Assembly (NCBI GenBank): GCA_009773515.1
Contig: WSXX01000002.1
Coordinates: forward strand, 124,001 to 188,000
From: Bacteroidota bacterium
Lineage (GTDB): Bacteria; Bacteroidota; Bacteroidia; Bacteroidales; Lentimicrobiaceae
Length of the DNA stretch: 64,000 nucleotides
Direction: 5' to 3'
Within the stretch, counting starts at the first letter, position 1. Every line of letters starts with the position of its first letter. Under the pieces are notes generated by a model that searched no databases, was not told the origin of the DNA, and worked only from the letters and a program-made list of their open reading frames with translations. The position numbers and the translations under genes were made by a program. Positions 1-64,000 of the stretch are shown in pieces.

Positions 1-600
1 TTCATCGTCAACTGTTACGTTGACCTTACTGTCGTTGTAACTTATCAAACTGGTAAACAGACTTATCAGGTAAGAAAACGGCCCGCTCTTTCCTTCCTGT
101 TTCACTTTGTTGGTTCTTTTGGCAACCATCGCATCGAATCCCAGCCCGGCCATATTGATAAAATGCCGGTGTTTGGGCAATTCATTGTTCATATAATGCA
201 CTTTGCCAACATCCTGAACGCGGGTGTGCATTCTGGATATCAGATGAATAGCTTCCTTGTATCCGGAAGGAATATTGAAAGATCGCCCCCAATCGTTGCC
301 GGTTCCTACCGGAATCATGGCAAGTGTTATATCTTTTGTGGGATATTTATTCTGCGTAAAAACACCGTTTACGACTTCATTCAGGGTGCCATCGCCTCCA
401 ACAACAATAATTTTATGAAAACCTGCCTCTATATACTTACGGGCTAGTTTCACCGCATGATTCGGATGTTCGGTAAAAACATTGGTATAACGGATTCCTG
501 CAGCATCCAACAATGCTGCAATTTCCAGCCAGTCTTTTTCGCCTTTTCGTCTTCCGGCATTGGGATTAACAATTACAAACCAGTCTCCGTTTGCTTCCAT
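1..600 (-). CDS. Diacylglycerol/lipid kinase family protein, partial at left edge
   Basis: Reading the minus strand from the ATG at 600 gives about 200 residues that run off the window, so the C-terminal part is missing. The DAGK catalytic domain (YegS/DgkB type) is recognisable from GGDGTLNE at residues 68-75 and PVGTGND at 97-103, the nucleotide-binding and catalytic loops of soluble lipid kinases that phosphorylate diacylglycerol or related lipids with ATP. It lies two bases after the GT9 gene in the same direction, so it is probably the third gene of an envelope-lipid operon. The family is secure; the exact lipid substrate cannot be told from sequence. Confidence 0.85.
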   Translation of the reverse strand, partial: MEANGDWFVIVNPNAGRRKGEKDWLEIAALLDAAGIRYTNVFTEHPNHAVKLARKYIEAGFHKIIVVGGDGTLNEVVNGVFTQNKYPTKDITLAMIPVGTGNDWGRSFNIPSGYKEAIHLISRMHTRVQDVGKVHYMNNELPKHRHFINMAGLGFDAMVAKRTNKVKQEGKSGPFSYLISLFTSLISYNDSKVNVTVDDE

Positions 601-602
601 AT

Positions 603-1646
603 TCAAGGGTGTTGAAGATAAGGGTAAACCATGATTTCAAGTTTTTGTTTCACCTGTAAAGGTGTGATGTTGAGCATACACAGGCAGGGACCTGATTTGC
701 GGCAATCGCTGCAATCTTTGTCAGCTACCAGAAAATCTGCTTTTTTGCCAAGTGGAGCCCAGCGTCCCGGGTGCATGGGTTTGATGGGTGGATAGATTCC
801 CAGCGCGAATTTTCCCAAAGCAGCAGCCAGATGCAAAGGCCCGGTACTTGCAGCAACCATGCCGTCAGCAGACTGAATAAAGGAAATCATTTCGCCCAGA
901 CTCATGCTTCCGGTTAAGTCGTTAACTTCACCAGCCTGCTCAAAAAAACCTTCGCTACGCAATAATTCTCCTTCCGCTTTTGTGCCGGTGATAAATATTT
1001 TAAACTTGTCAACGGGTAGTATTTTCGACAGTGCGGCAAAATTTTTACTTCCCCATTCTCTGGCACTTCCCTTTGATTTGGGATGTAAAATCAGGTTAAA
1101 GCGACTCCTCTCAATTACATCATTCAAATGTGCAGGCAATGGATCATGCTTATCGAGGCCATAATATAATGGTATTTCGTCCAATGACAGATTGGCTTTA
1201 CTAAGAATATCTGCAGACAGCATCAGGTTCAGCTGTGCTTCGTGAAGCGATGAATTTCGGCGCGAAAGTCTTACCAGATGATTACAGGAAAGCCAGTGGT
1301 ATAATCTTCCGGTTGAACCCATTCGTTCAGGAATACCAGCTTGTTTGGCCAATCGGGCAATCTCCTTCCGGGGAAAAACGTGAATAATCAAATCTGCTTT
1401 TAATTCCCTGAATCGTTGCAACTGTTCCACAACCGGAAGTGTAGAAATCTCCTGCCAATCGATAAACTCATCGATAAACGAACAGGCCCCAATCACTGAC
1501 CGGGTATAAGACTGCCCAAGAAATGCGATTCGTGCATCGGGATAATGCAATCTGAGCAATCCTGCCAAAGGAAGCGTAAGAACAACATCTCCGATACTGT
1601 CGGTGCGGCTGATCAGAATCTTTTTATACTGAGTGTCTTTCTTCAC
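603..1646 (-). CDS. Glycosyltransferase family 9 (heptosyltransferase-like)
   Basis: The 347-residue product has the GT9 pattern: an N-terminal Rossmann half starting ILISRTDSIGDVVLTLP and a C-terminal half with the HPKSKGSAREWG and ASTGPLHLAAALG segments seen in ADP-heptose:LPS heptosyltransferases. Such enzymes add sugars to the lipopolysaccharide inner core at the cytoplasmic face. The C-terminus holds a Cys cluster (DCSDCRKSGPCLC), common in Bacteroidota relatives. The start is a GTG overlapping the TGA of the upstream GT2 gene as GTGA, which indicates translational coupling. Donor and acceptor are inferred only at family level. Confidence 0.85.
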   Translation of the reverse strand: MKKDTQYKKILISRTDSIGDVVLTLPLAGLLRLHYPDARIAFLGQSYTRSVIGACSFIDEFIDWQEISTLPVVEQLQRFRELKADLIIHVFPRKEIARLAKQAGIPERMGSTGRLYHWLSCNHLVRLSRRNSSLHEAQLNLMLSADILSKANLSLDEIPLYYGLDKHDPLPAHLNDVIERSRFNLILHPKSKGSAREWGSKNFAALSKILPVDKFKIFITGTKAEGELLRSEGFFEQAGEVNDLTGSMSLGEMISFIQSADGMVAASTGPLHLAAALGKFALGIYPPIKPMHPGRWAPLGKKADFLVADKDCSDCRKSGPCLCMLNITPLQVKQKLEIMVYPYLQHP

Positions 1647-2413
1647 TTTTTGCTGTTATTGGCTTTTTGTAATTGCCTGATTTTTCTGTATTTGAGGAAA
1701 GTAGCATAGGCCGAAATCCGTGAGATGGTAAAACCTGCTTTACCATCGAGTATGCCAAGCTTGATGATGTAGTCGCGAACGAATTTAACAACCGGACTCA
1801 GATACAATACAATCAGGTTGGTGCGTTTACCACTTTCGAATTGCGATTTTGCAAGAATACCGGTAAAATAATGGACCTGTTTGTAATGATCCTCAAGGGT
1901 GTAATAACTGTAATGCAGGATGTTACCTTTCAAATGACCGGTATTATTATCGCCCTGATAAAGTTCAAATTTATCATGAGGATTTACACCTCCCCACTTA
2001 CCTTCCCGGGAATCCCACAGGCGGAGTTTCCTGTCGGGATACCAACCACAATGATAAATCCATTTGCCGCAATAATTGGTAAGCCGGTTCATATAATAAC
2101 CGGATTTTGTCCAGTTGCTTTTGACCGATGCAATTGATTGTTTCAGGGTATCATCCAGAGCTTCATCGGCGTCAAGCGAAAGCACATGGGGAAATAATGC
2201 GTGAGTAATTGCCAGGTTCTTCTGCTCAATATGGCCTTCGAAACGGTGCTGAAAAAAACGAACTCCGAATGATCTGCAAATTGTTTCTGTCTGATCAGTT
2301 GAAAACGAATCGAGTACAACAATATCATCGGCAATGCCCTTTACCGATTCAAGGCAGCGGGCAATGTTTCGTTCTTCATTAAAAGTGATTATAACAACCG
2401 AAAGTGAGACCAT
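1643..2413 (-). CDS. Glycosyltransferase family 2, LPS core (WaaE/KdtX-like)
   Basis: GT-A fold enzyme of about 256 residues. It opens with SLSVVIITFNEERNIARCL, and DSFSTDQT and SLDADEAL supply the nucleotide-sugar and metal-binding acidic residues. The pattern matches the WaaE/KdtX group that adds glucose to the LPS inner core. I place the start at the ATG at 2413 rather than the GTG 45 nt upstream, because a -7 box (2432-2439) lies between the two and the longer form would begin upstream of transcription. It heads an operon with the GT9 gene (4-nt overlap) and the lipid kinase. Confidence 0.82.
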   Translation of the reverse strand: MVSLSVVIITFNEERNIARCLESVKGIADDIVVLDSFSTDQTETICRSFGVRFFQHRFEGHIEQKNLAITHALFPHVLSLDADEALDDTLKQSIASVKSNWTKSGYYMNRLTNYCGKWIYHCGWYPDRKLRLWDSREGKWGGVNPHDKFELYQGDNNTGHLKGNILHYSYYTLEDHYKQVHYFTGILAKSQFESGKRTNLIVLYLSPVVKFVRDYIIKLGILDGKAGFTISRISAYATFLKYRKIRQLQKANNSKK

Positions 2414-2431
2414 TTGTGGAGTAGTAATCTG

Positions 2432-2439
2432 CAAATATA
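2432..2439 (-). promoter_or_regulatory. Putative -7 box of the LPS glycosyltransferase operon
   Basis: Reads TATATTTG on the minus strand, matching the Bacteroidota consensus TAnnTTTG, 18 nt before the chosen ATG. No TTG is seen at the expected -33 position. It decides the start of the GT2 gene. Confidence 0.5.
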
Positions 2440-2524
2440 AACAGAGATGGATTAACACGCATTAAAAAGGAGAAAGTAACCAAGGGATGGGGTTTCCTTT
2501 TCCGAAAAAAATCACACAATTACC

Positions 2525-3865
2525 CTAAACAATCTTTTTCCGCCATCTTCCCGATTTCAGATAAAGATAGGAAAGTATTGACATTACCAAAAAGTAGATG
2601 TATTCGCTGGTCCAGACCCATTCAACGCTGAGTTTGAGATAAACTGCCAGGAACCAGGCAACAATCAGATATACCAGAATAGTAACCAGTTCAATCCAAA
2701 GTGCGGTTGCCGTGTTTGCTGTGCCGCTTACACCATTAAAAAGTATGCTTGCAAAAGAGAACAATACAAGGGCAGACAATACCACATAAAAAGTTGGAAT
2801 GGTCTGGTTGATAAGTTCCGGATCAGTGGTATAAATTGAAATAATAAATCGGGGAATAAAGGCTGAGATCAGCGCAATACCACCGATAAGTACAAAATTC
2901 ATCAGCACTACTTTTTTAATCACCGGAATTACAAAATTCACTTTCCCTTCACCTATCAGATTGCTTACCAGCGAATTGGTTATTGAACCAAAAGCAAAAA
3001 CAGGAATCATAAAAACAATATATGCACTTCGAACAATATTGGAAATAGCCAGCGGGCGCTCGCCCAATTTTTCGATGATCATAAAAAATGCAAACCATCC
3101 GGCCAGCGACAGGAAATATTGCAACATGACAAAGAAAGAGATATCCAGGGTGGTTTTTACCACCTTCCAATCGAGTCTGCCAAAACGAAAGAGGTTATAT
3201 TTCTGAAGGTTGACCATTTTGAAAGTATATCCGAAAATAAAAATGGAAGACAAAGCTTCGCTAATAGCAGAAGCGATGGCAGCTCCTTTTATCCCCATTT
3301 CCGGAAAACCGAAATTGCCAAAAATAAGCGCATAGTCAAGAAAAACATTTGCCCCCGCCATTATCAGGGCATTGTAGGTAAGCACACGTGTACTGGTGGT
3401 GCCGATGTAAAATGCCCTCAGCAGCACATTGCCAAAAGCGAAGAAAATGCCGTAAATTCTGTATTGCAAAAAATCTAAGCTTGCCAGGTATATTTCAGTT
3501 GATGAAATCATCGGGCGAAGCATAGCCGGCGAAAAAAACCTGATGAGTAAAAAAAGTATCAGGCTCAGCCCGAATAAAAAATAAAGACTGTTATCGGTAA
3601 TCCTTCCTATTTCACCGTAATTTTTTTCACCGTTCCGGCGTGCAATCAAAATCTGACCTCCAATGCCAAATCCAAAGCCCAGCATAAAAAGTGAGATATA
3701 GAATAATCCACCGATGGCAGCTGCTCCCAGTTCAACTTCTCCTACCCTGCCAAGAAAAGCGGTATCGGTAACATTCACAACATTCTGAGCTATAAGACTC
3801 AGAATGAGCGGCAGTGAAATATTCCAGATCCGGCGATAAGATGGTAAATTGTCCAATTGGGTCAT
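2525..3865 (-). CDS. MATE family efflux transporter
   Basis: Inner-membrane protein of 446 residues with about twelve hydrophobic helices and the MATE pattern: N-terminal IWNISLPLILSLIAQNVVN, then TAFLGRVGEVELGAAAIGG, and a second half starting VLMNFVLIGGIALISAF. MATE proteins export drugs or cationic metabolites by Na+ or H+ antiport. I chose the ATG at 3865 over the upstream TTG at 3874, which falls inside a -7 box. Substrate is unknown. The gene is probably transcribed alone, 54 nt downstream of trkH. Confidence 0.9.
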   Translation of the reverse strand: MTQLDNLPSYRRIWNISLPLILSLIAQNVVNVTDTAFLGRVGEVELGAAAIGGLFYISLFMLGFGFGIGGQILIARRNGEKNYGEIGRITDNSLYFLFGLSLILFLLIRFFSPAMLRPMISSTEIYLASLDFLQYRIYGIFFAFGNVLLRAFYIGTTSTRVLTYNALIMAGANVFLDYALIFGNFGFPEMGIKGAAIASAISEALSSIFIFGYTFKMVNLQKYNLFRFGRLDWKVVKTTLDISFFVMLQYFLSLAGWFAFFMIIEKLGERPLAISNIVRSAYIVFMIPVFAFGSITNSLVSNLIGEGKVNFVIPVIKKVVLMNFVLIGGIALISAFIPRFIISIYTTDPELINQTIPTFYVVLSALVLFSFASILFNGVSGTANTATALWIELVTILVYLIVAWFLAVYLKLSVEWVWTSEYIYFLVMSILSYLYLKSGRWRKKIV

Positions 3866-3871
3866 CGCCTG

Positions 3872-3879
3872 CAAAGGTA
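3872..3879 (-). promoter_or_regulatory. -7 box directly abutting the MATE start codon
   Basis: TACCTTTG on the minus strand, followed by six bases and then the ATG at 3865. With the usual 4-7 nt from this box to the transcription start, the mRNA would have almost no leader. The same TACCTTTGCAG string sits before the glycyl-tRNA synthetase start. Confidence 0.5.
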
Positions 3880-3919
3880 TGACTTTTCAAATCTGCAGAG
3901 GAGAGTTATGCCAACTCAA

Positions 3920-5419
3920 TTATCTCTTCCAGAATGACGGGGAAAATAAAATCAAAACAGTAAATAACTCAAGCCTGCCCAAAAGCATAAAAAAGGCGAG
4001 AATCCATTTCCCGGCAACAGGAAGAGAACCATAGTTTTCAACAGGACCAACCATGCCAAGCCCAGGACCGATATTACCAAGGCTAGAAGCTACCGAGCCA
4101 ACAGCAGATTCAAATTCAAGTCCCAGCATTGACATTATCAATGAGCCAAATGCAAAAATGGTGATGTATATCAGAAAGAATGCCAGCACATTAAAAATTA
4201 TACCCTGCGAGATAGACTTCCCGTTTAGTCTGACCGGGAGTATAGCCTGCGGATGGACAATCCGTTTCAGTTCCATTGAACTGTTTTTAAAGAGTAATAA
4301 TATCCTGACAATCTTAATACCTCCACCCGTTGAGCCTGCGCATCCCCCGGTAAACATCAGCAGAAAAAGAAGCATCCAGGTAAAATAAGGCCAAAGTAAA
4401 TAATCGCTTGTAATAAAACCGGTAGTAGTTATAATTGAAACTACTTGAAACAGGGAGTTGCGAAAGGCAGATTCCACTCCCTGATTCTGCACGAAATACA
4501 GGGCAACACCAATCAAAACTGTGGAAATGAGGATAATATAAAGATAATGTCTTAGCTCTTCATTGCTGATTACTTTTTTAAACTGCTTTTTCAACAAAAA
4601 GTAATGAAGCGTAAAACTCATTCCGGCCATTATCATGAAAAGTGTGATAACATATTGTATGTAAGGCGAAAACCCGGCAATGGAATCATTTTTTGTAGAA
4701 AATCCACCCGTAGCCATGGTGCCAAATGCATGACAAAGTGAATCGAAAAGACTCATTCCTCCCAAAGCCAGCAATCCGGTTTGCGCCAGGGTGAGAATCA
4801 CATAAATTATCCATAAGCGTTTGGCGGTCTGGGTAATGCGTGGATGCAGTTTATCGGGGGTAACACCCGGCACTTCAGCCACAAACAACTGCATACCACC
4901 AATTCCCAGAATGGGGAGAATGGCAAGAGAAAGTACAATAATCCCCATTCCTCCAATCCAGTGTGTCATACTCCTCCAAAAGAGAATTCCTTTTGGAATT
5001 GACTCAATATCAGTAAAAATGGAAGATCCGGTGGTGGTAAAACCCGATATGGTTTCGAAAAATGCATCGGTATAATTGCCGGTAACACCACTGAGCATAA
5101 ATGGAATGGCTCCGAATAATGAAATAATAACCCATGCCATCGAAACAATAACATAACCTTCTCTTTTCCCGATCGAATTCTGGTCCAGTTTTTTATTCGA
5201 AAACCAAAGAACAATACCAATGAGCGAAATTGCACTTCCTGATACCAGCAAGGGCAGAAAATCATGTAATGGATCAAAAAAACGCAGATGACTCAGACAA
5301 TCAGGATCATACCATGCCGAAAACCCCAACGATGAAAGCATGAAAACACCCTCTATGATAAGGAGTATTCCCATAATCTTCAAAATCGCACTCAGATTAA
5401 TTCTGGATGAACCGGCCAT
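3920..5419 (-). CDS. trkH: Trk/Ktr-type potassium uptake channel subunit
   Basis: The 499-residue integral membrane protein shows the four pore-loop repeats of TrkH/KtrB. Selectivity-filter regions are readable as SGFTTTGSSI, MATGGFST, TTTGFIT and SSLGNIGPG, separated by paired helices. GCAGSTGGGIKIVRI precedes the last repeat. It forms the K+-conducting dimer gated by the cytoplasmic TrkA ring. Length matches the family (about 480-500). It lies 38 nt downstream of trkA on the same strand, so the two subunits are co-transcribed. Confidence 0.93.
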   Translation of the reverse strand: MAGSSRINLSAILKIMGILLIIEGVFMLSSLGFSAWYDPDCLSHLRFFDPLHDFLPLLVSGSAISLIGIVLWFSNKKLDQNSIGKREGYVIVSMAWVIISLFGAIPFMLSGVTGNYTDAFFETISGFTTTGSSIFTDIESIPKGILFWRSMTHWIGGMGIIVLSLAILPILGIGGMQLFVAEVPGVTPDKLHPRITQTAKRLWIIYVILTLAQTGLLALGGMSLFDSLCHAFGTMATGGFSTKNDSIAGFSPYIQYVITLFMIMAGMSFTLHYFLLKKQFKKVISNEELRHYLYIILISTVLIGVALYFVQNQGVESAFRNSLFQVVSIITTTGFITSDYLLWPYFTWMLLFLLMFTGGCAGSTGGGIKIVRILLLFKNSSMELKRIVHPQAILPVRLNGKSISQGIIFNVLAFFLIYITIFAFGSLIMSMLGLEFESAVGSVASSLGNIGPGLGMVGPVENYGSLPVAGKWILAFFMLLGRLELFTVLILFSPSFWKR

Positions 5420-5457
5420 AAATGGAAAAATAGAACAAATTTCAAATCCTGAAACAC

Positions 5458-6798
5458 CTAATTAAACAACTCCTGAACCTTACTTATGGCTTCAGGAAGC
5501 ACAAAAATAACCACTTTATCTCCTTCCTGAATCTGAAAGTCACCAATGGCAATATAGCTGTTCATTCCGCGAACTATACCTCCGATAATGCTCCCTTTGG
5601 GGATGTCAATTTTACTAATGGGCCTTTTGGTAACATAAGCACCTGGTTTTACAACAAATTCAAGCACTTCTGCATCAATACCGCTGAGGCATTTGATTGA
5701 GGTTACTTCAGCATCCATGGTAAACCTGACAATGTATGATGCGGTGATCAGCTTTTTATTGATGATTGTTTCTATTCCAATACTTTGAGAAATGTCAATA
5801 TAGTCAATATTCTCAATAAGCGGTATGGCCCTTTTTACTCCAAAACGCTGCGCCAGAAGACAGGTAAGAATATTGGTTTCAGAATCGTTGGTAACTGCAA
5901 TAAATGCATCCATATTGCGGATACCTTCATCTTCGAGAAGTTCTATATCGCGCGCGTCAGCGTTAATGATTAGTGTATGCTCCAGCTGATCAATCAGACT
6001 GAGGCAACGCTCTTTGTCCATTTCAATCAGCTTCACATTCATATCGCGTTCTATCTGGCGGGCAGTTTTACGACCTATTCGCCCGCCTCCAACAATCATC
6101 ACATTTCTGATCTCTTGCTTTTGCTTACCTCCAAGTTTGAGCAATGCCTCAATGCCATCGGGCCGCGTAATAACATATGCCAGATCGTTGACTTTAAACT
6201 CGTCACTTCCTTTGGGAATAATGGTTTTATTATTCCGGTGTATGGCTACTGCCCTGAAATTAAGTTTGGGATACTCGTGAGCTATCTGATTCAGTGTTTT
6301 ATTTAATACCAGGGCTTTTTCGTCGAGTTTGATAAGGAACAATGAGAGACGCCCTTCCGAGAAATCGAAAATTTCAGTTGCGGCAGTCTGACCAAGCAAA
6401 CGAACAATTTCTTTGGCAGCAATACGCTCAGGACAAACCATTGCGTCTATGCCGAGAGATCTCATTATCTCACGATTTTCTGCAGTAAGGTATTCCGTGT
6501 TGGTTATTCTGGCAATGGTGCGTTTTGCGCCGAGTTTTTTACCTAGAACACAGGTTGTGATGTTGATTTTTTCATCATGAACCACCGAAATCAACAGGTC
6601 GGCACGGCGCACATTGGCCTGCTCAAGCACACTGATAGAGGTAGAATCACCCGTAATGGTCATCAGATCGGTGTGGGTTTCTATCATCTTCAGCAGCTCC
6701 TGGTGCGGATCTACAATGGTGATGTTATGGTTTTCACCGGAAAGCATTTTGGCAAGGTGAAATCCCACTTCCCCATCACCGGCTATGATAATGTTCAT
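5458..6798 (-). CDS. trkA: Trk system potassium uptake regulatory subunit TrkA
   Basis: The 446-residue cytoplasmic protein is a tandem duplication of RCK modules. The first Rossmann fold begins MNIIIAGDGEVGFHLAKML and the second begins NVMIVGGGRIGRKTARQIE near residue 230; each is followed by a TrkA_C domain. These glycine motifs bind NAD(H) or ATP and gate the TrkH channel. The ATG at 6798 follows a promoter-like box at 6825-6832 and the gene heads the trkA-trkH operon. Length and architecture are those of full-length TrkA. Confidence 0.94.
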   Translation of the reverse strand: MNIIIAGDGEVGFHLAKMLSGENHNITIVDPHQELLKMIETHTDLMTITGDSTSISVLEQANVRRADLLISVVHDEKINITTCVLGKKLGAKRTIARITNTEYLTAENREIMRSLGIDAMVCPERIAAKEIVRLLGQTAATEIFDFSEGRLSLFLIKLDEKALVLNKTLNQIAHEYPKLNFRAVAIHRNNKTIIPKGSDEFKVNDLAYVITRPDGIEALLKLGGKQKQEIRNVMIVGGGRIGRKTARQIERDMNVKLIEMDKERCLSLIDQLEHTLIINADARDIELLEDEGIRNMDAFIAVTNDSETNILTCLLAQRFGVKRAIPLIENIDYIDISQSIGIETIINKKLITASYIVRFTMDAEVTSIKCLSGIDAEVLEFVVKPGAYVTKRPISKIDIPKGSIIGGIVRGMNSYIAIGDFQIQEGDKVVIFVLPEAISKVQELFN

Positions 6799-6824
6799 TT
6801 CAGTTCGTATTGAAATTCAACCCG

Positions 6825-6857
6825 CAAATGTACTATATTTCAATAGCGTTAAGCAAA
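6825..6857 (-). promoter_or_regulatory. Putative promoter of trkA-trkH
   Basis: On the minus strand TACATTTG (6832-6825) is preceded by TTTG at 6857-6854, with a 21-nt spacer. Both elements match the Bacteroidota -33/-7 promoter. The predicted leader is about 20 nt. Confidence 0.55.
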
Positions 6858-7054
6858 AAATATTAAGCAAGGCATAATAAATGATACTGGTTAAGTTAAG
6901 GATTCAAAAAACCTGACATGCGAATCTGATTTCGTTGAATTCAGAAATCAGAATGTCTTTAGCTTCGTAAGGTAAATTGCGTAATTTTCAGTTTGTGTTT
7001 ATTGATTGTCATCTTCATCATATGATTTGTTATCTTCGGCATGATGAATATTTG

Positions 7055-7062
7055 TAATTTTG
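7055..7062 (+). promoter_or_regulatory. Candidate -7 box of dxs
   Basis: TAATTTTG with a TTG 25 nt upstream (7027-7029), a somewhat long spacer. If used, transcription starts near 7069, which rules out the in-frame ATG at 7041 and favours the ATG at 7155. Confidence 0.35.
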
Positions 7063-7154
7063 TCCATCACAATAAATCCGGCCTGCGGCTGTTTTTTATT
7101 GGCAAATTCCCGCAATCATGGATTTGCAGAAATGCAATGCTTCAGATACGATTT

Positions 7155-9053
7155 ATGTCACCAAAACAAGGCAAGCTTCTTCAAACCATCAACTCCCCTG
7201 CCGACCTCCGCAAACTAAGCGAAGGCGAACTTCCCTTGCTTTGCAACGAAATCAGGCAGTTTATCATTGAGGTTATTTCATCGAATCCCGGCCATCTGGG
7301 TGCCAGCCTTGGCGCTGTTGAACTGGCGGTGGCCATTCATTATGCTTATAATACACCCGTTGATAAACTCATTTGGGATGTCGGGCATCAGGCATATGCC
7401 CACAAAATTATCACCGGCCGCCGCGATAGTTTTCATACCAACCGTATTTCCGGTGGAATCAGCGGATTTCCTAAAATCAGCGAAAGCGAATACGATGCAT
7501 TCGGGGTAGGCCATTCGTCTACTTCAATTTCTGCAGCTCTGGGTATGGCCGTTGCCGCAAAAATGCTGAACGGCAAGAATGAACAACACATCGCAGTAAT
7601 TGGTGATGGCGCAATGACCGGTGGAATGGCAATGGAAGCACTCAATAATGCCGGCGTCTCAAATGCAAACCTTTTGGTTATCCTTAATGACAATGGCATA
7701 GCAATCGATAAGAATGTTGGAGCGCTGCGCGAATACCTGCTCGATATTGTAACTTCAAGGGCATACAATAAGCTCAAGGACAAGGTGTGGAAGCTGATGG
7801 GAGGCAATTCCCGTTACGGAAAAAATTCCAGAGCTGTGGTTAAGCAGATCGGCAATGCAGTTAAATCTACCATCCTGAAGAAGAGCAACCTGTTTGAAGC
7901 CTTTAATTTCAGGTATTTTGGCCCGGTTGATGGACATGATGTTGTAAGGCTTAGCAAACTGATGCAGGATATAAGAAATATTCCCGGTCCTAAATTGCTG
8001 CATGTTATCACCGTTAAAGGCAAAGGTTTTGAAAAAGCCGAACAGGATCAGATCTTATACCACTCCCCGGGAATGTTTGATAAAACCACCGGCGAAATCA
8101 TTGAAAAACCCTGCAAAAGTCTTCCTCCTAAATATCAGCATGTTTTTGGAAAAACCATTATAGAACTGGCCGAGAAAAACCCGAAGATTGTTGGTGTCAC
8201 ACCAGCCATGCCTTCAGGCTGTTCGTTAAATATGATGATGAGCGTAATGCCCGACCGCGCTTTTGATGTGGGTATCGCTGAGCAACATGCAGTTACTTTC
8301 TCGGCCGGAATGGCAGCCCGCGGATTGATTCCATTTTGCAACATCTACTCCTCGTTTATGCAGCGGGCTTACGATCAGGTAATACATGATGTAGCACTTC
8401 AGGGGCTAAACGTCGTATTCTGCCTCGATCGCGGTGGTTTGGTCGGCGAAGATGGACCTACTCACCACGGCGCCTATGATCTGGCTTATTTCAGGGCTAT
8501 TCCGGGACTTACCATTTCAGCACCCATGAACGAAGTGGAACTGCGAAATCTTATGTTTACTGCACAGCTCGATGGCAAAGGCCCCTTTGTAATCCGCTAT
8601 CCACGTGGCAGGGGAATTTCAACCGATTGGAAAAAGCCTTTCGATGAAATTACTGTCGGTACCGGACGAAAACTCCGCGATGGCGAAAATATAGCCATTC
8701 TCAGCCTTGGCCATGTAGGAAACTTTGCCGGTGAAGCCTGTGCTGAACTTGAAAATCAGGGTATCCGTGCAGCGCATTATGATATGCGGTTCCTGAAACC
8801 ACTCGACCAGAAATTGCTTCATGAGGTGTTTGGCAAATACACAAAGATTATTACAATCGAAGACGGAACCATAAACGGAGGATTCGGATCAGCAATTCTT
8901 GAATTTATGGCAGACAACGATTACCATGCAAAAGTTACCCGGCTTGGCATACCTGATCGCTATATTTCGCATGGAAAACCTGAGGAGCTTTTTGCTGAAT
9001 GTGGTTTTGATGTTGCTGGCATTGTAAAAGCCGCCAAAGCATTGTTGAAATGA
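7155..9053 (+). CDS. dxs: 1-deoxy-D-xylulose-5-phosphate synthase
   Basis: Catalyses thiamine-diphosphate-dependent condensation of pyruvate and glyceraldehyde 3-phosphate, the first step of the MEP isoprenoid pathway. Diagnostic segments are WDVGHQAYAHKIITGR, the TPP/Mg motif GDGAMTGGMAMEALNNAG, GIAEQHAVTFSAGMA, and DRGGLVGEDGPTHHGAYD in the transketolase pyrimidine domain, followed by a transketolase C domain. The ATG at 7155 gives 632 residues, the normal length; the longer frame from 7041 adds 38 unrelated residues. A second pathway gene, ispD, lies ten kilobases away. Confidence 0.95.
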   Translation: MSPKQGKLLQTINSPADLRKLSEGELPLLCNEIRQFIIEVISSNPGHLGASLGAVELAVAIHYAYNTPVDKLIWDVGHQAYAHKIITGRRDSFHTNRISGGISGFPKISESEYDAFGVGHSSTSISAALGMAVAAKMLNGKNEQHIAVIGDGAMTGGMAMEALNNAGVSNANLLVILNDNGIAIDKNVGALREYLLDIVTSRAYNKLKDKVWKLMGGNSRYGKNSRAVVKQIGNAVKSTILKKSNLFEAFNFRYFGPVDGHDVVRLSKLMQDIRNIPGPKLLHVITVKGKGFEKAEQDQILYHSPGMFDKTTGEIIEKPCKSLPPKYQHVFGKTIIELAEKNPKIVGVTPAMPSGCSLNMMMSVMPDRAFDVGIAEQHAVTFSAGMAARGLIPFCNIYSSFMQRAYDQVIHDVALQGLNVVFCLDRGGLVGEDGPTHHGAYDLAYFRAIPGLTISAPMNEVELRNLMFTAQLDGKGPFVIRYPRGRGISTDWKKPFDEITVGTGRKLRDGENIAILSLGHVGNFAGEACAELENQGIRAAHYDMRFLKPLDQKLLHEVFGKYTKIITIEDGTINGGFGSAILEFMADNDYHAKVTRLGIPDRYISHGKPEELFAECGFDVAGIVKAAKALLK

Positions 9054-9070
9054 GAAATCAGTGATTTCTC
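9052..9070 (+). terminator. Weak hairpin at the dxs stop
   Basis: GAGAAATC, loop AGT, GATTTCTC: a perfect 8-bp stem that includes the last bases of the dxs stop codon. There is no strong T tract, so termination is uncertain. Confidence 0.3.
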
Positions 9071-9190
9071 CTTGGTTTCATTTATTATTCTGCCCGGATA
9101 TTAAATGTCAATTCGCCCCATTGTTTCATTTCCGGCAATACAATGAACTTAAAATAACCCCGTTAGTTTATAAATTAACCAATTAAGAAA

Positions 9191-11710
9191 TTGAAATTGC
9201 CGGGATCTGATCAAAAAAATCGTGTTTTAAAAATTGCATTTGTTGTTGCGCTGATAATTGCGGCGACCACAACTGCTTTGCTGATTGCCGGCTATGTTTA
9301 TGGTGACAAGGCTAAACAAATGATCGTTGATGAGATCAACCGGCATCTTCTAGTTCCTGTTGAAATTGGCCAGGTAGAGTTTACAATACTCCGAAGTTTC
9401 CCGGATGCATCCGTAGTTTTCAGAAATGTTGAAATGAAAGCATCACCTGAACTTGCAGAAGCACCCGGACTTCTGCACGCACGGAGTATTTCACTAAGAT
9501 TCGGCATTTTCAGCCTGTTTACCGATAACTACAAGATCAGAAGTCTTTCAGTAGACGGGGCGTCTGTTACTCTGTGGAAAAACGACAAAGGCCTGGATAA
9601 TTTCAATGTATGGAAGAAAAGCACTGACAGCAGCAGCGATGGAGTGAACTTTGATGTGCAGCGTATCCAGATAAAAAATACTGAAGTATATTACCGCGAC
9701 ATTCCAACAAATTCAGATATCGCGGTGCTGCTCCCGGAAATGGTTCTGAAAGGTAAAATAACCGATGGAGTTTACAACCTCAACATTAATGGAGGATTTT
9801 CCGCACAACGCATAATAATTAACAATTCCGCTTATACCCCACTGATTAATGCCGGAGTTTTTGCACGGCTTACTTTAAATGAAAAAACCAGTTCCATAGA
9901 TGTTGAATCCTGCAATTTAAGTCTGTCAGGCTTTGCATTGCTTGCCTCTGGGAAAATGAATTTCACCAAAGGTAATTCTTCTCTAAATCTTAGCATTTCC
10001 TCTCATAAAGCTGACATTGAAAGCATTGCTGTATTGCTGCCGGAATCAATTTCCGGCAAATTCAGTGACTTTAAGCCATCGGGTCGTCTCACATTTCAGG
10101 CAAATCTGACAGGTCCTTTCGGGAAAAATATTTCTCCCGAAATCACAGCTGTCTTCGATGTTGACCGGGGCAGTTTTACCCATCTGCAAAGCAACACCAG
10201 GCTCAGCAACATTGAACTGAAAGGGAAAGTTAACTATCTGGCCGGGAATCAACCTGAAAACCTTACCGTTGAGCAGTTCTCCGGAGTCATCGGAAATGGC
10301 AATTTTAAAGGAAGTCTTATTCTTCAAAACTTTAATAATCCACTGATAACACTGAATTTAAGCACTAAACTTGACCTAAATGACACCAGAGGTTTCATAA
10401 AAAACAGCGATATTGAGAAAATCGGGGGAGAGTTGATTGCCGACATAAAATATCATGGTTATTATTCCGGAAATTTCAGCACCGCTGATAAAGCTTCAGG
10501 CATCATAACCCTTTCCAATGCCGGCATTACCTTTAAAAATGGAAATCGCGAAATCCATAACATCAATGCGCAGCTTGAATTAAACAACGGCTCGGTGATG
10601 GTAGATCAGCTCAGTTTCAAAACGGGCGAAAGTGATTTCAAAATGAACGGAAGAATTCAGAATCTGCTCGGTTATCTTTTGAATGCAGATCAATCGATGC
10701 ATTTTGAAGCAAATGTTTCATCAAGAAATATTAAACTTGAAGATCTGACCTTAACCGGAACTGCAGAGAAATCTTCTTCTGTTGACGAAGGCCGCATGTT
10801 TCCGCAAAGGTTGAGTTTTAATGCAGAAATCAATTGCGAAAACTTTTCATACCAGAAATTTTCTGCTCAATCGATAAAAGGCAACCTCAGCCTGAGCGAC
10901 AATGTGCTGAGGGCTAACGAATTGTCATTTAAAGCATTGGATGGCAACATCACAGCCAAAGGTTTGCTGAATGGCCGTTATGACAACCACGCTCAGGTAA
11001 TTTGCAATGCCACGCTCAACAATGTGGACATCAGCAGGATGTTTTACGAGTTCAATGATTTCGGACAATCCAGCCTGCAAAGCAAACATATACGTGGACG
11101 AGGTGATGCAGTAATTCAATATGGATCAACACTTAACAATCGTTTTGAAACCGATGCAGGCACTGTTAATGCTGTTGCAGATGTGGAAATACGCAATGGT
11201 GAGCTGCTGAAATTTGAACCTCTGCAGGAGCTTTCAAGGTTTCTGGATACCGATGAGCTTAAAAATGTGAAATTTTCAACCCTCAGCAATCGGATTGAAA
11301 TTGCCCGAAGAACTGTTATTATTCCTTCAATGGACATTAATTCATCGGTAATGGGACTTAAAGGATATGGTTCTCATACTTTTGGAAATGAAATTGATTA
11401 CCATTTTAATGTTCTTCTTTCAGAGATCGGGAGGAAAAAAAACCGTAGAAATTCAGCTCCTGCCGATGCCTTTGAAACTGACAATTCAGGGAGAACCAGA
11501 CTATTTCTGCATATGACCGGCACGGTTGACAATCCGGAGTTCCGATACGACAGTCAGGCGGTTGCCCGGAAAATGGCGGATGACTTCAAAAACCAGAAAC
11601 AGGAACTCAGGCAGGCGCTGAGAGAAGAATTCGGGAAGAATAAAACCCAAACCCCGGTAAAATCAGATAAAACTGCGCCAAAATTTGAGGTTGAATGGGA
11701 TGAGGATTGA
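9191..11710 (+). CDS. AsmA-like envelope protein (AsmA C-terminal domain)
   Basis: The 839-residue protein has one N-terminal membrane helix (about residues 14-36) and a very long beta-rich periplasmic part ending in an AsmA_2-type domain near residues 640-750 (FETDAGTVNAVADVEIRNG, SRFLDTDELKNVKFSTL). AsmA-like proteins belong to the bridge-like lipid transfer superfamily and affect outer-membrane lipid traffic. The only sensible start is a TTG at 9191, since an in-frame stop lies 15 nt upstream and the next Met is past the membrane helix. A hexamer repeat array starts at its stop codon. Confidence 0.85.
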   Translation: MKLPGSDQKNRVLKIAFVVALIIAATTTALLIAGYVYGDKAKQMIVDEINRHLLVPVEIGQVEFTILRSFPDASVVFRNVEMKASPELAEAPGLLHARSISLRFGIFSLFTDNYKIRSLSVDGASVTLWKNDKGLDNFNVWKKSTDSSSDGVNFDVQRIQIKNTEVYYRDIPTNSDIAVLLPEMVLKGKITDGVYNLNINGGFSAQRIIINNSAYTPLINAGVFARLTLNEKTSSIDVESCNLSLSGFALLASGKMNFTKGNSSLNLSISSHKADIESIAVLLPESISGKFSDFKPSGRLTFQANLTGPFGKNISPEITAVFDVDRGSFTHLQSNTRLSNIELKGKVNYLAGNQPENLTVEQFSGVIGNGNFKGSLILQNFNNPLITLNLSTKLDLNDTRGFIKNSDIEKIGGELIADIKYHGYYSGNFSTADKASGIITLSNAGITFKNGNREIHNINAQLELNNGSVMVDQLSFKTGESDFKMNGRIQNLLGYLLNADQSMHFEANVSSRNIKLEDLTLTGTAEKSSSVDEGRMFPQRLSFNAEINCENFSYQKFSAQSIKGNLSLSDNVLRANELSFKALDGNITAKGLLNGRYDNHAQVICNATLNNVDISRMFYEFNDFGQSSLQSKHIRGRGDAVIQYGSTLNNRFETDAGTVNAVADVEIRNGELLKFEPLQELSRFLDTDELKNVKFSTLSNRIEIARRTVIIPSMDINSSVMGLKGYGSHTFGNEIDYHFNVLLSEIGRKKNRRNSAPADAFETDNSGRTRLFLHMTGTVDNPEFRYDSQAVARKMADDFKNQKQELRQALREEFGKNKTQTPVKSDKTAPKFEVEWDED

Positions 11711-11756
11711 GGTTAAGGTTAAGGTTAAGGCTGAGGTTGAGGCTGAGGTTGAGCCT
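11709..11756 (+). repeat. Hexamer tandem array (RAGGYT)8
   Basis: Eight consecutive 6-bp units reading GAGGTT, AAGGTT, AAGGTT, AAGGCT, GAGGTT, GAGGCT, GAGGTT, GAGCCT. The array begins within the stop codon of the AsmA-like gene. An 18-base stretch (11721-11738) recurs in reverse complement at 25797-25870. Confidence 0.85.
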
Positions 11757-11810
11757 GCCTGGCGGACAAATCAAATTGAGTGGTTACATTAATTTCGCCA
11801 GTCAGACAGG
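11754..11810. repeat. Imperfect inverted-repeat element inside the hexamer array
   Basis: Arms CCTGCCTGGCG (11754-11764) and CGCCAGTCAGACAGG (11796-11810) are imperfect inverted repeats around a 31-nt centre. GTTGAG stands on both sides (11748-11753 and 11811-11816), so the element appears to interrupt the hexamer array. It codes for nothing visible. It could be a small MITE/REP-like element or just a terminator hairpin. Confidence 0.4.
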
Positions 11811-11892
11811 GTTGAGGTTTGAATAATGAATTAAATCTGAATATCGTTTATGGACTAAAATACCGATATTTGTAAAATAAAGCCTTGCATTT

Positions 11893-13428
11893 ATGACCTT
11901 GCGCAAACTGATCAAACCAAAGGTAACCAACATCTACGAACAAAAGAAAACCTGGAAGCGCTGGTTATTCCTGATGGCTTTACTGATTGTCGGAGTTTCA
12001 CTCTGGTACACCAACTTATTGGTAAAAAACATAGCCCGGGATGAGCGCGACAAAATAACAACCTGGGCCAATGCCATTCAGCAAAGAGTAAGCCTGGTAA
12101 ATTATACCGAAGATTTTTTCGACCAGATTCGTGCAGAGGAGCGCAAACGCGTTGAAATACTTGCAGAAGCCACTGAGCGAATGGTACTTGCTGACGACAA
12201 TGAAAATATACTCTTTTACCTTAGCATAATTTCAAACAATACATCAATTCCTGTAATTCTCGCCGATCCGCAGGGTAGAATAAAAGAAGCCCGCAACGTT
12301 GATTTTGATCCGGATACAGTTAAACTATTCACCCCCGAGCTATTAGAAGAGTTCTCGGTATATCCTCCGCTAAAACTTGATTACTATTCAGGCAACATAA
12401 TTTACTTTTATTACAAAGACTCCCGTTTATTTTCTGAGCTAAAAGTAGTTCTTGACGATCTGGTGGAGTCATTTTTCAATGAAGTAGTCAATAATTCTGC
12501 TTCGGTTCCTGTAATTATTACAGACAGCACCCGCACTAAACTTGTTTCGTGGGGCGATATTGACACAACCCGGCTTGATGATACTGCATTTGTAAGGAAC
12601 ATCATTCTGGAAATGTCGGCCCATAATGTCCCCATCGAAATTACCATTGCTGACCGCAAGCACTTTATCTTTTACAAAGACTCTTTTCTCCTTACACAAC
12701 TCAGGTATTTTCCTGTAATACAGCTCGTTATCATCAGCATTTTTCTGTTGGTTTCCTACCTGCTTTTCAGCATTGCCCGCCGGTCTGAACAAAATCAGGT
12801 TTGGGTAGGGTTGGCTAAGGAGACTGCGCATCAGCTCGGCACACCTATTTCATCAATGATGGCATGGGTAGAATTTCTACGTAACAAAGATGTTGGCACC
12901 GAAACCATTGAGGAACTTGAAAAAGATGTAAATCGCCTGAATACGATTGCCGAACGGTTTTCGAAAATAGGTTCTGCTGCCAACCTGAAAACTGAAAATC
13001 TGGTGGAAATAATCTACAACTCCGTTTCTTATCTTAAAACCCGAACCTCAAGCAAGGTAAATTTTGTTATTCAGCCAGCCAGAGGCTCAATTATATTGAT
13101 TCCACTGAATTATCAACTCTTCGACTGGGTAATTGAAAATCTGGTAAAGAATGCTGTTGACGCCATGGCAGGCCAGGGTATCATAACCATAGAACTTACC
13201 GAAGAAGACAAAACAGTTACCATTGATGTTTCAGATACCGGCAAAGGTATTCCCAAAAAGAAATTTGAAACCATATTCAATCCCGGCTATACCAGCAAAC
13301 AGAGGGGATGGGGACTCGGATTGTCGCTTACCCAGCGCATCATCCGCGAAATTCATGATGGGAAGATTTTTGTGAAAGCATCCCTTCCCGGCAAGGGAAC
13401 AACATTCCGGATTGTGCTCAGAAAATAA
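11893..13428 (+). CDS. Orphan membrane sensor histidine kinase
   Basis: 511 residues: membrane helix about 25-45, extracytoplasmic sensor about 46-274, second helix about 275-297, then the kinase core. The phospho-acceptor is H314 in ETAHQLGTP, a Bacteroidota variant of the H-box. The ATPase domain shows the N box NLVKNAVDAM (417-426), DTGKGIP and GYTSKQRGWGLGLSL. The sensor region looks internally duplicated (SIPVILADPQG against SVPVIITDSTR; YFYYKDSRLFSEL against FIFYKDSFLLTQL). No response regulator is adjacent, so its partner is elsewhere. The signal is unknown. Confidence 0.9.
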   Translation: MTLRKLIKPKVTNIYEQKKTWKRWLFLMALLIVGVSLWYTNLLVKNIARDERDKITTWANAIQQRVSLVNYTEDFFDQIRAEERKRVEILAEATERMVLADDNENILFYLSIISNNTSIPVILADPQGRIKEARNVDFDPDTVKLFTPELLEEFSVYPPLKLDYYSGNIIYFYYKDSRLFSELKVVLDDLVESFFNEVVNNSASVPVIITDSTRTKLVSWGDIDTTRLDDTAFVRNIILEMSAHNVPIEITIADRKHFIFYKDSFLLTQLRYFPVIQLVIISIFLLVSYLLFSIARRSEQNQVWVGLAKETAHQLGTPISSMMAWVEFLRNKDVGTETIEELEKDVNRLNTIAERFSKIGSAANLKTENLVEIIYNSVSYLKTRTSSKVNFVIQPARGSIILIPLNYQLFDWVIENLVKNAVDAMAGQGIITIELTEEDKTVTIDVSDTGKGIPKKKFETIFNPGYTSKQRGWGLGLSLTQRIIREIHDGKIFVKASLPGKGTTFRIVLRK

Positions 13429-13478
13429 TCCTGATAAAACAATCAGGTTGAAATATGCTGAGGCTTCATCTGAAAAAT

Positions 13479-14036
13479 TTACTTTTTCATCAGCCTTCCC
13501 GGGTTTTGATATAAAAAACTTTTCCAACCGGTATAAGCTTTTCCGGCTTCGGCTGGTTTGCGCTGAAAATAGTGACACACCGCCACTGCCACGGCATCGG
13601 TGGCATCAAGCAATTTTGGCGAATCATCCAATTTCATCAGATTACCAAGCATCCCTGCCACCTGCTCTTTTGAAGAACTACCGTTGCCGGTAATGGATTG
13701 TTTGATCTTTCGCGGAGAATATTCAAAAATAGGGATATTGCGATATAAGCCGGCAGCCATAGCCACACCTTGCGCACGCCCGAGTTTCAGCATCGATTGC
13801 ACATTCTTGCCATAAAACGGAGCTTCAATCGCCAGTTCATCGGGATGGTAGGTATCTATCAGCCCGAGCACCGACTCAAAAATCTTTTTCAGGCGCAATG
13901 GCTGCGAATCTTTGGTTGTGAATTTAAACACATCGAGGGTGATCAGTTCGATTTTCTTACCTTTATCGGCGATAAGCCCGTAACCCATTACCTGAGTTCC
14001 GGGATCGATGCCGAGAATTATCCGTTCTTCTGCCAT
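13479..14036 (-). CDS. ruvC: Crossover junction endodeoxyribonuclease RuvC
   Basis: Resolves Holliday junctions in the RuvABC pathway. The 185-residue product has the RNase H-like acidic residues in ILGIDPGTQVMGYG (Asp 11), AIEAPFYGKN and DATDAVAVAVCH, plus the basic segment YSPRKIKQSITGNGSSSKEQV. Length is normal. It converges on the histidine kinase gene and diverges from the YbhN-like gene, with only 19 nt between the two start codons. Its candidate -7 box therefore lies inside the neighbour's coding sequence. Confidence 0.93.
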   Translation of the reverse strand: MAEERIILGIDPGTQVMGYGLIADKGKKIELITLDVFKFTTKDSQPLRLKKIFESVLGLIDTYHPDELAIEAPFYGKNVQSMLKLGRAQGVAMAAGLYRNIPIFEYSPRKIKQSITGNGSSSKEQVAGMLGNLMKLDDSPKLLDATDAVAVAVCHYFQRKPAEAGKAYTGWKSFLYQNPGRLMKK

Positions 14037-14055
14037 TTTTCAGCTTAAATTCTTT

Positions 14056-15078
14056 ATGAAAATCAACGCAAAGTTAAGGAAAACCCTCAATACGCTGTCC
14101 CGGATTATTATTGTAGCGATGGCATGCTGGTTTATTTACCGGCAGGTATTTGCAAGCGGCGACTATGCACTTTTCAAGCAGCAATTCGGAGATAGTCTGC
14201 AATCCGCTGAATTCCTTTTGATGCTGATTTTGGTTATTCTGCTTATGCCCCTGAACTGGGCACTTGAAGCAGCCAAATGGAAGTTGCTGATCAACTATAT
14301 CGAAGATATTTCACTTTCCGATGCCCTGAAATCAGTTTTTACCGGAATCACATTCAGCCTGTTTACACCAAATCGTGTCGGCGATTTTTTGGGTCGCATA
14401 TTCACACTAAAAAAAGCAAACAGAATAAAAAGTGCATTACTAACCATTGCCGGAAGCATCAGTCAGCTGCTGGTTACTCTGGCAGCAGGGATCGTGGCGA
14501 TGCTGTTTTTTATTCCGCAATACATTGGATTTTCAGAAACATGGCAGCTTTATCTGTATATCGGGCTAATCATAATTTTGTTATTTCTGGGCACTTTAAT
14601 GATTATGATGTTCCTGCGGGCTCCGGTAATTACAAGACAACTTTACAAGTTAGTAAAACCAAAGTGGCGACGGATTAACCTTTATATTATTGTAATTGAA
14701 CGTATCAGAAGACGAACTCTTGTCAATATTTTGCTGTTGAGCACCTTGAGGTATCTTATTTTTTCAGGGCAGTTCTATCTGCTTTTGAATGCATTTGGAC
14801 TGCATATCCCATATTTCCAGGCACTGATGTTAATTTCAATGACTTATTTTGTAATGGCAGCCATTCCTACAATTGCACTTGCAGATCTGGGAATCAGAGG
14901 CTCTGTGTCCATTTATTTTATCGGCATGTTTTTCAGCGGAAGCATTGCCTCTTCAACTGCGATCTTATCAGCTTCTACACTTATCTGGACGATAAATCTC
15001 GCAATCCCGGCTCTGCTTGGTATATTTTTTATTCATCGTTTGAGTTTCATCAAAAAAAATGAACCAAATGATCTTTGA
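14056..15078 (+). CDS. YbhN/UPF0104-type integral membrane protein (flippase-like domain)
   Basis: About 340 residues with roughly eight hydrophobic helices. LNWALEAAKWKLLI and FTPNRVGDFLGRIFTLK match the conserved region of the lysylphosphatidylglycerol synthase membrane domain/UPF0104 family. LADLGIRGSVSIYF lies near the end. Family members often accompany glycosyltransferases in envelope lipid or glycan pathways. The ATG at 14056 is preferred over that at 14008, which would overlap ruvC. The next gene, a GT2, overlaps its 3' end by 20 nt, so they are translationally linked. Precise function unknown. Confidence 0.8.
   Translation: MKINAKLRKTLNTLSRIIIVAMACWFIYRQVFASGDYALFKQQFGDSLQSAEFLLMLILVILLMPLNWALEAAKWKLLINYIEDISLSDALKSVFTGITFSLFTPNRVGDFLGRIFTLKKANRIKSALLTIAGSISQLLVTLAAGIVAMLFFIPQYIGFSETWQLYLYIGLIIILLFLGTLMIMMFLRAPVITRQLYKLVKPKWRRINLYIIVIERIRRRTLVNILLLSTLRYLIFSGQFYLLLNAFGLHIPYFQALMLISMTYFVMAAIPTIALADLGIRGSVSIYFIGMFFSGSIASSTAILSASTLIWTINLAIPALLGIFFIHRLSFIKKNEPNDL
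14069..14076 (-). promoter_or_regulatory. Candidate ruvC -7 box inside the divergent gene
   Basis: TAACTTTG on the minus strand, 33 nt before the ruvC ATG and within codons 5-7 of the divergent YbhN-like gene. No -33 TTG at proper spacing was found. Confidence 0.35.
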
Positions 15079-16210
15079 AAATAATGTCTTCCTGATTTTA
15101 TGCGGAGCAGTCACTTTATTTTACGCCTTCGTAATTCTGTTGATTACTTTGGGATGGTTTAAGCTGAAGCAGAACCCGGGTTCGCAGAGCAGGCTGACGG
15201 TGAGCGTGATTGTTGCAGCCCGGAATGAAGAAAAAAATATTTCAGCATGCATTCAAAGCATCTCAAATCAGAAATATGATCCTCAACGCTTTGAAATTAT
15301 TGTTGTCGATGACCATTCCACAGACCATACTGCAAGTATAACCGAGGCATTTATTGAAGCACATATTACACTTAATATCAAACTTTTAAAACAGACAGAG
15401 AAGGCAGGTAAAAAATCAGCGCTTCGGTTGGCTTTGTCGCAGGCAACTGGTGAATTTATCCTCATCACAGATGCCGACTGTCTGCATGAAGAAGGTTGGA
15501 TAGAAGCGATGGTCTCGACATTTGAAATGCAGAATGCCGTATTTGTATCAGGACCTGTGGCTCTGAACAATCCCAGCGGATTATTTCAAAAATTACAGAA
15601 TCTGGAATTTATGTCGCTGATTGCATCCGGCGCAGGCTCAATCGGCATTGGTTTCCCAACGATGAGCAATGGAGCAAATCTTGGATTTTCGCTCAATGCT
15701 TACAACCAACTCTCACAACGTGAACTAAAACCCGAACTGGCTTCCGGTGACGATATTTTCCTGATGACAGCCTTTGCCGATAAATTCGGAAAAGACAAAA
15801 TTGCATTTGCAAAGAACAGAAATGCAATGGTTTACACCAATCCTATTAATAATTTACGGGATTTTATGTTACAACGTTTGCGCTGGACTTCAAAAAGTAA
15901 AGCTTACCGCGATTTGCCGACTATTTTAACAGCACTTTCTGTGCTGATGATGAATGCGGTTTTAAGTTCATTGATAATAACTTCAATAATAAATATTGGT
16001 TTTCTGCCGCTTACAATTTTGGTAATTGTCATAAAAACACTGATTGACTTTCCATTATTAATGGCATATTCAGTGTTCTCAGGTCTGCAGAAATACCTTT
16101 GGATTTTACTGCCTGCCGAACCATTGGTGGCACTCTACACCACCTTTACCGGAATGGCCGGACCGTTTATCAATGTAAAATGGAAAGGCCGTAGAATCAA
16201 CGGTGCTTAA
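15059..16210 (+). CDS. Membrane glycosyltransferase family 2
   Basis: The 383-residue protein has an N-terminal membrane helix, a cytoplasmic GT2 domain (VSVIVAARNEEKNISACI; VVDDHSTD; LITDADC, the DxD metal site; and LRWTSKSKAYRD with the Q/RxxRW motif, read here as LQRLRWT), and three or four C-terminal helices. The architecture resembles processive polysaccharide or glycolipid synthases. It overlaps the YbhN-like gene by 20 nt and overlaps the convergent CDF gene by 14 nt at its end. A synthase plus flippase-like pair is plausible; the product is unknown. Confidence 0.85.
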   Translation: MNQMIFENNVFLILCGAVTLFYAFVILLITLGWFKLKQNPGSQSRLTVSVIVAARNEEKNISACIQSISNQKYDPQRFEIIVVDDHSTDHTASITEAFIEAHITLNIKLLKQTEKAGKKSALRLALSQATGEFILITDADCLHEEGWIEAMVSTFEMQNAVFVSGPVALNNPSGLFQKLQNLEFMSLIASGAGSIGIGFPTMSNGANLGFSLNAYNQLSQRELKPELASGDDIFLMTAFADKFGKDKIAFAKNRNAMVYTNPINNLRDFMLQRLRWTSKSKAYRDLPTILTALSVLMMNAVLSSLIITSIINIGFLPLTILVIVIKTLIDFPLLMAYSVFSGLQKYLWILLPAEPLVALYTTFTGMAGPFINVKWKGRRINGA

Positions 16211-17069
16211 ATCGTTCGGGCTCCATGTGAATGGTGCAATCAATCCCCTTTTCAACTTTCAGCCTGTCCTCAACCCGTGTTGCAATTTCATGGGCATCAT
16301 TCAGCGTCATATCATCGGGAAGCTTAATATGCATAGTCATTTCGAGGTGATCGCCGTAACGATGAACATGAATGTGGTGTGGTTTCATATCAAGTACACT
16401 TTCCTTGCTGCAGGTATTCTTAATGTAATCGATCAGTTCTTTTTCAGGAACTTCACCCATCATCAGGTGAACAGCATCGCGAAGTATATCATAGGCGGCA
16501 TAAAAAATGAGGAAGGCAACAAGAATTCCAAGAACTCCGTCAATCCACCACCAATGGCTTCCAAGTAAAATCCCGGCAAGGATTACAACCGAAGAAATGG
16601 CATCAGACCGATGGTGCCAGGCATCTGCTTTTACCGAGCGTGAATTTGATTTCCGTGCGACAAAGAAAGCATATTGAGCCATTACCTCCTTTGCTATGAT
16701 GGATATTACAGTTGCTACAATGGCCAGCATTCCGTAATTAACTTCATTTCTTTCGCGAAGGCTTGAAATACCTTCAATTACAAAACTAAATGCAACCACA
16801 CTAAGCATTACACCAATTATCATGGCAGCAATCAGTTCAGCCCGTCCATGACCAAATGGATGCTCGTTATCTGCAGGTTTTGACGAAACTTTTGCACCAA
16901 CAATTACAACAACAGAGGTAAGGCTATCAGATAAAGTATGCCAGGCATCTGCAACAATAGCAATGGATCCGGTAACAATACCAGCCCACATTTTTAATGC
17001 AAACAGGCTGATATTTCCAAGTATGGAAACCCACCCTTCTGTCTGCGCCAGTTTCTGATTATTGTTCAT
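16197..17069 (-). CDS. Cation diffusion facilitator family transporter
   Basis: 290 residues with six membrane helices and a cytoplasmic C-terminal domain. The metal sites appear as ADAWHTLSDSLTS in helix 2 and DAWHHRSDAISS in helix 5, each with acidic/His ligands as in FieF/ZitB-type exporters. HPFGHGRAELIAA is the conserved inter-helix loop. The C-terminal His-rich strand (MKPHHIHVHRYGDHLEM) is typical of the regulatory domain. It exports Zn2+, Fe2+ or a similar divalent metal by H+ antiport; the metal is not predicted here. Confidence 0.92.
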   Translation of the reverse strand: MNNNQKLAQTEGWVSILGNISLFALKMWAGIVTGSIAIVADAWHTLSDSLTSVVVIVGAKVSSKPADNEHPFGHGRAELIAAMIIGVMLSVVAFSFVIEGISSLRERNEVNYGMLAIVATVISIIAKEVMAQYAFFVARKSNSRSVKADAWHHRSDAISSVVILAGILLGSHWWWIDGVLGILVAFLIFYAAYDILRDAVHLMMGEVPEKELIDYIKNTCSKESVLDMKPHHIHVHRYGDHLEMTMHIKLPDDMTLNDAHEIATRVEDRLKVEKGIDCTIHMEPERFKHR

Positions 17070-17101
17070 TAAAAAAATAGTTCAATTGTAAGCGGTAAAT
17101 A

Positions 17102-17135
17102 CAAAGGTAATTTATTCGTTGGTTAAAATACGCAA
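17102..17135 (-). promoter_or_regulatory. Putative promoter of the CDF gene
   Basis: TACCTTTG (17109-17102, minus) with TTG at 17135-17133, spacer 23 nt. The predicted leader to the ATG at 17069 is about 27 nt. The -33 element lies within the 3' end of ispD. Confidence 0.5.
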
Positions 17136-17798
17136 TTTCAGAATGGCTTCAGCTACCAGAAGATCAGCCGGAGTGGTAATTTTAATATTTTCGCTGCTTC
17201 CTTCAGTAAATGCCAGATTTAATCCTGTGGCTTCAAACAGTTGAGCATCATCGGTGTAAGCGTTAAAATCAGGCCTTGCATAAGCTTGTCGAAGCAGTTT
17301 AAGCCTGAAACACTGAGGCGTTTGAACAGCCCTGACTTTTTCGCGGTTAAGCGGAACGTTTTCGGAGCCATCGATCAGCCTTAACGAATCATTTACTTTT
17401 ATACATGGAATAGCATTACCATTTATCTCTGCAGAAGTAAAAGTCCGGTTAATCAGGTTCTTGTCTACCAGAGGGCGGACGCCATCATGCACCGCCACCA
17501 AACCATCCATCGCTTTAATGGAATCCAGGCCGTTTTTAACCGAATTACCGCGAGTGTCTCCTCCTGCTACAAGGTTGTGAGCGACAGTAAACTTATAATC
17601 CCGGCAAAGGTTCTTCCAAAGTTCAATATGGTTTTCAGGAAGCACCAGAACAATGCTGATTGAATTTCCGGATTTTGAAAATGCCTCAATCGTGTGCATC
17701 AGCAATGGCTTACCAGCCAGTAACAAAAACTGTTTGGGTTGCGGAGCGCCCATTCTCTGACCGGAGCCTCCGGCAACAATTAATGCAAATCGTGTCAA
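17112..17798 (-). CDS. ispD: 2-C-methyl-D-erythritol 4-phosphate cytidylyltransferase
   Basis: Transfers CMP to MEP in the isoprenoid pathway. The 228-residue protein shows the nucleotidyltransferase signature ALIVAGGSGQRMGAPQPKQFL, VAVHDGVRPLVD, REKVRAVQTPQCF and YTDDAQLFEATG, all IspD hallmarks. The start is a TTG at 17798; the signature begins immediately after it and no ATG is available upstream. It works in the same pathway as dxs in this window. The CDF gene follows 42 nt downstream. Confidence 0.94.
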   Translation of the reverse strand: MTRFALIVAGGSGQRMGAPQPKQFLLLAGKPLLMHTIEAFSKSGNSISIVLVLPENHIELWKNLCRDYKFTVAHNLVAGGDTRGNSVKNGLDSIKAMDGLVAVHDGVRPLVDKNLINRTFTSAEINGNAIPCIKVNDSLRLIDGSENVPLNREKVRAVQTPQCFRLKLLRQAYARPDFNAYTDDAQLFEATGLNLAFTEGSSENIKITTPADLLVAEAILKLRILTNE

Positions 17799-17892
17799 AA
17801 TATTGTATTTTTTAGCAAACTTAGGTGAAATCGCCCGGATTCACAAATGACTTGCAACCAGAGACCGTAAAAACCTCTCTTTCAAAAAAAGT

Positions 17893-17919
17893 CAAAAAAA
17901 AAGCCCCGAAAACGGGGCT
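17893..17919 (-). terminator. Rho-independent terminator of queA
   Basis: Minus-strand hairpin AGCCCCG-TTTT-CGGGGCT (17919-17902) followed by a run of Ts, just 21 nt after the queA stop codon. Confidence 0.85.
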
Positions 17920-17940
17920 GTAAAAAGTGGGTTTATCTGA

Positions 17941-18996
17941 TTACAAAATCAGCATGGCATCACCATAAGTAAAGAAGCGGTACTTTTCATTTACGGCTTC
18001 TTTATAGGCTTTCATCAGGAAGTCAAAGTCGGCAAAAGCAGCAGTCATCATAAGCATTGGCGATTGCGACAAGTGAAAATTGGTGATCATACTACTGGCA
18101 ATGCTGAAATCGTAAGGAGGAAAAATAAACTTGTTTGACCAGCCTTTGTAAGGTTTCAGCATACCTGAAATGGTAACTGAAGTTTCAACAGCTTTCATTG
18201 TAGTTGTACCGACAACACAAACCTGCTTGCGGTTTTCCTTTGCCAGATTTACAATTTTGGTGGCATGTTCTTCAATAATGACTTCTTCCGAATCCATTTT
18301 ATGTTTGGTAAGATCTTCCACATCAATAGCCCTGAAGTTACCAACGCCGGCGTGGAGTGTAACAGAAGCAAAAGAAGAACCTTTAAGTTCGAGCCGTTTC
18401 ATAAGTTCGCGGCTGAAATGCATTCCTGCAGTAGGAGCAGCAACAGCACCTTCTTTAGATGCATAGATGGTCTGATACCAATCCTTATCCTCAGGCATAA
18501 TTTCACGCAAAGCCTGCAATTCTTCAGGAAGCGGTGTTTTGCCAAGACTTTCGATGGTTCTTTTGAATTCTTCATAAGTTCCATCAAAAAGGAATCTTAA
18601 AGTACGTCCACGTGAAGTGGTGTTGTCAATAACTTCGGCAACCAAAGCATCGTCTTCGCCGAAATACAGCTTATTACCAATCCTGATTTTTCGGGCAGGA
18701 TCAACCAGAACATCCCATAAGCGGGCTTCAGCATTAAGCTCTCTTAAAAGAAAAACCGTAATTTTTGCACCGGTTTTTTCCTTTTCACCGGTAAGCAAGG
18801 CAGGAAAAACTTTGGTATCATTGATAATAAAAACATCACCATCGCCAAAATATTCCAGAATATCACTGAACTTTCTGTGTTCAATGGTTTGCTTCTTTCT
18901 GTTAAGCACCATAAGCCGAGAACCATCACGGTTTTCAATGGGTTGCCTCGCAATGAGTTCATTGGGTAAGTGATAGCGAAATTGAGAGAGTTTCAT
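17941..18996 (-). CDS. queA: S-adenosylmethionine:tRNA ribosyltransferase-isomerase
   Basis: Transfers and isomerises the ribosyl group of SAM to 7-aminomethyl-7-deazaguanine in tRNA, making epoxyqueuosine. The 351-residue protein contains the family signatures [54 protein letters not shown] and THKMDSEE-type segments ([11 protein letters not shown] here). Length is that of the family. It is monocistronic, closed by a strong terminator. A -7-like TACTTTTG lies 177 nt upstream (19173-19180, minus), so its promoter position is uncertain. Confidence 0.94.
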
Positions 18997-19315
18997 CCGG
19001 TAATTGATTTATGTGTAGAATAATCCTTCAGGTTAATTTCCCGGGATTTTTTGAAAATTGTCGGGCAAGTTAAAAAACAATGTAAGTTTGCCGTTGATTC
19101 ACCCCGCAATTATTTTTTAATTAATAGCAGGATTCTGGCAATAATTTGTTTTTGCTATCCCCAAAAGGGGTGCAAAAGTAATACTATTTTGCCGAAAAAT
19201 CAAGTACTTAGGCAGTTATTTTAAATTTAGGTTAAATCTTTATCTTTTATCATGAAATTATTTGTAGTTTTGCACGCTCAAACCTGATTCTCTAACCCCT
19301 TATCTATCAGCAAGA
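18997..19315. other. Intergenic region between divergent queA and prs
   Basis: About 319 bases with no gene. It contains TACTTTTG on the minus strand (19173-19180), TAAGTTTG on the plus strand (19083-19090, TTG 22 nt upstream), the better placed prs box (19265-19272) and a small CCCC-AAAA-GGGG stem near 19160. Confidence 0.4.
19265..19272 (+). promoter_or_regulatory. -7 box of prs
   Basis: TAGTTTTGC matches TAnnTTTG followed by C, 43 nt before the prs ATG. No clear -33 TTG was found. Confidence 0.5.
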
Positions 19316-20251
19316 ATGTCAACAGTGGTTAACATTTTCTCGGGCAGAGCCACCCGTTATCTGGCCGAAAAGATAGCTGTCAGTTACGGCAAGAAACTGG
19401 GAGATGTGCTGGTTACAGACTTTTCAGACGGCGAATTTCAGCCTTCTTTTGAAGAAAATGTAAGGGGTAACGATCTTTTTATTGTTCAATCTACTTTTGC
19501 TCCAAGCGACAATCTTTTTGAACTTTTACTAATGATTGATGCTGCCAAGCGGGCTTCGGCCAGGCACATCATCGCTGTAATTCCATATTTCGGATTTGCC
19601 CGTCAGGATCGCAAGGACAAACCCCGGGTTTCTATAGCTGCAAAACTGGTTGCCAATCTTTTAACAGCCGCAGGTGTTCAACGTATCATTACCATAGATC
19701 TTCATGCTGATCAGATTCAGGGATTTTTTGATGTTCCGGTTGATCATCTTTACTCATCGTCCATTTTTATTCCTTACATCAAACAGCTTAACCTCCCGAA
19801 TATGGTGATGGCCTCGCCCGATACCGGCGGAACAAGAAGAGCTGCTGCCTACGCCAAAATATTGAACACCAGTTTTGTAATCTGCTACAAACAACGTTCA
19901 AAGGCCAATCAGGTTGACACCATGGAACTGATCGGTGATGTTGTTGGTAAAGATGTGATTCTGATTGATGATATTATTGATACTGGTGGCACGATTTGCA
20001 AAGCTGCTCAACTGATGATCGACAAGGGTGCTGCAAGTGTCAGGGGTTTTTGTACTCATCCTGTACTTTCGGGCAGTGCAATTGAAAAAATTGAAAAATC
20101 AACCTTTACCGAAGTTGTAGTTACCGATACCATTCCCCTGAAACGGGAAAGCCCGGTAATAAAGGTAGTAAGTACTGCCAGTCTGCTTGCTGAAGTAATC
20201 GGAAAAGTACACAACTACGAGTCAATCTCAACTCTTTTTAAATTTGACTAA
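19316..20251 (+). CDS. prs: Ribose-phosphate pyrophosphokinase
   Basis: Makes PRPP from ribose 5-phosphate and ATP. The 311-residue protein has YFGFARQDRKDKPR, the catalytic His region IDLHADQIQGFFD, ASPDTGGTRRAAAYAK and the PRPP-binding loop VILIDDIIDTGGT. Length matches bacterial Prs. It is followed 49 nt later by rplY. The order prs-rplY-pth is common in Bacteroidota and other bacteria. Confidence 0.95.
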   Translation: MSTVVNIFSGRATRYLAEKIAVSYGKKLGDVLVTDFSDGEFQPSFEENVRGNDLFIVQSTFAPSDNLFELLLMIDAAKRASARHIIAVIPYFGFARQDRKDKPRVSIAAKLVANLLTAAGVQRIITIDLHADQIQGFFDVPVDHLYSSSIFIPYIKQLNLPNMVMASPDTGGTRRAAAYAKILNTSFVICYKQRSKANQVDTMELIGDVVGKDVILIDDIIDTGGTICKAAQLMIDKGAASVRGFCTHPVLSGSAIEKIEKSTFTEVVVTDTIPLKRESPVIKVVSTASLLAEVIGKVHNYESISTLFKFD

Positions 20252-20300
20252 GCCCTTTTCGGGTATTTTAAATATCAAACCTTAATTAAATTTCAAACAA

Positions 20301-20870
20301 ATGAAAAAAGTATCATTGAGCGGTTCTCTTCGCGAGAACGTAGGGAAAAAAGATGCTAAAGCCTTGCGTGTTGCAGCTAAAGTTCCCTGTGTAATTTATG
20401 GTGGTAAAGACCAGGTTCACTTTTCAGTGGATGAAACCAGCTTTAAACCCATCCTTTACACCCCGAATTCTCACCTTATCAACATTGAAGTTGCTGGCAA
20501 AGAATATCTTACAATTCTTCAGGATCTTCAGTCACATCCGGTAAGCGATAGCATTTTACATGCTGATTTTCTGGAACTGAGCAAGGAAAGACCTGTTATC
20601 ATTTCTATTCCTATTCGCGTTACCGGAACATCTCCCGGCGTTTTGCGCGGAGGAAAACTCATCAAAAAGTTCCGCAAACTCAAAGTTAAAGCACTTATTG
20701 AGCATTTGCCCGATGATATCGAAGTCAGCATCAGCAACCTCGATCTGAATCAAGCTGTAAAAGTTGGTGATCTTAAACTTGACAACGTTGAATTCCTCGA
20801 TGTTAGGAGTGCAGTAATTCTTACGGTGCAATCAACACGTAATGTTGAGCCTGTTGCTCCGGGAAAATAA
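20301..20870 (+). CDS. rplY: 50S ribosomal protein L25/general stress protein Ctc
   Basis: 189 residues with the L25 N-terminal 5S rRNA-binding beta-barrel (SLRENVGKKDAKALRVAAKVPCVIYGG) and the longer TL5/CTC C-terminal beta domain, ending in a short tail. It binds 5S rRNA in the large subunit. It sits between prs and pth and is closed by a strong hairpin terminator, so pth is probably transcribed separately or by read-through. Confidence 0.93.
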   Translation: MKKVSLSGSLRENVGKKDAKALRVAAKVPCVIYGGKDQVHFSVDETSFKPILYTPNSHLINIEVAGKEYLTILQDLQSHPVSDSILHADFLELSKERPVIISIPIRVTGTSPGVLRGGKLIKKFRKLKVKALIEHLPDDIEVSISNLDLNQAVKVGDLKLDNVEFLDVRSAVILTVQSTRNVEPVAPGK

Positions 20871-20897
20871 GCATAAACTGACATAACAACAACCTTT

Positions 20898-20940
20898 AAA
20901 CCGGAGGCAGGAAAATAGTTTTCCTGCCTCCGGTTTATTT
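20898..20940 (+). terminator. Terminator after rplY
   Basis: An 18-bp perfect stem (20898-20915 with 20919-20936) around a 3-nt TAG loop, ending in GGTTTATTT. It starts 28 nt after the rplY stop. Because the stem is symmetric it might act on both strands. Confidence 0.85.
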
Positions 20941-20969
20941 CAATTTAACTCAAAAACATCAACCAACCA

Positions 20970-21533
20970 ATGAAATATTTAATTGCCGGACTTGGAAACA
21001 TTGGTGATGAGTATGCCAATACCAGGCATAACATTGGTTTTATAATTGCGGATGCATTGGCAGCCGATCTTGGTGCGAAATTTACAACTGACCGCCTGGC
21101 CGCAAGAGCTGAAGCCCGTTTCAGAGGCAAAACCATTGTGATCATTAAACCAACTACTTACATGAACCTGAGCGGTAAAGCCTATCGCTATTGGTTAACT
21201 ATTGAAAATATTGAAATTGAAAATTCATTGGTTGTTGTGGATGATCTCGATCTTGAACCTGGTATTTTCAGGTTAAAAACCAAAGGCAGCGGTGGCTCTC
21301 ACAATGGGCTGAACAATATTATTGAAATGCTTGGACACAACAACTTCCCGAGGTTAAGGGTGGGCATTGGCAATAATTTTGCCAGAGGGTTTCAGGTTGA
21401 TTATGTGCTGGGCAGATTTACACGCGATGAGGAAAAAATCTTCATGGAAAAAATCCCTGCAGCCGTTGAAATGATCAAAAGTTATATTGCATCAGGCGCG
21501 GGAAATACAATGAACAACTTCAATAATAAGTGA
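20970..21533 (+). CDS. pth: Peptidyl-tRNA hydrolase
   Basis: Releases peptides from stalled peptidyl-tRNA. The 187-residue protein begins YLIAGLGNIGDEYANTRHNIGF, with the catalytic His in TRHN and the conserved Asn in PTTYMNLSGKA; VVVDDLDLEPG and KGSGGSHNGLNNI complete the active-site groove. Length is normal. It lies downstream of the rplY terminator and converges on the glycyl-tRNA synthetase gene. Confidence 0.95.
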   Translation: MKYLIAGLGNIGDEYANTRHNIGFIIADALAADLGAKFTTDRLAARAEARFRGKTIVIIKPTTYMNLSGKAYRYWLTIENIEIENSLVVVDDLDLEPGIFRLKTKGSGGSHNGLNNIIEMLGHNNFPRLRVGIGNNFARGFQVDYVLGRFTRDEEKIFMEKIPAAVEMIKSYIASGAGNTMNNFNNK

Positions 21534-21587
21534 GCAATATGGTAAAGCAATAGTTGGCTTTGCAAAAACCTTACAGTGATGAGATAA

Positions 21588-21622
21588 AAAATGCCGGTCG
21601 AAATGACCGGCATTTTATTTTT
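21588..21622. terminator. Bidirectional terminator between pth and glyRS
   Basis: AAAATGCCGGTC, loop GAAAT, GACCGGCATTTT, with T-rich sequence after it on the plus strand and A-rich sequence before it. It stands between two convergent genes. Confidence 0.8.
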
Positions 21623-21634
21623 TAACTGATATAT

Positions 21635-23158
21635 CTATTTGATCCTTAGTTTTTTTGATATAATCTCACTAAGTCTTGAAATCTCAACCCGCTCCTGCAA
21701 CATTGTATCCCGATCGCGAATGGTTACTTTGCCATCTTCAAGGGTTTGGTGGTCAACCGTGATGCAATACGGGGTTCCAATTGCGTCCTGACGGCGGTAG
21801 CGTTTACCGATGGAGTCTTTTTCTTCGTACTGGCAATTGTAGTCGTATTTCAGCTCATCCATGATCTGGCGGGCTTTTTCTGGCAATCCGTCCTTTGCAA
21901 CCAGTGGCAAAATAGCGGCTTTAACCGGAGCTAATATGGCAGGCAATTTCATCACAATACGATCTGATCCATCTTCAAGTTTTTCTTCAGTGTATGCATT
22001 GCTAAGCATGGCGAGGAAAGTGCGGTCAAGTCCGATGGAGGTTTCAACGACAAATGGAACATAACTTTCGTTTAGCTCCGGATCGAAATATTGCATTTTC
22101 TTTCCAGAAAACTGCTGGTGCGCATTCAGGTCAAAATCAGTACGTGAGTGGATTCCCTCCATTTCCTTAAATCCGAAAGGAAAACGGAACTCAATATCAG
22201 CAGCGGCATTGGCGTAATGGGCAAGCTTTTCGTGATCGTGGAAACGATAATTCTCAGCACCCAAACCCAAAGAAAGATGCCAGTTCAGCCGCTCTTTTTT
22301 CCAGAATTCAAACCATTCAAGTTCGGTGCCGGGGCGGACAAAGAATTGCATTTCCATTTGCTCAAACTCCCTCATACGAAAGATAAACTGCCTGGCAACA
22401 ATTTCATTACGAAATGCTTTTCCAATCTGTGCAATGCCGAACGGTATTTTCATACGTCCGGTTTTCATTACATTCAGGAAGTTTACAAAAATGCCCTGGG
22501 CGGTTTCGGGGCGAAGGAAGATGGTATTTGCATCTTCGCTTACTGAACCCATCTGCGTCGAAAACATCAGGTTAAACTGCCTTACCTCCGTCCAGTTGCG
22601 CGAACCTGAAACGGGGCATACAATTTCCAGATCTTCAATCAATTTCTTGATATCCGCCAGATCGTTATTTTCCAGACCTTTATACAATCGATCTTTAATA
22701 TTGTCGATTTTTATCTGGTTTTCAAGTACCCTTTGGTTGGTTGCCCTGAACTGAATTTCATCAAAAGCATCACCAAATCGTTTGGCTGCCTTTTCGACTT
22801 CTTTGTTGATTTTATCCTCAATTTTGGCAAGGTGGTCCTCAACGAGAACATCGGCACGGTAACGCTTTTTGGAGTCTTTGTTATCGATCATCGGATCGTT
22901 GAATGCATCCACATGCCCCGAAGCTTTCCAGATGGTGGGGTGCATAAAAATTGCACTATCGAGGCCAACAATGTTTTCGTGGTAGCGCACCATTGCATTC
23001 CACCAATATTCTTTAATGTTGTTTTTGAGTTCTACACCATTTTGTCCGTAGTCATAAACAGCACTAAGGCCATCGTATATCTCACTTGATTGAAAAACAA
23101 ACCCATACTCTTTGGCATGGGCTATTATTTTTTTGAAAATTTCGTCGTAGTTTGCCAT
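21635..23158 (-). CDS. glyQS: Glycyl-tRNA synthetase (single-chain class II)
   Basis: Charges tRNA-Gly. The protein (507 residues from the ATG at 23158) is the alpha2-type enzyme. Class II motif 2 is seen around KAFRNEIVARQFIFRMREFEQ, motif 3 around PFVVETSIGLDRTFLAML, and TAQGIFVNFLNV and the C-terminal anticodon-binding domain (VDHQTLEDGKVTIRDRD) follow the family. The longer frame from 23260 adds 34 unrelated residues and starts upstream of a -7 box, so I use MANYDEIFKKI as the N-terminus. The mRNA may be leaderless. Confidence 0.94.
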   Translation of the reverse strand: MANYDEIFKKIIAHAKEYGFVFQSSEIYDGLSAVYDYGQNGVELKNNIKEYWWNAMVRYHENIVGLDSAIFMHPTIWKASGHVDAFNDPMIDNKDSKKRYRADVLVEDHLAKIEDKINKEVEKAAKRFGDAFDEIQFRATNQRVLENQIKIDNIKDRLYKGLENNDLADIKKLIEDLEIVCPVSGSRNWTEVRQFNLMFSTQMGSVSEDANTIFLRPETAQGIFVNFLNVMKTGRMKIPFGIAQIGKAFRNEIVARQFIFRMREFEQMEMQFFVRPGTELEWFEFWKKERLNWHLSLGLGAENYRFHDHEKLAHYANAAADIEFRFPFGFKEMEGIHSRTDFDLNAHQQFSGKKMQYFDPELNESYVPFVVETSIGLDRTFLAMLSNAYTEEKLEDGSDRIVMKLPAILAPVKAAILPLVAKDGLPEKARQIMDELKYDYNCQYEEKDSIGKRYRRQDAIGTPYCITVDHQTLEDGKVTIRDRDTMLQERVEISRLSEIISKKLRIK

Positions 23159-23162
23159 GCTG

Positions 23163-23170
23163 CAAAGGTA
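23163..23170 (-). promoter_or_regulatory. -7 box abutting the glyRS start codon
   Basis: TACCTTTG on the minus strand is followed by only four bases and then the ATG at 23158, implying transcription starts at or next to the A of the start codon. Same string as at the MATE gene. Confidence 0.5.
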
Positions 23171-23254
23171 AGAATTGATTTTGGATTTATAAAAGCACAT
23201 AATGTCAGATGTAATGATCCTTATAAGTATTAATAACTTTTGTTTCAGATTGAA

Positions 23255-23285
23255 TTGCATTTCCTGATTATCATCTGTACCTTTA
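23255..23285 (+). promoter_or_regulatory. Putative promoter of the DsrE-like lipoprotein gene
   Basis: TTG (23255-23257), 20-nt spacer, TACCTTTA (23278-23285; last base differs from consensus), 19 nt before the ATG at 23305. Confidence 0.45.
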
Positions 23286-23304
23286 TCCTATAAAACATGT
23301 AATT

Positions 23305-23769
23305 ATGAAAAAATTGATTTTCGGACTGATTGTCCTGGCTTTTATGGTTTCTTCATGCAATGAAACCATTGAAAAAGAAGTAAAAATAGTTGAGGATACT
23401 TTAGCTGTTGCTCCCCGCGACGGTGTATTTTATCACATTTCGAGCGGCCCCGACGATCCGCACAAGGTGGTTATGGCCCTGAAGCAAGCGGTGATGATGG
23501 CAGAAGACAAAGATGTTCTGATCTACTTCGACATCAAAGGCATCGAAGTGGTGCTTAACGACGCTCAGGATGTAAGTTATCCTACATTTCCCACTTCAAA
23601 GGAATCGCTGAAACAATTGATGGATAAGGGAGTAACTATTTTCGCATGTCCAGCCTGCCTCAAAGCTGCCGGTAAAAGTGAAGCCGATCTGATGCCCGGA
23701 GTTAAACTTGCCGAAAAAGAGATGTTCTTTAACTTTACAAAAGGCCGTATTCTGACGCTGGATTACTAA
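23305..23769 (+). CDS. DsrE-family-like lipoprotein
   Basis: 154 residues with a lipoprotein signal ending VSSC (Cys 18) and a mature domain resembling the DsrE/F sulfur-relay fold: HKVVMALKQAVMMAEDKDVLIYFDIKG, and a Cys pair in ACPACLKAAGKSEADLMPGV (Cys 115 and 118). DsrE-like proteins carry persulfide or handle thiol redox on a conserved Cys; anchoring it outside the inner membrane is notable. It is transcribed opposite to and convergent with the DUF302 gene of the redox cluster. Role unproven. Confidence 0.72.
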   Translation: MKKLIFGLIVLAFMVSSCNETIEKEVKIVEDTLAVAPRDGVFYHISSGPDDPHKVVMALKQAVMMAEDKDVLIYFDIKGIEVVLNDAQDVSYPTFPTSKESLKQLMDKGVTIFACPACLKAAGKSEADLMPGVKLAEKEMFFNFTKGRILTLDY

Positions 23770-23791
23770 TCAGATTTAAAATCAACAAATA

Positions 23792-23827
23792 AAATAGCCG
23801 GATTCAAATCGATGAATCCGGCTATTT
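23792..23827. terminator. Bidirectional terminator in the redox cluster
   Basis: 15-bp perfect stem: AAATAGCCGGATTCA (23792-23806) pairs with TGAATCCGGCTATTT (23813-23827), between the convergent DsrE-like and DUF302 genes. Confidence 0.8.
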
Positions 23828-23847
23828 ATTTCTCAGAAAAAAGGACT

Positions 23848-24318
23848 TTACAGCACCGATTTCAGTATCTCTTCAGTTTCATTAAATGCCTGTACCATGG
23901 TTTTAGCGGCATCACCGCCTATCATGCCGGCAAAAGCGGGTGCATTCATACGCGAAACATATGTTTTACCATCTGCCTTTTCATATACTGAAACACGACA
24001 GGGAAGCATAGGTGTTACATCGCGCTGCGTATCTTTTGACAGTATCTGATAAGCGTGTCCGGGATTGCAAAGTTCAATTACCTTGACAGGCAAAACTTCC
24101 TTGCTGTTTTTCTTCATGGTTTCCTGAAGATCATGTATTGTTGTGACTTTCCAGCCCTTTTCAACAATTGATTGCGACAACAAGTCAACAGTTTTATCAA
24201 AGTCGTATTTGCTCCGGGATTCAATCATTACACCCGACTTTTCTGTGACATCGGTTTGAGCTGTTACCATTAGCGAAGTTGAAATTAAAAAAATGGTGAA
24301 TAGTTGTTTGATTTTCAT
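23848..24318 (-). CDS. Secreted DUF302 domain protein
   Basis: 156 residues with a cleavable signal peptide (hydrophobic 4-20, VTAQ) and a DUF302 domain. The domain keeps two family Cys contexts, ELCNPGHAY (Cys 84) and MLPCRVSVYEK (Cys 107). DUF302 proteins have no established enzymatic role, but some bind heme or occur with thiol enzymes. It lies 81 nt after the thioredoxin gene on the same strand, suggesting a place in the same periplasmic redox module. Confidence 0.8.
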   Translation of the reverse strand: MKIKQLFTIFLISTSLMVTAQTDVTEKSGVMIESRSKYDFDKTVDLLSQSIVEKGWKVTTIHDLQETMKKNSKEVLPVKVIELCNPGHAYQILSKDTQRDVTPMLPCRVSVYEKADGKTYVSRMNAPAFAGMIGGDAAKTMVQAFNETEEILKSVL

Positions 24319-24399
24319 GGTTCTGGTTTTTTTGTTGATTGGTTAGAATTCAGCAGAACTGAAAAAATTCAGGTCAATTGAAGCATGGATTTTCAGCTG

Positions 24400-24819
24400 C
24401 TATAAATGCTTATTCACCTGTTTTATCAGGTAATCTTTTGGTTTTACCCCGACAATGCGGTCCACTTCTTTCCCATCACTAAACACCACAATGGTAGGAA
24501 TTCCTCTTATTCCGAATTTTTGCGAAACAGACTGAAAGTGATCTACATTCAGCTTGGCCACAGTAGCTTTAAAGTTTTCATCTTCGGCCAGTTCATTCAA
24601 TACCGGCCCCATCACTTTGCAAGGCATACACCATTCGGCCCAGAAATCTACCATAACTACTCCCTTTTTGATTTGATTCTGGAAGTTTTTATCGGTAAGG
24701 GTAACTATTTTTTCACTTTCAGGCACAGCTCCCATGTTTTTCATTTTTCGGAATGAATAAAGCATATAAGCGACAAAAAGTGAAACCAAGGCAATGGCAA
24801 TAATGAGTCCTGTTGACAT
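24400..24819 (-). CDS. Membrane-anchored thioredoxin
   Basis: 139 residues: an N-terminal hydrophobic helix (about 4-22), then a full thioredoxin domain with the active site WAEWCMPCK (Cys 64 and 67) and the cis-proline loop RGIPTIVVF. The Met in WCMPC replaces the usual Gly. The first helix probably anchors it in the membrane, and the flanking positive charges (FRKMKN) after it suggest the domain faces the cytoplasm, where TrxB could reduce it. Its gene starts one base after the trxB stop, so the two are co-translated. Confidence 0.88.
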   Translation of the reverse strand: MSTGLIIAIALVSLFVAYMLYSFRKMKNMGAVPESEKIVTLTDKNFQNQIKKGVVMVDFWAEWCMPCKVMGPVLNELAEDENFKATVAKLNVDHFQSVSQKFGIRGIPTIVVFSDGKEVDRIVGVKPKDYLIKQVNKHL

Positions 24820-24820
24820 A

Positions 24821-25783
24821 TCAGTGGGTTAATGATTCGTGTAAATGTTTGGTTTTCAGTTGATGGATGTAATTCGAAGCAGCCAGCGCAGCAATAGTTG
24901 CATCGCCAACAGCAGTGGTAACCTGGCGGTAACGTTTTACTATGGAATCACCGGCAGCATAAACACCGGGAATACTGGTGAGCATATCGCTGTCAACAAT
25001 GATTTCGTTCCATTTGTTCATATTTAATGTTCCCTTCAGAAATTCTGTATTTGGAACATAGCCAATAAAAATAAACACGCCATCTGTTTTAAAATCTTGA
25101 ATTTCACCGGTTTTAAGGTTTTCTATTTCAACACTTTCAAGCTTGTCATCTCCAATGAATTTCACGATAGAGGACTCCATGATAAAATTGATTTTATCAT
25201 TTGCTTTGGCTTCTTCCACAGCATATTCAAAAGCCTGAAAATGGTCAAACTGATGAACAATTGTAACTTTTGTTGCGTATTTGGTAAGTGAAACAGCCTC
25301 TTCGAGGGCTGAGTTACCGCCACCGACTACAACAATTTCTTTACCGGTAAAGAAGTCACCATCACAGGTGGCACAATATGAAATACCTCTGCCTTTAAAC
25401 TGCGCTTCGCCTGGCATATTCAGCGTACGCGAACGCCCGCCGGGGGTAAGAATAATCGCATTGGCTGTGTAAATACTTCCATCAGAAAGTGTTACTTCTT
25501 TAATTTCACCTTCAAGGTTAAAGCTATCAACCGATGTATTCCCTTTTATAACGCAGCCAAATGTTTTGGCTTGTTTCTTCATAATGTTTGAAAGCTGGTA
25601 TCCTGAAATGCTTTCCACGCCCGGATAATTTGCAATTTCGTGTGTAAGTACCATTTGTCCGCCCAACACTCCATCACTTATGATGAGTGTTTTAAGCCTT
25701 GCCCTGGAAAGGTAAATGCCTGCAGTCATACCTGCCGGTCCACCTCCTATAATTATGGCATCAAAATGATTATTTTCAGTCAT
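24821..25783 (-). CDS. trxB: Thioredoxin-disulfide reductase
   Basis: NADPH-dependent flavoenzyme of 320 residues. FAD-binding GGGPAGMTAGIYLSRAR, the redox pair CATCDGDF, the NADPH fold VVVGGGNSALEEAVSL, and the C-terminal FAD motif GVYAAGDSI are all present. It reduces the adjacent thioredoxin. A hexamer array with hairpin potential separates it from the upstream thioredoxin-like gene. Confidence 0.94.
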   Translation of the reverse strand: MTENNHFDAIIIGGGPAGMTAGIYLSRARLKTLIISDGVLGGQMVLTHEIANYPGVESISGYQLSNIMKKQAKTFGCVIKGNTSVDSFNLEGEIKEVTLSDGSIYTANAIILTPGGRSRTLNMPGEAQFKGRGISYCATCDGDFFTGKEIVVVGGGNSALEEAVSLTKYATKVTIVHQFDHFQAFEYAVEEAKANDKINFIMESSIVKFIGDDKLESVEIENLKTGEIQDFKTDGVFIFIGYVPNTEFLKGTLNMNKWNEIIVDSDMLTSIPGVYAAGDSIVKRYRQVTTAVGDATIAALAASNYIHQLKTKHLHESLTH

Positions 25784-25796
25784 TTTAGTCGTTTTT

Positions 25797-25870
25797 GAGG
25801 TTGAGGTTAAGGTTAAGGTTGAGGTTGAGATTGAATTGTTGTTCTAAACCTTAACCTCAGCCTTAACCTT
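25797..25870. repeat. Hexamer array forming a long hairpin
   Basis: Seven 6-bp units of the RAGGTT type (25797-25838) followed by four in inverted orientation (25847-25870: AACCTT, AACCTC, AGCCTT, AACCTT). Positions 25809-25832 can pair with 25847-25870 over 24 bp with three mismatches. The inverted half shares an 18-base stretch with the array at 11709-11756. Confidence 0.8.
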
Positions 25871-25887
25871 TAAAGCTCATTATAGAA

Positions 25888-26244
25888 TTAGCTTACTGTT
25901 ACAGGTACAAACTCTTTGTCGAGAATTGTCCTGATTTGAGCGGGGCTTTGAATGCTTGAAGTTGCTTTTACAAGTTTCCCGTTTTTGTAGTACATGGTAA
26001 AGGGAATTCCCATAAAGCCGCGTGTTTCAGGAGCATTACGAATTACATAAGCCTCAGGATTATCAAATTCCATATCGGCAAATTTTACGTGTTTGTATTC
26101 GTCTTCGAGATCTTCCATTATCCCGTAAACCGGAATACACATGGGGCCCATACGGCCACAGCAGATCATTACATTTTCGTGTTCGTTGATAAGCTTCTGA
26201 TGATCAGCAGCTGTTAGTAAGTGATGAAGGTTTGTGTAAAGCAT
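25888..26244 (-). CDS. Thioredoxin-fold protein with an altered active site
   Basis: 118 residues that align with thioredoxin over the whole length: ENVMICCGRMGPMCIP, then EDLEDEYKHVKFADMEFDNP, and the cis-proline loop RGFMGIPFTMYYKNG. At the active site the CxxC is replaced by GPMC (residues 33-36): the nucleophilic Cys position is Gly, while a CC pair lies upstream (Cys 28, 29). It sits between trxB and osmC on the same strand. It may be a specialised redox or metal-binding thioredoxin relative; the chemistry is not predictable. Confidence 0.75.
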   Translation of the reverse strand: MLYTNLHHLLTAADHQKLINEHENVMICCGRMGPMCIPVYGIMEDLEDEYKHVKFADMEFDNPEAYVIRNAPETRGFMGIPFTMYYKNGKLVKATSSIQSPAQIRTILDKEFVPVTVS

Positions 26245-26276
26245 GATATTTTGTTTTTAGTTTGGTTTAAATTGAA

Positions 26277-26360
26277 GTCAGATGTCAGAGGTCAGAGGTC
26301 AGAGGTCAGAAGGCAGAAGGCAGAAATTAGAAATTAGAAATTAGAAATTAGAAATTTTCT
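26277..26360 (+). repeat. Heptamer array of 12 changing units
   Basis: Twelve contiguous 7-bp units drifting in sequence from GTCAGAT, GTCAGAG (x3) through GTCAGAA, GGCAGAA (x2) to ATTAGAA (x4) and ATTTTCT. It ends ten bases before the osmC stop codon. Positions 26277-26298 are identical, in reverse complement, to 33581-33602. Confidence 0.9.
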
Positions 26361-26369
26361 TATTCTCCT

Positions 26370-26792
26370 TTATTCCATCTCAAGTATCCTGATCTCATAA
26401 GTGAGTTCCATTGCTTTGCGATAAACCGCTGAAACGCCGCAGTACCTGTCCTGAGAAAGTTCAATGGCTTTTTTGAGTTTATCTTCTTCCAACCCTTCAC
26501 CTGAGAATTCGTAAATCAGATGCATTGAAGTGTAATGTTTGGGATGCTCTTCGGTGAGTTCAGCTTCAATTATTATATTGAAAGTTTTGGGTTCAACCCG
26601 CATTTTCTTCAGTATGGAAATTACATCCATACCGGTACAACCGGCAAGCGAAGCCAGCATCAGGGCTTTTGGTCTTGCACCGGCATTGCTGCCGCCCACT
26701 TCGGGACTTGCATCCATAATAACATGATGATCGCCAACCAATGCATCAAACTGCATATTGCCGTTCCAGGAGGTATTTAAAGTCTGTTTCAT
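26370..26792 (-). CDS. OsmC/Ohr family protein
   Basis: 140 residues with the OsmC fold and its two catalytic cysteines: Cys 52 in LAGCTGMDV and Cys 118 in DRYCGVSAVY. It is closest in pattern to the YhfA-type OsmC group rather than classical Ohr. Such proteins reduce organic or lipid hydroperoxides using thiols. It is the first gene of the minus-strand redox run toward trxB, preceded by a good promoter. Confidence 0.87.
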   Translation of the reverse strand: MKQTLNTSWNGNMQFDALVGDHHVIMDASPEVGGSNAGARPKALMLASLAGCTGMDVISILKKMRVEPKTFNIIIEAELTEEHPKHYTSMHLIYEFSGEGLEEDKLKKAIELSQDRYCGVSAVYRKAMELTYEIRILEME

Positions 26793-26813
26793 AGTTCATT
26801 TGATTTGATGCTG

Positions 26814-26844
26814 CAAAATTACACCCAACATCAATGCGCTGCAA
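26814..26844 (-). promoter_or_regulatory. Putative promoter of the osmC redox run
   Basis: TAATTTTG (26821-26814) with TTG at 26844-26842, spacer 20 nt, followed by CAG; the leader to the ATG at 26792 is about 15-18 nt. Both elements match consensus. Confidence 0.6.
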
Positions 26845-27003
26845 GAAAACAGGCTTCGCAGAACACAAGTCTGGAATTGAGGTTGCTTAAGTTTTTTGTT
26901 GAGGAAGAACGTAACTTTGTTAACAAAAGCCAGAATAGAGATTAAAACCAAAATGCTTGAATTGGATTTTTTTCACAAATTAACCTGCCATCAAAACAAT
27001 AAT

Positions 27004-27894
27004 TTACCTCTGTTTCAGTCTGCACACAATCGTTGTCGTATAATCGGGCAGTGAAGTTTTGTGGCGGGAAAGCTGGTATTCTGTCTGATTAAGGTGCTGC
27101 TCAATAAATGGCAAACCCGGGGCGTAATGAAAACAACCACCCGGCTTCAGCGACCGGAGTATTTCCATATATTTCTCCGCATACCTTAAAAAATCTCCAT
27201 CCTCTCTTAAGTGATGGTGATAAAAATGATTTGAAAATCCGAGATTGCTGACAATGGTTCCCCATTTTGAAACACCATAGGGATATTCAAGCCAGTCGCC
27301 AGAAGTCAGAAAAGGCAGATTTTCCGGAAGCCGGTCAAATCCATGCGCTTCGATACCTTCGCCCCTCAAATATTTCACCAGGTTGCCCTGCCGGCCGCAG
27401 CCAATATCCAACACTGGCTCCATTAACTCCATAATATTCAGGTTCAGAATTTCCAGCTGAAGTTCCGGGGTGTATTCGGAGCAGGCAACCGGTTCCAGTG
27501 CTTCCTTCAGTTGAGGGTAAATTTTCCCGGCAAACGGGTTGGTTTTATAAAGGAAGTTCCGGAGGTTGTTAAAATGAGTTTCCGACAATGCCGCCATAGA
27601 TGAGCTGCTGGTCCTGATGTTAGAAAAAAGCACCGCATAAATATCCCTTAACGCCTTACGTTCAGCCTTACCAAACGAATAATACTGATTAATCCGACAA
27701 AACTCCTGAAGAACTTTATCGGTAGTATATTCAATCAGTTCCTGCTCCTGCTCAAAAGATAAGTTATTTATCTTTTTCAGGTTATGAACCAATAACTCTA
27801 TAAATTCGTTGGAAGCTGGCACTCCAACATGAAAAAGATTTTTCCCGCGATTGGAAGCAATTTGCTCATTAATGCTCTTTTTGAAATTCTCCAT
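27004..27894 (-). CDS. Class I SAM-dependent methyltransferase-like protein
   Basis: 296 residues. An N-terminal helical region of about 150 residues is followed by a Rossmann methyltransferase core with motif I VLDIGCGRQGNLVKYL and later SLKPGGCFHYAPGLPF, the usual motif near strand beta-5. The substrate is unknown, and the N-terminal helical part does not match a family I recognise. It is the last gene of a run with the GNAT gene (10-nt gap), a small membrane protein and the HEAGH peptidase. Confidence 0.75.
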   Translation of the reverse strand: MENFKKSINEQIASNRGKNLFHVGVPASNEFIELLVHNLKKINNLSFEQEQELIEYTTDKVLQEFCRINQYYSFGKAERKALRDIYAVLFSNIRTSSSSMAALSETHFNNLRNFLYKTNPFAGKIYPQLKEALEPVACSEYTPELQLEILNLNIMELMEPVLDIGCGRQGNLVKYLRGEGIEAHGFDRLPENLPFLTSGDWLEYPYGVSKWGTIVSNLGFSNHFYHHHLREDGDFLRYAEKYMEILRSLKPGGCFHYAPGLPFIEQHLNQTEYQLSRHKTSLPDYTTTIVCRLKQR

Positions 27895-27904
27895 TCAGGC
27901 TTTA

Positions 27905-28441
27905 TTATTCCGATTGCTTAAAACGATTGATCAAAACCCTGTTTTCATATTGATTTCCCTGCATTTCAAAAAAGGCTTGACCAATATCGGTGAATCCGTG
28001 CTTTTTATAAAATTTTATAGCCCGGTCGTTTTTGTGATAAACGGTGAGCCAGGCGGCATCAAACCCTGTTTTTTTTATTTCCTGCAACGCTTTATTCAGC
28101 ATAAGTTTTCCTAAACCCATTCCTGTAAAACGCTCCAACACATACAAAACAGCTATTTCTGGATTATGTCCGGTTGCCGGGATGGGGCATTCTTCATCAA
28201 AGGCTATGACTGCACAACCGATCAAATGGCCATTCTGCTCAGCTACCAGGGTTTTCTTCAGTGGATTTTCCATCAAAGCTTTTTCATTTTCCAGGGTAAA
28301 TGTTGTAAGCAGATAATCTGAAAATTCGGATCTAATCCCTTCCTCTGCGTAAGTGGCTACCCAAACCTGCTGCTTTAAAACCACCAGGTTGGCCATATCG
28401 CTTGATTCAGCGATGCGAATATCGATTGCTTCCAGGCTCAT
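27905..28441 (-). CDS. GNAT family N-acetyltransferase
   Basis: 178 residues with the GNAT fold. The acetyl-CoA motif A is YVLERFTGMGLGKLMLNKALQ, followed by FDAAWLTVYHKNDRAIKFYKKHGF, the conserved N-x-x-A-x-x-x-Y-x-x-x-G-F end. The acceptor is unknown. It lies 12 nt downstream of the small membrane protein gene and 10 nt upstream of the methyltransferase gene. Confidence 0.9.
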   Translation of the reverse strand: MSLEAIDIRIAESSDMANLVVLKQQVWVATYAEEGIRSEFSDYLLTTFTLENEKALMENPLKKTLVAEQNGHLIGCAVIAFDEECPIPATGHNPEIAVLYVLERFTGMGLGKLMLNKALQEIKKTGFDAAWLTVYHKNDRAIKFYKKHGFTDIGQAFFEMQGNQYENRVLINRFKQSE

Positions 28442-28453
28442 TTATCAAAATCT

Positions 28454-28903
28454 TTACTTTTTCTCAGTACGAAGTTGCGATCGTTCAATTTCAGGAAGGA
28501 ATAAATCCCTTAAACTCAATCCCCCTTTAACAGCAAATATAAGATAACTTATTGTCAGTAATCCATCGATGATTCCGGTAAACCAGAACGTATCGGGGAA
28601 ACCCGGTACAAAAACCATATAGGAATAGAGCAGCACAATATAGAAAACCCTGCCGATGATCAAACATCCCACATTAAAAGCATATCGTCTGATATTCAAC
28701 GCCGACATAAACTGCAGGTAAGCAAAGCAGAGAAAGAAGGATCCCAGAAAAATGGAATAAAAAGGGTCCATTGGCGGGTTGTCGATGTTGCGTCCTGTAC
28801 CGATTACAAAAATGTAAAGAATGCCTGCAATGGTATCCCAAACACCTCCCAGCGTAAAAAACAGGGCTAGCGGTTGCAATGATTTGTTCTTGACTTGAAT
28901 CAT
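28454..28903 (-). CDS. Small integral membrane protein, unknown
   Basis: 149 residues with four hydrophobic segments (about 9-32, 45-65, 72-98, 105-125) and basic ends. I do not recognise a family beyond resemblance to small four-helix membrane proteins of the DUF4345/DoxX-like size class. It lies 23 nt downstream of the HEAGH peptidase gene and just upstream of the GNAT gene, so it belongs to the same transcript. Confidence 0.65.
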   Translation of the reverse strand: MIQVKNKSLQPLALFFTLGGVWDTIAGILYIFVIGTGRNIDNPPMDPFYSIFLGSFFLCFAYLQFMSALNIRRYAFNVGCLIIGRVFYIVLLYSYMVFVPGFPDTFWFTGIIDGLLTISYLIFAVKGGLSLRDLFLPEIERSQLRTEKK

Positions 28904-28926
28904 ATTGCTGATGCTATTCCGCCGTA

Positions 28927-30192
28927 TTACCGGTTCATGGTTTTCTCCTTCAGATCATCGATGAGCGTTTGCCAATCATACCCCAGATTACTTACCAGTG
29001 CTTCCATGCGGTTTTCGCGATAGGCAGCCATAAACGCATCCTTGCCGGCAAGCTGAATCAGGTTATGGGTAAAGATTCCTGCTACACTGTAATTCTCCAT
29101 TCCTCTGAAAAAGAGCACAGATTCGCCGGTGATCAGCTCAGTAGTCAGGTTATTCTGATGCGCTTTAAAAACCTCAAGATCATGTTCATAGGCCTCTTTG
29201 CTGAAATAATAATCAGTGGCCTGCCTGAATCCTTCGTCAAAAAATGCCGAAGGGGCTTTACCGATGGCAGAACCAATAATGCTGTGGCCTGCTTCATGTT
29301 TGCATATGTCCATGCTTAAACCGGCGATGTGATTGATATCGCCGAATGATTTCCCATGAATGGTTGACCAGAGCGGGGCAGCAATAAAGTATTGAAGTTC
29401 CTCTCTTGTCTGGTAAAAATAGGTAACAAAACGGGGGATTAATGCTGAATCAACCTCAAGATACCGGCAAAGACCGCTTACAAAGCCATCAAAGTCCTTT
29501 ACTGAATTATTAAAACCAGAGGTGTCAGAAATTGAGGATGCAATATAAAAATCGGCAAAAAGGCCCTTAACCCGATTACCGAAATAAGCAGCGCGAAGGG
29601 CATCCATTTCATTTATCAACTGGTCCTTTTTTCCATCAGCCTGAAATCCGCTGTAAATAATCTGATTGCCGCTGAATACGTAGAACTGGTAAGCTCCGGC
29701 CATAAAACCAATATATGCCAACGGATGATCTTCCCCGTTGCGGCAGGTATAAATCCGGGTTGCCTGATTGTTTATGTGATAAAAAGCATCGTTGGGGTGC
29801 CCGAACATCCTTCCTTCAAATGAAAATCCATTGCGCTCAATTCCAAAGGGTAGACCATCCATTGCAGCAGTTGAAAAACGAAAACATGGCCCGAAATACT
29901 GCAGGTGCTTTTCATAATCCGCTTTTTTAAGCAATGATTCCTGCCGGAATACATATACCGGCTTTTCCTTCCAGAAAACAAAACCACAAACCGCAACTGA
30001 GTCTTCCGGTTTTATGTTGTATCCATCAGGCAAAACCACAATTATTGTGTCAGTTTCATAAAACCTGACCATCAGTTTTACACTGTCATCCATGGCAACA
30101 AAACCTGCGGGCTGCGACCAGCTTTTAACAGCGAAAGATACCTGCAAAAGCAACAAAACTGTGATGAAAACTGATTTGAAAATTCTTTTCAT
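28927..30192 (-). CDS. Secreted protein with novel N-terminal module and HEAGH metallopeptidase domain
   Basis: 421 residues with a signal peptide (about 1-26). Residues 30-180 match the stand-alone paralog upstream (TDTIIVVLPDGY; FVFWKEKPVYVFRQES; FGPCFRF; IYTCRNGEDHPLAY; MAGAYQFYVFSG). The C-terminal part has HEAGH at 299-303 and FFDEGF with Glu about 320, a zinc-binding pattern of gluzincin peptidases (HExxH plus downstream Glu). A zinc protease acting outside the inner membrane is likely; its substrate and the N-terminal module are unknown to me. Two dyad sites lie upstream. Confidence 0.7.
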   Translation of the reverse strand: MKRIFKSVFITVLLLLQVSFAVKSWSQPAGFVAMDDSVKLMVRFYETDTIIVVLPDGYNIKPEDSVAVCGFVFWKEKPVYVFRQESLLKKADYEKHLQYFGPCFRFSTAAMDGLPFGIERNGFSFEGRMFGHPNDAFYHINNQATRIYTCRNGEDHPLAYIGFMAGAYQFYVFSGNQIIYSGFQADGKKDQLINEMDALRAAYFGNRVKGLFADFYIASSISDTSGFNNSVKDFDGFVSGLCRYLEVDSALIPRFVTYFYQTREELQYFIAAPLWSTIHGKSFGDINHIAGLSMDICKHEAGHSIIGSAIGKAPSAFFDEGFRQATDYYFSKEAYEHDLEVFKAHQNNLTTELITGESVLFFRGMENYSVAGIFTHNLIQLAGKDAFMAAYRENRMEALVSNLGYDWQTLIDDLKEKTMNR

Positions 30193-30226
30193 TTTTTTCT
30201 GGTTTTAAGTAACCCTGGAATCCCCA

Positions 30227-30241
30227 AGTCAGGGTTTGACT
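30227..30241. promoter_or_regulatory. Dyad site 1, AGTCA-N5-TGACT
   Basis: AGTCAGGGTTTGACT: 5-bp inverted arms around GGGTT, 35 nt upstream of the peptidase gene start. The same arms and spacing recur 54 bp away, which suggests a protein-binding operator pair. Confidence 0.45.
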
Positions 30242-30280
30242 AATTGACATTAAACGTTATTCAAAAACATTGTAAAATCA

Positions 30281-30295
30281 AGTCAGGCCCTGACT
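30281..30295. promoter_or_regulatory. Dyad site 2, AGTCA-N5-TGACT
   Basis: AGTCAGGCCCTGACT; with flanking bases it is a perfect 8-bp inverted repeat around one base (30280-30296). It could also be a short terminator hairpin 15 nt after the upstream gene's stop, but it lacks a T tract on the minus strand. Confidence 0.45.
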
Positions 30296-30310
30296 TTCAA
30301 AACAATTCAA

Positions 30311-30931
30311 TCAATTCTGTGCAACTGATGTCATGCGCCCGATATGAAACCACACCCTTGATGCAATGCGTTGCTCCATTTCTTCCGGCACATCCGGTAA
30401 AACCATCTTGCTTCCGCTGAAGATATAAAGTTGATAAGCACCAGCCATGCATCGGGCATAGGATAAAGGAAAGTTCTCACCATTGCGGCAAGTATATAAT
30501 CTGTTCCCGGCCGTATTCATAAAATAGAATGCATCTTCAGGATTCTGATAATCAGTGCCATTGAATGAAAATCCATGAGCATTAATTGCAAACGGTATTT
30601 CCGAATCAAATGAATTGGTAAATCCGAAACATGGGCCAAAGAAATGCAGGTGCTTCTGAAGGTCAGAAGGTGTTAGTTCTGATTCTTGTTTAAAAATGTA
30701 CGCGGGTTTTTGTTTCCAGAAAACGAAATTTCTGATTTCGTCTTCGTCACTTTTAATAATTGAATAGCCATCAGGCAAAACAACTATGATGGTATCTGCT
30801 GCGTAAAAGCTGATCATTTGCTGAATGTTTTTGTCCATGGCGGTTAATCCATCAGGATTTGCCTTGACATTTGCAGCAAGCATCATCATCATGCCACAAA
30901 AAAGCGAAATTGCAGTGGTTCTAAAGCTCAT
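30311..30931 (-). CDS. Secreted protein, stand-alone paralog of the peptidase N-terminal module
   Basis: 206 residues with a signal peptide (about 1-24). It aligns with residues 30-180 of the downstream HEAGH protein at high identity (ADTIIVVLPDGYS; NFVFWKQKPAYIFKQES; HFFGPCFGF; LYTCRNGENFPLSY; MAGAYQLYIFSG) but then ends in a short unrelated tail and has no peptidase domain. The frame is intact, so it is not obviously a truncated pseudogene. Tandem duplication followed by loss or gain of the protease domain is inferred. Conserved Cys residues (GPCF, YTCRNG) may form a disulfide. Function unknown. Confidence 0.7.
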   Translation of the reverse strand: MSFRTTAISLFCGMMMMLAANVKANPDGLTAMDKNIQQMISFYAADTIIVVLPDGYSIIKSDEDEIRNFVFWKQKPAYIFKQESELTPSDLQKHLHFFGPCFGFTNSFDSEIPFAINAHGFSFNGTDYQNPEDAFYFMNTAGNRLYTCRNGENFPLSYARCMAGAYQLYIFSGSKMVLPDVPEEMEQRIASRVWFHIGRMTSVAQN

Positions 30932-30967
30932 TTTAGTTTGTTTTTAAGATTATTCCTGTTTGAGCTG

Positions 30968-30975
30968 CAAATTTA
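30968..30975 (-). promoter_or_regulatory. -7 box of the stand-alone paralog
   Basis: TAAATTTG on the minus strand followed by CAG, about 37 nt before the ATG at 30931. TTTG lies 25 nt upstream (31001-31004), slightly beyond usual spacing. Confidence 0.4.
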
Positions 30976-31076
30976 TTTCATGATGTGGTGGCCTGAAAAT
31001 CAAATAGGTTGATCAGGTATATTTGATGAGTGAAAGCGCAGATAAGGGGGTTGAACCCTGATCAATGTCAGCGGAC

Positions 31077-32264
31077 TTATTCAACCTGAACGGCATACAT
31101 CCCACCATCAGAGCTGCCGAAGTATATTACATTGAGGTCAACAACGGGTGTTGACAGAATGGCTCCGAGCTTATGAATGCTTCTCTCAGCTTCCAGATAA
31201 TCTTTTCCGTAAAGTTCAAAGCCTTCCCGAAACTTGCCGTCATCTCCATAAACCTTTGAATAGTTTTCTTTTGAACCTTCAGTCTGGTATTCATGAAGTA
31301 TTTCCCCGGACTTAGGGTCAACACCCCTCAGTTTACCATCAAAACAGCCAAACCAAAGAATATCATTATTCACAACAGCCGAACCATACACCCTCATGGG
31401 CAATGGTATCTGCCATACAATCTTTCCATCGGCTTTTCGCAGGCAATAAAAACGATGGGTGTCGGAAGTCCCGAAAAAAATATGCCCGTTATAAACAGTG
31501 GGCGTGGCAATTACCCAACTTCCACTTTCTTTCATATTCCATCGGCCTCTGCCGGTTTTTGCATCGAGGGCATAAACATTGTAATCGCGGCTGCCGAAAT
31601 AAACAACACCATCAACAACCACTGCCCCTTTTTGTACTTCTCCGTTCGGGAAATAGGTTTCACCAATCGTTCTTGATTTCCATTTCAGTTCGCCTGAAAC
31701 ACCATCAAGCGCATAGAAATAGCCGGCATAATCGCCGAAAAACACAATCCCGTTATCAACCGCTGCAGTTGCATGAATTATTCCGTTTGATTTGAATTTC
31801 CACATCAACTTTCCCGCCTGATTATCAATTGCGTACATGTTACCATCTCCGCTTCCCCAGTAAACATATGCATTGCTGACTACCGGAGAAGAGAGGTAAT
31901 AATCCCACATATCGAGCATTTTTTCGCCTTCCGATGAAAATTTCCAGATTAATTTGCCGGTCGCAATTTCCAGTGAATACAGATTACCATCGGCGCTGCC
32001 AAAAATTACTGAACTGCCGCTGATTGCAGCATCAGAATGTATCGGGCCATCGGTCTTGAAACGCCATATTTCCATTCCGTTTGATTTATTGACCGCATAA
32101 AAACAACTGTCTCCGCTTCCGAAAAGCACAATATTTCCGTAAATGGCAGGCGTAGAATAAATTCTTCCATTGGTTCTTGATATCCAGTTTTCTTTAAGAT
32201 TCCCAGCCAGCATTAGTTGAGAAATTGAAATAAGCAGTGCGAGTAAAAGCGATTTTTTCATCAT
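31077..32264 (-). CDS. Secreted PQQ-type beta-propeller protein (BamB-like repeats)
   Basis: 395 residues with a signal peptide (about 1-21) and about seven PQQ-like repeats of the form FGSxDGNxYALDxxTGKLxWKF (for example WGSGDGNMYAIDNQAGKL and FGDYAGYFYALDGVSGEL). These blades form a beta-propeller as in BamB or quinoprotein dehydrogenases, but no PQQ-dehydrogenase catalytic residues were seen. No lipobox Cys is evident at the signal cleavage site, unlike BamB. It follows the aminotransferase gene by 30 nt. Role unknown. Confidence 0.82.
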   Translation of the reverse strand: MMKKSLLLALLISISQLMLAGNLKENWISRTNGRIYSTPAIYGNIVLFGSGDSCFYAVNKSNGMEIWRFKTDGPIHSDAAISGSSVIFGSADGNLYSLEIATGKLIWKFSSEGEKMLDMWDYYLSSPVVSNAYVYWGSGDGNMYAIDNQAGKLMWKFKSNGIIHATAAVDNGIVFFGDYAGYFYALDGVSGELKWKSRTIGETYFPNGEVQKGAVVVDGVVYFGSRDYNVYALDAKTGRGRWNMKESGSWVIATPTVYNGHIFFGTSDTHRFYCLRKADGKIVWQIPLPMRVYGSAVVNNDILWFGCFDGKLRGVDPKSGEILHEYQTEGSKENYSKVYGDDGKFREGFELYGKDYLEAERSIHKLGAILSTPVVDLNVIYFGSSDGGMYAVQVE

Positions 32265-32294
32265 CTATTGAGTTTAAAGAAAGTAAACTTAGTT

Positions 32295-33482
32295 TTAATG
32301 ATCAGGTTTATTTGGCGCAAGGTTCACAAGCACATCGCGAAAAGCAGCCAGAAATAAATCAAGTGTTTCTTTTTCGATGGTAAGTGCCGGATCTAATCTC
32401 AGCACTTCGTTATTGGGTCTCAGGGCAACGATAAAGCCTGCAGTTAGCAGAGCCTCATAAATTCTGGAAGCATCTCTGGAAAATTCAACCGCAAGCATTA
32501 AACCCCTGCCCCTCACTTCGCGAATAAGCGGAAATTCCTCTTGCATTTCAGTGAGTTTCCCAGATAAATAATCCCCTTTTTCTCTGGCTTCATCACACAA
32601 AGCACCTTCGGTAATTATATCAATGACTTCAGCAGCTACAAAAGCACCCAGGGGATCATTCTGGTGGGATTGGGAATAATGAAATCCTTTGCGTTTAAGC
32701 TGATCTGCAATCTTTTTTGAAACCGCGGTAACGCTTACCGGATATCCATTGCCGATACCTTTACCCATGGCTACAATATCAGGCTGGATATTATAATGTT
32801 GATAACCAAACCATTTGCCTGTTCTGCCAATGCCGGTTGTAATTTCATTTGACATCACAATACCTCCGCTTCCCTGCACGCTGGAAGTTATCTTTTCGAT
32901 AAGATGCTTATCCGGAAACCTCACCAATCCCGATGAACTACCTGGCTCAAGCAGGAAAATTCCGATTTCTCCGAAAGGGATTCGGTTAAATTCTTCACAA
33001 TCACCCACACATCCTGATCCGGAATGATTGCATGAACAATTCAGGCGATCGTAAATAAACCACTTATCAGCAGATTTAACCGCTGCATCGCCATAGGCAC
33101 CCATATAAGAATCAGCAAAAGTGAGTGCCAGAGGTTTCTCTGACAAAATTCTGGCTATCCGCATTCCATATTCCACAGCTTCGCTTCCGGAACAGATAAA
33201 TTCGCATTTACCTCCCTGCATATTGTTGATATCGAGCACCTTTCGGGCTGTTTTCTCAATCTGCGGATGAATAAAACAAAATCCGGTATGGCTTATTTTA
33301 TTGATCTGATCGCTTATTACTTTATTGATGCGTTTATTGTTGTGTCCGAGACAAGTACACCAAACCCCTGATTCAAGATCAACCATTCGGTTTCCACAGT
33401 CGTCGTAAAGAAAACAATTATCGGAATCCACAATATTGCTGAATTGCAAACGGTGTCCGGTTGCCCAGATGATGTTGTTCAT
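32295..33482 (-). CDS. Atypical class III aminotransferase
   Basis: 395 residues with the PLP fold type I layout of ornithine/GABA aminotransferases: CSGSEAVEYGMRIAR, the PLP lysine in VAMGKGIGNGYPVS (Lys 241), and SQSHQNDPLGAFVA. Two oddities are visible. The usual D-E-x-x-T-G motif, whose Asp bonds the PLP ring nitrogen, reads SNEITTG (Asn 212). A Cys cluster lies in an insert (Cys 149, 151, 158, 162), with further Cys at 42 and 44. It is co-directional with the PQQ-propeller gene. Substrate unknown; activity should not be assumed. Confidence 0.8.
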   Translation of the reverse strand: MNNIIWATGHRLQFSNIVDSDNCFLYDDCGNRMVDLESGVWCTCLGHNNKRINKVISDQINKISHTGFCFIHPQIEKTARKVLDINNMQGGKCEFICSGSEAVEYGMRIARILSEKPLALTFADSYMGAYGDAAVKSADKWFIYDRLNCSCNHSGSGCVGDCEEFNRIPFGEIGIFLLEPGSSSGLVRFPDKHLIEKITSSVQGSGGIVMSNEITTGIGRTGKWFGYQHYNIQPDIVAMGKGIGNGYPVSVTAVSKKIADQLKRKGFHYSQSHQNDPLGAFVAAEVIDIITEGALCDEAREKGDYLSGKLTEMQEEFPLIREVRGRGLMLAVEFSRDASRIYEALLTAGFIVALRPNNEVLRLDPALTIEKETLDLFLAAFRDVLVNLAPNKPDH

Positions 33483-33522
33483 AGCTGTTTTTGTTGATTA
33501 ATTCTGTTTCTGAAGATGAAAT

Positions 33523-33606
33523 GATTGCGGAGTAAGGATTGCGGATTGCAGATTGCGGATTTCGGATTTCTGACCTCCGGCCTCTGACCTCTGACATCTG
33601 ACCTCC
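33523..33606 (-). repeat. Heptamer array of 12 changing units (second copy)
   Basis: Twelve 7-bp units: GATTGCG, GAGTAAG, GATTGCG, GATTGCA, GATTGCG, GATTTCG, GATTTCT, GACCTCC, GGCCTCT, GACCTCT, GACATCT, GACCTCC. It lies between the regulator gene (33611) and the aminotransferase start. Shares 22 bases in inverse orientation with the array at 26277-26360. Confidence 0.9.
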
Positions 33607-33610
33607 GAAA

Positions 33611-34365
33611 TCAACTATTCAACCATTTCTTAAAATCCGACGACCGATCAACACTTACGATGGCTTCAAATTCTTCATCGGCTTTGGGTTTTAATTCAAG
33701 CTTTATCCGACCGCGCGAATAAGCAACCATATTGGCTATCGAATCCATATTAACCATGTATTTCCGGTTTATCCGGAAGAATTTTTCAGGATTCAGCATG
33801 GTTTCAAGTTTATCAAGGGTGAATTCAAGCGGGTAAGAGTTTCCCTGGAAGGTTTTCAGATAGATTCCCTTTTCCAGCACATAGAAATAGGCAATTTCTG
33901 ATACTTCAATCTTCCGGATCTTCTCTCCTATCTGAATGAGAAATCGTTTCTTATAATCAGGCTCCCGCCCCTGAATTCCCGCTAACAGTGCGTCAAAATC
34001 AATGCTGAAAGCAGATTTCAGGGACTGGAATTTTCTCAGGCTCTCAGCAAGGTCACTTTTACGGATAGGCTTCAACAGGTAAGCCACGCTGTTCAGCTGG
34101 AAAGCCCTGATTGCATATTGGTCATACGCGGTCGTAAAAATGACGGGTGTATTTATAGTTACCTGCTCAAAAATACTGAAACTGATCCCATCTGATAATT
34201 GTATATCCAGAAAAATCAGGTCGGCAGTATGTTCCATCAGCCATTTCGCCGATTCTTTGATGGAGCCGCATTTGGCAAGAACGTTTATGGAGGGGTCGAC
34301 CTCATTCAGCTAAGTTCCAGCTTTTCAGCAGCAAGGCTTTCGTCTTCAACGATTAGTACGTTCAT
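33611..34365 (-). pseudogene. LytTR-family response regulator, frameshifted
   Basis: The intended product is about 251 residues: a receiver domain and a LytTR DNA-binding domain (FLIQIGEKIRKIEVSEIAYFY through RKYMVNMDSI). From the ATG at 34365 the frame reads MNVLIVEDESLAAEKLELS and stops at TGA (34308-34306). The remainder continues in another frame from about 34309 (LNEVDPSINVLAKCGS, then the phospho-acceptor in DLIFLDIQLSDG). Adding one base near 34309 (AGCTG to AGCCTG) would restore a continuous gene. So it is either a real null mutation or a sequencing/assembly error. It overlaps the kinase gene by 20 nt. Confidence 0.8.
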
Positions 34366-35434
34366 CATTATCGGTATTTATTAAAGGAAGTCTGGCAATA
34401 TAATATCCGGTTTCTATGTTGAACACCGGTTCATCGCTTGTAATCAGTGCGTATCTTTTAACCAGGTTCTTTAATCCCAAACCGGTTGAAACAGGGGCCG
34501 AAATCTTGGGCTGAAGGTTATTTTTAACGACCAGGAAGTGACCCTCACCATAAATTTCAATCTTCAGCGGTTTCGCCTCATTTACAATGTTGTGTTTGAT
34601 GGCATTTTCAAGCACTACCTGCAATGACAGCGGGGGCATCACCTTTTCAAGCAGTCCGGCAGGGATATTAACCGTGAAAGTCAGATTTTCACCATACCGT
34701 ATTTGTTGTAAAAACAGGTAGGATTGCATAAAATCAAGCTCTTTTCCCAGACTGGTGACCGGCTGCTCAATGGTTTCGAGCACATAACGATAAACCTGTG
34801 AAAACTCATCAATAAATTGCTGCGCTTTCACAACATCCTTGTTTATCAACCCCGAAAGTACGTTCAAACTATTGAACATAAAATGGGGGTTAATCTGGCT
34901 TTTCAGCACTTCAAACCTGATCTGGGATAACTCTTCCTTTAATATTTCGGCCATTTGTGTGGCTTGTTTGCCTTCAATAAAATAGACCCATCCCTCAAGC
35001 ACAGCCATCATCAGAATATTTACAACACTGTAAATCATCATGTTATTGATGATAACACCTGTCAGGTCTTCGGAATATGGACTTATTGAATGGGCAAATA
35101 ATGTAATTCCCAACGAAACAGCAACTGCAATGGTAATGGTAAAGCTCAGCTGCAAAACAAGCCTCATGGCTATCCGTTTTCCCCAGGGTGCTATCTGATT
35201 GAAGTATCGGATTACATATAGATCAGGGTATGCAATTAAAAATGCAGCAAAAATACTAAGCAGGCTGCCACGCAAAAGCCGCAGAAAAAAATGAGGATAT
35301 CCGCTTAGAAGATAATACCCGGTAAGATGATTATAGGTTATCACAATTATCTGAACTCCAACAGATATGCCCAGAAGCAGAAAAAGAAGTTTCCTGAATG
35401 ATAAGTAGGCATGTATCTCTTTGAAAAACATCAT
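34346..35434 (-). CDS. LytS/YehU-type sensor histidine kinase
   Basis: About 362 residues: four hydrophobic helices in the first 160 residues, then a His_kinase domain with the phospho-acceptor in SQINPHFMFNSLNVLSG and an ATPase domain (PPLSLQVVLENAIKHNI; STGLGLKNLVKRYAL). It has no periplasmic sensor domain. It pairs with the LytTR regulator that it overlaps by 20 nt. The ATG at 35434 is used instead of the TTG before it. The HK-RR pair lies downstream of a lipoprotein and barrel gene but has its own -7 box. Confidence 0.9.
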   Translation of the reverse strand: MMFFKEIHAYLSFRKLLFLLLGISVGVQIIVITYNHLTGYYLLSGYPHFFLRLLRGSLLSIFAAFLIAYPDLYVIRYFNQIAPWGKRIAMRLVLQLSFTITIAVAVSLGITLFAHSISPYSEDLTGVIINNMMIYSVVNILMMAVLEGWVYFIEGKQATQMAEILKEELSQIRFEVLKSQINPHFMFNSLNVLSGLINKDVVKAQQFIDEFSQVYRYVLETIEQPVTSLGKELDFMQSYLFLQQIRYGENLTFTVNIPAGLLEKVMPPLSLQVVLENAIKHNIVNEAKPLKIEIYGEGHFLVVKNNLQPKISAPVSTGLGLKNLVKRYALITSDEPVFNIETGYYIARLPLINTDNDERTNR

Positions 35435-35452
35435 CAACGGAGTTTAGCGGTT

Positions 35453-35460
35453 CAAATATA
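35453..35460 (-). promoter_or_regulatory. -7 box of the LytS/LytTR pair
   Basis: TATATTTG on the minus strand, 18 nt before the kinase ATG at 35434. It supports a separate transcript and a short leader. Confidence 0.4.
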
Positions 35461-35481
35461 GTTCTAAATCTACTGAATTTC

Positions 35482-35844
35482 TTACTTTTTCATTTGCAGA
35501 TCCATTGAGCCAATGCCTCCGGTGCTTATGTATTTTAATTTCCAGAAACCCGGTTGTGCCGGAATTACCTCCATAATATTTAACTGATCAGGTGCGATTA
35601 TACAATTGGTATAAACTACTTCACCCTGAGGATTGTAGAGAAAGATTTCAAGCGCTCCTGAATGAACGGAAATATTCCCTTCGAGAAATACCGATTCTGC
35701 GCGACTGTCAACTGCCATCACGGTAAGTCCTTTGGAATGATTGTCAACCGGACAGCTGAATCCGTAACTGACTGGCTGATCCTTTTCGCAGGAAGAGGTG
35801 AGTAAAACGAGTAGCGTAGCGAGTGATAGAAGTAATGTTTTCAT
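35482..35844 (-). CDS. Small lipoprotein, unknown
   Basis: 120 residues. The signal ends LTSSC (Cys 19), a lipobox acceptable for Bacteroidota surface or periplasmic lipoproteins, followed by EKDQP. The mature part has a beta-rich pattern (VFLEGNISVHSGALEIFLYNP; PGFWKLKYISTGGIG) like small secreted beta-sandwich domains. No family recognised. It lies between an outer-membrane barrel gene and the LytS kinase gene, on the same strand. Confidence 0.65.
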   Translation of the reverse strand: MKTLLLSLATLLVLLTSSCEKDQPVSYGFSCPVDNHSKGLTVMAVDSRAESVFLEGNISVHSGALEIFLYNPQGEVVYTNCIIAPDQLNIMEVIPAQPGFWKLKYISTGGIGSMDLQMKK

Positions 35845-35862
35845 TGTGGTGATTTTTTAAGT

Positions 35863-35901
35863 AAATCCAGCCGGATCTGTAGAATCCAGCTGGATTTGTA
35901 G
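35863..35901. repeat. Tandem 19-bp palindromic repeat
   Basis: Two adjacent 19-bp units (35864-35882 and 35883-35901) differ at two positions. Each contains ATCCAGCYGGAT, perfectly palindromic in the second copy. Together they can form a 14-bp hairpin with one mismatch. Placed in the 60-nt gap between the barrel and lipoprotein genes. Confidence 0.6.
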
Positions 35902-35904
35902 TTT

Positions 35905-36492
35905 TCAGAACTTTTTCAGGATACCCACACGAACCGAGAGATAGTTAAGATTCATCTCTCTTGAAACACCTTCAAATTCAGAGTCTCTGTTTAGTGCATT
36001 AAATTTAACGCCTGGAGTAAGGCTCCAGTTGCGGCCAAGGTTAACATCCAGACCACCTGCAAGTTGCCATCCGAAACCATGTTTGGTATCGAAAATTATG
36101 TCGCCTGCATTATTTTCAATTTCAATATGGTTATACAAACCTGCAACTCTGGCATACCATGAAACCGGTGTATTTCCAATCGGCTGTTTAAACTGAAGTC
36201 CAAAAACATATCCGGTTTCTTCAAAATCAGTTTTACTTCCGGCAAACGATTCTTTGGCTGAATTTCGATTCCATCCCCACCCAGCATATGCACCTAAGTG
36301 AGGCATAAATTGGTAGTGAAAAATTCCTTCAAAGCCAAAACCGGTTTTCAGATCGGCACCGGCCAATTCGCGGGTGGCAAAGGAAGCTCCGCTACTGAGT
36401 TCAAATCCGAATTTCTTTTCGTTGTTCTGAGCTGAACTGTTTATGGCAAATGATGCCATAAATACGAGTACGAGCAATAATCTTGTTTTCAT
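35905..36492 (-). CDS. Outer-membrane beta-barrel protein
   Basis: 195 residues with a signal peptide (about 1-21, NSSAQ) and an eight-strand-like barrel pattern: alternating hydrophobic strands such as GFGFEGIFHYQFMPHLGAYAGW, YVFGLQFKQPI and NLNYLSVRVGILKKF with a terminal aromatic. It fits the OmpA/OmpX-like porin family domain. It heads the minus-strand run with the small lipoprotein and the LytS/LytTR pair. Confidence 0.78.
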   Translation of the reverse strand: MKTRLLLVLVFMASFAINSSAQNNEKKFGFELSSGASFATRELAGADLKTGFGFEGIFHYQFMPHLGAYAGWGWNRNSAKESFAGSKTDFEETGYVFGLQFKQPIGNTPVSWYARVAGLYNHIEIENNAGDIIFDTKHGFGWQLAGGLDVNLGRNWSLTPGVKFNALNRDSEFEGVSREMNLNYLSVRVGILKKF

Positions 36493-36819
36493 GTTCTTTT
36501 GATTTTAATAATTGACATCTGGTTCACGGGGCAAAAGTAGGTTGGGCACATTCCTCCGGAAAGAAAAACTGGCTGAAAGCGCACCTGATATAGCTGGACG
36601 CGCAAAAAAGATGGTCAAATGGTTTTATGCAAGTTCTGATAAAGAATTTCAGGCTTTAGAATTTGGTTTTCAGAAGGAAAATAAATCTCATAAAAATAAA
36701 ATATAACAGCAGTGTTGTTTTTTTAATAACAAGTCTTTACCTTTGTTATAAAACATATTTCATCAATTGATTAACAGACAATTAGACAACCAAAATATTC
36801 ATCCGAAAAACAAGAAATT
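36493..36819. other. Intergenic region with the T9SS cargo promoter
   Basis: 327 bases between divergent genes. It holds a good promoter at 36715-36745. A 64-codon open frame at 36512-36706 shows no signal sequence or family and is not counted as a gene. Confidence 0.4.
36715..36745 (+). promoter_or_regulatory. Promoter of the T9SS propeller-like cargo gene
   Basis: TTG (36715-36717), 20-nt spacer, TACCTTTG (36738-36745): both Bacteroidota promoter elements. The leader is about 70 nt. Confidence 0.6.
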
Positions 36820-38358
36820 ATGAAAGCGAGCCAAAAAATCAGAATGAACTTTCTGTGGATAGTATTTCTAATTCCCACTTTTGCAATGGCACAACAAGCC
36901 GTTGATTGGTCCTTTAATTATGGTGGTTCAAGCGCAGATGTACTTTCCCGCATTATAAACAGTAGTTCCGGCGGGTTTCTTGCCAGCGGATTCTCAATGT
37001 CATCTGACGCTGATCTCCCTTCCAATGACGGTGGTTATGATGCATGGGCAATAAAAATCACCGAAACCGGCCAGAAAGAATTTGTCACAGTATTGGGTGG
37101 CTCCAGCTCTGATTATGCAAAAGACATTGTTGAGGTTGATGGTTCCCATTATCTGATGCTTATTGACTCCTATTCGTCAGATGGAGATTTCCCTGTCAAC
37201 CTAGGCAATTCAGATGTCTGGATTAAAAGCTTTTCTTTGGACGGAAGTATTGCCGGCTCGCTTCATTTTGGCGGCAGTGGTGATGATAACGCCATCAGAC
37301 TAATTCCAGCTGCGGCAGGTGGACACCTGATTATCGGGCGCACAAATAGTTCAGACGGAACATTTGTTGAAGGTTATGGTGGATATGATGGATTTTGTAT
37401 AAGACTGACCCAGAATTCTCAGGTAGCCTGGGTAAAACAATTCGGAACCAAGGAAAACGATGGTTTTGTTGATGCTTTGACCTTGCCTGATGGAAATCTG
37501 TTGTTCCTGGGAAGTATTTATCAAACTACTCAAAATACAGGCTGGCTGCTGAAAACCAATTCTTTAGGCGAATCTATTACTGAAAAAAGAATTGAAAAAG
37601 CGAGCGGGATTTTTCCGGTTTGCATACAGCACCATGCCGGGCATATTTATGTTGCTGCCAACACCAATAACCTGGTATCCAGGGTTACCGACCGGCATAT
37701 GATAATCTACAAATTTGATGAAAACCTGGATTTTGTCGGATCAATTGAAACAGGCGGAGCCGGTGGCAGCGATATGATTCTTGACATGAAACCCTACGAC
37801 AACAATCATCTTCTTTGCCTGATAACCTCAAATACCGATAACTGGCCCTTTCAAGGCAACCATGGTGGCTATGACCTCTTTTACGCGCTCTATAGTAACG
37901 ATTTTGAATTGGTTCATACCCGTCCCTTTGGTGGAAGTAATAATGAAGGGATGTCCGGGCAAAACGGAAATTTTGTTCTTGATGGCACAAATGCCATTGC
38001 CGCCAGTAACTCCAATTCATCTGATGGCGATGTCCCCGCAAATTATGGTTTAGCTGATGGCTGGATATTCAAAGCCAATCCAACTTATTCGCTTGGATTG
38101 CCGCAATTTGAAAAAGATATACTTCCGGGAATGATTATCCAACCCAATCCTGCCTCTGATTATATTGAAGTACTTGATATTCCTGAAAACTCATCAATTA
38201 TCTCAATCTGCAACCTCACCGGACAAACAATAAAAACTCACGATCTACAACCCGGTATAAACAGATTTTCAGTCAATGATCTGCCTCCTGGATTGTATAT
38301 TCTGCATGCCCATGGCAAAGGAACAATAACCGCCTCAGCCAGATTTATCAAACAATAA
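36820..38358 (+). CDS. Secreted repeat protein with T9SS type A sorting domain
   Basis: 512 residues: signal peptide (about 1-24, AMAQ), then about five repeats of 60-80 residues, each with a SSDGDxP-x(4-6)-GGYDxWxxK-like motif (SSDADLPSNDGGYDAWAIKI, NSSDGTFVEGYGGYDGF, NSSDGDVPANYGLADGW), probably beta-propeller blades. The last 80 residues are a type A T9SS domain (IQPNPASDYIEV; GLYILHA). It is exported through the outer membrane and cleaved or attached to the surface. Specific function unknown. Confidence 0.82.
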   Translation: MKASQKIRMNFLWIVFLIPTFAMAQQAVDWSFNYGGSSADVLSRIINSSSGGFLASGFSMSSDADLPSNDGGYDAWAIKITETGQKEFVTVLGGSSSDYAKDIVEVDGSHYLMLIDSYSSDGDFPVNLGNSDVWIKSFSLDGSIAGSLHFGGSGDDNAIRLIPAAAGGHLIIGRTNSSDGTFVEGYGGYDGFCIRLTQNSQVAWVKQFGTKENDGFVDALTLPDGNLLFLGSIYQTTQNTGWLLKTNSLGESITEKRIEKASGIFPVCIQHHAGHIYVAANTNNLVSRVTDRHMIIYKFDENLDFVGSIETGGAGGSDMILDMKPYDNNHLLCLITSNTDNWPFQGNHGGYDLFYALYSNDFELVHTRPFGGSNNEGMSGQNGNFVLDGTNAIAASNSNSSDGDVPANYGLADGWIFKANPTYSLGLPQFEKDILPGMIIQPNPASDYIEVLDIPENSSIISICNLTGQTIKTHDLQPGINRFSVNDLPPGLYILHAHGKGTITASARFIKQ

Positions 38359-38450
38359 AGGAGCAGGCCTGTTTTCATGTGAAAGGCTTGCTTATGTGTG
38401 ATTGTGGTTTCATGAAATCTGCCGCTTTTCATTCTTGGCGGTGGTTTTAC

Positions 38451-38458
38451 TACATTTG
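38451..38458 (+). promoter_or_regulatory. -7 box of the hydrolase-glpK operon
   Basis: TACATTTG followed by CA, about 100 nt before the hydrolase ATG. No -33 TTG at proper spacing. Confidence 0.35.
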
Positions 38459-38558
38459 CAATGTCTCTTCGATAAGCGGCAGCTACCTTTTCTGAAATTT
38501 CGCATATTTCATTCTTTCCCGGGTTTCAGTAAACCCCAAAAACTTATTAATCAAAAAA

Positions 38559-39398
38559 ATGGAGCACTTCCCAATCGAATGGAAAACGAATGACGGGCTG
38601 AAAATTTTCGCTCAATACTGGAAATCTGATGTAATTCCTGCCAAAGCAGTGGTTTGTTTTGTGCATGGTATTGGCGACCACTCTTCGCGACATACCCATG
38701 TGGCAGAAGCATTCACAAATGAAGGATTTGTATTTTACACTGCCGATCAGCGGGGACATGGCAAATCTGAAGGTCAAAGGGGCCATTTTCCGTCAGCGGA
38801 ATCAATTCTGCAGGACATTGACCTGCTGCTGCATAATGCCCGGACATCTTTTCCAGGACTGCCTATAATCCTTTACGGGCACAGCATGGGAGGAATTCTG
38901 GTTTTGTACTATGCGCTGAAACGTAAACCTGATCTTGCAGGGGTAATATCAAACAGTCCGGGACTGCATAATGCCTTGCAAAAGAAACCTTTACTGATAA
39001 TTGCTGCCCGGGTACTGGGGAGTCTTTTCCCACATATGTCCATCTCAAACGGATTGGATCTGAACGGTATTTCACGAGATCCCGTAATGCTTCAGGCTTA
39101 CAAAAACGATCCTTTGATTCACGATCGCATCACCATGGGTTTGGGAAAAGTAATGTTGGGCGTTACCAACTGGACGCTTGAAAATGCTGGCAGTTTCCCG
39201 CTTCCGTTGCTGATCATGCATGGCAAAGCCGATATTATTACCTATGCTTCAGGCAGTGAAGCTTTTGCAGCCGCTCTGCCCGGCAAATGCAGTCTGATAC
39301 TCTGGGAAAAAGCCTATCATGAAATTCACAACGAACCCGAGAAAAATGAAGTTATGAGCGCCATGACCGAATGGGCGAAAAGGCTTTCGGGCGAATAA
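38559..39398 (+). CDS. Alpha/beta hydrolase, monoacylglycerol lipase-like
   Basis: 279 residues with the Hydrolase_4 (monoacylglycerol lipase) pattern: AVVCFVHGIGDHSSRH with the oxyanion HG, DQRGHGKSEGQRGHFPS, the nucleophile elbow ILYGHSMGGIL, the acid in ILMHGKADIIT and His in YHEIHNEPEK. No signal peptide, so it is cytoplasmic. Six bases separate it from glpK. Together they suggest hydrolysis of monoacylglycerol and phosphorylation of the released glycerol. Confidence 0.88.
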   Translation: MEHFPIEWKTNDGLKIFAQYWKSDVIPAKAVVCFVHGIGDHSSRHTHVAEAFTNEGFVFYTADQRGHGKSEGQRGHFPSAESILQDIDLLLHNARTSFPGLPIILYGHSMGGILVLYYALKRKPDLAGVISNSPGLHNALQKKPLLIIAARVLGSLFPHMSISNGLDLNGISRDPVMLQAYKNDPLIHDRITMGLGKVMLGVTNWTLENAGSFPLPLLIMHGKADIITYASGSEAFAAALPGKCSLILWEKAYHEIHNEPEKNEVMSAMTEWAKRLSGE

Positions 39399-39404
39399 AT
39401 CATT

Positions 39405-40898
39405 ATGAAACAATACATATTGGCCCTTGATCAGGGAACAACCAGTTCACGAGCGCTGATTTTTGACAAATCAGGCCAGATCTGCTCAATCGCACAAAAA
39501 GAGCTTCAGCAACATTTTCCTAAAGCTGGTTGGGTAGAACATGATCCCAACGAAATATGGTCATCACAGGTTTCGGTGGCAGCCGAAGCCATGTCGAAAA
39601 TCAACATTTCCGGAGCGCAGCTTGCCGGCATTGGCATTACCAACCAGCGCGAAACAACCGTTGTGTGGGATCGCCTGACCGGTGAACCGTTATGCAATGC
39701 CATTGTATGGCAGGACCGCCGAACTGCTGCTTACTGCGATGAACTCAAACAGAAAGGGCTATCGGAACAGATCAGACAAAAAACCGGACTGGTAATTGAC
39801 GCGTATTTCAGCGGCACAAAAATAAAATGGATACTCGATAACATAAAAGGCGCCAGAGAAAAAGCTGAAAAAGGCATGCTCGCTTTCGGTACCATAGATT
39901 CATGGCTGGTTTGGAAACTCACGGGTGGTCAGATTCACATCACCGATGTCAGCAATGCCAGCCGAACCATGCTCTTCAATATACATACCCTGAAATGGGA
40001 TGCGGATATGCTTGAGTTGTTTGATATCCCGGCATCCATTCTGCCCATTGTTGTTTCGAGCAGCGAAATTTATGGTTACACAAAATCACAGTTTTTTGGA
40101 GCTGAGGTTCCTATTGCCGGTATTGCCGGAGATCAGCAGGCTGCTCTTTTCGGGCAAATGTGCCTTGAAGAAGGGATGGTAAAAAACACCTATGGAACCG
40201 GTTGTTTTATGCTGATGAACACCGGAGAAACTCCCCGTTTATCGAAAAACAACCTGTTGACCACCATTGCCTGGCAGATCAACGGGAAAACCACTTATGC
40301 CCTCGAAGGCAGTATATTTATGGCCGGAGCAGTAATTCAGTGGCTGCGCGATGGGCTGGGTATTATTAAATCTGCCGCGGAAGCCGAAGAACTCGCCCTG
40401 ACAGTTAATGATAACGGCGACCTGTATTTTGTGCCTTCATTCACCGGAATGGGTGCTCCCTACTGGGATCAACATGCCCGTGGATTGATGATCGGCGTAA
40501 ACCGCGGCACTACCCGCGCCCACATTGCACGGGCAGCTTTGGAAGGAATTGCATTTCAAACCATGGATGTACTCAGCGTGATGGAGCTGGATGCTCAAAT
40601 AAAAATCAGCGAACTGAGGGTTGATGGCGGTGCTTCAACCAACAACCTGCTGATGCAGATTCAAGCTGATCTGCTGGGAATTCCCGTGGTGCGCCCCCAG
40701 ATCACAGAAACAACGGCCATGGGCGCTGCGCTTCTGGCAGGATTAGCAACTGGTTTCTGGACAAGTATTTCAGATCTGACGCTGCAATGGCAAATCAATA
40801 AAAGATTTGATCCGCAACAAGATCCTGACATAACATCACAAATGAAAAGCCGTTGGGCCGATGCTGTGAAAAGGGCGGGCGCATGGGTTAAGGGATAG
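39405..40898 (+). CDS. glpK: Glycerol kinase
   Basis: ATP-dependent phosphorylation of glycerol to glycerol 3-phosphate. The 497-residue FGGY kinase has the glpK signatures [71 protein letters not shown] and [16 protein letters not shown]. Length is normal. No glycerol facilitator or glycerol-3-phosphate dehydrogenase is in the window. Its partner appears to be the upstream lipase-like hydrolase. Confidence 0.94.
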
Positions 40899-40925
40899 GA
40901 TTTTATTCCGATTTTCTGAAAATTA

Positions 40926-43217
40926 TCAAATCTTCAACCCCACCTGCACTGCAAAAGTTCTTGGCGGTCCTACATCGGCCGGGCGGGTCATATATTCGCG
41001 GTTGAAAAGGTTATTGATAAAAAACGACAATTTCAAAGTTGCAGAAGGTTCCCAGGCAAAGCGCCAGTTTACCAAAACATCGCCTGTATTGTTTTTCTCA
41101 CGGTATTCGCGCAAGCCGGGCAAAATAAATATTGGCAGCCCCACGCCGTTTACCCTCAGTGAATCTTCAAAAGCAAGGTCAATATTGATGATATAGCTGT
41201 GATAATCGATATTGAAACCACTTGAAAATTTCCTAAAGCTGGCATCAGCACCAAGCTTAACATTATGATAAAAGCGGTATTTCAGCATATTTACATCGCT
41301 TGAAGCAGTATTTTCGCGCTTGCCAAAATCTTTATCTACCGGATTGGTGTAGGTGTATCCTGCATTAAAGCTATAAGATACAGGGCCGGCTTTTCCCTTT
41401 CCAATAAAATTCAATTCAAACCCGGCAATACGTGCATTGGTAATATTGTAGGCTTTAAAACCGGTATAATTGAAAAAATCAATCAAAGACGGATTTGTCA
41501 GGTCGGGCGGATAATGTTGCCCGAAAGTAAATTCTATCATGTTTTCATATTCCGACCAGAATACTGCTGCATCGGCATAACCTTGTATGCCGCCAATCTG
41601 AAATCCTTGTTTTGCCCCAATTTCAGCATTCCAGCCATATTCTGGTTTAAGCGTGTCGTTTGGGAAAATCTTTAAAGCACCCACTTCGGTGGCCGCGTAT
41701 TTTTCGGCTATGGCGGGATATCGGAAACCCTGACCGAAACTTGTTCGCAAAAAAGTAAATTTCCCGGCCTGATAATTGATTCCGGCCCGGAGCAGTGGCT
41801 TTGATTCCTGGCTCGCATTATTGATGGTGTGCCATTCGTATCGCCCACCCAGCGAAAACCGCCAGTTCAAATGCCGCTTTTCAGTCTGAAAATAAATAGA
41901 ATGATTGTTGGCGGTATGCTTATCGTTTCCGAAAAGATTCGACTGCGACTGAATGTAGGTGGCACTGGATCCGGCGGTAACCGAAAAATCATTATCCCAG
42001 CGCTTCATGTATTGGTACTCAGCAAAATAAGAATCATCATAATTATGCAGTGAGTCGCTGTCGTAAGTAACCTGATAAATACGCCCTTTCAGGGTATGCC
42101 TGCTGTTTTTTTCGGTGTGATAAGTAAAGTGAGGATCGAGATTAAAGCGGGTGTTGCGGAATCGCTGGTCAAAGTCGGGTGATGCGCGGTAAACGCCACT
42201 GTCGCCATTGAGCCAGAGAAGAAAATTACCGCCTTCGCTATACATTACATTGGTATTGAGGCCAGCAGCCAGGCCTTTGATTTTTGCACTTCTGTATCTG
42301 GTGTTCAGGTTTGCACGGATGTATTTCACATTTTCATTTTCGCGGTATCCTTTATCGGTATGAACATTTGCTCCGCCAACCAGATCGAAATTTCCCAATC
42401 TACGGCTATGCGAAAACCTTAAGCCTGAATAGTAAGGTTGAGTATCCCACCATGCAATTTCCTCTCTTTTCGGATTTCCATAAATGCCGCTGTAGGCCAT
42501 AACGGATGTTTCAGGCTTTACTCCCGGGAATGCTGTGCGGATATTGATTACTCCGTTCAAGGCTGATGATCCGTAAAGCGCTGATGATGCACCCTTCAGA
42601 ATTTCTATCTGGCTGAGGTTCTCAAGCGGAATAAAATCCCATTTGGCTTCGCCGCCACCTCCGGTCAGCATAGGCAGATCGTCGAGCAGCAGCAAAACCC
42701 TTGATCCTACACCATAACTGTACCCGTTGCCTCCGCGTATGCTCACCTGATCATCCAGAAACATCACACCGGGCACTTGTTGCAGGGCTGTTTCAATGGA
42801 AACCGTATGGGTGTTTTCGACTTTTGCAGAGCTAAGCACTTCCATTGACACAATAACATCAGATATTTTCTGCTCATATCGCGAAGCACTTACCACCACT
42901 TCGTTGAGAAGACTGGCTTTTTCCTCCATTTCAATATTCAGCGTCAGCTTTTGTCCTTCCTTCAGATTTAGTTCTTTTGAGATGATGTTATACCCGATAA
43001 ATCTGAATTGCAGAATAACTCTGCCCGGCTCTGCTGAAATACTGTAAAATCCCGAAGCATCACTGGCCACGCCTTGTCTGTTGCTGTAAAATACATTTAC
43101 TCCAACCAATGGCTCACCGTTCGCAGCATCGGTCACACGACCTTCTACCACAGCGTTTTGAGCTGCAACAATACCTGCCGCCGAAAAAATGCAGAACATC
43201 AAAAATCGAATGACCAT
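40926..43217 (-). CDS. TonB-dependent receptor
   Basis: About 763 residues: signal peptide (VAAQ), an N-terminal carboxypeptidase-regulatory-like domain (VEGRVTDAANGEPLVGVNVFY), a plug domain (SIRGGNGYSYGVGSRVLLLLDD; EILKGASSALYGSSALNGVI) and a 22-strand barrel ending NREYMTRPADVGPPRTFAVQVGLKI. It imports a substrate across the outer membrane using ExbBD-TonB. The substrate is not apparent, since no SusD partner is adjacent. The start at 43217 (ATG) is preferred to the TTG at 43250. It is downstream of a T9SS protein gene. Confidence 0.9.
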   Translation of the reverse strand: MVIRFLMFCIFSAAGIVAAQNAVVEGRVTDAANGEPLVGVNVFYSNRQGVASDASGFYSISAEPGRVILQFRFIGYNIISKELNLKEGQKLTLNIEMEEKASLLNEVVVSASRYEQKISDVIVSMEVLSSAKVENTHTVSIETALQQVPGVMFLDDQVSIRGGNGYSYGVGSRVLLLLDDLPMLTGGGGEAKWDFIPLENLSQIEILKGASSALYGSSALNGVINIRTAFPGVKPETSVMAYSGIYGNPKREEIAWWDTQPYYSGLRFSHSRRLGNFDLVGGANVHTDKGYRENENVKYIRANLNTRYRSAKIKGLAAGLNTNVMYSEGGNFLLWLNGDSGVYRASPDFDQRFRNTRFNLDPHFTYHTEKNSRHTLKGRIYQVTYDSDSLHNYDDSYFAEYQYMKRWDNDFSVTAGSSATYIQSQSNLFGNDKHTANNHSIYFQTEKRHLNWRFSLGGRYEWHTINNASQESKPLLRAGINYQAGKFTFLRTSFGQGFRYPAIAEKYAATEVGALKIFPNDTLKPEYGWNAEIGAKQGFQIGGIQGYADAAVFWSEYENMIEFTFGQHYPPDLTNPSLIDFFNYTGFKAYNITNARIAGFELNFIGKGKAGPVSYSFNAGYTYTNPVDKDFGKRENTASSDVNMLKYRFYHNVKLGADASFRKFSSGFNIDYHSYIINIDLAFEDSLRVNGVGLPIFILPGLREYREKNNTGDVLVNWRFAWEPSATLKLSFFINNLFNREYMTRPADVGPPRTFAVQVGLKI

Positions 43218-43259
43218 ATTGGTGGTTATTGTTTCCTGATTAATAAACAATAATAGCGA

Positions 43260-44006
43260 TTAATGCCTGATCAGCCTGATCACAGCCGATAAATTTTCCC
43301 GGGTGTGACTGAGCCTACAGAAGTAAATTCCGGGTTCAAGATCTGAACCATCAACGCTGTATGATTGATTGCCCGCGTCTGTAGTAATTGTTTCACTTTT
43401 TAATAGTCTTCCCCTGCTGTCATAAATCAGACACTCAAAATTTCCTGCTGACTGAGCATAAAATTCAAGATTAAATTTCCCGGAAAAGGGATTCGGAAAA
43501 GCTTTTAATCTGATATTGCCATAAACACCTGGCTCATCAATCCCGTAAGAAGCAGCAGGCAACACCGTAATGCTGTAATAATCTATGGTATATGGAATTG
43601 GCAGGCCAAGACCTCCCATATATCCTACCACAGTAATGGCTAAGGGATACACTCCAACCTGTGCTTCAATAGGTGTGCCGGTAATAAGCATACAACCTGA
43701 TGTGCCGCCAAGCCAAAAACCTGAAGGCCGGCTAGGAATTGCCTGAAATCCTTCAGGCATTCCGGTAATCTCAGCAACACCGATAGAGTCGATATTCATC
43801 CGCGGAAATGGAAAAACAATGGTATCAGCAGGAATTATGGCTGTAATTACAAAATTATACTCATAGGTTGCAACTGCAGGTGGAAACCCTGTGGCACTAT
43901 CGGGATAAATGCCGGGCAGTGTGTATTGCGGGTCGGGAATGCATTGCCCGAAAGCAAGAGTTACTGCCAGGAAGCTGATTATAAGCAGGGTAATATATTT
44001 TTTCAT
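43260..44006 (-). CDS. Secreted protein with T9SS type A sorting domain
   Basis: 248 residues from the ATG at 44006: signal peptide (about 1-20, LAFGQ), a beta-rich middle with Cys residues at the start (QCIPDPQYTLPG) and in GGTSGCMLITG, and a C-terminal T9SS domain (LKAFPNPFSGKFNLEF; DLEPGIYFCRLSH). Sequence without a recognised enzymatic domain. Its stop lies 42 nt before the ATG of the TonB receptor, so a surface protein plus receptor pair is likely, perhaps for ligand capture. Confidence 0.78.
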   Translation of the reverse strand: MKKYITLLIISFLAVTLAFGQCIPDPQYTLPGIYPDSATGFPPAVATYEYNFVITAIIPADTIVFPFPRMNIDSIGVAEITGMPEGFQAIPSRPSGFWLGGTSGCMLITGTPIEAQVGVYPLAITVVGYMGGLGLPIPYTIDYYSITVLPAASYGIDEPGVYGNIRLKAFPNPFSGKFNLEFYAQSAGNFECLIYDSRGRLLKSETITTDAGNQSYSVDGSDLEPGIYFCRLSHTRENLSAVIRLIRH

Positions 44007-44431
44007 ACAAGGGCTTTTTAGAGGGTTTATCTGATTCAAAGTTACAAAATTGTTCTGGTTATATGAAAGAATTTATATATCTGAAGCTAAAATGGTTACA
44101 TTCAGGCATTCAGACAAAAATCAATCAATCAAATCCAAAAGAATTAACTGAGAAGGGGAGTCCTCCTTACGCTATTATCCTTCTCAGCTCAAATGTAAAT
44201 CACTATTGTCCGGTAAAAATCGAAAAATTCTTGCCACAAAATCTCCAAGACTCCAAATTACACCAAATGAATAAATTACATTGGTGATTTTTGGTGATTT
44301 AGTGCTTTGGTGGCAGATTTAATAAAGTAAGGTATCGTTCTACAACTTTTGTCAAAGTGCGACAATATCAGTCATTTGGAATAATATTCGAAACTTTCCT
44401 TGGACAACAATGAATGTAAATGAAAACCTCT
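44007..44431. other. Long intergenic region with dispersed-repeat-like sequence
   Basis: About 425 bases. Near 44235-44330 it holds CTCCAAGACTCCAAA followed by CACCAAATG and CATTGGTG-type words (GGTGATTTTTGGTGATTTAG), which can form a hairpin and resembles low-complexity repeats seen scattered in Bacteroidota genomes. Two open frames here (44063-44287, 44410-44637) have no support. Confidence 0.4.
44037..44044 (-). promoter_or_regulatory. -7 box of the T9SS-TonB receptor operon
   Basis: TAACTTTG on the minus strand, 30 nt before the ATG at 44006. No clear -33 TTG. Confidence 0.35.
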
Positions 44432-47400
44432 TTAAATTTCGACCCGAAGAAATTTCGACTCGAATGGCTTTAATTCCACGCTTCCACCCATCACTTCTTT
44501 TCCGGTTACATCCACCTGTATGCAGTTCAATAGCTCACGGTTTTGGCTGTTCTGCAATCCCGGAAGGCAACTCTTTCCGGCAATTTCGCGCACATGAAGC
44601 AGCAATGTTTTTCCATCCTGAGAAGGAGTCGCACTGATCAGCAGCAGGTTTTCAGGCCATCCTGTAATGAATGATTCTTCCCATCTGCCTTCGCCCTTAC
44701 CCCCACCAGGTAAAATACGACTTAGAAAGGGCGTGCGGTTGCCCCATCCAAAACGAACAGCATCCTGCATGGCATCGCCCGCCTGACTGCTGATGGTATA
44801 AACCCAGTCATGACCGCCATGCTGATCGGCATTAAAGTTGGTAACCCAATAATTATTCATTGGCCAACCATACATATGCGTGGTTTCAGGCTTTGCTCCC
44901 GCTTTGAACCTTCCGGTATTGATGCCACCAAACTGCATCAGCGGAATTTCTTCCGAACTCAGCATAATCTGTGAAGAGCTGTTCGAAAGCCGGGCATAAT
45001 TCTGCACAGTATTCCAGTCGTTGGCCGAACCCTTGATCTGATCAATTCCTGCCCTGACTTCACCTCCCTGCACATCAAAAGCAAGTTGACCGTTTTCAAG
45101 TGCAAAAGGAAACGCAATGTAAATGCCTTCGGGATCGGTGACCAGCTTTTTTTCGATGGCATATGCCAGATCAATTCTTTTGGTGGTGTTAAAAAGCCTG
45201 ATTTCAAATTCAAAGGTATTGTCGCGGTTGGCTGCGCGGGTATTGCCCCTAAATTTCACAGTGTTCCATACTTCACCTTCTTCAAAGCCATCAAACCAGA
45301 CTTTTTCAAGCCCTTCGCGGGTGAAATTGTCGAGTTTTAAGCTCTCCATCTGCGATCTGTTGCCAAGAAGTTCATAAATAAACTCACCCATTTTATATGC
45401 CGCACTCTGATCGACAAGTTCCTGATTCAACTCCTTATCATAAATGCCGGTTATTGCTCCTTTCTGATTGTCAATCAGAATTTTATACCACTGATTTTCT
45501 ATGCTTTGCATTTCTTTAACTTCCTTTGGCAGGGACTGAACCGCCTGATTTTTATCAGTTCTGATAACAAACTTTTTGTAACCGAAAGCAGGAATATCAT
45601 CCACCCAAACACTCCAGTAAGTACCATCGGAATGGTGTTCTACCGGCTGAGCTTTGATTTTATTTCCTTTTTGATCGATTATTGAGAATGGTGTGTATCT
45701 GGGAAGTATCTGATGATCGATATACACCTTAAAAAGCCCGCTTCGTTTCCAGTTCAGGGTGTTGTAAACCACCAATGACGGATCTTTTTCGCGGGTGATG
45801 AAACTTTGAAGCAAACCCATGGTTTCTTCACCCAGCATTTTGGCTCTGCGGCCAGCTTCCCAGGCATAGGATTCCTTAAGAGATCGTTGTTCCATGGTAT
45901 ATTTATGGAATGGCTCCCGAACACTGTTGTGATATCCAACGGTATGCTCAGTGTAAAACAGCAGTGCGGAGTTGGTGGATTCTATGCGGTCAGAGATTTT
46001 TTTAGGCAAAACAGAACCCTGCAAAGCAGCCATGCTAAGACCAGCTGTATTTGCAATGAGGTCGCTTTGCGCAATACGCGTGGCTGTAACTTCGCGAGCA
46101 GAAGCCCCGAAACCGTCAGTCCACCAGTCGGGCCATGCACCTCTGATTACCTGGAATTCTGACGCATATTTTGCTTCCATCTCTTCAAAAAACGATGTCG
46201 CAGATGCTGTTTTCAGTTTAGGCCAGGTATATTTTTCATTCCATTGCCTGATCATATCACTGGCCATGGTTGAAGGCGGAGCATTATCCACCAGATAACC
46301 TGAGTGCTGAATAGAAATCAGGTCGTATTCATAGCCCTTTGCTTCCAGGCTTAAAAGGTATGTAAGTAACTCATCTTCAAATACATTAAAGTCGCCGGCA
46401 TGAATTTTGAAAACCGTATTTCCGATCATGTAATGCTCTGCGCGATAGGCCAGCATGCGTTTGCCCGAAGGTGATTCCCACCAGAAAAGTGTTGGCTTGT
46501 CGAAACAGATCAATGCACGGTGCCCGTGGGTTCCCATGTTCAGATACTTAACGCCCATATCGCTGTAATAATCACACAAACTCCATCCTATACCGTTTAC
46601 ATCATTCTGCATGGCTGTTTTTACATCCATTCCGCTTTCGCGGATGCGTGACAGGGGTTGAAGTGAAGCTGCCAATATCTGCTCATCAGGCAGTTCATTA
46701 AAATTGAAATACATGCCTGTAATTTCAATTCTTCCCTCTTTTGCTCTTTGTTTCAAACGCTCAATCTGCTTTGCGGGCCGGCACTTAAGGTATTCATCCA
46801 CCGCCCATGAAGCTTCGCAGGTCCATCGGAACTTAGCTTCTTCGGGATAGTTGTCTGTGTTGTCGCAATAATCAAGGGCATAATCAATAAAGCGCAGATG
46901 TTCAGCCAGAATTTCAGTTTGCGAACGTGTATAACCGATATCGGTATGAGAATGCTGTACAAAATTAACCCGCCATTTCTTCACCGGCTGAAGTTCAAGT
47001 TTACCTTTGCTTGATTTACCAGCTATTTCGAGGCGATATTCTGCCGTCCTTTTTCTGGTTACGGCCGGAAACTGAAGCTTAACATAATTATAACCAAAGT
47101 TTATCTGAGGTTCGCTGATCAGTTTTCCGTCAAGAAAAACTTTAGCTTGGGTACTTTCACCAAAATGGAGTATTCCGGCAACTCCAAGCTGAAATTGTTT
47201 GCCATCTGATTCAAAAATTGCTGGCAGGGATTTCACGGTTAAACCGCTTTCTATGGCAAACTTAAAAGTCATGTACCAGGATGTTTTATTAAAATTTCCT
47301 CCTGTAACTTCAAGCACAAGCGGTTGACCGGCCTTAATTTTGTTCGCCGGAATTGTCAGATAAATAAATCCAAACCTGTCGCCATGCTGATCAACCATAT

Positions 47401-47800
47401 CCTTTTTAAACGATAGCGTAGAACCGTCGTCAGCTTTCAGATTCCATTCATCTGAGCCATCGGCCCAGAAAGTAAACATTTCAACACCGTTCACCGAAAG
47501 ATCAAAACTTGCCTTGCCGGGCGATGAACCTATTCCGGCCAGCCACGCAAAGGTTACAAACTCTGAATCAAGCTTTTGCGGAACCGGAGCAGTTTCCCAT
47601 TCCATTGAAGAGTTTCCGTCGGTGGCTCTGATAAGAATGCATTCGCGGGCAACAGGAATTGAGGAGTGGTAGGAAAAATCGTCGCCTGTGATCTTTTGGT
47701 TAAAGCCGTTGACAAGGGTTGTGTTTTCACCTTCCGGAAACTGGGCAAATAGTGAAACACATACCAGAGTCAGAATTAAAGACATGATTTTTGCTTTCAT
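44432..47800 (-). CDS. Glycoside hydrolase family 38 alpha-mannosidase
   Basis: 1122 residues with a signal peptide (about 1-20, SLFAQ), an N-terminal carbohydrate-binding-like beta domain (to about 280) and a GH38 catalytic domain beginning VNFVQHSHTDIGYTRS (zinc His-x-Asp), with the nucleophile Asp in AMQNDVNGIGW and WWESPSGKRMLAYR. A GH38 C-terminal beta domain follows. It cleaves terminal alpha-mannosides in the periplasm or outside. It is the last gene of the mannoside operon. Linkage specificity is not determinable. Confidence 0.87.
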   Translation of the reverse strand: MKAKIMSLILTLVCVSLFAQFPEGENTTLVNGFNQKITGDDFSYHSSIPVARECILIRATDGNSSMEWETAPVPQKLDSEFVTFAWLAGIGSSPGKASFDLSVNGVEMFTFWADGSDEWNLKADDGSTLSFKKDMVDQHGDRFGFIYLTIPANKIKAGQPLVLEVTGGNFNKTSWYMTFKFAIESGLTVKSLPAIFESDGKQFQLGVAGILHFGESTQAKVFLDGKLISEPQINFGYNYVKLQFPAVTRKRTAEYRLEIAGKSSKGKLELQPVKKWRVNFVQHSHTDIGYTRSQTEILAEHLRFIDYALDYCDNTDNYPEEAKFRWTCEASWAVDEYLKCRPAKQIERLKQRAKEGRIEITGMYFNFNELPDEQILAASLQPLSRIRESGMDVKTAMQNDVNGIGWSLCDYYSDMGVKYLNMGTHGHRALICFDKPTLFWWESPSGKRMLAYRAEHYMIGNTVFKIHAGDFNVFEDELLTYLLSLEAKGYEYDLISIQHSGYLVDNAPPSTMASDMIRQWNEKYTWPKLKTASATSFFEEMEAKYASEFQVIRGAWPDWWTDGFGASAREVTATRIAQSDLIANTAGLSMAALQGSVLPKKISDRIESTNSALLFYTEHTVGYHNSVREPFHKYTMEQRSLKESYAWEAGRRAKMLGEETMGLLQSFITREKDPSLVVYNTLNWKRSGLFKVYIDHQILPRYTPFSIIDQKGNKIKAQPVEHHSDGTYWSVWVDDIPAFGYKKFVIRTDKNQAVQSLPKEVKEMQSIENQWYKILIDNQKGAITGIYDKELNQELVDQSAAYKMGEFIYELLGNRSQMESLKLDNFTREGLEKVWFDGFEEGEVWNTVKFRGNTRAANRDNTFEFEIRLFNTTKRIDLAYAIEKKLVTDPEGIYIAFPFALENGQLAFDVQGGEVRAGIDQIKGSANDWNTVQNYARLSNSSSQIMLSSEEIPLMQFGGINTGRFKAGAKPETTHMYGWPMNNYWVTNFNADQHGGHDWVYTISSQAGDAMQDAVRFGWGNRTPFLSRILPGGGKGEGRWEESFITGWPENLLLISATPSQDGKTLLLHVREIAGKSCLPGLQNSQNRELLNCIQVDVTGKEVMGGSVELKPFESKFLRVEI

Positions 47801-47811
47801 AACTTTTAGAT

Positions 47812-49578
47812 TTATTTAACAAATGCTTTTACAAGAATGGCAGTGCCCTCTCCCAGATTGGAAAGGGTAATAAAACCGGCAGCCGCCGGAACAACAAAGG
47901 TTTCGGCATAATTAAAATGCATGGTAATTCCGTTGTGCGAGGTAACAGAAACCCGGCTTCCTTCCACCAGACTAAAGACCATAAACTTACCTTCGGTGGG
48001 GATTTCAACCCTGGATTTCAAATGTATGCGGTGCACATCGTACAGATGGTCAGGATGTGTTTTCAGATGAAACAGACTATGTGTTTCGTCTTCGTGGATG
48101 AGTGCAGGCCGACACACAAGTTCCTGCTCCACTTTTGCCCCCCGGCGGTCGAAACAGAGGTTCTCCATGGCCCGTTTAATATTAAGCGGGCGGGGTTTCC
48201 CATCGAGGTCGGGGCGCACCCAGTCGTACATTTTGAAAGTAAAAATGTAGGGTGTGGAACTTATTTCGAGTACAAGATTGTTAATGCCTGAAGCGTGAAT
48301 CGTGCCGGGCGGAATGAGAAAAAGGTCGTGTTTGCGGGCAGGCAGATTTTTTACGTACTTTTCTATGTCAAGTTCGCGATTTTCTGCAAAACTTTCCCGG
48401 AGCGCCAGTTCAAAGGCCTCAGGATTTATATCTTCCTGAAATCCAAGATAAACCGAGGAATCTTCAGCGGCATCCAGAATGTAATAAGTTTCCTCCTGAG
48501 TAAAGTTTTCGTTGAAATGCTTTTTTGTGTACTCCTTTTGCGGATGGCATTGCACGCTGAGGTTGCCTCCGCCGAAAGTATCCAGAAAATCGAATCGAAT
48601 TGGAAAATCTGTGCCATACTCTTCAAATGCATCGCCCTGAACAGCTTCGGCTTCGAGGAACATCAGGGTGTCGAAGGATACTTCAAGCAGGGAGTTGTTG
48701 TTGGAGAGCAGCAAACCATTCTCAGGAACAATCAGTTCGAACGACCAGGCGTAATTCGGCACGTCAGGGTTAAGGCCACCAATGTTTCGCAGCATCCAGT
48801 CTCCTCCCCAGGTTCCGGGTTCAAACCAGGGTCTTACCCTGAAAACACTGCTGCTCATGCTTTTCATGGCTTTGCGGAGATGTTTGCCCTTTATCCAGGT
48901 AATCTCCTCCGGGCGCTGGGTATCAATAAAAATGTCAACCGAGGGCAACAGCGATTGCTTGTGTCGGTTGAGCACCACCCAATCCACAAAATAGAACTGC
49001 TTATACATCGCTTTGGGATCACCGGGCTTTTCCCGGCCCAAATTGGTGACTGCCCCTGCCCTTGCCCTGAACTGAAGTTCATTTTTGGGAAGGTCGGCAT
49101 AAACAGTAAAGCCATCTAATCCGCATAGGCCGGCGCCACATCCATACACAACGGTAATGGCTGCAGAATCATCTTTTTGAATTACATTGAGTTTTTGGGC
49201 ATCGAAAAAATCGCTCAGCGCTAAGGTAGTCCGTGTTCCGAACAACGGGTCGTCTCCACCCAGAAAAGGAGCTGTTAAATTGCTGATCTCCGTTTCCGTA
49301 AGCATAGCTACAGAAATATCAATCCAGGAGGAGCTTATATTCTGCTCTTCAAAAAACCGGATGAGTTGTTCTTTGATATCCTTAAAAAACACGCCAATGT
49401 AGCCATCGAGCAGAACCACGCGGTGTTTCATCAGTTCGGCGGCAAGTTTTGCAAAACCTGTATAGATTTCGCCTTCAGGCAAAGGGTGGGCGGGGTAAAT
49501 GTCGTAGCTGCCAGGTGTAGTTCCAGGATGTTGAAGGGGAAGAAGGTACTGAGAGGTTTTTCTATGTGAACCGGCCAT
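47812..49578 (-). CDS. Class I mannose-6-phosphate isomerase with an N-terminal extension
   Basis: 588 residues. From about residue 245 the cupin-type type I isomerase is clear: WFEPGTWGGDWM, zinc ligands in SVQCHPQKEY (341-350), PPGTIHASG and YDWVRPDLDGKPRPL. It converts mannose 6-phosphate to fructose 6-phosphate. The first 240 residues form another alpha/beta domain with a kinase-like layout (VVLLDGYIGVFFKDI; ITVVYGCGAGLCG) in which a P-loop is not intact. The ATG shares its A with the MFS stop (TAATG). Confidence 0.85.
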   Translation of the reverse strand: MAGSHRKTSQYLLPLQHPGTTPGSYDIYPAHPLPEGEIYTGFAKLAAELMKHRVVLLDGYIGVFFKDIKEQLIRFFEEQNISSSWIDISVAMLTETEISNLTAPFLGGDDPLFGTRTTLALSDFFDAQKLNVIQKDDSAAITVVYGCGAGLCGLDGFTVYADLPKNELQFRARAGAVTNLGREKPGDPKAMYKQFYFVDWVVLNRHKQSLLPSVDIFIDTQRPEEITWIKGKHLRKAMKSMSSSVFRVRPWFEPGTWGGDWMLRNIGGLNPDVPNYAWSFELIVPENGLLLSNNNSLLEVSFDTLMFLEAEAVQGDAFEEYGTDFPIRFDFLDTFGGGNLSVQCHPQKEYTKKHFNENFTQEETYYILDAAEDSSVYLGFQEDINPEAFELALRESFAENRELDIEKYVKNLPARKHDLFLIPPGTIHASGINNLVLEISSTPYIFTFKMYDWVRPDLDGKPRPLNIKRAMENLCFDRRGAKVEQELVCRPALIHEDETHSLFHLKTHPDHLYDVHRIHLKSRVEIPTEGKFMVFSLVEGSRVSVTSHNGITMHFNYAETFVVPAAAGFITLSNLGEGTAILVKAFVK

Positions 49579-50741
49579 TATCTGGTATTTTTCTGTGAGA
49601 GTTCATAAAATGCCAGAAAAACCAGGAAAGCAGCACATGCCGCCAGCACCATCATGCCGCCCGAAACTCCTGATACATCTGTAAACCAGCCTGCCAGAGG
49701 TGGTACAAACGCACCACCTGAAACCGCCATAATCATCAGCCCTGAAATTTCGTTGTTGCGGCCTGTATAACGGGCAACTGTACCTGCAAAAATGAGCGGG
49801 AAAATATTGGCGGCTGCCAGACCAATGGCAAACATCAGCGACAGGGCTAAAGCGGCAGAGGGTGCAAATATCAGTGAAACGATAAGAACTAGGGTAAGCA
49901 CGGCAGAAGTCATCAGAAATTTGCCAGGATTGAAACGGGTAAGCAACATAGCTCCGGCAAATGTCCCTAACATTTTACCAAAGAAATACAGGCTGCGCCC
50001 CTGTTTGGCAGGTTCGGGGTCCATGCCCAGCTTTTCCATCAAAAACTGACCTGAGGTTGAGTTTATTCCCACATCAATACCAACAACAAAAAAGATTCCG
50101 AGCACCATAAGCAGAATGTAAGGAATGCTGAGTAACTGAAAAGCCGACCTGAAAGTAGCCCGTTCGGCTCCAGTCTGCATTTCCGCAACCGGAGTAAGAT
50201 GCAGCCAGACAGCCGAAAGCAGCGAAATGGCACCAAAAACCAGAAACACTATTTTCCAGTTTCCTGTCTGCAAAGCGAAATAGCTGGCCACAAAGGGTGC
50301 AATCATGGAACCCAGCGCTTTTACAAACTGCGAAAAACTGAGGAAACTGGCACTGCGGTGTGCGGGTACAACTTCAATAAGCAAGGGGTTGGCAGACACC
50401 TGAAGTATGGTGTTACCTATACCCAGCAGTACAAATCCCAAAAGCAGGGTAGGGAAAGTATAATACAAAAACGGCAGCAGCAAACCGGCTGCAGTTACCA
50501 GCATTCCGATGTTCACCATATTCCGTTTGCCGATGCGCTGCTGCAGCAGACCTACAGGCAGCGACAGCGCAAAAAACCACACAAACACAGCCATGGGAAT
50601 CAGCTGAGCCAGGGTGTTGCTTACATTAAAGTCGTTGCGGGCATTGTCAACACCTATGCCCACCAGGTCGCAGAAACTCATCACGAAGAATGAGAAAAGA
50701 ACCGGTATTAGTGCTTTGTAGGAAATGTTTGGTTTTTCCAT
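49578..50741 (-). CDS. MFS sugar transporter (FucP/GlcP-like)
   Basis: About 387 residues with 12 hydrophobic helices. FFVMSFCDLVGIGVDNAR, GLLQQRIGKRNMVNIGML and the FHS-type pattern place it with the fucose/glucose/galactose H+ symporters. It probably imports mannose released by the alpha-mannosidase across the inner membrane. The TTG start at 50771 is less likely than the ATG at 50741 (MEKPNISYKAL). Its stop overlaps the isomerase start by one base. Confidence 0.85.
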   Translation of the reverse strand: MEKPNISYKALIPVLFSFFVMSFCDLVGIGVDNARNDFNVSNTLAQLIPMAVFVWFFALSLPVGLLQQRIGKRNMVNIGMLVTAAGLLLPFLYYTFPTLLLGFVLLGIGNTILQVSANPLLIEVVPAHRSASFLSFSQFVKALGSMIAPFVASYFALQTGNWKIVFLVFGAISLLSAVWLHLTPVAEMQTGAERATFRSAFQLLSIPYILLMVLGIFFVVGIDVGINSTSGQFLMEKLGMDPEPAKQGRSLYFFGKMLGTFAGAMLLTRFNPGKFLMTSAVLTLVLIVSLIFAPSAALALSLMFAIGLAAANIFPLIFAGTVARYTGRNNEISGLMIMAVSGGAFVPPLAGWFTDVSGVSGGMMVLAACAAFLVFLAFYELSQKNTR

Positions 50742-50781
50742 TTTCAGTGATTTGTTTTCAGCATTTATCAATTTTTGTCAT

Positions 50782-51672
50782 TCAAAGGCACAAACAGGCA
50801 CTTCCGCTCAGGGCTGCATCTTCCTGATGTTGGGAGATGTAGATCTGAGTTTTTACATTATGAAGTGTAAAGACATGCTGCATCTGTTCTCCGAAAAGGT
50901 GAAAAGCAGCGGAGATATTGCCACCAATCACCAGCCCTCCTGCATCGAAACCCAGCAGCCAGGGTGCAAGAAATTCACCCAATGCTTTGCCAAAATCCAA
51001 AAAGATGCCAGCAGCAAGTGCATCATGCTCTGCTTGTTGTGCCAGTTCTTTTACCCCTGCGATGGGGTTGCCTGTAAGCCTGAGGTATTCCTTTAAAAAC
51101 CAGCGGGTTGAAAACTGATCGTCGGCGATGCTGTTGCCTGCTGCGATATGGTACAAAAAACCATCATCCGGAATACCATATTTCCCGGCTACGGGCATAT
51201 GGTCTTCGATAAAGGTTGTACCAAAGCCTGTGCCCAGTGTAATGGCGAGCAGGCGGCGGTGCGCGGCCACTTGTCCGGTAAATGACTCACCTATGGCAAA
51301 ACAGGCGGCATCGTTCTGAAACCGGATACTGAAATCGTGCGGCAACCGAAGGCGGGTGATCAATTCCTCACGGACATTTACGCCAAAGAGTTGTTCAAAT
51401 TTCCCGACATTTTCGAACCAGGCCACCCCGTTTTCGTAGTCGAAAGGCCCGGGCATAGCCACACCAATTCCGGCAAGCGAAGAAAGAGGAATTTCGCCGG
51501 CAGCCAAAGCAATGGACGAGGCCCATTTATCCAGAATTTCGCTGGCAGGGGCATGGCAGTCAACCGCTTTTCTTACAGTTTTGCTTCCTTCAAAGGAGTT
51601 GGTATGCAAGTCGAATAACCTGCAGGTGATGTGTGTACCTCCGATATCGGAGCCTATAGCAGGTTTATTCAT
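50782..51672 (-). CDS. ROK family sugar kinase
   Basis: 296 residues from the ATG at 51672. The ATP-binding motif IGSDIGGTHITCRL opens the protein; GIGVAMPGPFDYENGVAWF, ITLGTGFGTTFIEDH and the C-terminal GFDAGGLVIGGNIS segment fit the ROK hexokinase fold. Only part of the usual ROK zinc-site Cys motif is seen. In this operon it most likely phosphorylates mannose to mannose 6-phosphate. The longer frame to 51726 starts at a TTG inside the GntR gene; the ATG overlaps the GntR stop by 8 nt. Confidence 0.83.
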   Translation of the reverse strand: MNKPAIGSDIGGTHITCRLFDLHTNSFEGSKTVRKAVDCHAPASEILDKWASSIALAAGEIPLSSLAGIGVAMPGPFDYENGVAWFENVGKFEQLFGVNVREELITRLRLPHDFSIRFQNDAACFAIGESFTGQVAAHRRLLAITLGTGFGTTFIEDHMPVAGKYGIPDDGFLYHIAAGNSIADDQFSTRWFLKEYLRLTGNPIAGVKELAQQAEHDALAAGIFLDFGKALGEFLAPWLLGFDAGGLVIGGNISAAFHLFGEQMQHVFTLHNVKTQIYISQHQEDAALSGSACLCL

Positions 51673-52405
51673 CTTGCCGGTGAATTTCAATGGTATAGGT
51701 GAATTTGTCAGCGATATAAAACCCAATGTTGTATTCCACGGGTCTGTCGCCGGGGTCAGAAACGAAGCGTTTCCTGAGCAGCACCGGGTCTCCGGGATTA
51801 ATTTTGAGCCTTTTGGCAGTGATGCTGCTTGCCCTGAGGGCGCTGATTTGTTCGCGCGAAATTTTCACTATTGTGCTGAATTCCTTTTCCAGAAGTTCAT
51901 ACAGGGGCTGGCCAAAGTCGGCTTCGGGGGTAATTCCGGTACGGGGGTGAAAGTAGCTCTCAAAATATACAAAAGGTCCATCGGCATCACCACGGAGACG
52001 GCTGAGTTTCACAACTGGCGTATCCGGAGCAATTCCGAAAAACTCAGCCACTTTTTCGCCGGCTTCAGTCCAGAAGGCTTCAACCTGATAGTTTACAAAG
52101 GCAATTCCCCTTTCATTCATTTCATGCGTAAACGAATGCCAGCTGCTCAGGTGGGTGGTCATGGTTTTGGCAGCTACTTTAGTGCCAATTCCCTTTTTCC
52201 TGACAATCAGCCCTTCATATTCCAGTTTGTTGGTGGCCTGCCTTACGGTATTGCGGCTAATACCCAATTGTTTGGCAAGGTCAATCTCGCGCGGAAGATA
52301 TTCTCCGGCAACATACTGAGGCAGTTCAATCAGGCGACGGAGCAGGGTTTCCACCTGAACATGCATGGGTATGGGGCTGCTGTGGTCAATCTGAATTCTT
52401 TCCAT
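51665..52405 (-). CDS. GntR/HutC-family transcriptional regulator
   Basis: 246 residues: an N-terminal winged helix (PREIDLAKQLGISRNTVRQATNKL, residues about 38-62) and a UTRA effector-binding domain (residues about 90-240, VVKLSRLRGDADGPFVYFES). It most likely senses a phosphorylated sugar and controls the mannoside operon it heads. Upstream, direct GTTCATA repeats and two CATATG palindromes lie between its -7 box and ATG, a plausible autoregulatory operator. Confidence 0.88.
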   Translation of the reverse strand: MERIQIDHSSPIPMHVQVETLLRRLIELPQYVAGEYLPREIDLAKQLGISRNTVRQATNKLEYEGLIVRKKGIGTKVAAKTMTTHLSSWHSFTHEMNERGIAFVNYQVEAFWTEAGEKVAEFFGIAPDTPVVKLSRLRGDADGPFVYFESYFHPRTGITPEADFGQPLYELLEKEFSTIVKISREQISALRASSITAKRLKINPGDPVLLRKRFVSDPGDRPVEYNIGFYIADKFTYTIEIHRQDE

Positions 52406-52406
52406 T

Positions 52407-52427
52407 GTTCATATGTTCATACATATG
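52407..52427. promoter_or_regulatory. Putative operator of the mannoside operon
   Basis: Direct repeats GTTCATA (52407-52413 and 52415-52421) and CATATG palindromes (52410-52415 and 52422-52427), all between the gntR -7 box and its ATG. Position over the transcription start suits repression by the encoded GntR regulator. Confidence 0.4.
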
Positions 52428-52428
52428 G

Positions 52429-52462
52429 CAAAAGTAAAATAAATTATTGGATTTCTCGTCAA
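52429..52462 (-). promoter_or_regulatory. Putative promoter of the mannoside operon
   Basis: TACTTTTG (52436-52429, minus) with TTG at 52462-52460, spacer 23 nt. The leader to the gntR ATG is about 20 nt and contains the operator-like repeats. Confidence 0.5.
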
Positions 52463-52592
52463 GATAATAATTTTATTTTTTGCTCCTTCACAAAGGAAAA
52501 AGCTTTGATCATCAAACCATTAAATATTTAGAAAATATCAATACCACCATTTAACTTAGCATAACCCTAAGGCCAGCTTCTGCACAAATCCC

Positions 52593-52600
52593 TATCTTTG
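52593..52600 (+). promoter_or_regulatory. -7 box of the Crp-like regulator gene
   Basis: TATCTTTG followed by CAAAC. The first Met of the frame (52612) is only 11 nt downstream, so the leader is very short. Confidence 0.45.
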
Positions 52601-52611
52601 CAAACAAATGC

Positions 52612-53310
52612 ATGCCCATGAAAACCTTTATACCTCCCGACGATTGTTCCTTCAGCCATATTGATGCCCCCTGTTTTAGAAATCTGCTGCCTGAAGAAAT
52701 TGAGTTGGCACGCAACAGCAAAACAAGGGTGGTTTTCAGGAAAGGCGAAAACCTTACCAAGCAAGGTGCATTTGCATCGAGTGTGCTCTTTATTCTTGAT
52801 GGCTTGGCCAAACAATATGTTGAAGGAGATGCCACCCGAAATTTTAATCTGCGATTGGTTAAAAGCGGGGAATTTGTCGGGCTTTCTGTTGCATTTGATA
52901 ATCACACCTACAATTATTCGGTAATTGCCTTACGCGAAACCACTGCCTGTTTAATTGAAAAAGAGGCCGTTACCAATCTTATTAAAGGCAATGGAAGTTT
53001 TGCATACAACATCATCAACCGCTACTGCGAACAAAACAGCAAGCTTTATACCTCCATTCACGATCTGATGTACAAGCAGATGAACGGTCGCCTTGCCGGA
53101 GCTTTGCTGTATTTGTGGAAAGAGCAGGTAAGCGAAGAGGTGTTTCCTTACCTCAGTCGCAAAGATATCGCTGATTTTGCAGGACTCTCAACGGAAAGCA
53201 CAGTGAAATTGCTTAAAACTTTCGAAAAAGAAGGTCTGGTAAAACTGGAAGATAAAAACGTAATACTTTTAGATTTACCCAGCCTTGAGGGCATAAATCT
53301 GAGGGGGTAA
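52612..53310 (+). CDS. Crp/Fnr family transcriptional regulator
   Basis: 232 residues: an N-terminal cyclic-nucleotide-type beta-barrel (VVFRKGENLTKQGAFASSVLFILDG; LVKSGEFVGLS) and a C-terminal Crp helix-turn-helix (LSRKDIADFAGLSTESTVKLLKTFEKEG). There is no Fnr Cys cluster, so an iron-sulfur sensor is not indicated. The ligand is unknown. Start at 52612 or the second ATG at 52618. It is divergent from the mannoside operon, but a regulatory link is only a possibility. Confidence 0.88.
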   Translation: MPMKTFIPPDDCSFSHIDAPCFRNLLPEEIELARNSKTRVVFRKGENLTKQGAFASSVLFILDGLAKQYVEGDATRNFNLRLVKSGEFVGLSVAFDNHTYNYSVIALRETTACLIEKEAVTNLIKGNGSFAYNIINRYCEQNSKLYTSIHDLMYKQMNGRLAGALLYLWKEQVSEEVFPYLSRKDIADFAGLSTESTVKLLKTFEKEGLVKLEDKNVILLDLPSLEGINLRG

Positions 53311-53323
53311 AAACCGGTTTCTT

Positions 53324-54940
53324 CTACTCTTTTAAAACTCTGACTACCCTGCAAATATAAACGGTATCGATCGGACGCATTGATAAAGTCCAGGGAGGTA
53401 TTTTCATTGAGGATGAATACATGCTTGCATTATTGTTGCCCGAAAAAAATGTAAGCGGAGTTGCCGATTCAAAGTATTTCTCAACAACAGTTAATTCAAG
53501 GCTATTCTCAAATGACTGAAGGGGAATATTTCCGGGATAAACAAAACAGTCGCCTTCTTTCATTTCAGATGTGTTTCCCGCAAAGGGTATCATCCCGTTT
53601 TTGGCTGAATACCATTGCCAGCCCCAATGTCCGGCTGTCCACACCTTTGTTCCTTGCGGGAGTTTTATTTCAGATGCCATCTTTCTATAAAATCCGGCAT
53701 AGGTGTAATCTGAAATCCCAAGGGCAATACCCAGAATTACGGTTGAAATCAATGAAACACGGTTAATTGTTCTCTCTGACTTTTCGATCAAAGGCCATAA
53801 AAACAGCAACACGAAAGGCAGAATCAGTAAAATATGCCGGGTTGCCATAAAAGGGGCATATAACATGATAAAAGCCGATGTGGCTCCCGCAAAAAGAAAC
53901 ATTATAAATCCATCTGATTCAATCGTTTGCCGGAAACCGCTGGCTTTGATATACTTGACTGTAAACCGTATCATCAGAAAAAATAAGAAAAAGCCATTCA
54001 GGATAAATCCAATGTTCAAAATATAAGCTGTTGCTTGTTCTGAAACCAATCCGGAAATAAACAAAAGGATAAAAGCAAGAAACATAAGAATTACAGCTGC
54101 AATTACATAGCGCACATATCTGAAAGGCCAGCTGCCATGAAACAGGGATGCTGTAAACAAGCAAACCGAACCAATCACTGCCATAAACGACCACAACCTG
54201 TTGATATGCAGACCACCAGTGGGCCTGTCGAAAAAATGAACGGAACCATATTCAGTATAGTTCCACACCGACCATAAAAACAGCATACCCAGCGGAATCA
54301 ACAGAACTGTAAGATACCTGAAGTCACGCCTGATAATTAACACCAGTATTAAAACAACCAACAGCGGAAGAACGGAATATTTGATAAGTAATCCGATCCC
54401 CAGAAGCAGTGCTGCAAAAACATACGACCTTGCCTTGGGTTGTTCAGATGCAAGAACAAGAAAATAAGCCGAACCCAGAATCAGCGACAGCAAAGGTATA
54501 TCTGTCATCAGATTCTGGTTTACAATAAGTGCAGGAGAAAAAGCAAAAAGTAAAAGCAGTAAGCTGCTGTTTCTGATTTTTAAAAGGTGAGTTAAGCGAT
54601 CAAAAATAAAAAGGGATAAAAACGTGAAGATTGAAAGAAAAAGGTGAAGTGGAATTTCTCCGGTACCGGCAAAAGTAATAACCAGTGCAATCATATAAAA
54701 AAACAAAGGAGGCTGATTGTGCGTGTAAAGCGGAGTTGGACTATCTATCCAGTTTATTAGCCCCGACATGGGTGTTAATGGATTTTCTCTGATCCATTCA
54801 GCAGCTTCCAGATGAAAAGTATCGTCGATGTGAAATGCCTTGGTAATATTTAGCAAAGTAAGCATTGCCCACAATAAAATGAGCATCCATAAACCGGATT
54901 GTTTTACATGCCGGGTATTAGCGGCTGGCAATTTTATCAT
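53324..54940 (-). CDS. Glycosyltransferase family 39-like membrane protein (PMT/ArnT type)
   Basis: 538 residues with about 11-13 hydrophobic helices and the first-loop acidic pair of GT-C enzymes in FHIDDTFHLEAAEWIRENP, then YTHNQPPLFFYMIAL and LNQNLMTDIPLL-like sequence (VNQNLMTDIPLLSL). These mark the dolichyl-phosphate-mannose/polyprenyl-linked sugar transferases. It likely transfers a sugar from a polyprenyl carrier to an envelope acceptor; acceptor unknown. It converges on the Crp-like gene with a 13-nt gap. Confidence 0.82.
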   Translation of the reverse strand: MIKLPAANTRHVKQSGLWMLILLWAMLTLLNITKAFHIDDTFHLEAAEWIRENPLTPMSGLINWIDSPTPLYTHNQPPLFFYMIALVITFAGTGEIPLHLFLSIFTFLSLFIFDRLTHLLKIRNSSLLLLLFAFSPALIVNQNLMTDIPLLSLILGSAYFLVLASEQPKARSYVFAALLLGIGLLIKYSVLPLLVVLILVLIIRRDFRYLTVLLIPLGMLFLWSVWNYTEYGSVHFFDRPTGGLHINRLWSFMAVIGSVCLFTASLFHGSWPFRYVRYVIAAVILMFLAFILLFISGLVSEQATAYILNIGFILNGFFLFFLMIRFTVKYIKASGFRQTIESDGFIMFLFAGATSAFIMLYAPFMATRHILLILPFVLLFLWPLIEKSERTINRVSLISTVILGIALGISDYTYAGFYRKMASEIKLPQGTKVWTAGHWGWQWYSAKNGMIPFAGNTSEMKEGDCFVYPGNIPLQSFENSLELTVVEKYFESATPLTFFSGNNNASMYSSSMKIPPWTLSMRPIDTVYICRVVRVLKE

Positions 54941-55002
54941 CTGGTGCTTAAAATAAATCTGAATCTGTGATTTCTGACTGAAAAGGAAAGTGAACCACGC
55001 TG

Positions 55003-55010
55003 CAAATTTA
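55003..55010 (-). promoter_or_regulatory. -7 box of the GT39 gene
   Basis: TAAATTTG on the minus strand followed by CAGC, 62 nt before the ATG at 54940. The nearest TTG is 28 nt upstream, beyond usual spacing. Confidence 0.35.
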
Positions 55011-55244
55011 ATTATAATGGCTTTGCTTTGCTGCCAGACAACCCAAATGATAAATGAACGTGAATGAATATAACAGGCTCATGAATACAAACGATTTCAA
55101 TAACGACTCAAGGGCACATTGACAAAAAAATGACACCCCTTATTAAACCATAGTCAAATACAGGACTTAATGGTTTTGAAATTGTATAATCGCTGAAATT
55201 CGAAACTTTCTCTTCCTGAACATTTATAACAAAGGATTGTTTGT

Positions 55245-55252
55245 TAAATTTG
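55245..55252 (+). promoter_or_regulatory. -7 box of atpD-atpC
   Basis: TAAATTTG followed by CCC, 31 nt before the atpD ATG. No -33 TTG at standard spacing. Confidence 0.4.
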
Positions 55253-55274
55253 CCCACAATACTAATAACAATAA

Positions 55275-56789
<1,515 letters not shown>

Positions 56790-56803
56790 CACAAATCCGC
56801 AAA

Positions 56804-57040
56804 ATGACACTTGAAATCATCACACCCGAAGCCACAATTTTTAAAGGAGAAGTCAGCCTGGTTCAACTTCCCGGAAAAACGGGTTCGTTTGAAATTTTGA
56901 ACAACCATGCACCCATGATTGCGATTCTTAAAAATGGGAAAGTCAAGCTTGTGGGAAACGACAAACAAATCCGGTTTATTGAAATTAAAGGGGGAACCCT
57001 CAAGGTTGAAAACAACAACATCCTTATTCTGGCCGGGTAA
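56804..57040 (+). CDS. atpC: F1Fo ATP synthase subunit epsilon (short form)
   Basis: 78 residues covering only the N-terminal beta-sandwich (MTLEIITPEATIFKGEVSLVQLPG; GSFEILNNHAPMIAIL). The C-terminal helical domain that inhibits ATP hydrolysis in E. coli is absent; short epsilon subunits of this kind are usual in Bacteroidota. It lies 14 nt after atpD and is closed by a terminator. Confidence 0.93.
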   Translation: MTLEIITPEATIFKGEVSLVQLPGKTGSFEILNNHAPMIAILKNGKVKLVGNDKQIRFIEIKGGTLKVENNNILILAG

Positions 57041-57360
57041 ATTCCGGAAACAAATCAAAATTGAAAGCCGTTGAATATCAGCGGCTTTTTTTTTGACAAC
57101 TGTTGCCTGGTTTTATAAAAAAGTATTTATCTGTTCAGGATTTTTATAAGTGATTCAGGATTTTTTCCTAAAAGCATACACAAATATTTCTATTAAATAT
57201 ATTCTTACTGGCAATCCTAAAATATTGATATAAAATGCCTGAAACTTTTATACCTTTGTTTTAAGCACCAGTATTGCTAATGAATTAAAGCACCCATTAC
57301 AAAAGCAGAATAATTGGCCCGGTATGCATTATTTGAAAAATCTAAACTTAATACCAGATA
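57041..57360. other. AT-rich intergenic region after atpC
   Basis: About 320 bases: the atpC terminator (57064-57094), then AT-rich sequence with no open frame or RNA gene that I can support. Confidence 0.4.
57064..57094 (+). terminator. Terminator after atpC
   Basis: Stem AAAGCCGTTGA with TCAGCGGCTTT (one G-T pair), loop ATA, followed by a T run. It starts 24 nt after the atpC stop. Confidence 0.85.
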
Positions 57361-58692
57361 ATGATGAAAAAGCACATCTTTTTCGGAATGGTAGTTTTTT
57401 TAATAACTACGCTTTCTCTGTCTGTTCAGAACCAACTCTTTGCACAATTCATTAAGATTGACACCTCATTTTATAGTCCATCACTTAAGCAGACAAGAAA
57501 TGTTACTGTTTTTCTGCCTGATGAATACTACAAGGATCAGGATGAGCATTTTTCGACAATATATTATCTGCATGGATGGGGCGGCAACCATCAATCTCTT
57601 GATCCGGCTCAGGTAAGACTTGATCAATTGCTGGAGTCAGGTGCCATAAGGCCGGTTATCATTATTTGTGCTGACCACTCTTCTTTGCCATTTGGTTCAG
57701 GGGTATATGTAAACTCACCACTAACAGGTAATTTTGAAGACTTTGCAGCTTTTGACATAGTTGAATGGGTTGAAAGCAGTTTCAGGGCAATGCCTGAGAA
57801 AAACGCCCGGGCATTGTTCGGCCAATCGTTGGGAGCCTATGGTGCATTCTGGCTGGCAATACAACACAAGGACAGGTTCAGGGCAATATCTTCGCATGCA
57901 GGGCATATTAACAATGAAGTCTGGTTGCCCGCAGCTAGAATTATGATCATTCTTGAAAACGGACAACCTCCCTATTATTATGATTTCTTTGGTTTCTCAG
58001 CAGAACTTCCTGAAATAATTCCCGGCTTTTTTACAATGAGTATGTTTCTGGCGGCAAGTGGGTTTTCACCAAACCAGAATTCACCTCAAACATATATAAA
58101 TCCACGGATTGTTGATTATCCTTTTAACGAATGGGGTCTAATGATTGATTCGGTTTATAATAAATGGAAAACTTTCGACATCGGTCATAAAATAAACGAA
58201 TTGAATGCCGCTGACAGTGTAAGCATTTTGTTAGGATGCGGGACTAACGATGAAACGCTTGCCTATTACCCCAATCTTACCATTCGGGATTCATTGATTC
58301 ACTATAATCTGAGTTTTGAATTTTTTAGTCACAAAGGGGGACATTCCATGCCTGATGTTTATTTCGACAGGTCGATGATATTTCTGGATTCTTTGCTGAT
58401 GCATCCCTCAATCTTCACTCCGGCTCATAACCTTAGTAAACACAATGAACTTGCAGCCTTTCCCAACCCTGCAAAAGATATGACATCTATATGCTTACTT
58501 CCCGGAGAGTCAGATATTATCGTTTCAATTTCGGATATTGGTGGCGCATATCTTCCCCAAACCAATTATTCTGAAAATATAAGTAATCAAAAACTTACAC
58601 TAAAGTTAAAGGAATGTAAGAATGGAGTGTACATTATCCATTTCAGATCGAACAAAAGAACGGGAAACATAAAAATTATAATCACAGCGTAG
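57361..58692 (+). CDS. Secreted esterase with T9SS type A sorting domain
   Basis: 443 residues: signal peptide (about 1-29, LFAQ), an esterase D/feruloyl-esterase-like alpha/beta hydrolase with oxyanion segment YYLHGWGGNHQSL, nucleophile elbow LFGQSLGAYGAF and a probable His in SHKGGHSMPDVY, then a C-terminal T9SS domain (LAAFPNPAKDMTS; GVYIIHF). The enzyme is likely secreted to the cell surface and hydrolyses an ester of a polysaccharide or similar compound; the substrate is unknown. Downstream is a bidirectional terminator shared with the tRNA. Confidence 0.82.
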   Translation: MMKKHIFFGMVVFLITTLSLSVQNQLFAQFIKIDTSFYSPSLKQTRNVTVFLPDEYYKDQDEHFSTIYYLHGWGGNHQSLDPAQVRLDQLLESGAIRPVIIICADHSSLPFGSGVYVNSPLTGNFEDFAAFDIVEWVESSFRAMPEKNARALFGQSLGAYGAFWLAIQHKDRFRAISSHAGHINNEVWLPAARIMIILENGQPPYYYDFFGFSAELPEIIPGFFTMSMFLAASGFSPNQNSPQTYINPRIVDYPFNEWGLMIDSVYNKWKTFDIGHKINELNAADSVSILLGCGTNDETLAYYPNLTIRDSLIHYNLSFEFFSHKGGHSMPDVYFDRSMIFLDSLLMHPSIFTPAHNLSKHNELAAFPNPAKDMTSICLLPGESDIIVSISDIGGAYLPQTNYSENISNQKLTLKLKECKNGVYIIHFRSNKRTGNIKIIITA

Positions 58693-58749
58693 TGTTTCAA
58701 ACCCTCTAGGTAATTATCTTTCAAAGCACTGACGAAAAATATAAGCATA

Positions 58750-58777
58750 AAAAAAACCGGCAGAAGCCGGTTTTTTT
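58750..58777. terminator. Bidirectional terminator between the esterase gene and tRNA-Phe
   Basis: ACCGGC-AGAA-GCCGGT with flanking A and T runs, lying after the esterase stop on the plus strand and after the tRNA on the minus strand. Confidence 0.8.
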
Positions 58778-58780
58778 CGG

Positions 58781-58853
58781 TGGTATCGGCCGGGATCGAA
58801 CCAGCGACACATGGATTTTCAGTCCATTGCTCTACCGACTGAGCTACGATACC
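58781..58853 (-). tRNA. tRNA-Phe (GAA)
   Basis: The 73-nt minus-strand cloverleaf folds cleanly: acceptor GGTATCG/CGATACC, D-stem GCTC/GAGC, anticodon stem ATGGA/TCCAT with loop CTGAAAA (anticodon GAA), T-stem GCTGG/CCGGC with loop TTCGATC, discriminator A. The bases after it read CCG, so CCA is not fully encoded and must be added after transcription. Confidence 0.96.
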
Positions 58854-58939
58854 CCGTTTTGAGGCTGCAAAGGTAAACAAGAATTAATCAATTTAACAAA
58901 TATTTAAAAAAAAAATACTTACTGCGCCTGAAAATCAGG

Positions 58940-58947
58940 TATTTTTG
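58940..58947 (+). promoter_or_regulatory. -7 box of the coaX cluster
   Basis: TATTTTTG followed by CGG. Transcription near 58953 excludes the in-frame ATG at 58945 and supports the coaX start at 59014. Confidence 0.4.
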
Positions 58948-59013
58948 CGGAACTTATTTCAACTCAGGCTCTACACTGTTTTATTCCGACCAGCTGAAGT
59001 AACGAAAAAGAAT

Positions 59014-59766
59014 ATGCCCCATCCGCCTGAATTCGATCACAAAAAACTTATCATTGACCTTGGCAATACCAGGGCTAAAGTGGCTGTTTTTCAGGGAGAT
59101 AATCTTATTGATTTACAATATTTCGAAAACCCCACTCCTGAAATAATCCTGAAATCTGATCTTGCGAAACACAGTTTCAAGGCAGCAATCATCAGTTCGG
59201 TATCTTCTCCGACTCCACCTTACAGGTCGGTTTTTCCTGAATTATTTTTCATAGAATTCAACAGCAAAACACCTGTTCCAATCTCAAATTGTTATCAGAG
59301 CCCTTCAACTCTTGGTGCCGACCGCTTAGCAGCCGCAGTTGCCGCACACAATCTGTATCCTGCAGATGATGCACTTGTAATTGATGCGGGCACAGCCATT
59401 ACTTTCGATTTTATTAACAAACAGGGGGAATATCAGGGTGGCGGAATCACTGCAGGAGTAAATATCCGCTTAAAGGGGCTTCATACTTTTACTGAACGTT
59501 TACCGTTAGTAGAAGCTGAGTTTCCTGAATTTCTTATTGGCCGCAGTTCAAAGGAATCAATACTTTCGGGTGTGATGAATGGAATCAGGGCTGAAATCGA
59601 TGGTATTATTCAGGAGTACAAACTTTTGTACCCTGAACTCGTTACAATATTTACAGGTGGGGACATGTTTTATTTTGAAAAAAAAATGAAAAACAACATC
59701 TTTGCAGCCCCTAATCTGGTATTAACCGGCTTAAATCTAATACTTGAATACAACCTTGAAAAGTAA
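59014..59766 (+). CDS. coaX: Type III pantothenate kinase
   Basis: Phosphorylates pantothenate at the first step of coenzyme A synthesis. From the ATG at 59014 the protein has 250 residues. The three ASKHA motifs are LIIDLGNTRAKVAVF, TLGADRLAAAVAAHNLYP and ALVIDAGTAITFDFI, the CoaX signature. Type III enzymes are not inhibited by CoA. It heads a conserved Bacteroidota cluster; the next gene overlaps its end. Confidence 0.92.
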   Translation: MPHPPEFDHKKLIIDLGNTRAKVAVFQGDNLIDLQYFENPTPEIILKSDLAKHSFKAAIISSVSSPTPPYRSVFPELFFIEFNSKTPVPISNCYQSPSTLGADRLAAAVAAHNLYPADDALVIDAGTAITFDFINKQGEYQGGGITAGVNIRLKGLHTFTERLPLVEAEFPEFLIGRSSKESILSGVMNGIRAEIDGIIQEYKLLYPELVTIFTGGDMFYFEKKMKNNIFAAPNLVLTGLNLILEYNLEK

Positions 59767-61039
59767 CCGCACTCTAAAAACCCTGCAGGCACTGGCATTG
59801 CTCATTTGCACCATTCAGGTATCCGGTCAGACCCGGATAAGTTCACCTTACTCCAGATTTGGGATTGGTGATTTAATGAACAACAATGGTGTAGTGAATA
59901 TGGCCATGGGGGGCATCTCCTATGGACTGAGCTCACCATATTTTGTCAATCCGGCAAATCCGGCAACCTACACTTCATTCGACACGCTCTCATTTGTTTT
60001 TGATATCGGAGCGTACGGAAGCCAAACCGAACTGGTTACAACCAATCTTAGTCAAACTGCAAATTTTGCATCACTTGCTTACCTGAAGTTCGGTTTTCCG
60101 GTGACCAGATGGTGGCGGAGCAGTTTCGGACTTTTACCTTACAGCAACACAGGCTATCAAATGCTCGATAAACAGGAAGAAGAGAATATTGGAAGTGTAA
60201 CACGCAACTACCAGGGCAGTGGTGGAATTAATCAGTTTTATCTGGGAAACAGCATTGCAATCAATAAGCAACTCAGCATCGGGTTTAACCTTACATACCT
60301 GTTTGGAACCCTTGAAAAATCAAGTGCCACAACTTTCCCTGATTCAGCATACAGGATGAATTACAAAGTTATAAATTCAACCAAAGTGCATGACCTGAGT
60401 TTAAATTACGGTTTGTTTTATAAATGGCAGGGTAAAAACGGATATCATCTTGGTGCCGGCCTTGTTTTTAGTAACGGAGCCAATATCAACGCTACTGAAA
60501 ACCGGATTGGTTACAGATACTTCCTCTCAAGTTCAGGCGTTGATAATGTAGTTGACACCGTATTGAATGAACCCAAGGTTAAAGGCAAAATCTTTTTACC
60601 TGCTTCTGTAGGAGGTGGTTTAACCTTCGGGAAAACAGAAAAATGGCTGGTAGGTGCAGATTATCAGTTGCAAATGTGGAATAAATATTCGTACTTTGGC
60701 GTGCCTGATTCGTTAAAAAACAGCATGCGAATCTCAGTTGGAGGACAATATACACCATCAGTATCAACAGTTTCAGGTTACCTGCAACGTATAACTTACC
60801 GGGCGGGATTCAGGTACAGCAACAGCTTCCTTGAATTGCGGGGACAACAGATTGATGAGTTTGGCATAAGTTTTGGTCTTGGGTTACCGATTCCTCGTAC
60901 CAGATCAACAGTTAATCTTTCAGCTGAGATCGGAACAAGGGGTACAACCAGCGAAAATCTGATCAAAGAGAACTTTGTAAGATTTACATTAGGACTCTCA
61001 ATATTTGAACGCTGGTTTATCATAAGAAAATACGATTAA
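59744..61039 (+). CDS. Outer-membrane beta-barrel protein, unknown
   Basis: 431 residues with a signal peptide (about 12-29, VSGQ) and a barrel-like pattern. The conserved start SPYSRFGIGDLMNNNG and many alternating strands resemble a Bacteroidota outer-membrane family related to FadL/OmpP1 channels. The likely start is a TTG at 59744 that overlaps coaX by 23 nt, since the next Met is past the signal. Its conserved place next to lptC suggests a role in the outer membrane. Confidence 0.75.
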   Translation: MNTTLKSNRTLKTLQALALLICTIQVSGQTRISSPYSRFGIGDLMNNNGVVNMAMGGISYGLSSPYFVNPANPATYTSFDTLSFVFDIGAYGSQTELVTTNLSQTANFASLAYLKFGFPVTRWWRSSFGLLPYSNTGYQMLDKQEEENIGSVTRNYQGSGGINQFYLGNSIAINKQLSIGFNLTYLFGTLEKSSATTFPDSAYRMNYKVINSTKVHDLSLNYGLFYKWQGKNGYHLGAGLVFSNGANINATENRIGYRYFLSSSGVDNVVDTVLNEPKVKGKIFLPASVGGGLTFGKTEKWLVGADYQLQMWNKYSYFGVPDSLKNSMRISVGGQYTPSVSTVSGYLQRITYRAGFRYSNSFLELRGQQIDEFGISFGLGLPIPRTRSTVNLSAEIGTRGTTSENLIKENFVRFTLGLSIFERWFIIRKYD

Positions 61040-61058
61040 TCAATTAAAAACAATAGTC

Positions 61059-62414
61059 ATGAAAACGGGTATCAAAACATTCTTCCTCGCTCTGATGATA
61101 GGACTCCTGTCATCATTCTCTGTGAATGCACAGGTTGAAGAAGAATCTGAAAACGGAACCAATGCGGGACCAAAATACGGTGCAGACTCAGCCAATTGTG
61201 TGATGCATATTTCTTTGTACCGGGAATTTTACAAACAAAATAATTATAAAGATGCTTATCAGCACTGGAGATGGGTATTCGAATTCTGCCCTATTGCATC
61301 GCAAAACACCTATATTGACGGAGCAAAAATGGTTTCATCCAAAATTGACGAGACCAAAGATGCAGATCTTCGCGAGAAAATGATTGATACACTTATGATG
61401 GTTTACGATCAGCGAATAAAGCATTTTAACCGTGAAGGATATGTGCTGGGGCGCAAAGGTATTGACCTTTACACCTATCGCCCTGACAAAACCGAACAGG
61501 TTTATCATATCTTCAAGAAATCAGTTGAACTTTCGGGTAATAAATCTGAAGGAGCTGTACTGGTCTATTACTTCAGGGCTGTAATCGGAATGGTTGAACT
61601 TAACAAGCTGGAGAAATCAACCATTGTTGACTCTTATGACCAACTGAGCGAGATTATTGACTTTAACCTGAAAGCCAATGCTGAAAAACCAAAACCTCTT
61701 GCAAACTGGGAAAACATCAAAGCCAATGTAGAATCAACCTTTGAGCCATTTGCCACTTGCCCGGATCTGGTTGCCATATACTCCAAAAAATTCGAACAAA
61801 CTCCTGAAGATGTTGATTTGCTTAAGAAAATCACCAATATACTTGAGCGCAAAGGATGTGTAAAAGAAGAACTTTTCTTTCAGGCTACCGAAAGTCTGCA
61901 CAAAGTTGAGCCGGGAGCACAATCTGCTTATCTGATGGGAACCCTTAATCTGGAGCGTAATAACCTGAGCAAAGCTGCCGAGTATATGCAACAGGCTGCT
62001 GAACTTTATGATAACAATGCAGATAAAGTGAAGGCTTATAACATTCTGGCCAACATAAATTTTAACCAACGCAACTATGCACAGGCAAGGTCAAATGCGC
62101 TGAAAATACTTCAGATAGACCCCAATTACGGCAAAGCTTATCTGCTTATCGGCGACCTATATTCATCAAGTGCATCAATGTGTGCAGAAGATGATCTTGG
62201 AGGAAAATCAGTTTTCTGGGCGGCAGTTGATAAATACATAAGAGCCAAAAGTGTTGATCCTTCTGTTGAATCAGATGCCAATGCTAAAATTGCTCAGTTT
62301 TCTAAATTCTATCCTGCTGCAAGTGACCTGTTCTTCCGCGATATGCAGGAAGGAAGTTCTTACACCGTAGGATGCTGGATTAATGAAAGTACTACTGTCA
62401 GGGCTGCTAAATAA
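61059..62414 (+). CDS. Secreted tetratricopeptide repeat protein
   Basis: 451 residues with a signal peptide (about 1-25, VNAQ), an N-terminal helical region and TPR motifs in the second half (AYLMGTLNLERNNLSKAAEYMQQAAELYDNN, residues about 288-318; AYNILANINFNQRNYAQARSNALK; GKAYLLIGDLY). Such periplasmic TPR proteins act as scaffolds. It follows the barrel gene by 19 nt and lptC follows directly, so it may serve envelope biogenesis; no direct function is known to me. Confidence 0.78.
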   Translation: MKTGIKTFFLALMIGLLSSFSVNAQVEEESENGTNAGPKYGADSANCVMHISLYREFYKQNNYKDAYQHWRWVFEFCPIASQNTYIDGAKMVSSKIDETKDADLREKMIDTLMMVYDQRIKHFNREGYVLGRKGIDLYTYRPDKTEQVYHIFKKSVELSGNKSEGAVLVYYFRAVIGMVELNKLEKSTIVDSYDQLSEIIDFNLKANAEKPKPLANWENIKANVESTFEPFATCPDLVAIYSKKFEQTPEDVDLLKKITNILERKGCVKEELFFQATESLHKVEPGAQSAYLMGTLNLERNNLSKAAEYMQQAAELYDNNADKVKAYNILANINFNQRNYAQARSNALKILQIDPNYGKAYLLIGDLYSSSASMCAEDDLGGKSVFWAAVDKYIRAKSVDPSVESDANAKIAQFSKFYPAASDLFFRDMQEGSSYTVGCWINESTTVRAAK

Positions 62415-63011
62415 TTGGCTCGGGTGAAAATTAAAAGAGGATATCATTTTCTGACTAAAGTGCTTCAAAGCGTTGCTGTAATTTTGATTACAGCAACGCT
62501 TTATAGTTGCAGCAATTCGCTTGAAGAGATTGCAAGACTCAATCAACCCGATACCATACCTGTTATGTACGCCCGTGATGTAAAAATTTCGGAAAGTGAA
62601 TCGGGCCGGTTGAAATATACACTTACGGCTCCATTGCTGAATCAATACGATGAACAGGGCGGTTCTGTGCTTAAATTTCCTGAAGGTTTTCGGGTGGTTT
62701 TCTACGATTCACTTAATCCATCAGCAATCAGAACAGAAATAACTGCCGATTATGGTGTAAACAACGAGGGTCGCCGCATTATGGAGGCTTCACACAATGT
62801 TGTTATTATTAATTACCTGAAGGATGAAAAACTCAACACCGAATATCTTGTCTGGGACCAGAACACCAAAAAAGTTTCGTCAGATAAAATGGTAACCATT
62901 ACAACAAAAGATAAAATACTGTATGGCGAAGGAATGGTATCTGATGAAACCTTTTACAACTGGACCATCAAAAAACCCAGAGGCGAAATGTACATTAATG
63001 ACAGCGAATAG
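62415..63011 (+). CDS. lptC: LPS export system protein LptC
   Basis: 198 residues. Beta-jellyroll segments such as VMYARDVKISESESGRLKYTLTAP and RTEITADYGVNNEGRRIM fit LptC, which passes lipopolysaccharide from the LptBFG ABC transporter to LptA. In place of a simple membrane helix the N-terminus ends in a lipobox (TLYSC, Cys 32), so this LptC looks like a lipoprotein. The start is TTG at 62415 or GTG at 62424, immediately after the TPR stop. Confidence 0.85.
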   Translation: MARVKIKRGYHFLTKVLQSVAVILITATLYSCSNSLEEIARLNQPDTIPVMYARDVKISESESGRLKYTLTAPLLNQYDEQGGSVLKFPEGFRVVFYDSLNPSAIRTEITADYGVNNEGRRIMEASHNVVIINYLKDEKLNTEYLVWDQNTKKVSSDKMVTITTKDKILYGEGMVSDETFYNWTIKKPRGEMYINDSE

Positions 63012-63106
63012 TTTGCGAAAGGTATCTTTGCCAACTATCCGTCATTTTAATTCAATTGAATGCACTTTGCCAAAGCATCATTTATGCAACAGGAAAGCAT
63101 AAACAA

Positions 63107-63120
63107 GCTTCCCGGGAAGC
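63107..63120. repeat. 14-bp perfect palindrome
   Basis: GCTTCCCGGGAAGC lies 96 nt after lptC. It could be part of a processing or terminator hairpin, but there is no T tract. Confidence 0.35.
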
Positions 63121-63179
63121 ATGAAACCCTGGCGGGAAACCTCTTTTCAATCAAACATGCAAATCCTCAACTAATTCAC

Positions 63180-63187
63180 TAAATTTG
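63180..63187 (+). promoter_or_regulatory. -7 box of the CNNM/CorC gene
   Basis: TAAATTTG followed by CA, 24 nt before the ATG at 63211; suggests this gene has its own promoter. No -33 TTG at standard spacing. Confidence 0.4.
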
Positions 63188-63210
63188 CATTCATATTACC
63201 AGTCATCTAA

Positions 63211-64000
63211 ATGGAATTAATTGTTCCCATCATTATTGCCCTTCTGTTTTCAGCCTTCTTCTCGGGCATGGAGATCGCATTCGTTACAGCGAACAAACTC
63301 AGGATTGAAGTCGAAAAAAACAAAGCTCTTCTGCCTGCCAGGCTCCTGTCAGGACTGCTGAAAAAGCCATCACGTTTTATTGCTGCATTGCTTTTGGGCA
63401 ACAATATTGCACTGGTTGTTTATGGAATCTATATTGCTGTTCTGCTTGAGCCTATTTTGCTGAGAGTATTGCCTGAAAGTCCTGCAGCTATTGCTCTGCT
63501 TCTTATTTCACAGACCATTATTTCTACACTTATTGTGCTGCTTTTTGCTGAATTCCTGCCTAAAGTCCTTTTCAGGATAAATCCCAACAGGATTCTCAAT
63601 TTTTCTGCTGTCCCGTTAAATCTGTTTTACTTTGTATTTTATCCTGTCGTCATTGTTTTTATCGGAGTATCCGAATTCCTTCTGAAATATATTTTCAAAG
63701 CAAGAATTTCTCACCCGGAATATTCTTTTGGAGTGGTTGATCTGGATCATTATCTGAGAGATTCATCGTCGCAACAACCTGAAGAAAGTGAAGACTATCA
63801 GGAATTTAAAATGTTTCAGAATGCACGTGATTTGGGCAACATCAAATTGCGTGAATGCATGGTTCCCCGAAACGAAATCATAGCAGTTAGCAAAGATGAA
63901 AATCTTGAAATACTCCGGGAGTTATTTATTTCATCGGGGCACTCGAAAGTACTGATTTATCAGGAAAGCATCGACAACATCATCGGCTACACCCATTCAC
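63211..64000 (+). CDS. CNNM/CorC (hemolysin C) family membrane protein, partial at right edge
   Basis: 263 residues visible before the window ends. Four hydrophobic helices of the DUF21/CNNM transmembrane domain come first (LFSAFFSGMEIAFVTANKLR, with the conserved SGxExA; LLLGNNIALVVYG; LFAEFLPKVLFRINP), followed by the start of CBS domains (ECMVPRNEIIAVSKDENLEIL; GHSKVLIYQESIDNIIGYTHS). Relatives transport or sense magnesium; the flavobacterial GldE belongs to the same family. The 3' end is outside the window. Confidence 0.88.
   Translation, partial: MELIVPIIIALLFSAFFSGMEIAFVTANKLRIEVEKNKALLPARLLSGLLKKPSRFIAALLLGNNIALVVYGIYIAVLLEPILLRVLPESPAAIALLLISQTIISTLIVLLFAEFLPKVLFRINPNRILNFSAVPLNLFYFVFYPVVIVFIGVSEFLLKYIFKARISHPEYSFGVVDLDHYLRDSSSQQPEESEDYQEFKMFQNARDLGNIKLRECMVPRNEIIAVSKDENLEILRELFISSGHSKVLIYQESIDNIIGYTHS

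Follow-up and report, generated by a model that had tools for sequence, protein, structure and literature searches.

The usual view of thioredoxin reduction is of a single pool fed by NADPH; AhpF uses NADH. The part of PMC5627308 consulted here describes DvTR3/DvTrx3 of Desulfovibrio vulgaris, in which a reductase that prefers NADH is paired with its own atypical thioredoxin. The TR3 type was reported in that part of the paper only from Clostridia and Deltaproteobacteria, and it is marked by CxQ at the G[R/K]G docking site, by His in place of Ser before CxxC, and mainly by P at the Phe site.

The locus analyzed here lies in a 64-kb window (the whole stretch of DNA that was analysed). All six open reading frames reported in an earlier note on this DNA were present at 23305-26792, and five of them were found on one strand, as claimed; these are on the minus strand, with DsrE on the plus strand and facing them. 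The features were as follows:

23305..23769, plus strand: DsrE-like protein (P0001), whose N-terminus is, by reading, of lipoprotein type (the LPAM_1 match is below the cut-off)
23792..23827, no strand: perfect inverted repeat of 15 bp with a 6-nt loop and T-rich flanks, between DUF302 and DsrE
23848..24318, minus strand: DUF302 protein (P0002; Pfam), with a signal-peptide-like N-terminus by reading
24400..24819, minus strand: membrane-anchored thioredoxin (P0003) with WCMPC and a single N-terminal helix; by reading, the charges after the helix predict a cytoplasmic catalytic domain
24821..25783, minus strand: TrxB (P0004), a thioredoxin reductase of the low-Mr type; CATC and GGGNSA are present, and HQFDHFQ replaces HRRDxxR
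25888..26244, minus strand: TrxL (P0005), which has a thioredoxin fold, lacks CXXC, and carries the motif CCGRMGPMC (C28, C29, C36)
26370..26792, minus strand: OsmC family protein (P0006), at the head of the run (Pfam and profile match)
26814..26844, minus strand: promoter motif of the Bacteroidota type, TTG-N20-TAATTTTG, ahead of OsmC (motif match)

Points beyond those of the earlier note were the lack of the NADPH-binding arginines in TrxB, the finding that no partner of TrxB is more constant than TrxL, and the 15-bp hairpin.

Pfam matches above the cut-offs were obtained for DsrE (3e-9), DUF302 (5e-17), Thioredoxin (5e-28, in the anchored thioredoxin), Pyr_redox_2 (4e-55), and OsmC (2e-17). 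The OsmC protein scored 63.7 bits against PF02566 (cut-off 27.5), a match to the OsmC/Ohr superfamily. The supposition that the grouping is not due to chance was borne out by gene linkage in relatives, which was not random. The order OsmC-TrxL-TrxB-anchored thioredoxin was kept in 13/13 expanded same-genus loci, the DUF302 gene came after the anchored thioredoxin in 12/13, and a DsrE gene was near the cluster in 8/13; of 80 loci, 26 had a co-directional OsmC gene within 1.2 kb upstream of TrxL. DUF302 was present in 40/55 genomes with TrxL vs 42/123 without it (P=2e-6; order sample, phylogeny not corrected), and only 9 of the 55 TrxL genomes had it on the contig of TrxL at a distance of about 6 kb or less. 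The co-occurrence of DsrE with TrxL was not significant in the 178 genomes (5/55 vs 6/123, P=0.32), a count from which 2 of 13 DsrE matches, being weak, were excluded.

The inverted repeat at 23792..23827 is likely, judged by its sequence, to be a bidirectional terminator. Membership of DsrE in the unit was rejected, as the gene is convergent, lies behind the hairpin, and is uncoupled order-wide; it is probably a convergent neighbour outside the unit. The methyltransferase P0007, which is next upstream, was also rejected as a member, with no match in any of 20 relatives' loci. The consensus promoter claimed for OsmC holds as a motif, which spans -52 to -22 relative to the start codon, and we take TTG-N20-TAATTTTG to be the Bacteroidota promoter consensus. 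The pattern TTG-N18-22-TAnnTTTG had 8 matches on both strands of the window and none in the 130 upstream bases of the other five genes. A scan for sigma-70 promoters gave 12 matches against a shuffle mean of 10.3, which was no excess.

The core of the grouping is TrxL and TrxB. The two genes were adjacent in 73/80 Bacteroidota loci, picked by similarity to TrxL and from species that are not independent, and the nominal median gap in 69 mechanically called pairs was 1 nt. TrxL was encoded in every genome found to have an exact HQFDxFQ TrxB, which came to 19 of the 395 genomes in a phylum sample and 39 of the 178 in an order sample. Among the 37 adjacent cases of the order sample, 27 were placed by coordinates, without translation; TrxL matches with E above 1e-40, which were weak or partial, were excluded (8/28 in the phylum and 2/57 in the order). 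Where the HQFDxFQ pattern occurred away from these TrxBs (18 + 5 places), a single place, at the edge of a contig in a genome with TrxL, was a TrxB, and the others were not. The reading of TrxL and TrxB as an obligate pair was weakened by 9 of the 52 order-sample TrxL genomes with readable downstream sequence, in which no TrxB stood beside TrxL, and by one genome (G464) in which both were present but apart; the pair is therefore not obligately linked. At three loci (L114, L129, and L130), TrxL was followed directly by an anchored thioredoxin, without TrxB. Prolixibacter bellariivorans and Proteiniphilum acetatigenes (loci L094 and L113) are among the carriers.

TrxB has the CxxC active site and the G[R/K]G...Phe thioredoxin-docking residues of canonical TR1 (KGRGISYCATCDGDFF), and its pyrophosphate motif GGGxxAxE is present as GGGNSALE. 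The 2'-phosphate motif VxxxHRRDx[F/L]R of canonical TR1 is absent, and the protein reads VTIVHQFDHFQ. Of 107 TrxL-adjacent TrxB homologues, 3 were too short to read. RRD was found in 0/104 of the readable ones and HQFDxFQ in 95/104, while the GGGxxAxEE-type motif was intact in 103/104, the remaining sequence (L088, read by eye) having GSGNSA. Most rows of the alignment had KGRG or KGKG at the docking site, L059 having KGQG and L103 RGRG, and FF was kept as well. The second TrxB of the genome is canonical and keeps RRD..RA. Against NCBIfam TIGR01292 (thioredoxin-disulfide reductase) the window TrxB scored 337.0 bits, below the curated cut-off of 343.45, and against TIGR03140 (AhpF) 265 bits, with a cut-off of 503 and a match over the reductase part only. 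A TrxB tree aimed at dating the HQFD group had outgroup branches far too long for it to be used.

TrxB is probably fed by NADH, because the arginines that bind the 2'-phosphate are lost while the dinucleotide-binding GGGNSA is kept. HRR loss is also described, in the consulted part of PMC5627308, for reductases to which neither NADH nor NADPH is the donor, which leaves NADH unproven for TrxB. We consider it unlikely that the donor is a non-pyridine one, ferredoxin or another protein, with the HQFD segment as a docking surface and TrxL as a specific acceptor or as a component of the interface with the donor. According to the parts of PMC5627308 and PMC10880999 consulted, there are reductases without these arginines that draw on ferredoxin or on unknown donors, and membrane Fer4_5 proteins were recurrent neighbours (11/80 loci); HQFDxFQ is also closer to invariant than it would be if a binding site had simply been lost. 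However, the near-universal GGGxxAxEE-type motif speaks against this reading, and the clostridial FFTR described in that part of PMC10880999 has lost both nucleotide motifs.

TrxL (118 aa) had been described as an altered thioredoxin fold, which was right. It matched Pfam PF00085 only below the cut-off (E 0.08, 13.4 bits against 23.5), and its confident predicted structure (mean pLDDT 90.7) has a thioredoxin fold, for which Foldseek gave thioredoxin 3hhv as the best PDB match (E 1.9e-7, TM 0.72 by query length). There is no CXXC active site but GPMC instead, and the predicted cis-Pro region, by reading, is GIP ahead of the next strand. TrxL was strongly conserved (56-92% identity to P0005, weak matches excluded), and a search on plasmids gave no match. 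Among 123 unique sequences, with duplicate contigs counted once, C36 was kept in 123, C29 in 120, and C28 in 75; the TrxL of L072 lacks both C28 and C29. C28 was rejected as the redox partner on this count. Conservation and the secondary structure of the model point to Cys29 and Cys36 as a candidate CX6C pair.

We also consider it unlikely that TrxL is a single-thiol handler of persulfide or peroxide, in which Cys36 would take sulfane sulfur or oxidation, TrxB would reset it, and the module would serve sulfane-sulfur detoxification. C36 as the only one of the three cysteines present throughout, and L072 with no partner at 28 or 29, agree with such a role, but C29 is nearly as constant. Sulfur genes at some loci agree with it too. 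These were a CoA-disulfide-reductase-like protein with three rhodanese stretches (L129), a QmoC-like protein (L085), and a PhsA-like molybdoprotein (L130), all scoring below the NCBIfam cut-offs, a Sulf_transp protein (L130), and, in 11/80 loci, a flavoprotein distantly like type III SQR. They occurred at a minority of loci, in counts without background control, and in the genus cluster no sulfur gene was seen except DsrE, whose co-occurrence was not significant. The link to sulfane sulfur made in the earlier note holds as a setting in some relatives.

The anchored thioredoxin bears on the earlier idea that the thiol module carries reducing equivalents or sulfur across the membrane, which was unsupported and which we regard as very improbable. 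An excess of positive charge on the side of the catalytic domain was found in 41/48 anchored homologues (6 equal, 1 reversed), so by the charge rule this domain should be cytoplasmic. DsrE is uncoupled, and no DsbD-type gene was found in the window cluster. Such a module would be consistent with the export-type N-termini of DUF302 and DsrE (by reading), with one membrane-bound thioredoxin, with a DsbD-type protein elsewhere in the genome (a 698-aa frame on contig C32), and with two relatives' loci, where a DsbD_2 protein (Pfam) is encoded on the strand opposite to TrxL at a distance of about 7 kb (L129) and a DsbD-type protein (by motif) about 10 kb from TrxL (L120). The DsbD-type proteins make the idea slightly more probable.

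An ordinary NADPH system with sequence drift and a degenerate, non-catalytic TrxL is scarcely credible: TrxB is highly similar overall to characterised TrxBs (PDB 2q7v, E 5e-75) and misses the TIGR01292 cut-off by only 6 bits, but TrxL is too well conserved, HQFDxFQ too constant, and the genome has a separate TrxB with RRD..RA.

The preferred reading, which in our view has an even chance of being correct, is that the genes on the minus strand make up a cytoplasmic module dedicated to thiol reduction, with a TrxB and TrxL core, fed by NADH, with a CX6C TrxL and a second, anchored acceptor. TrxB would take hydride from NADH rather than NADPH, pass it via FAD to its CATC disulfide, and then reduce TrxL. 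TrxL would work by Cys36, at the resolving-cysteine position of an ordinary thioredoxin, and Cys29, where the preceding strand ends. The anchored WCMPC thioredoxin would be the second acceptor, membrane-tethered and facing the cytoplasm, and OsmC may be a client or accessory, as in some lineages may Grx, DUF302, and sulfane-sulfur enzymes.

The unusual thioredoxin beside an arginine-less reductase in many Bacteroidota suggests a separate thiol-reducing circuit alongside the ordinary one. More tentatively, and with the balance somewhat against it, this could be a distinct Bacteroidota thioredoxin system, with an HQFD-type reductase fed by NADH and a CX6C (C29-C36) partner without CXXC, insulated from the NADPH pool and tied to sulfane sulfur or arsenic in some lineages. 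If so, many environmental Bacteroidota would run two thiol pools on different electron carriers. The reading predicts which genomes carry the system, and it lends itself to a clear test of cofactor choice and to mutation of two cysteines. Among the titles and abstract openings matched in searches of open-access literature, none describes the TrxL-TrxB pair.

The pair shares with canonical low-Mr NADPH TR1/NTR and thioredoxin the reductase family, CATC, GGGxxAxE, the docking residues, and the thioredoxin fold of TrxL; it differs in HQFDHFQ for HRRDx[F/L]R and in a TrxL without CXXC. Like the ferredoxin-linked FFTR of Clostridia, the window TrxB lacks HRRxxxR, but FFTR is described in the consulted part of PMC10880999 as lacking GxGxxA too, whereas the window TrxB has GGGNSA. 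The AhpF of one relative's locus (L113; TIGR03140, 774 bits, cut-off 503) lacks the arginines at the same columns as the window TrxB, and AhpF is the longer protein, having a thioredoxin-like region at its N-terminus. Compared with TR3 as defined in the consulted part of PMC5627308, the window TrxB has KGRG, Ser before CxxC, and FF, and so falls outside that definition. Like DvTR3/DvTrx3 as described there, it is an HRR-less TrxB paralogue that keeps GGGxxAxE and has a dedicated atypical thioredoxin (TrxL and DvTrx3 being likened by description), with a canonical system elsewhere in the genome.

All six open reading frames that the earlier note had claimed at 23305-26792 were present there, and Pfam and NCBIfam assigned the cluster proteins to DsrE, DUF302, Thioredoxin, Pyr_redox_2, and OsmC. 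The best NCBIfam match of the thioredoxin reductase, TrxB, was TIGR01292 (337.0 bits, cut-off 343.45), and the altered 118-aa thioredoxin beside it, TrxL, reached only 13.4 bits against Pfam Thioredoxin (cut-off 23.5). The minus-strand genes were spaced as follows.

Gaps between neighbouring genes of the cluster, from ORF coordinates
OsmC to TrxL, minus strand, 125 nt
TrxL to TrxB, minus strand, 104 nt
TrxB to anchored thioredoxin, minus strand, 1 nt
Anchored thioredoxin to DUF302, minus strand, 81 nt

The promoter proposed before OsmC was also found, as the motif TTG-N20-TAATTTTG spanning -52 to -22 relative to OsmC; no motif of this type was found upstream of the other five cluster genes. 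A 15-bp perfect hairpin separated DUF302 from DsrE. Short tandem repeats (6- and 7-mers) occupied much of the TrxB-TrxL gap (25795-25870) and the TrxL-OsmC gap (26274-26356). The adjoining secreted proteins at 28927-30192 and 30311-30931 of the window looked paralogous by eye, and the relative locus L058 likewise held two matches to the protein of 28927-30192.

The AlphaFold2 model of TrxL was confident (mean pLDDT 90.7) and thioredoxin-like, with 3hhv as its best PDB match (E 1.9e-7). Strand 24-30 holds C28 and C29, and C36 immediately precedes helix 37-46. In an ungapped alignment by eye, C36 fell on C35 of the E. coli protein and G33 on C32. Among 123 unique TrxL sequences, C36 was conserved in 123, C29 in 120, and C28 in 75; two of the three sequences lacking C29 have C28, and one (L072) has neither. 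Because of this conservation, C29-C36 would be the likeliest cysteine pair.

The residues holding the NADPH 2'-phosphate are defined in a passage of PMC5627308 as VxxxHRRDx[F/L]R. At this site the window TrxB reads VTIVHQFDHFQ, and the second TrxB of the same genome reads VRRDELRAS. In 2q7v, the best-matching relative of solved structure, the site is HRRD. There were 107 unique TrxBs adjacent to TrxL, of which three were too short to read. The 103 read by script had HQFDxFQ (95), HQFNxFQ (4), HEFDxFQ (2), HQFAxWQ (1), or HMLDxFQ (1), and L088, read by eye, had SQNAHFK; RRD was in none of the readable ones. The window TrxB was aligned with 18 HQFD-type rows; all 18 retained the pyrophosphate motif, CATC, and FF, and 17 retained the G[R/K]G docking site (KGQG in L059).

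In the phylum sample of 395 genomes, TrxL (E < 1e-40) was called in 20, and the DNA pattern for HQFDxFQ occurred at 38 places in 33 genomes. Twenty of these places, in 19 genomes, were beside TrxL, and in the twentieth TrxL genome (G444) the adjacent TrxB had HQFN. Translation of the remaining 18 places showed that 17 were not TrxB. The last, in G275, was a TrxB lying at a contig edge; G275 also encodes TrxL. The overlap gave a hypergeometric P of 1.4e-22, calculated over species that are not independent. In the order sample of 178 genomes, TrxL was in 55, the pattern in 43, and both in 39. The two were adjacent by coordinates in 37 of the 39, with ten seen as TrxB in expanded loci or the window and the rest judged untranslated; in G033 the neighbourhood was interrupted by a contig end, and in G464 the two were not adjacent. 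Sixteen genomes had TrxL and lacked the pattern: six with an adjacent variant-motif TrxB, one cut, and nine with no adjacent TrxB. The places in the four pattern-only genomes and an extra place in G574 were not TrxB. The dependence is therefore one-sided: in these samples an HQFDxFQ TrxB was always in a TrxL-encoding genome, and TrxL can occur without an adjoining TrxB.

TrxL was present in 14 of 18 other genomes of the genus. The non-random grouping expected by the earlier note was borne out in the 13 of these 14 loci taken for expansion, several on short contigs: OsmC, TrxL, TrxB, and the anchored thioredoxin were co-directional in all 13, DUF302 came next in 12 (the exception, L035, stops at a contig edge), and DsrE was within the locus in eight. 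Among the matches listed, the closest named records included Lentimicrobium sp. and Lentimicrobiaceae MAGs. We also analyzed 80 named Bacteroidota loci, the best 80 of at least 536 confirmed candidates ranked by TrxL similarity, partly the same contigs as an earlier set of expanded loci. TrxB adjoined TrxL in 73/80, a thioredoxin followed TrxB in 50/80, OsmC was at most 1.2 kb upstream in 26/80, and DUF302 and DsrE were anywhere in the locus in 25/80 and 9/80. Seven loci had no adjoining TrxB; L101 stops right after TrxL, and in L114, L129, and L130 the anchored thioredoxin stands where TrxB would be. Of the 74 loci with sufficient upstream DNA, 46 had a divergent Crp-type regulator (PF00027 + PF13545) at most 1.5 kb upstream of TrxL; the ten genus-like loci L058-L067 had none. 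In the window's genus this regulator is missing, and OsmC, preceded by a promoter motif of its own, occupies that position.

Other neighbours were also observed. Two proteins are repeated neighbours of TrxL across classes of the phylum: a Cpn10-like protein and a YruB-type glutaredoxin, the latter preceded by a thioredoxin-like part in Bacteroidia (L141, -549..-15; L146, -695..-138 relative to TrxL; neighbour clusters c8 and c13). A 422-aa fusion of an N-terminal thioredoxin (ECPPC) and an HQFD-type TrxB with CATCDAKYY lies near DUF302 in six of these best 80 loci (L074, L083, L092, L108, L114, L126) and in L203; those in the six read HQFDTFTA or HQFDAFTA, outside the HQFDxFQ pattern. An ArsM-like methyltransferase and a radical SAM protein are additionally encoded in several fusion loci; the fusion may represent a branch linked to arsenic or selenium.

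In the order sample, DUF302 co-occurred with TrxL (40/55 TrxL genomes vs 42/123 others, P 2e-6), and the DsrE lipoprotein did not do so significantly (5/55 vs 6/123, P 0.32; two weak matches left out). Sulfur-type genes neighbour TrxL in some loci, counted with no control and under names mostly below curated cut-offs. The cluster of L085, a MAG whose title, Bacteroides fragilis, looks doubtful given its gene content, is near a QmoC-like gene. A second DUF302 protein of the window's genome (contig C36; L057, 8345-8731), with no obvious export signal, is near a gene that looks rhodanese-like by eye.

A hydrophobic N-terminal segment was present in 51 of 68 thioredoxin rows from the same best 80 loci. 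Three were lipoprotein- or signal-peptide-like and were left out; in the other 48, counted by hand, positive charge was greater after the helix than before in 41, equal in six, and reversed in one. From this distribution, the catalytic domain of the anchored thioredoxins should lie inside the cell. The transfer across the membrane suggested previously is disfavoured by this prediction, and there was no DsbD-type gene within the window cluster. The window's genome had one DsbD_TM match, on contig C32. On the strand opposite TrxL and about 7 kb away from it, L129 encodes a DsbD_2 protein (73 bits, cut-off 24.9). A motif search of the 1413 called ORFs found a similar protein at the far edge of L120.

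Because of which TrxB motifs are lost and which kept, NADH is most likely the electron donor. TrxB would most likely act as a cytoplasmic reductase of both TrxL and the anchored thioredoxin, and OsmC and others would be clients of this thiol-reducing module. The signature comparison shows that TrxB is not a canonical TR1; nor is it a TR3, whose docking site is unlike, or a ferredoxin-linked FFTR, since the window TrxB still has GxGxxA. According to PMC5627308, DvTR3 and the T. maritima enzyme lack HRR and prefer NADH, but HRR is equally lost in reductases accepting neither nucleotide.
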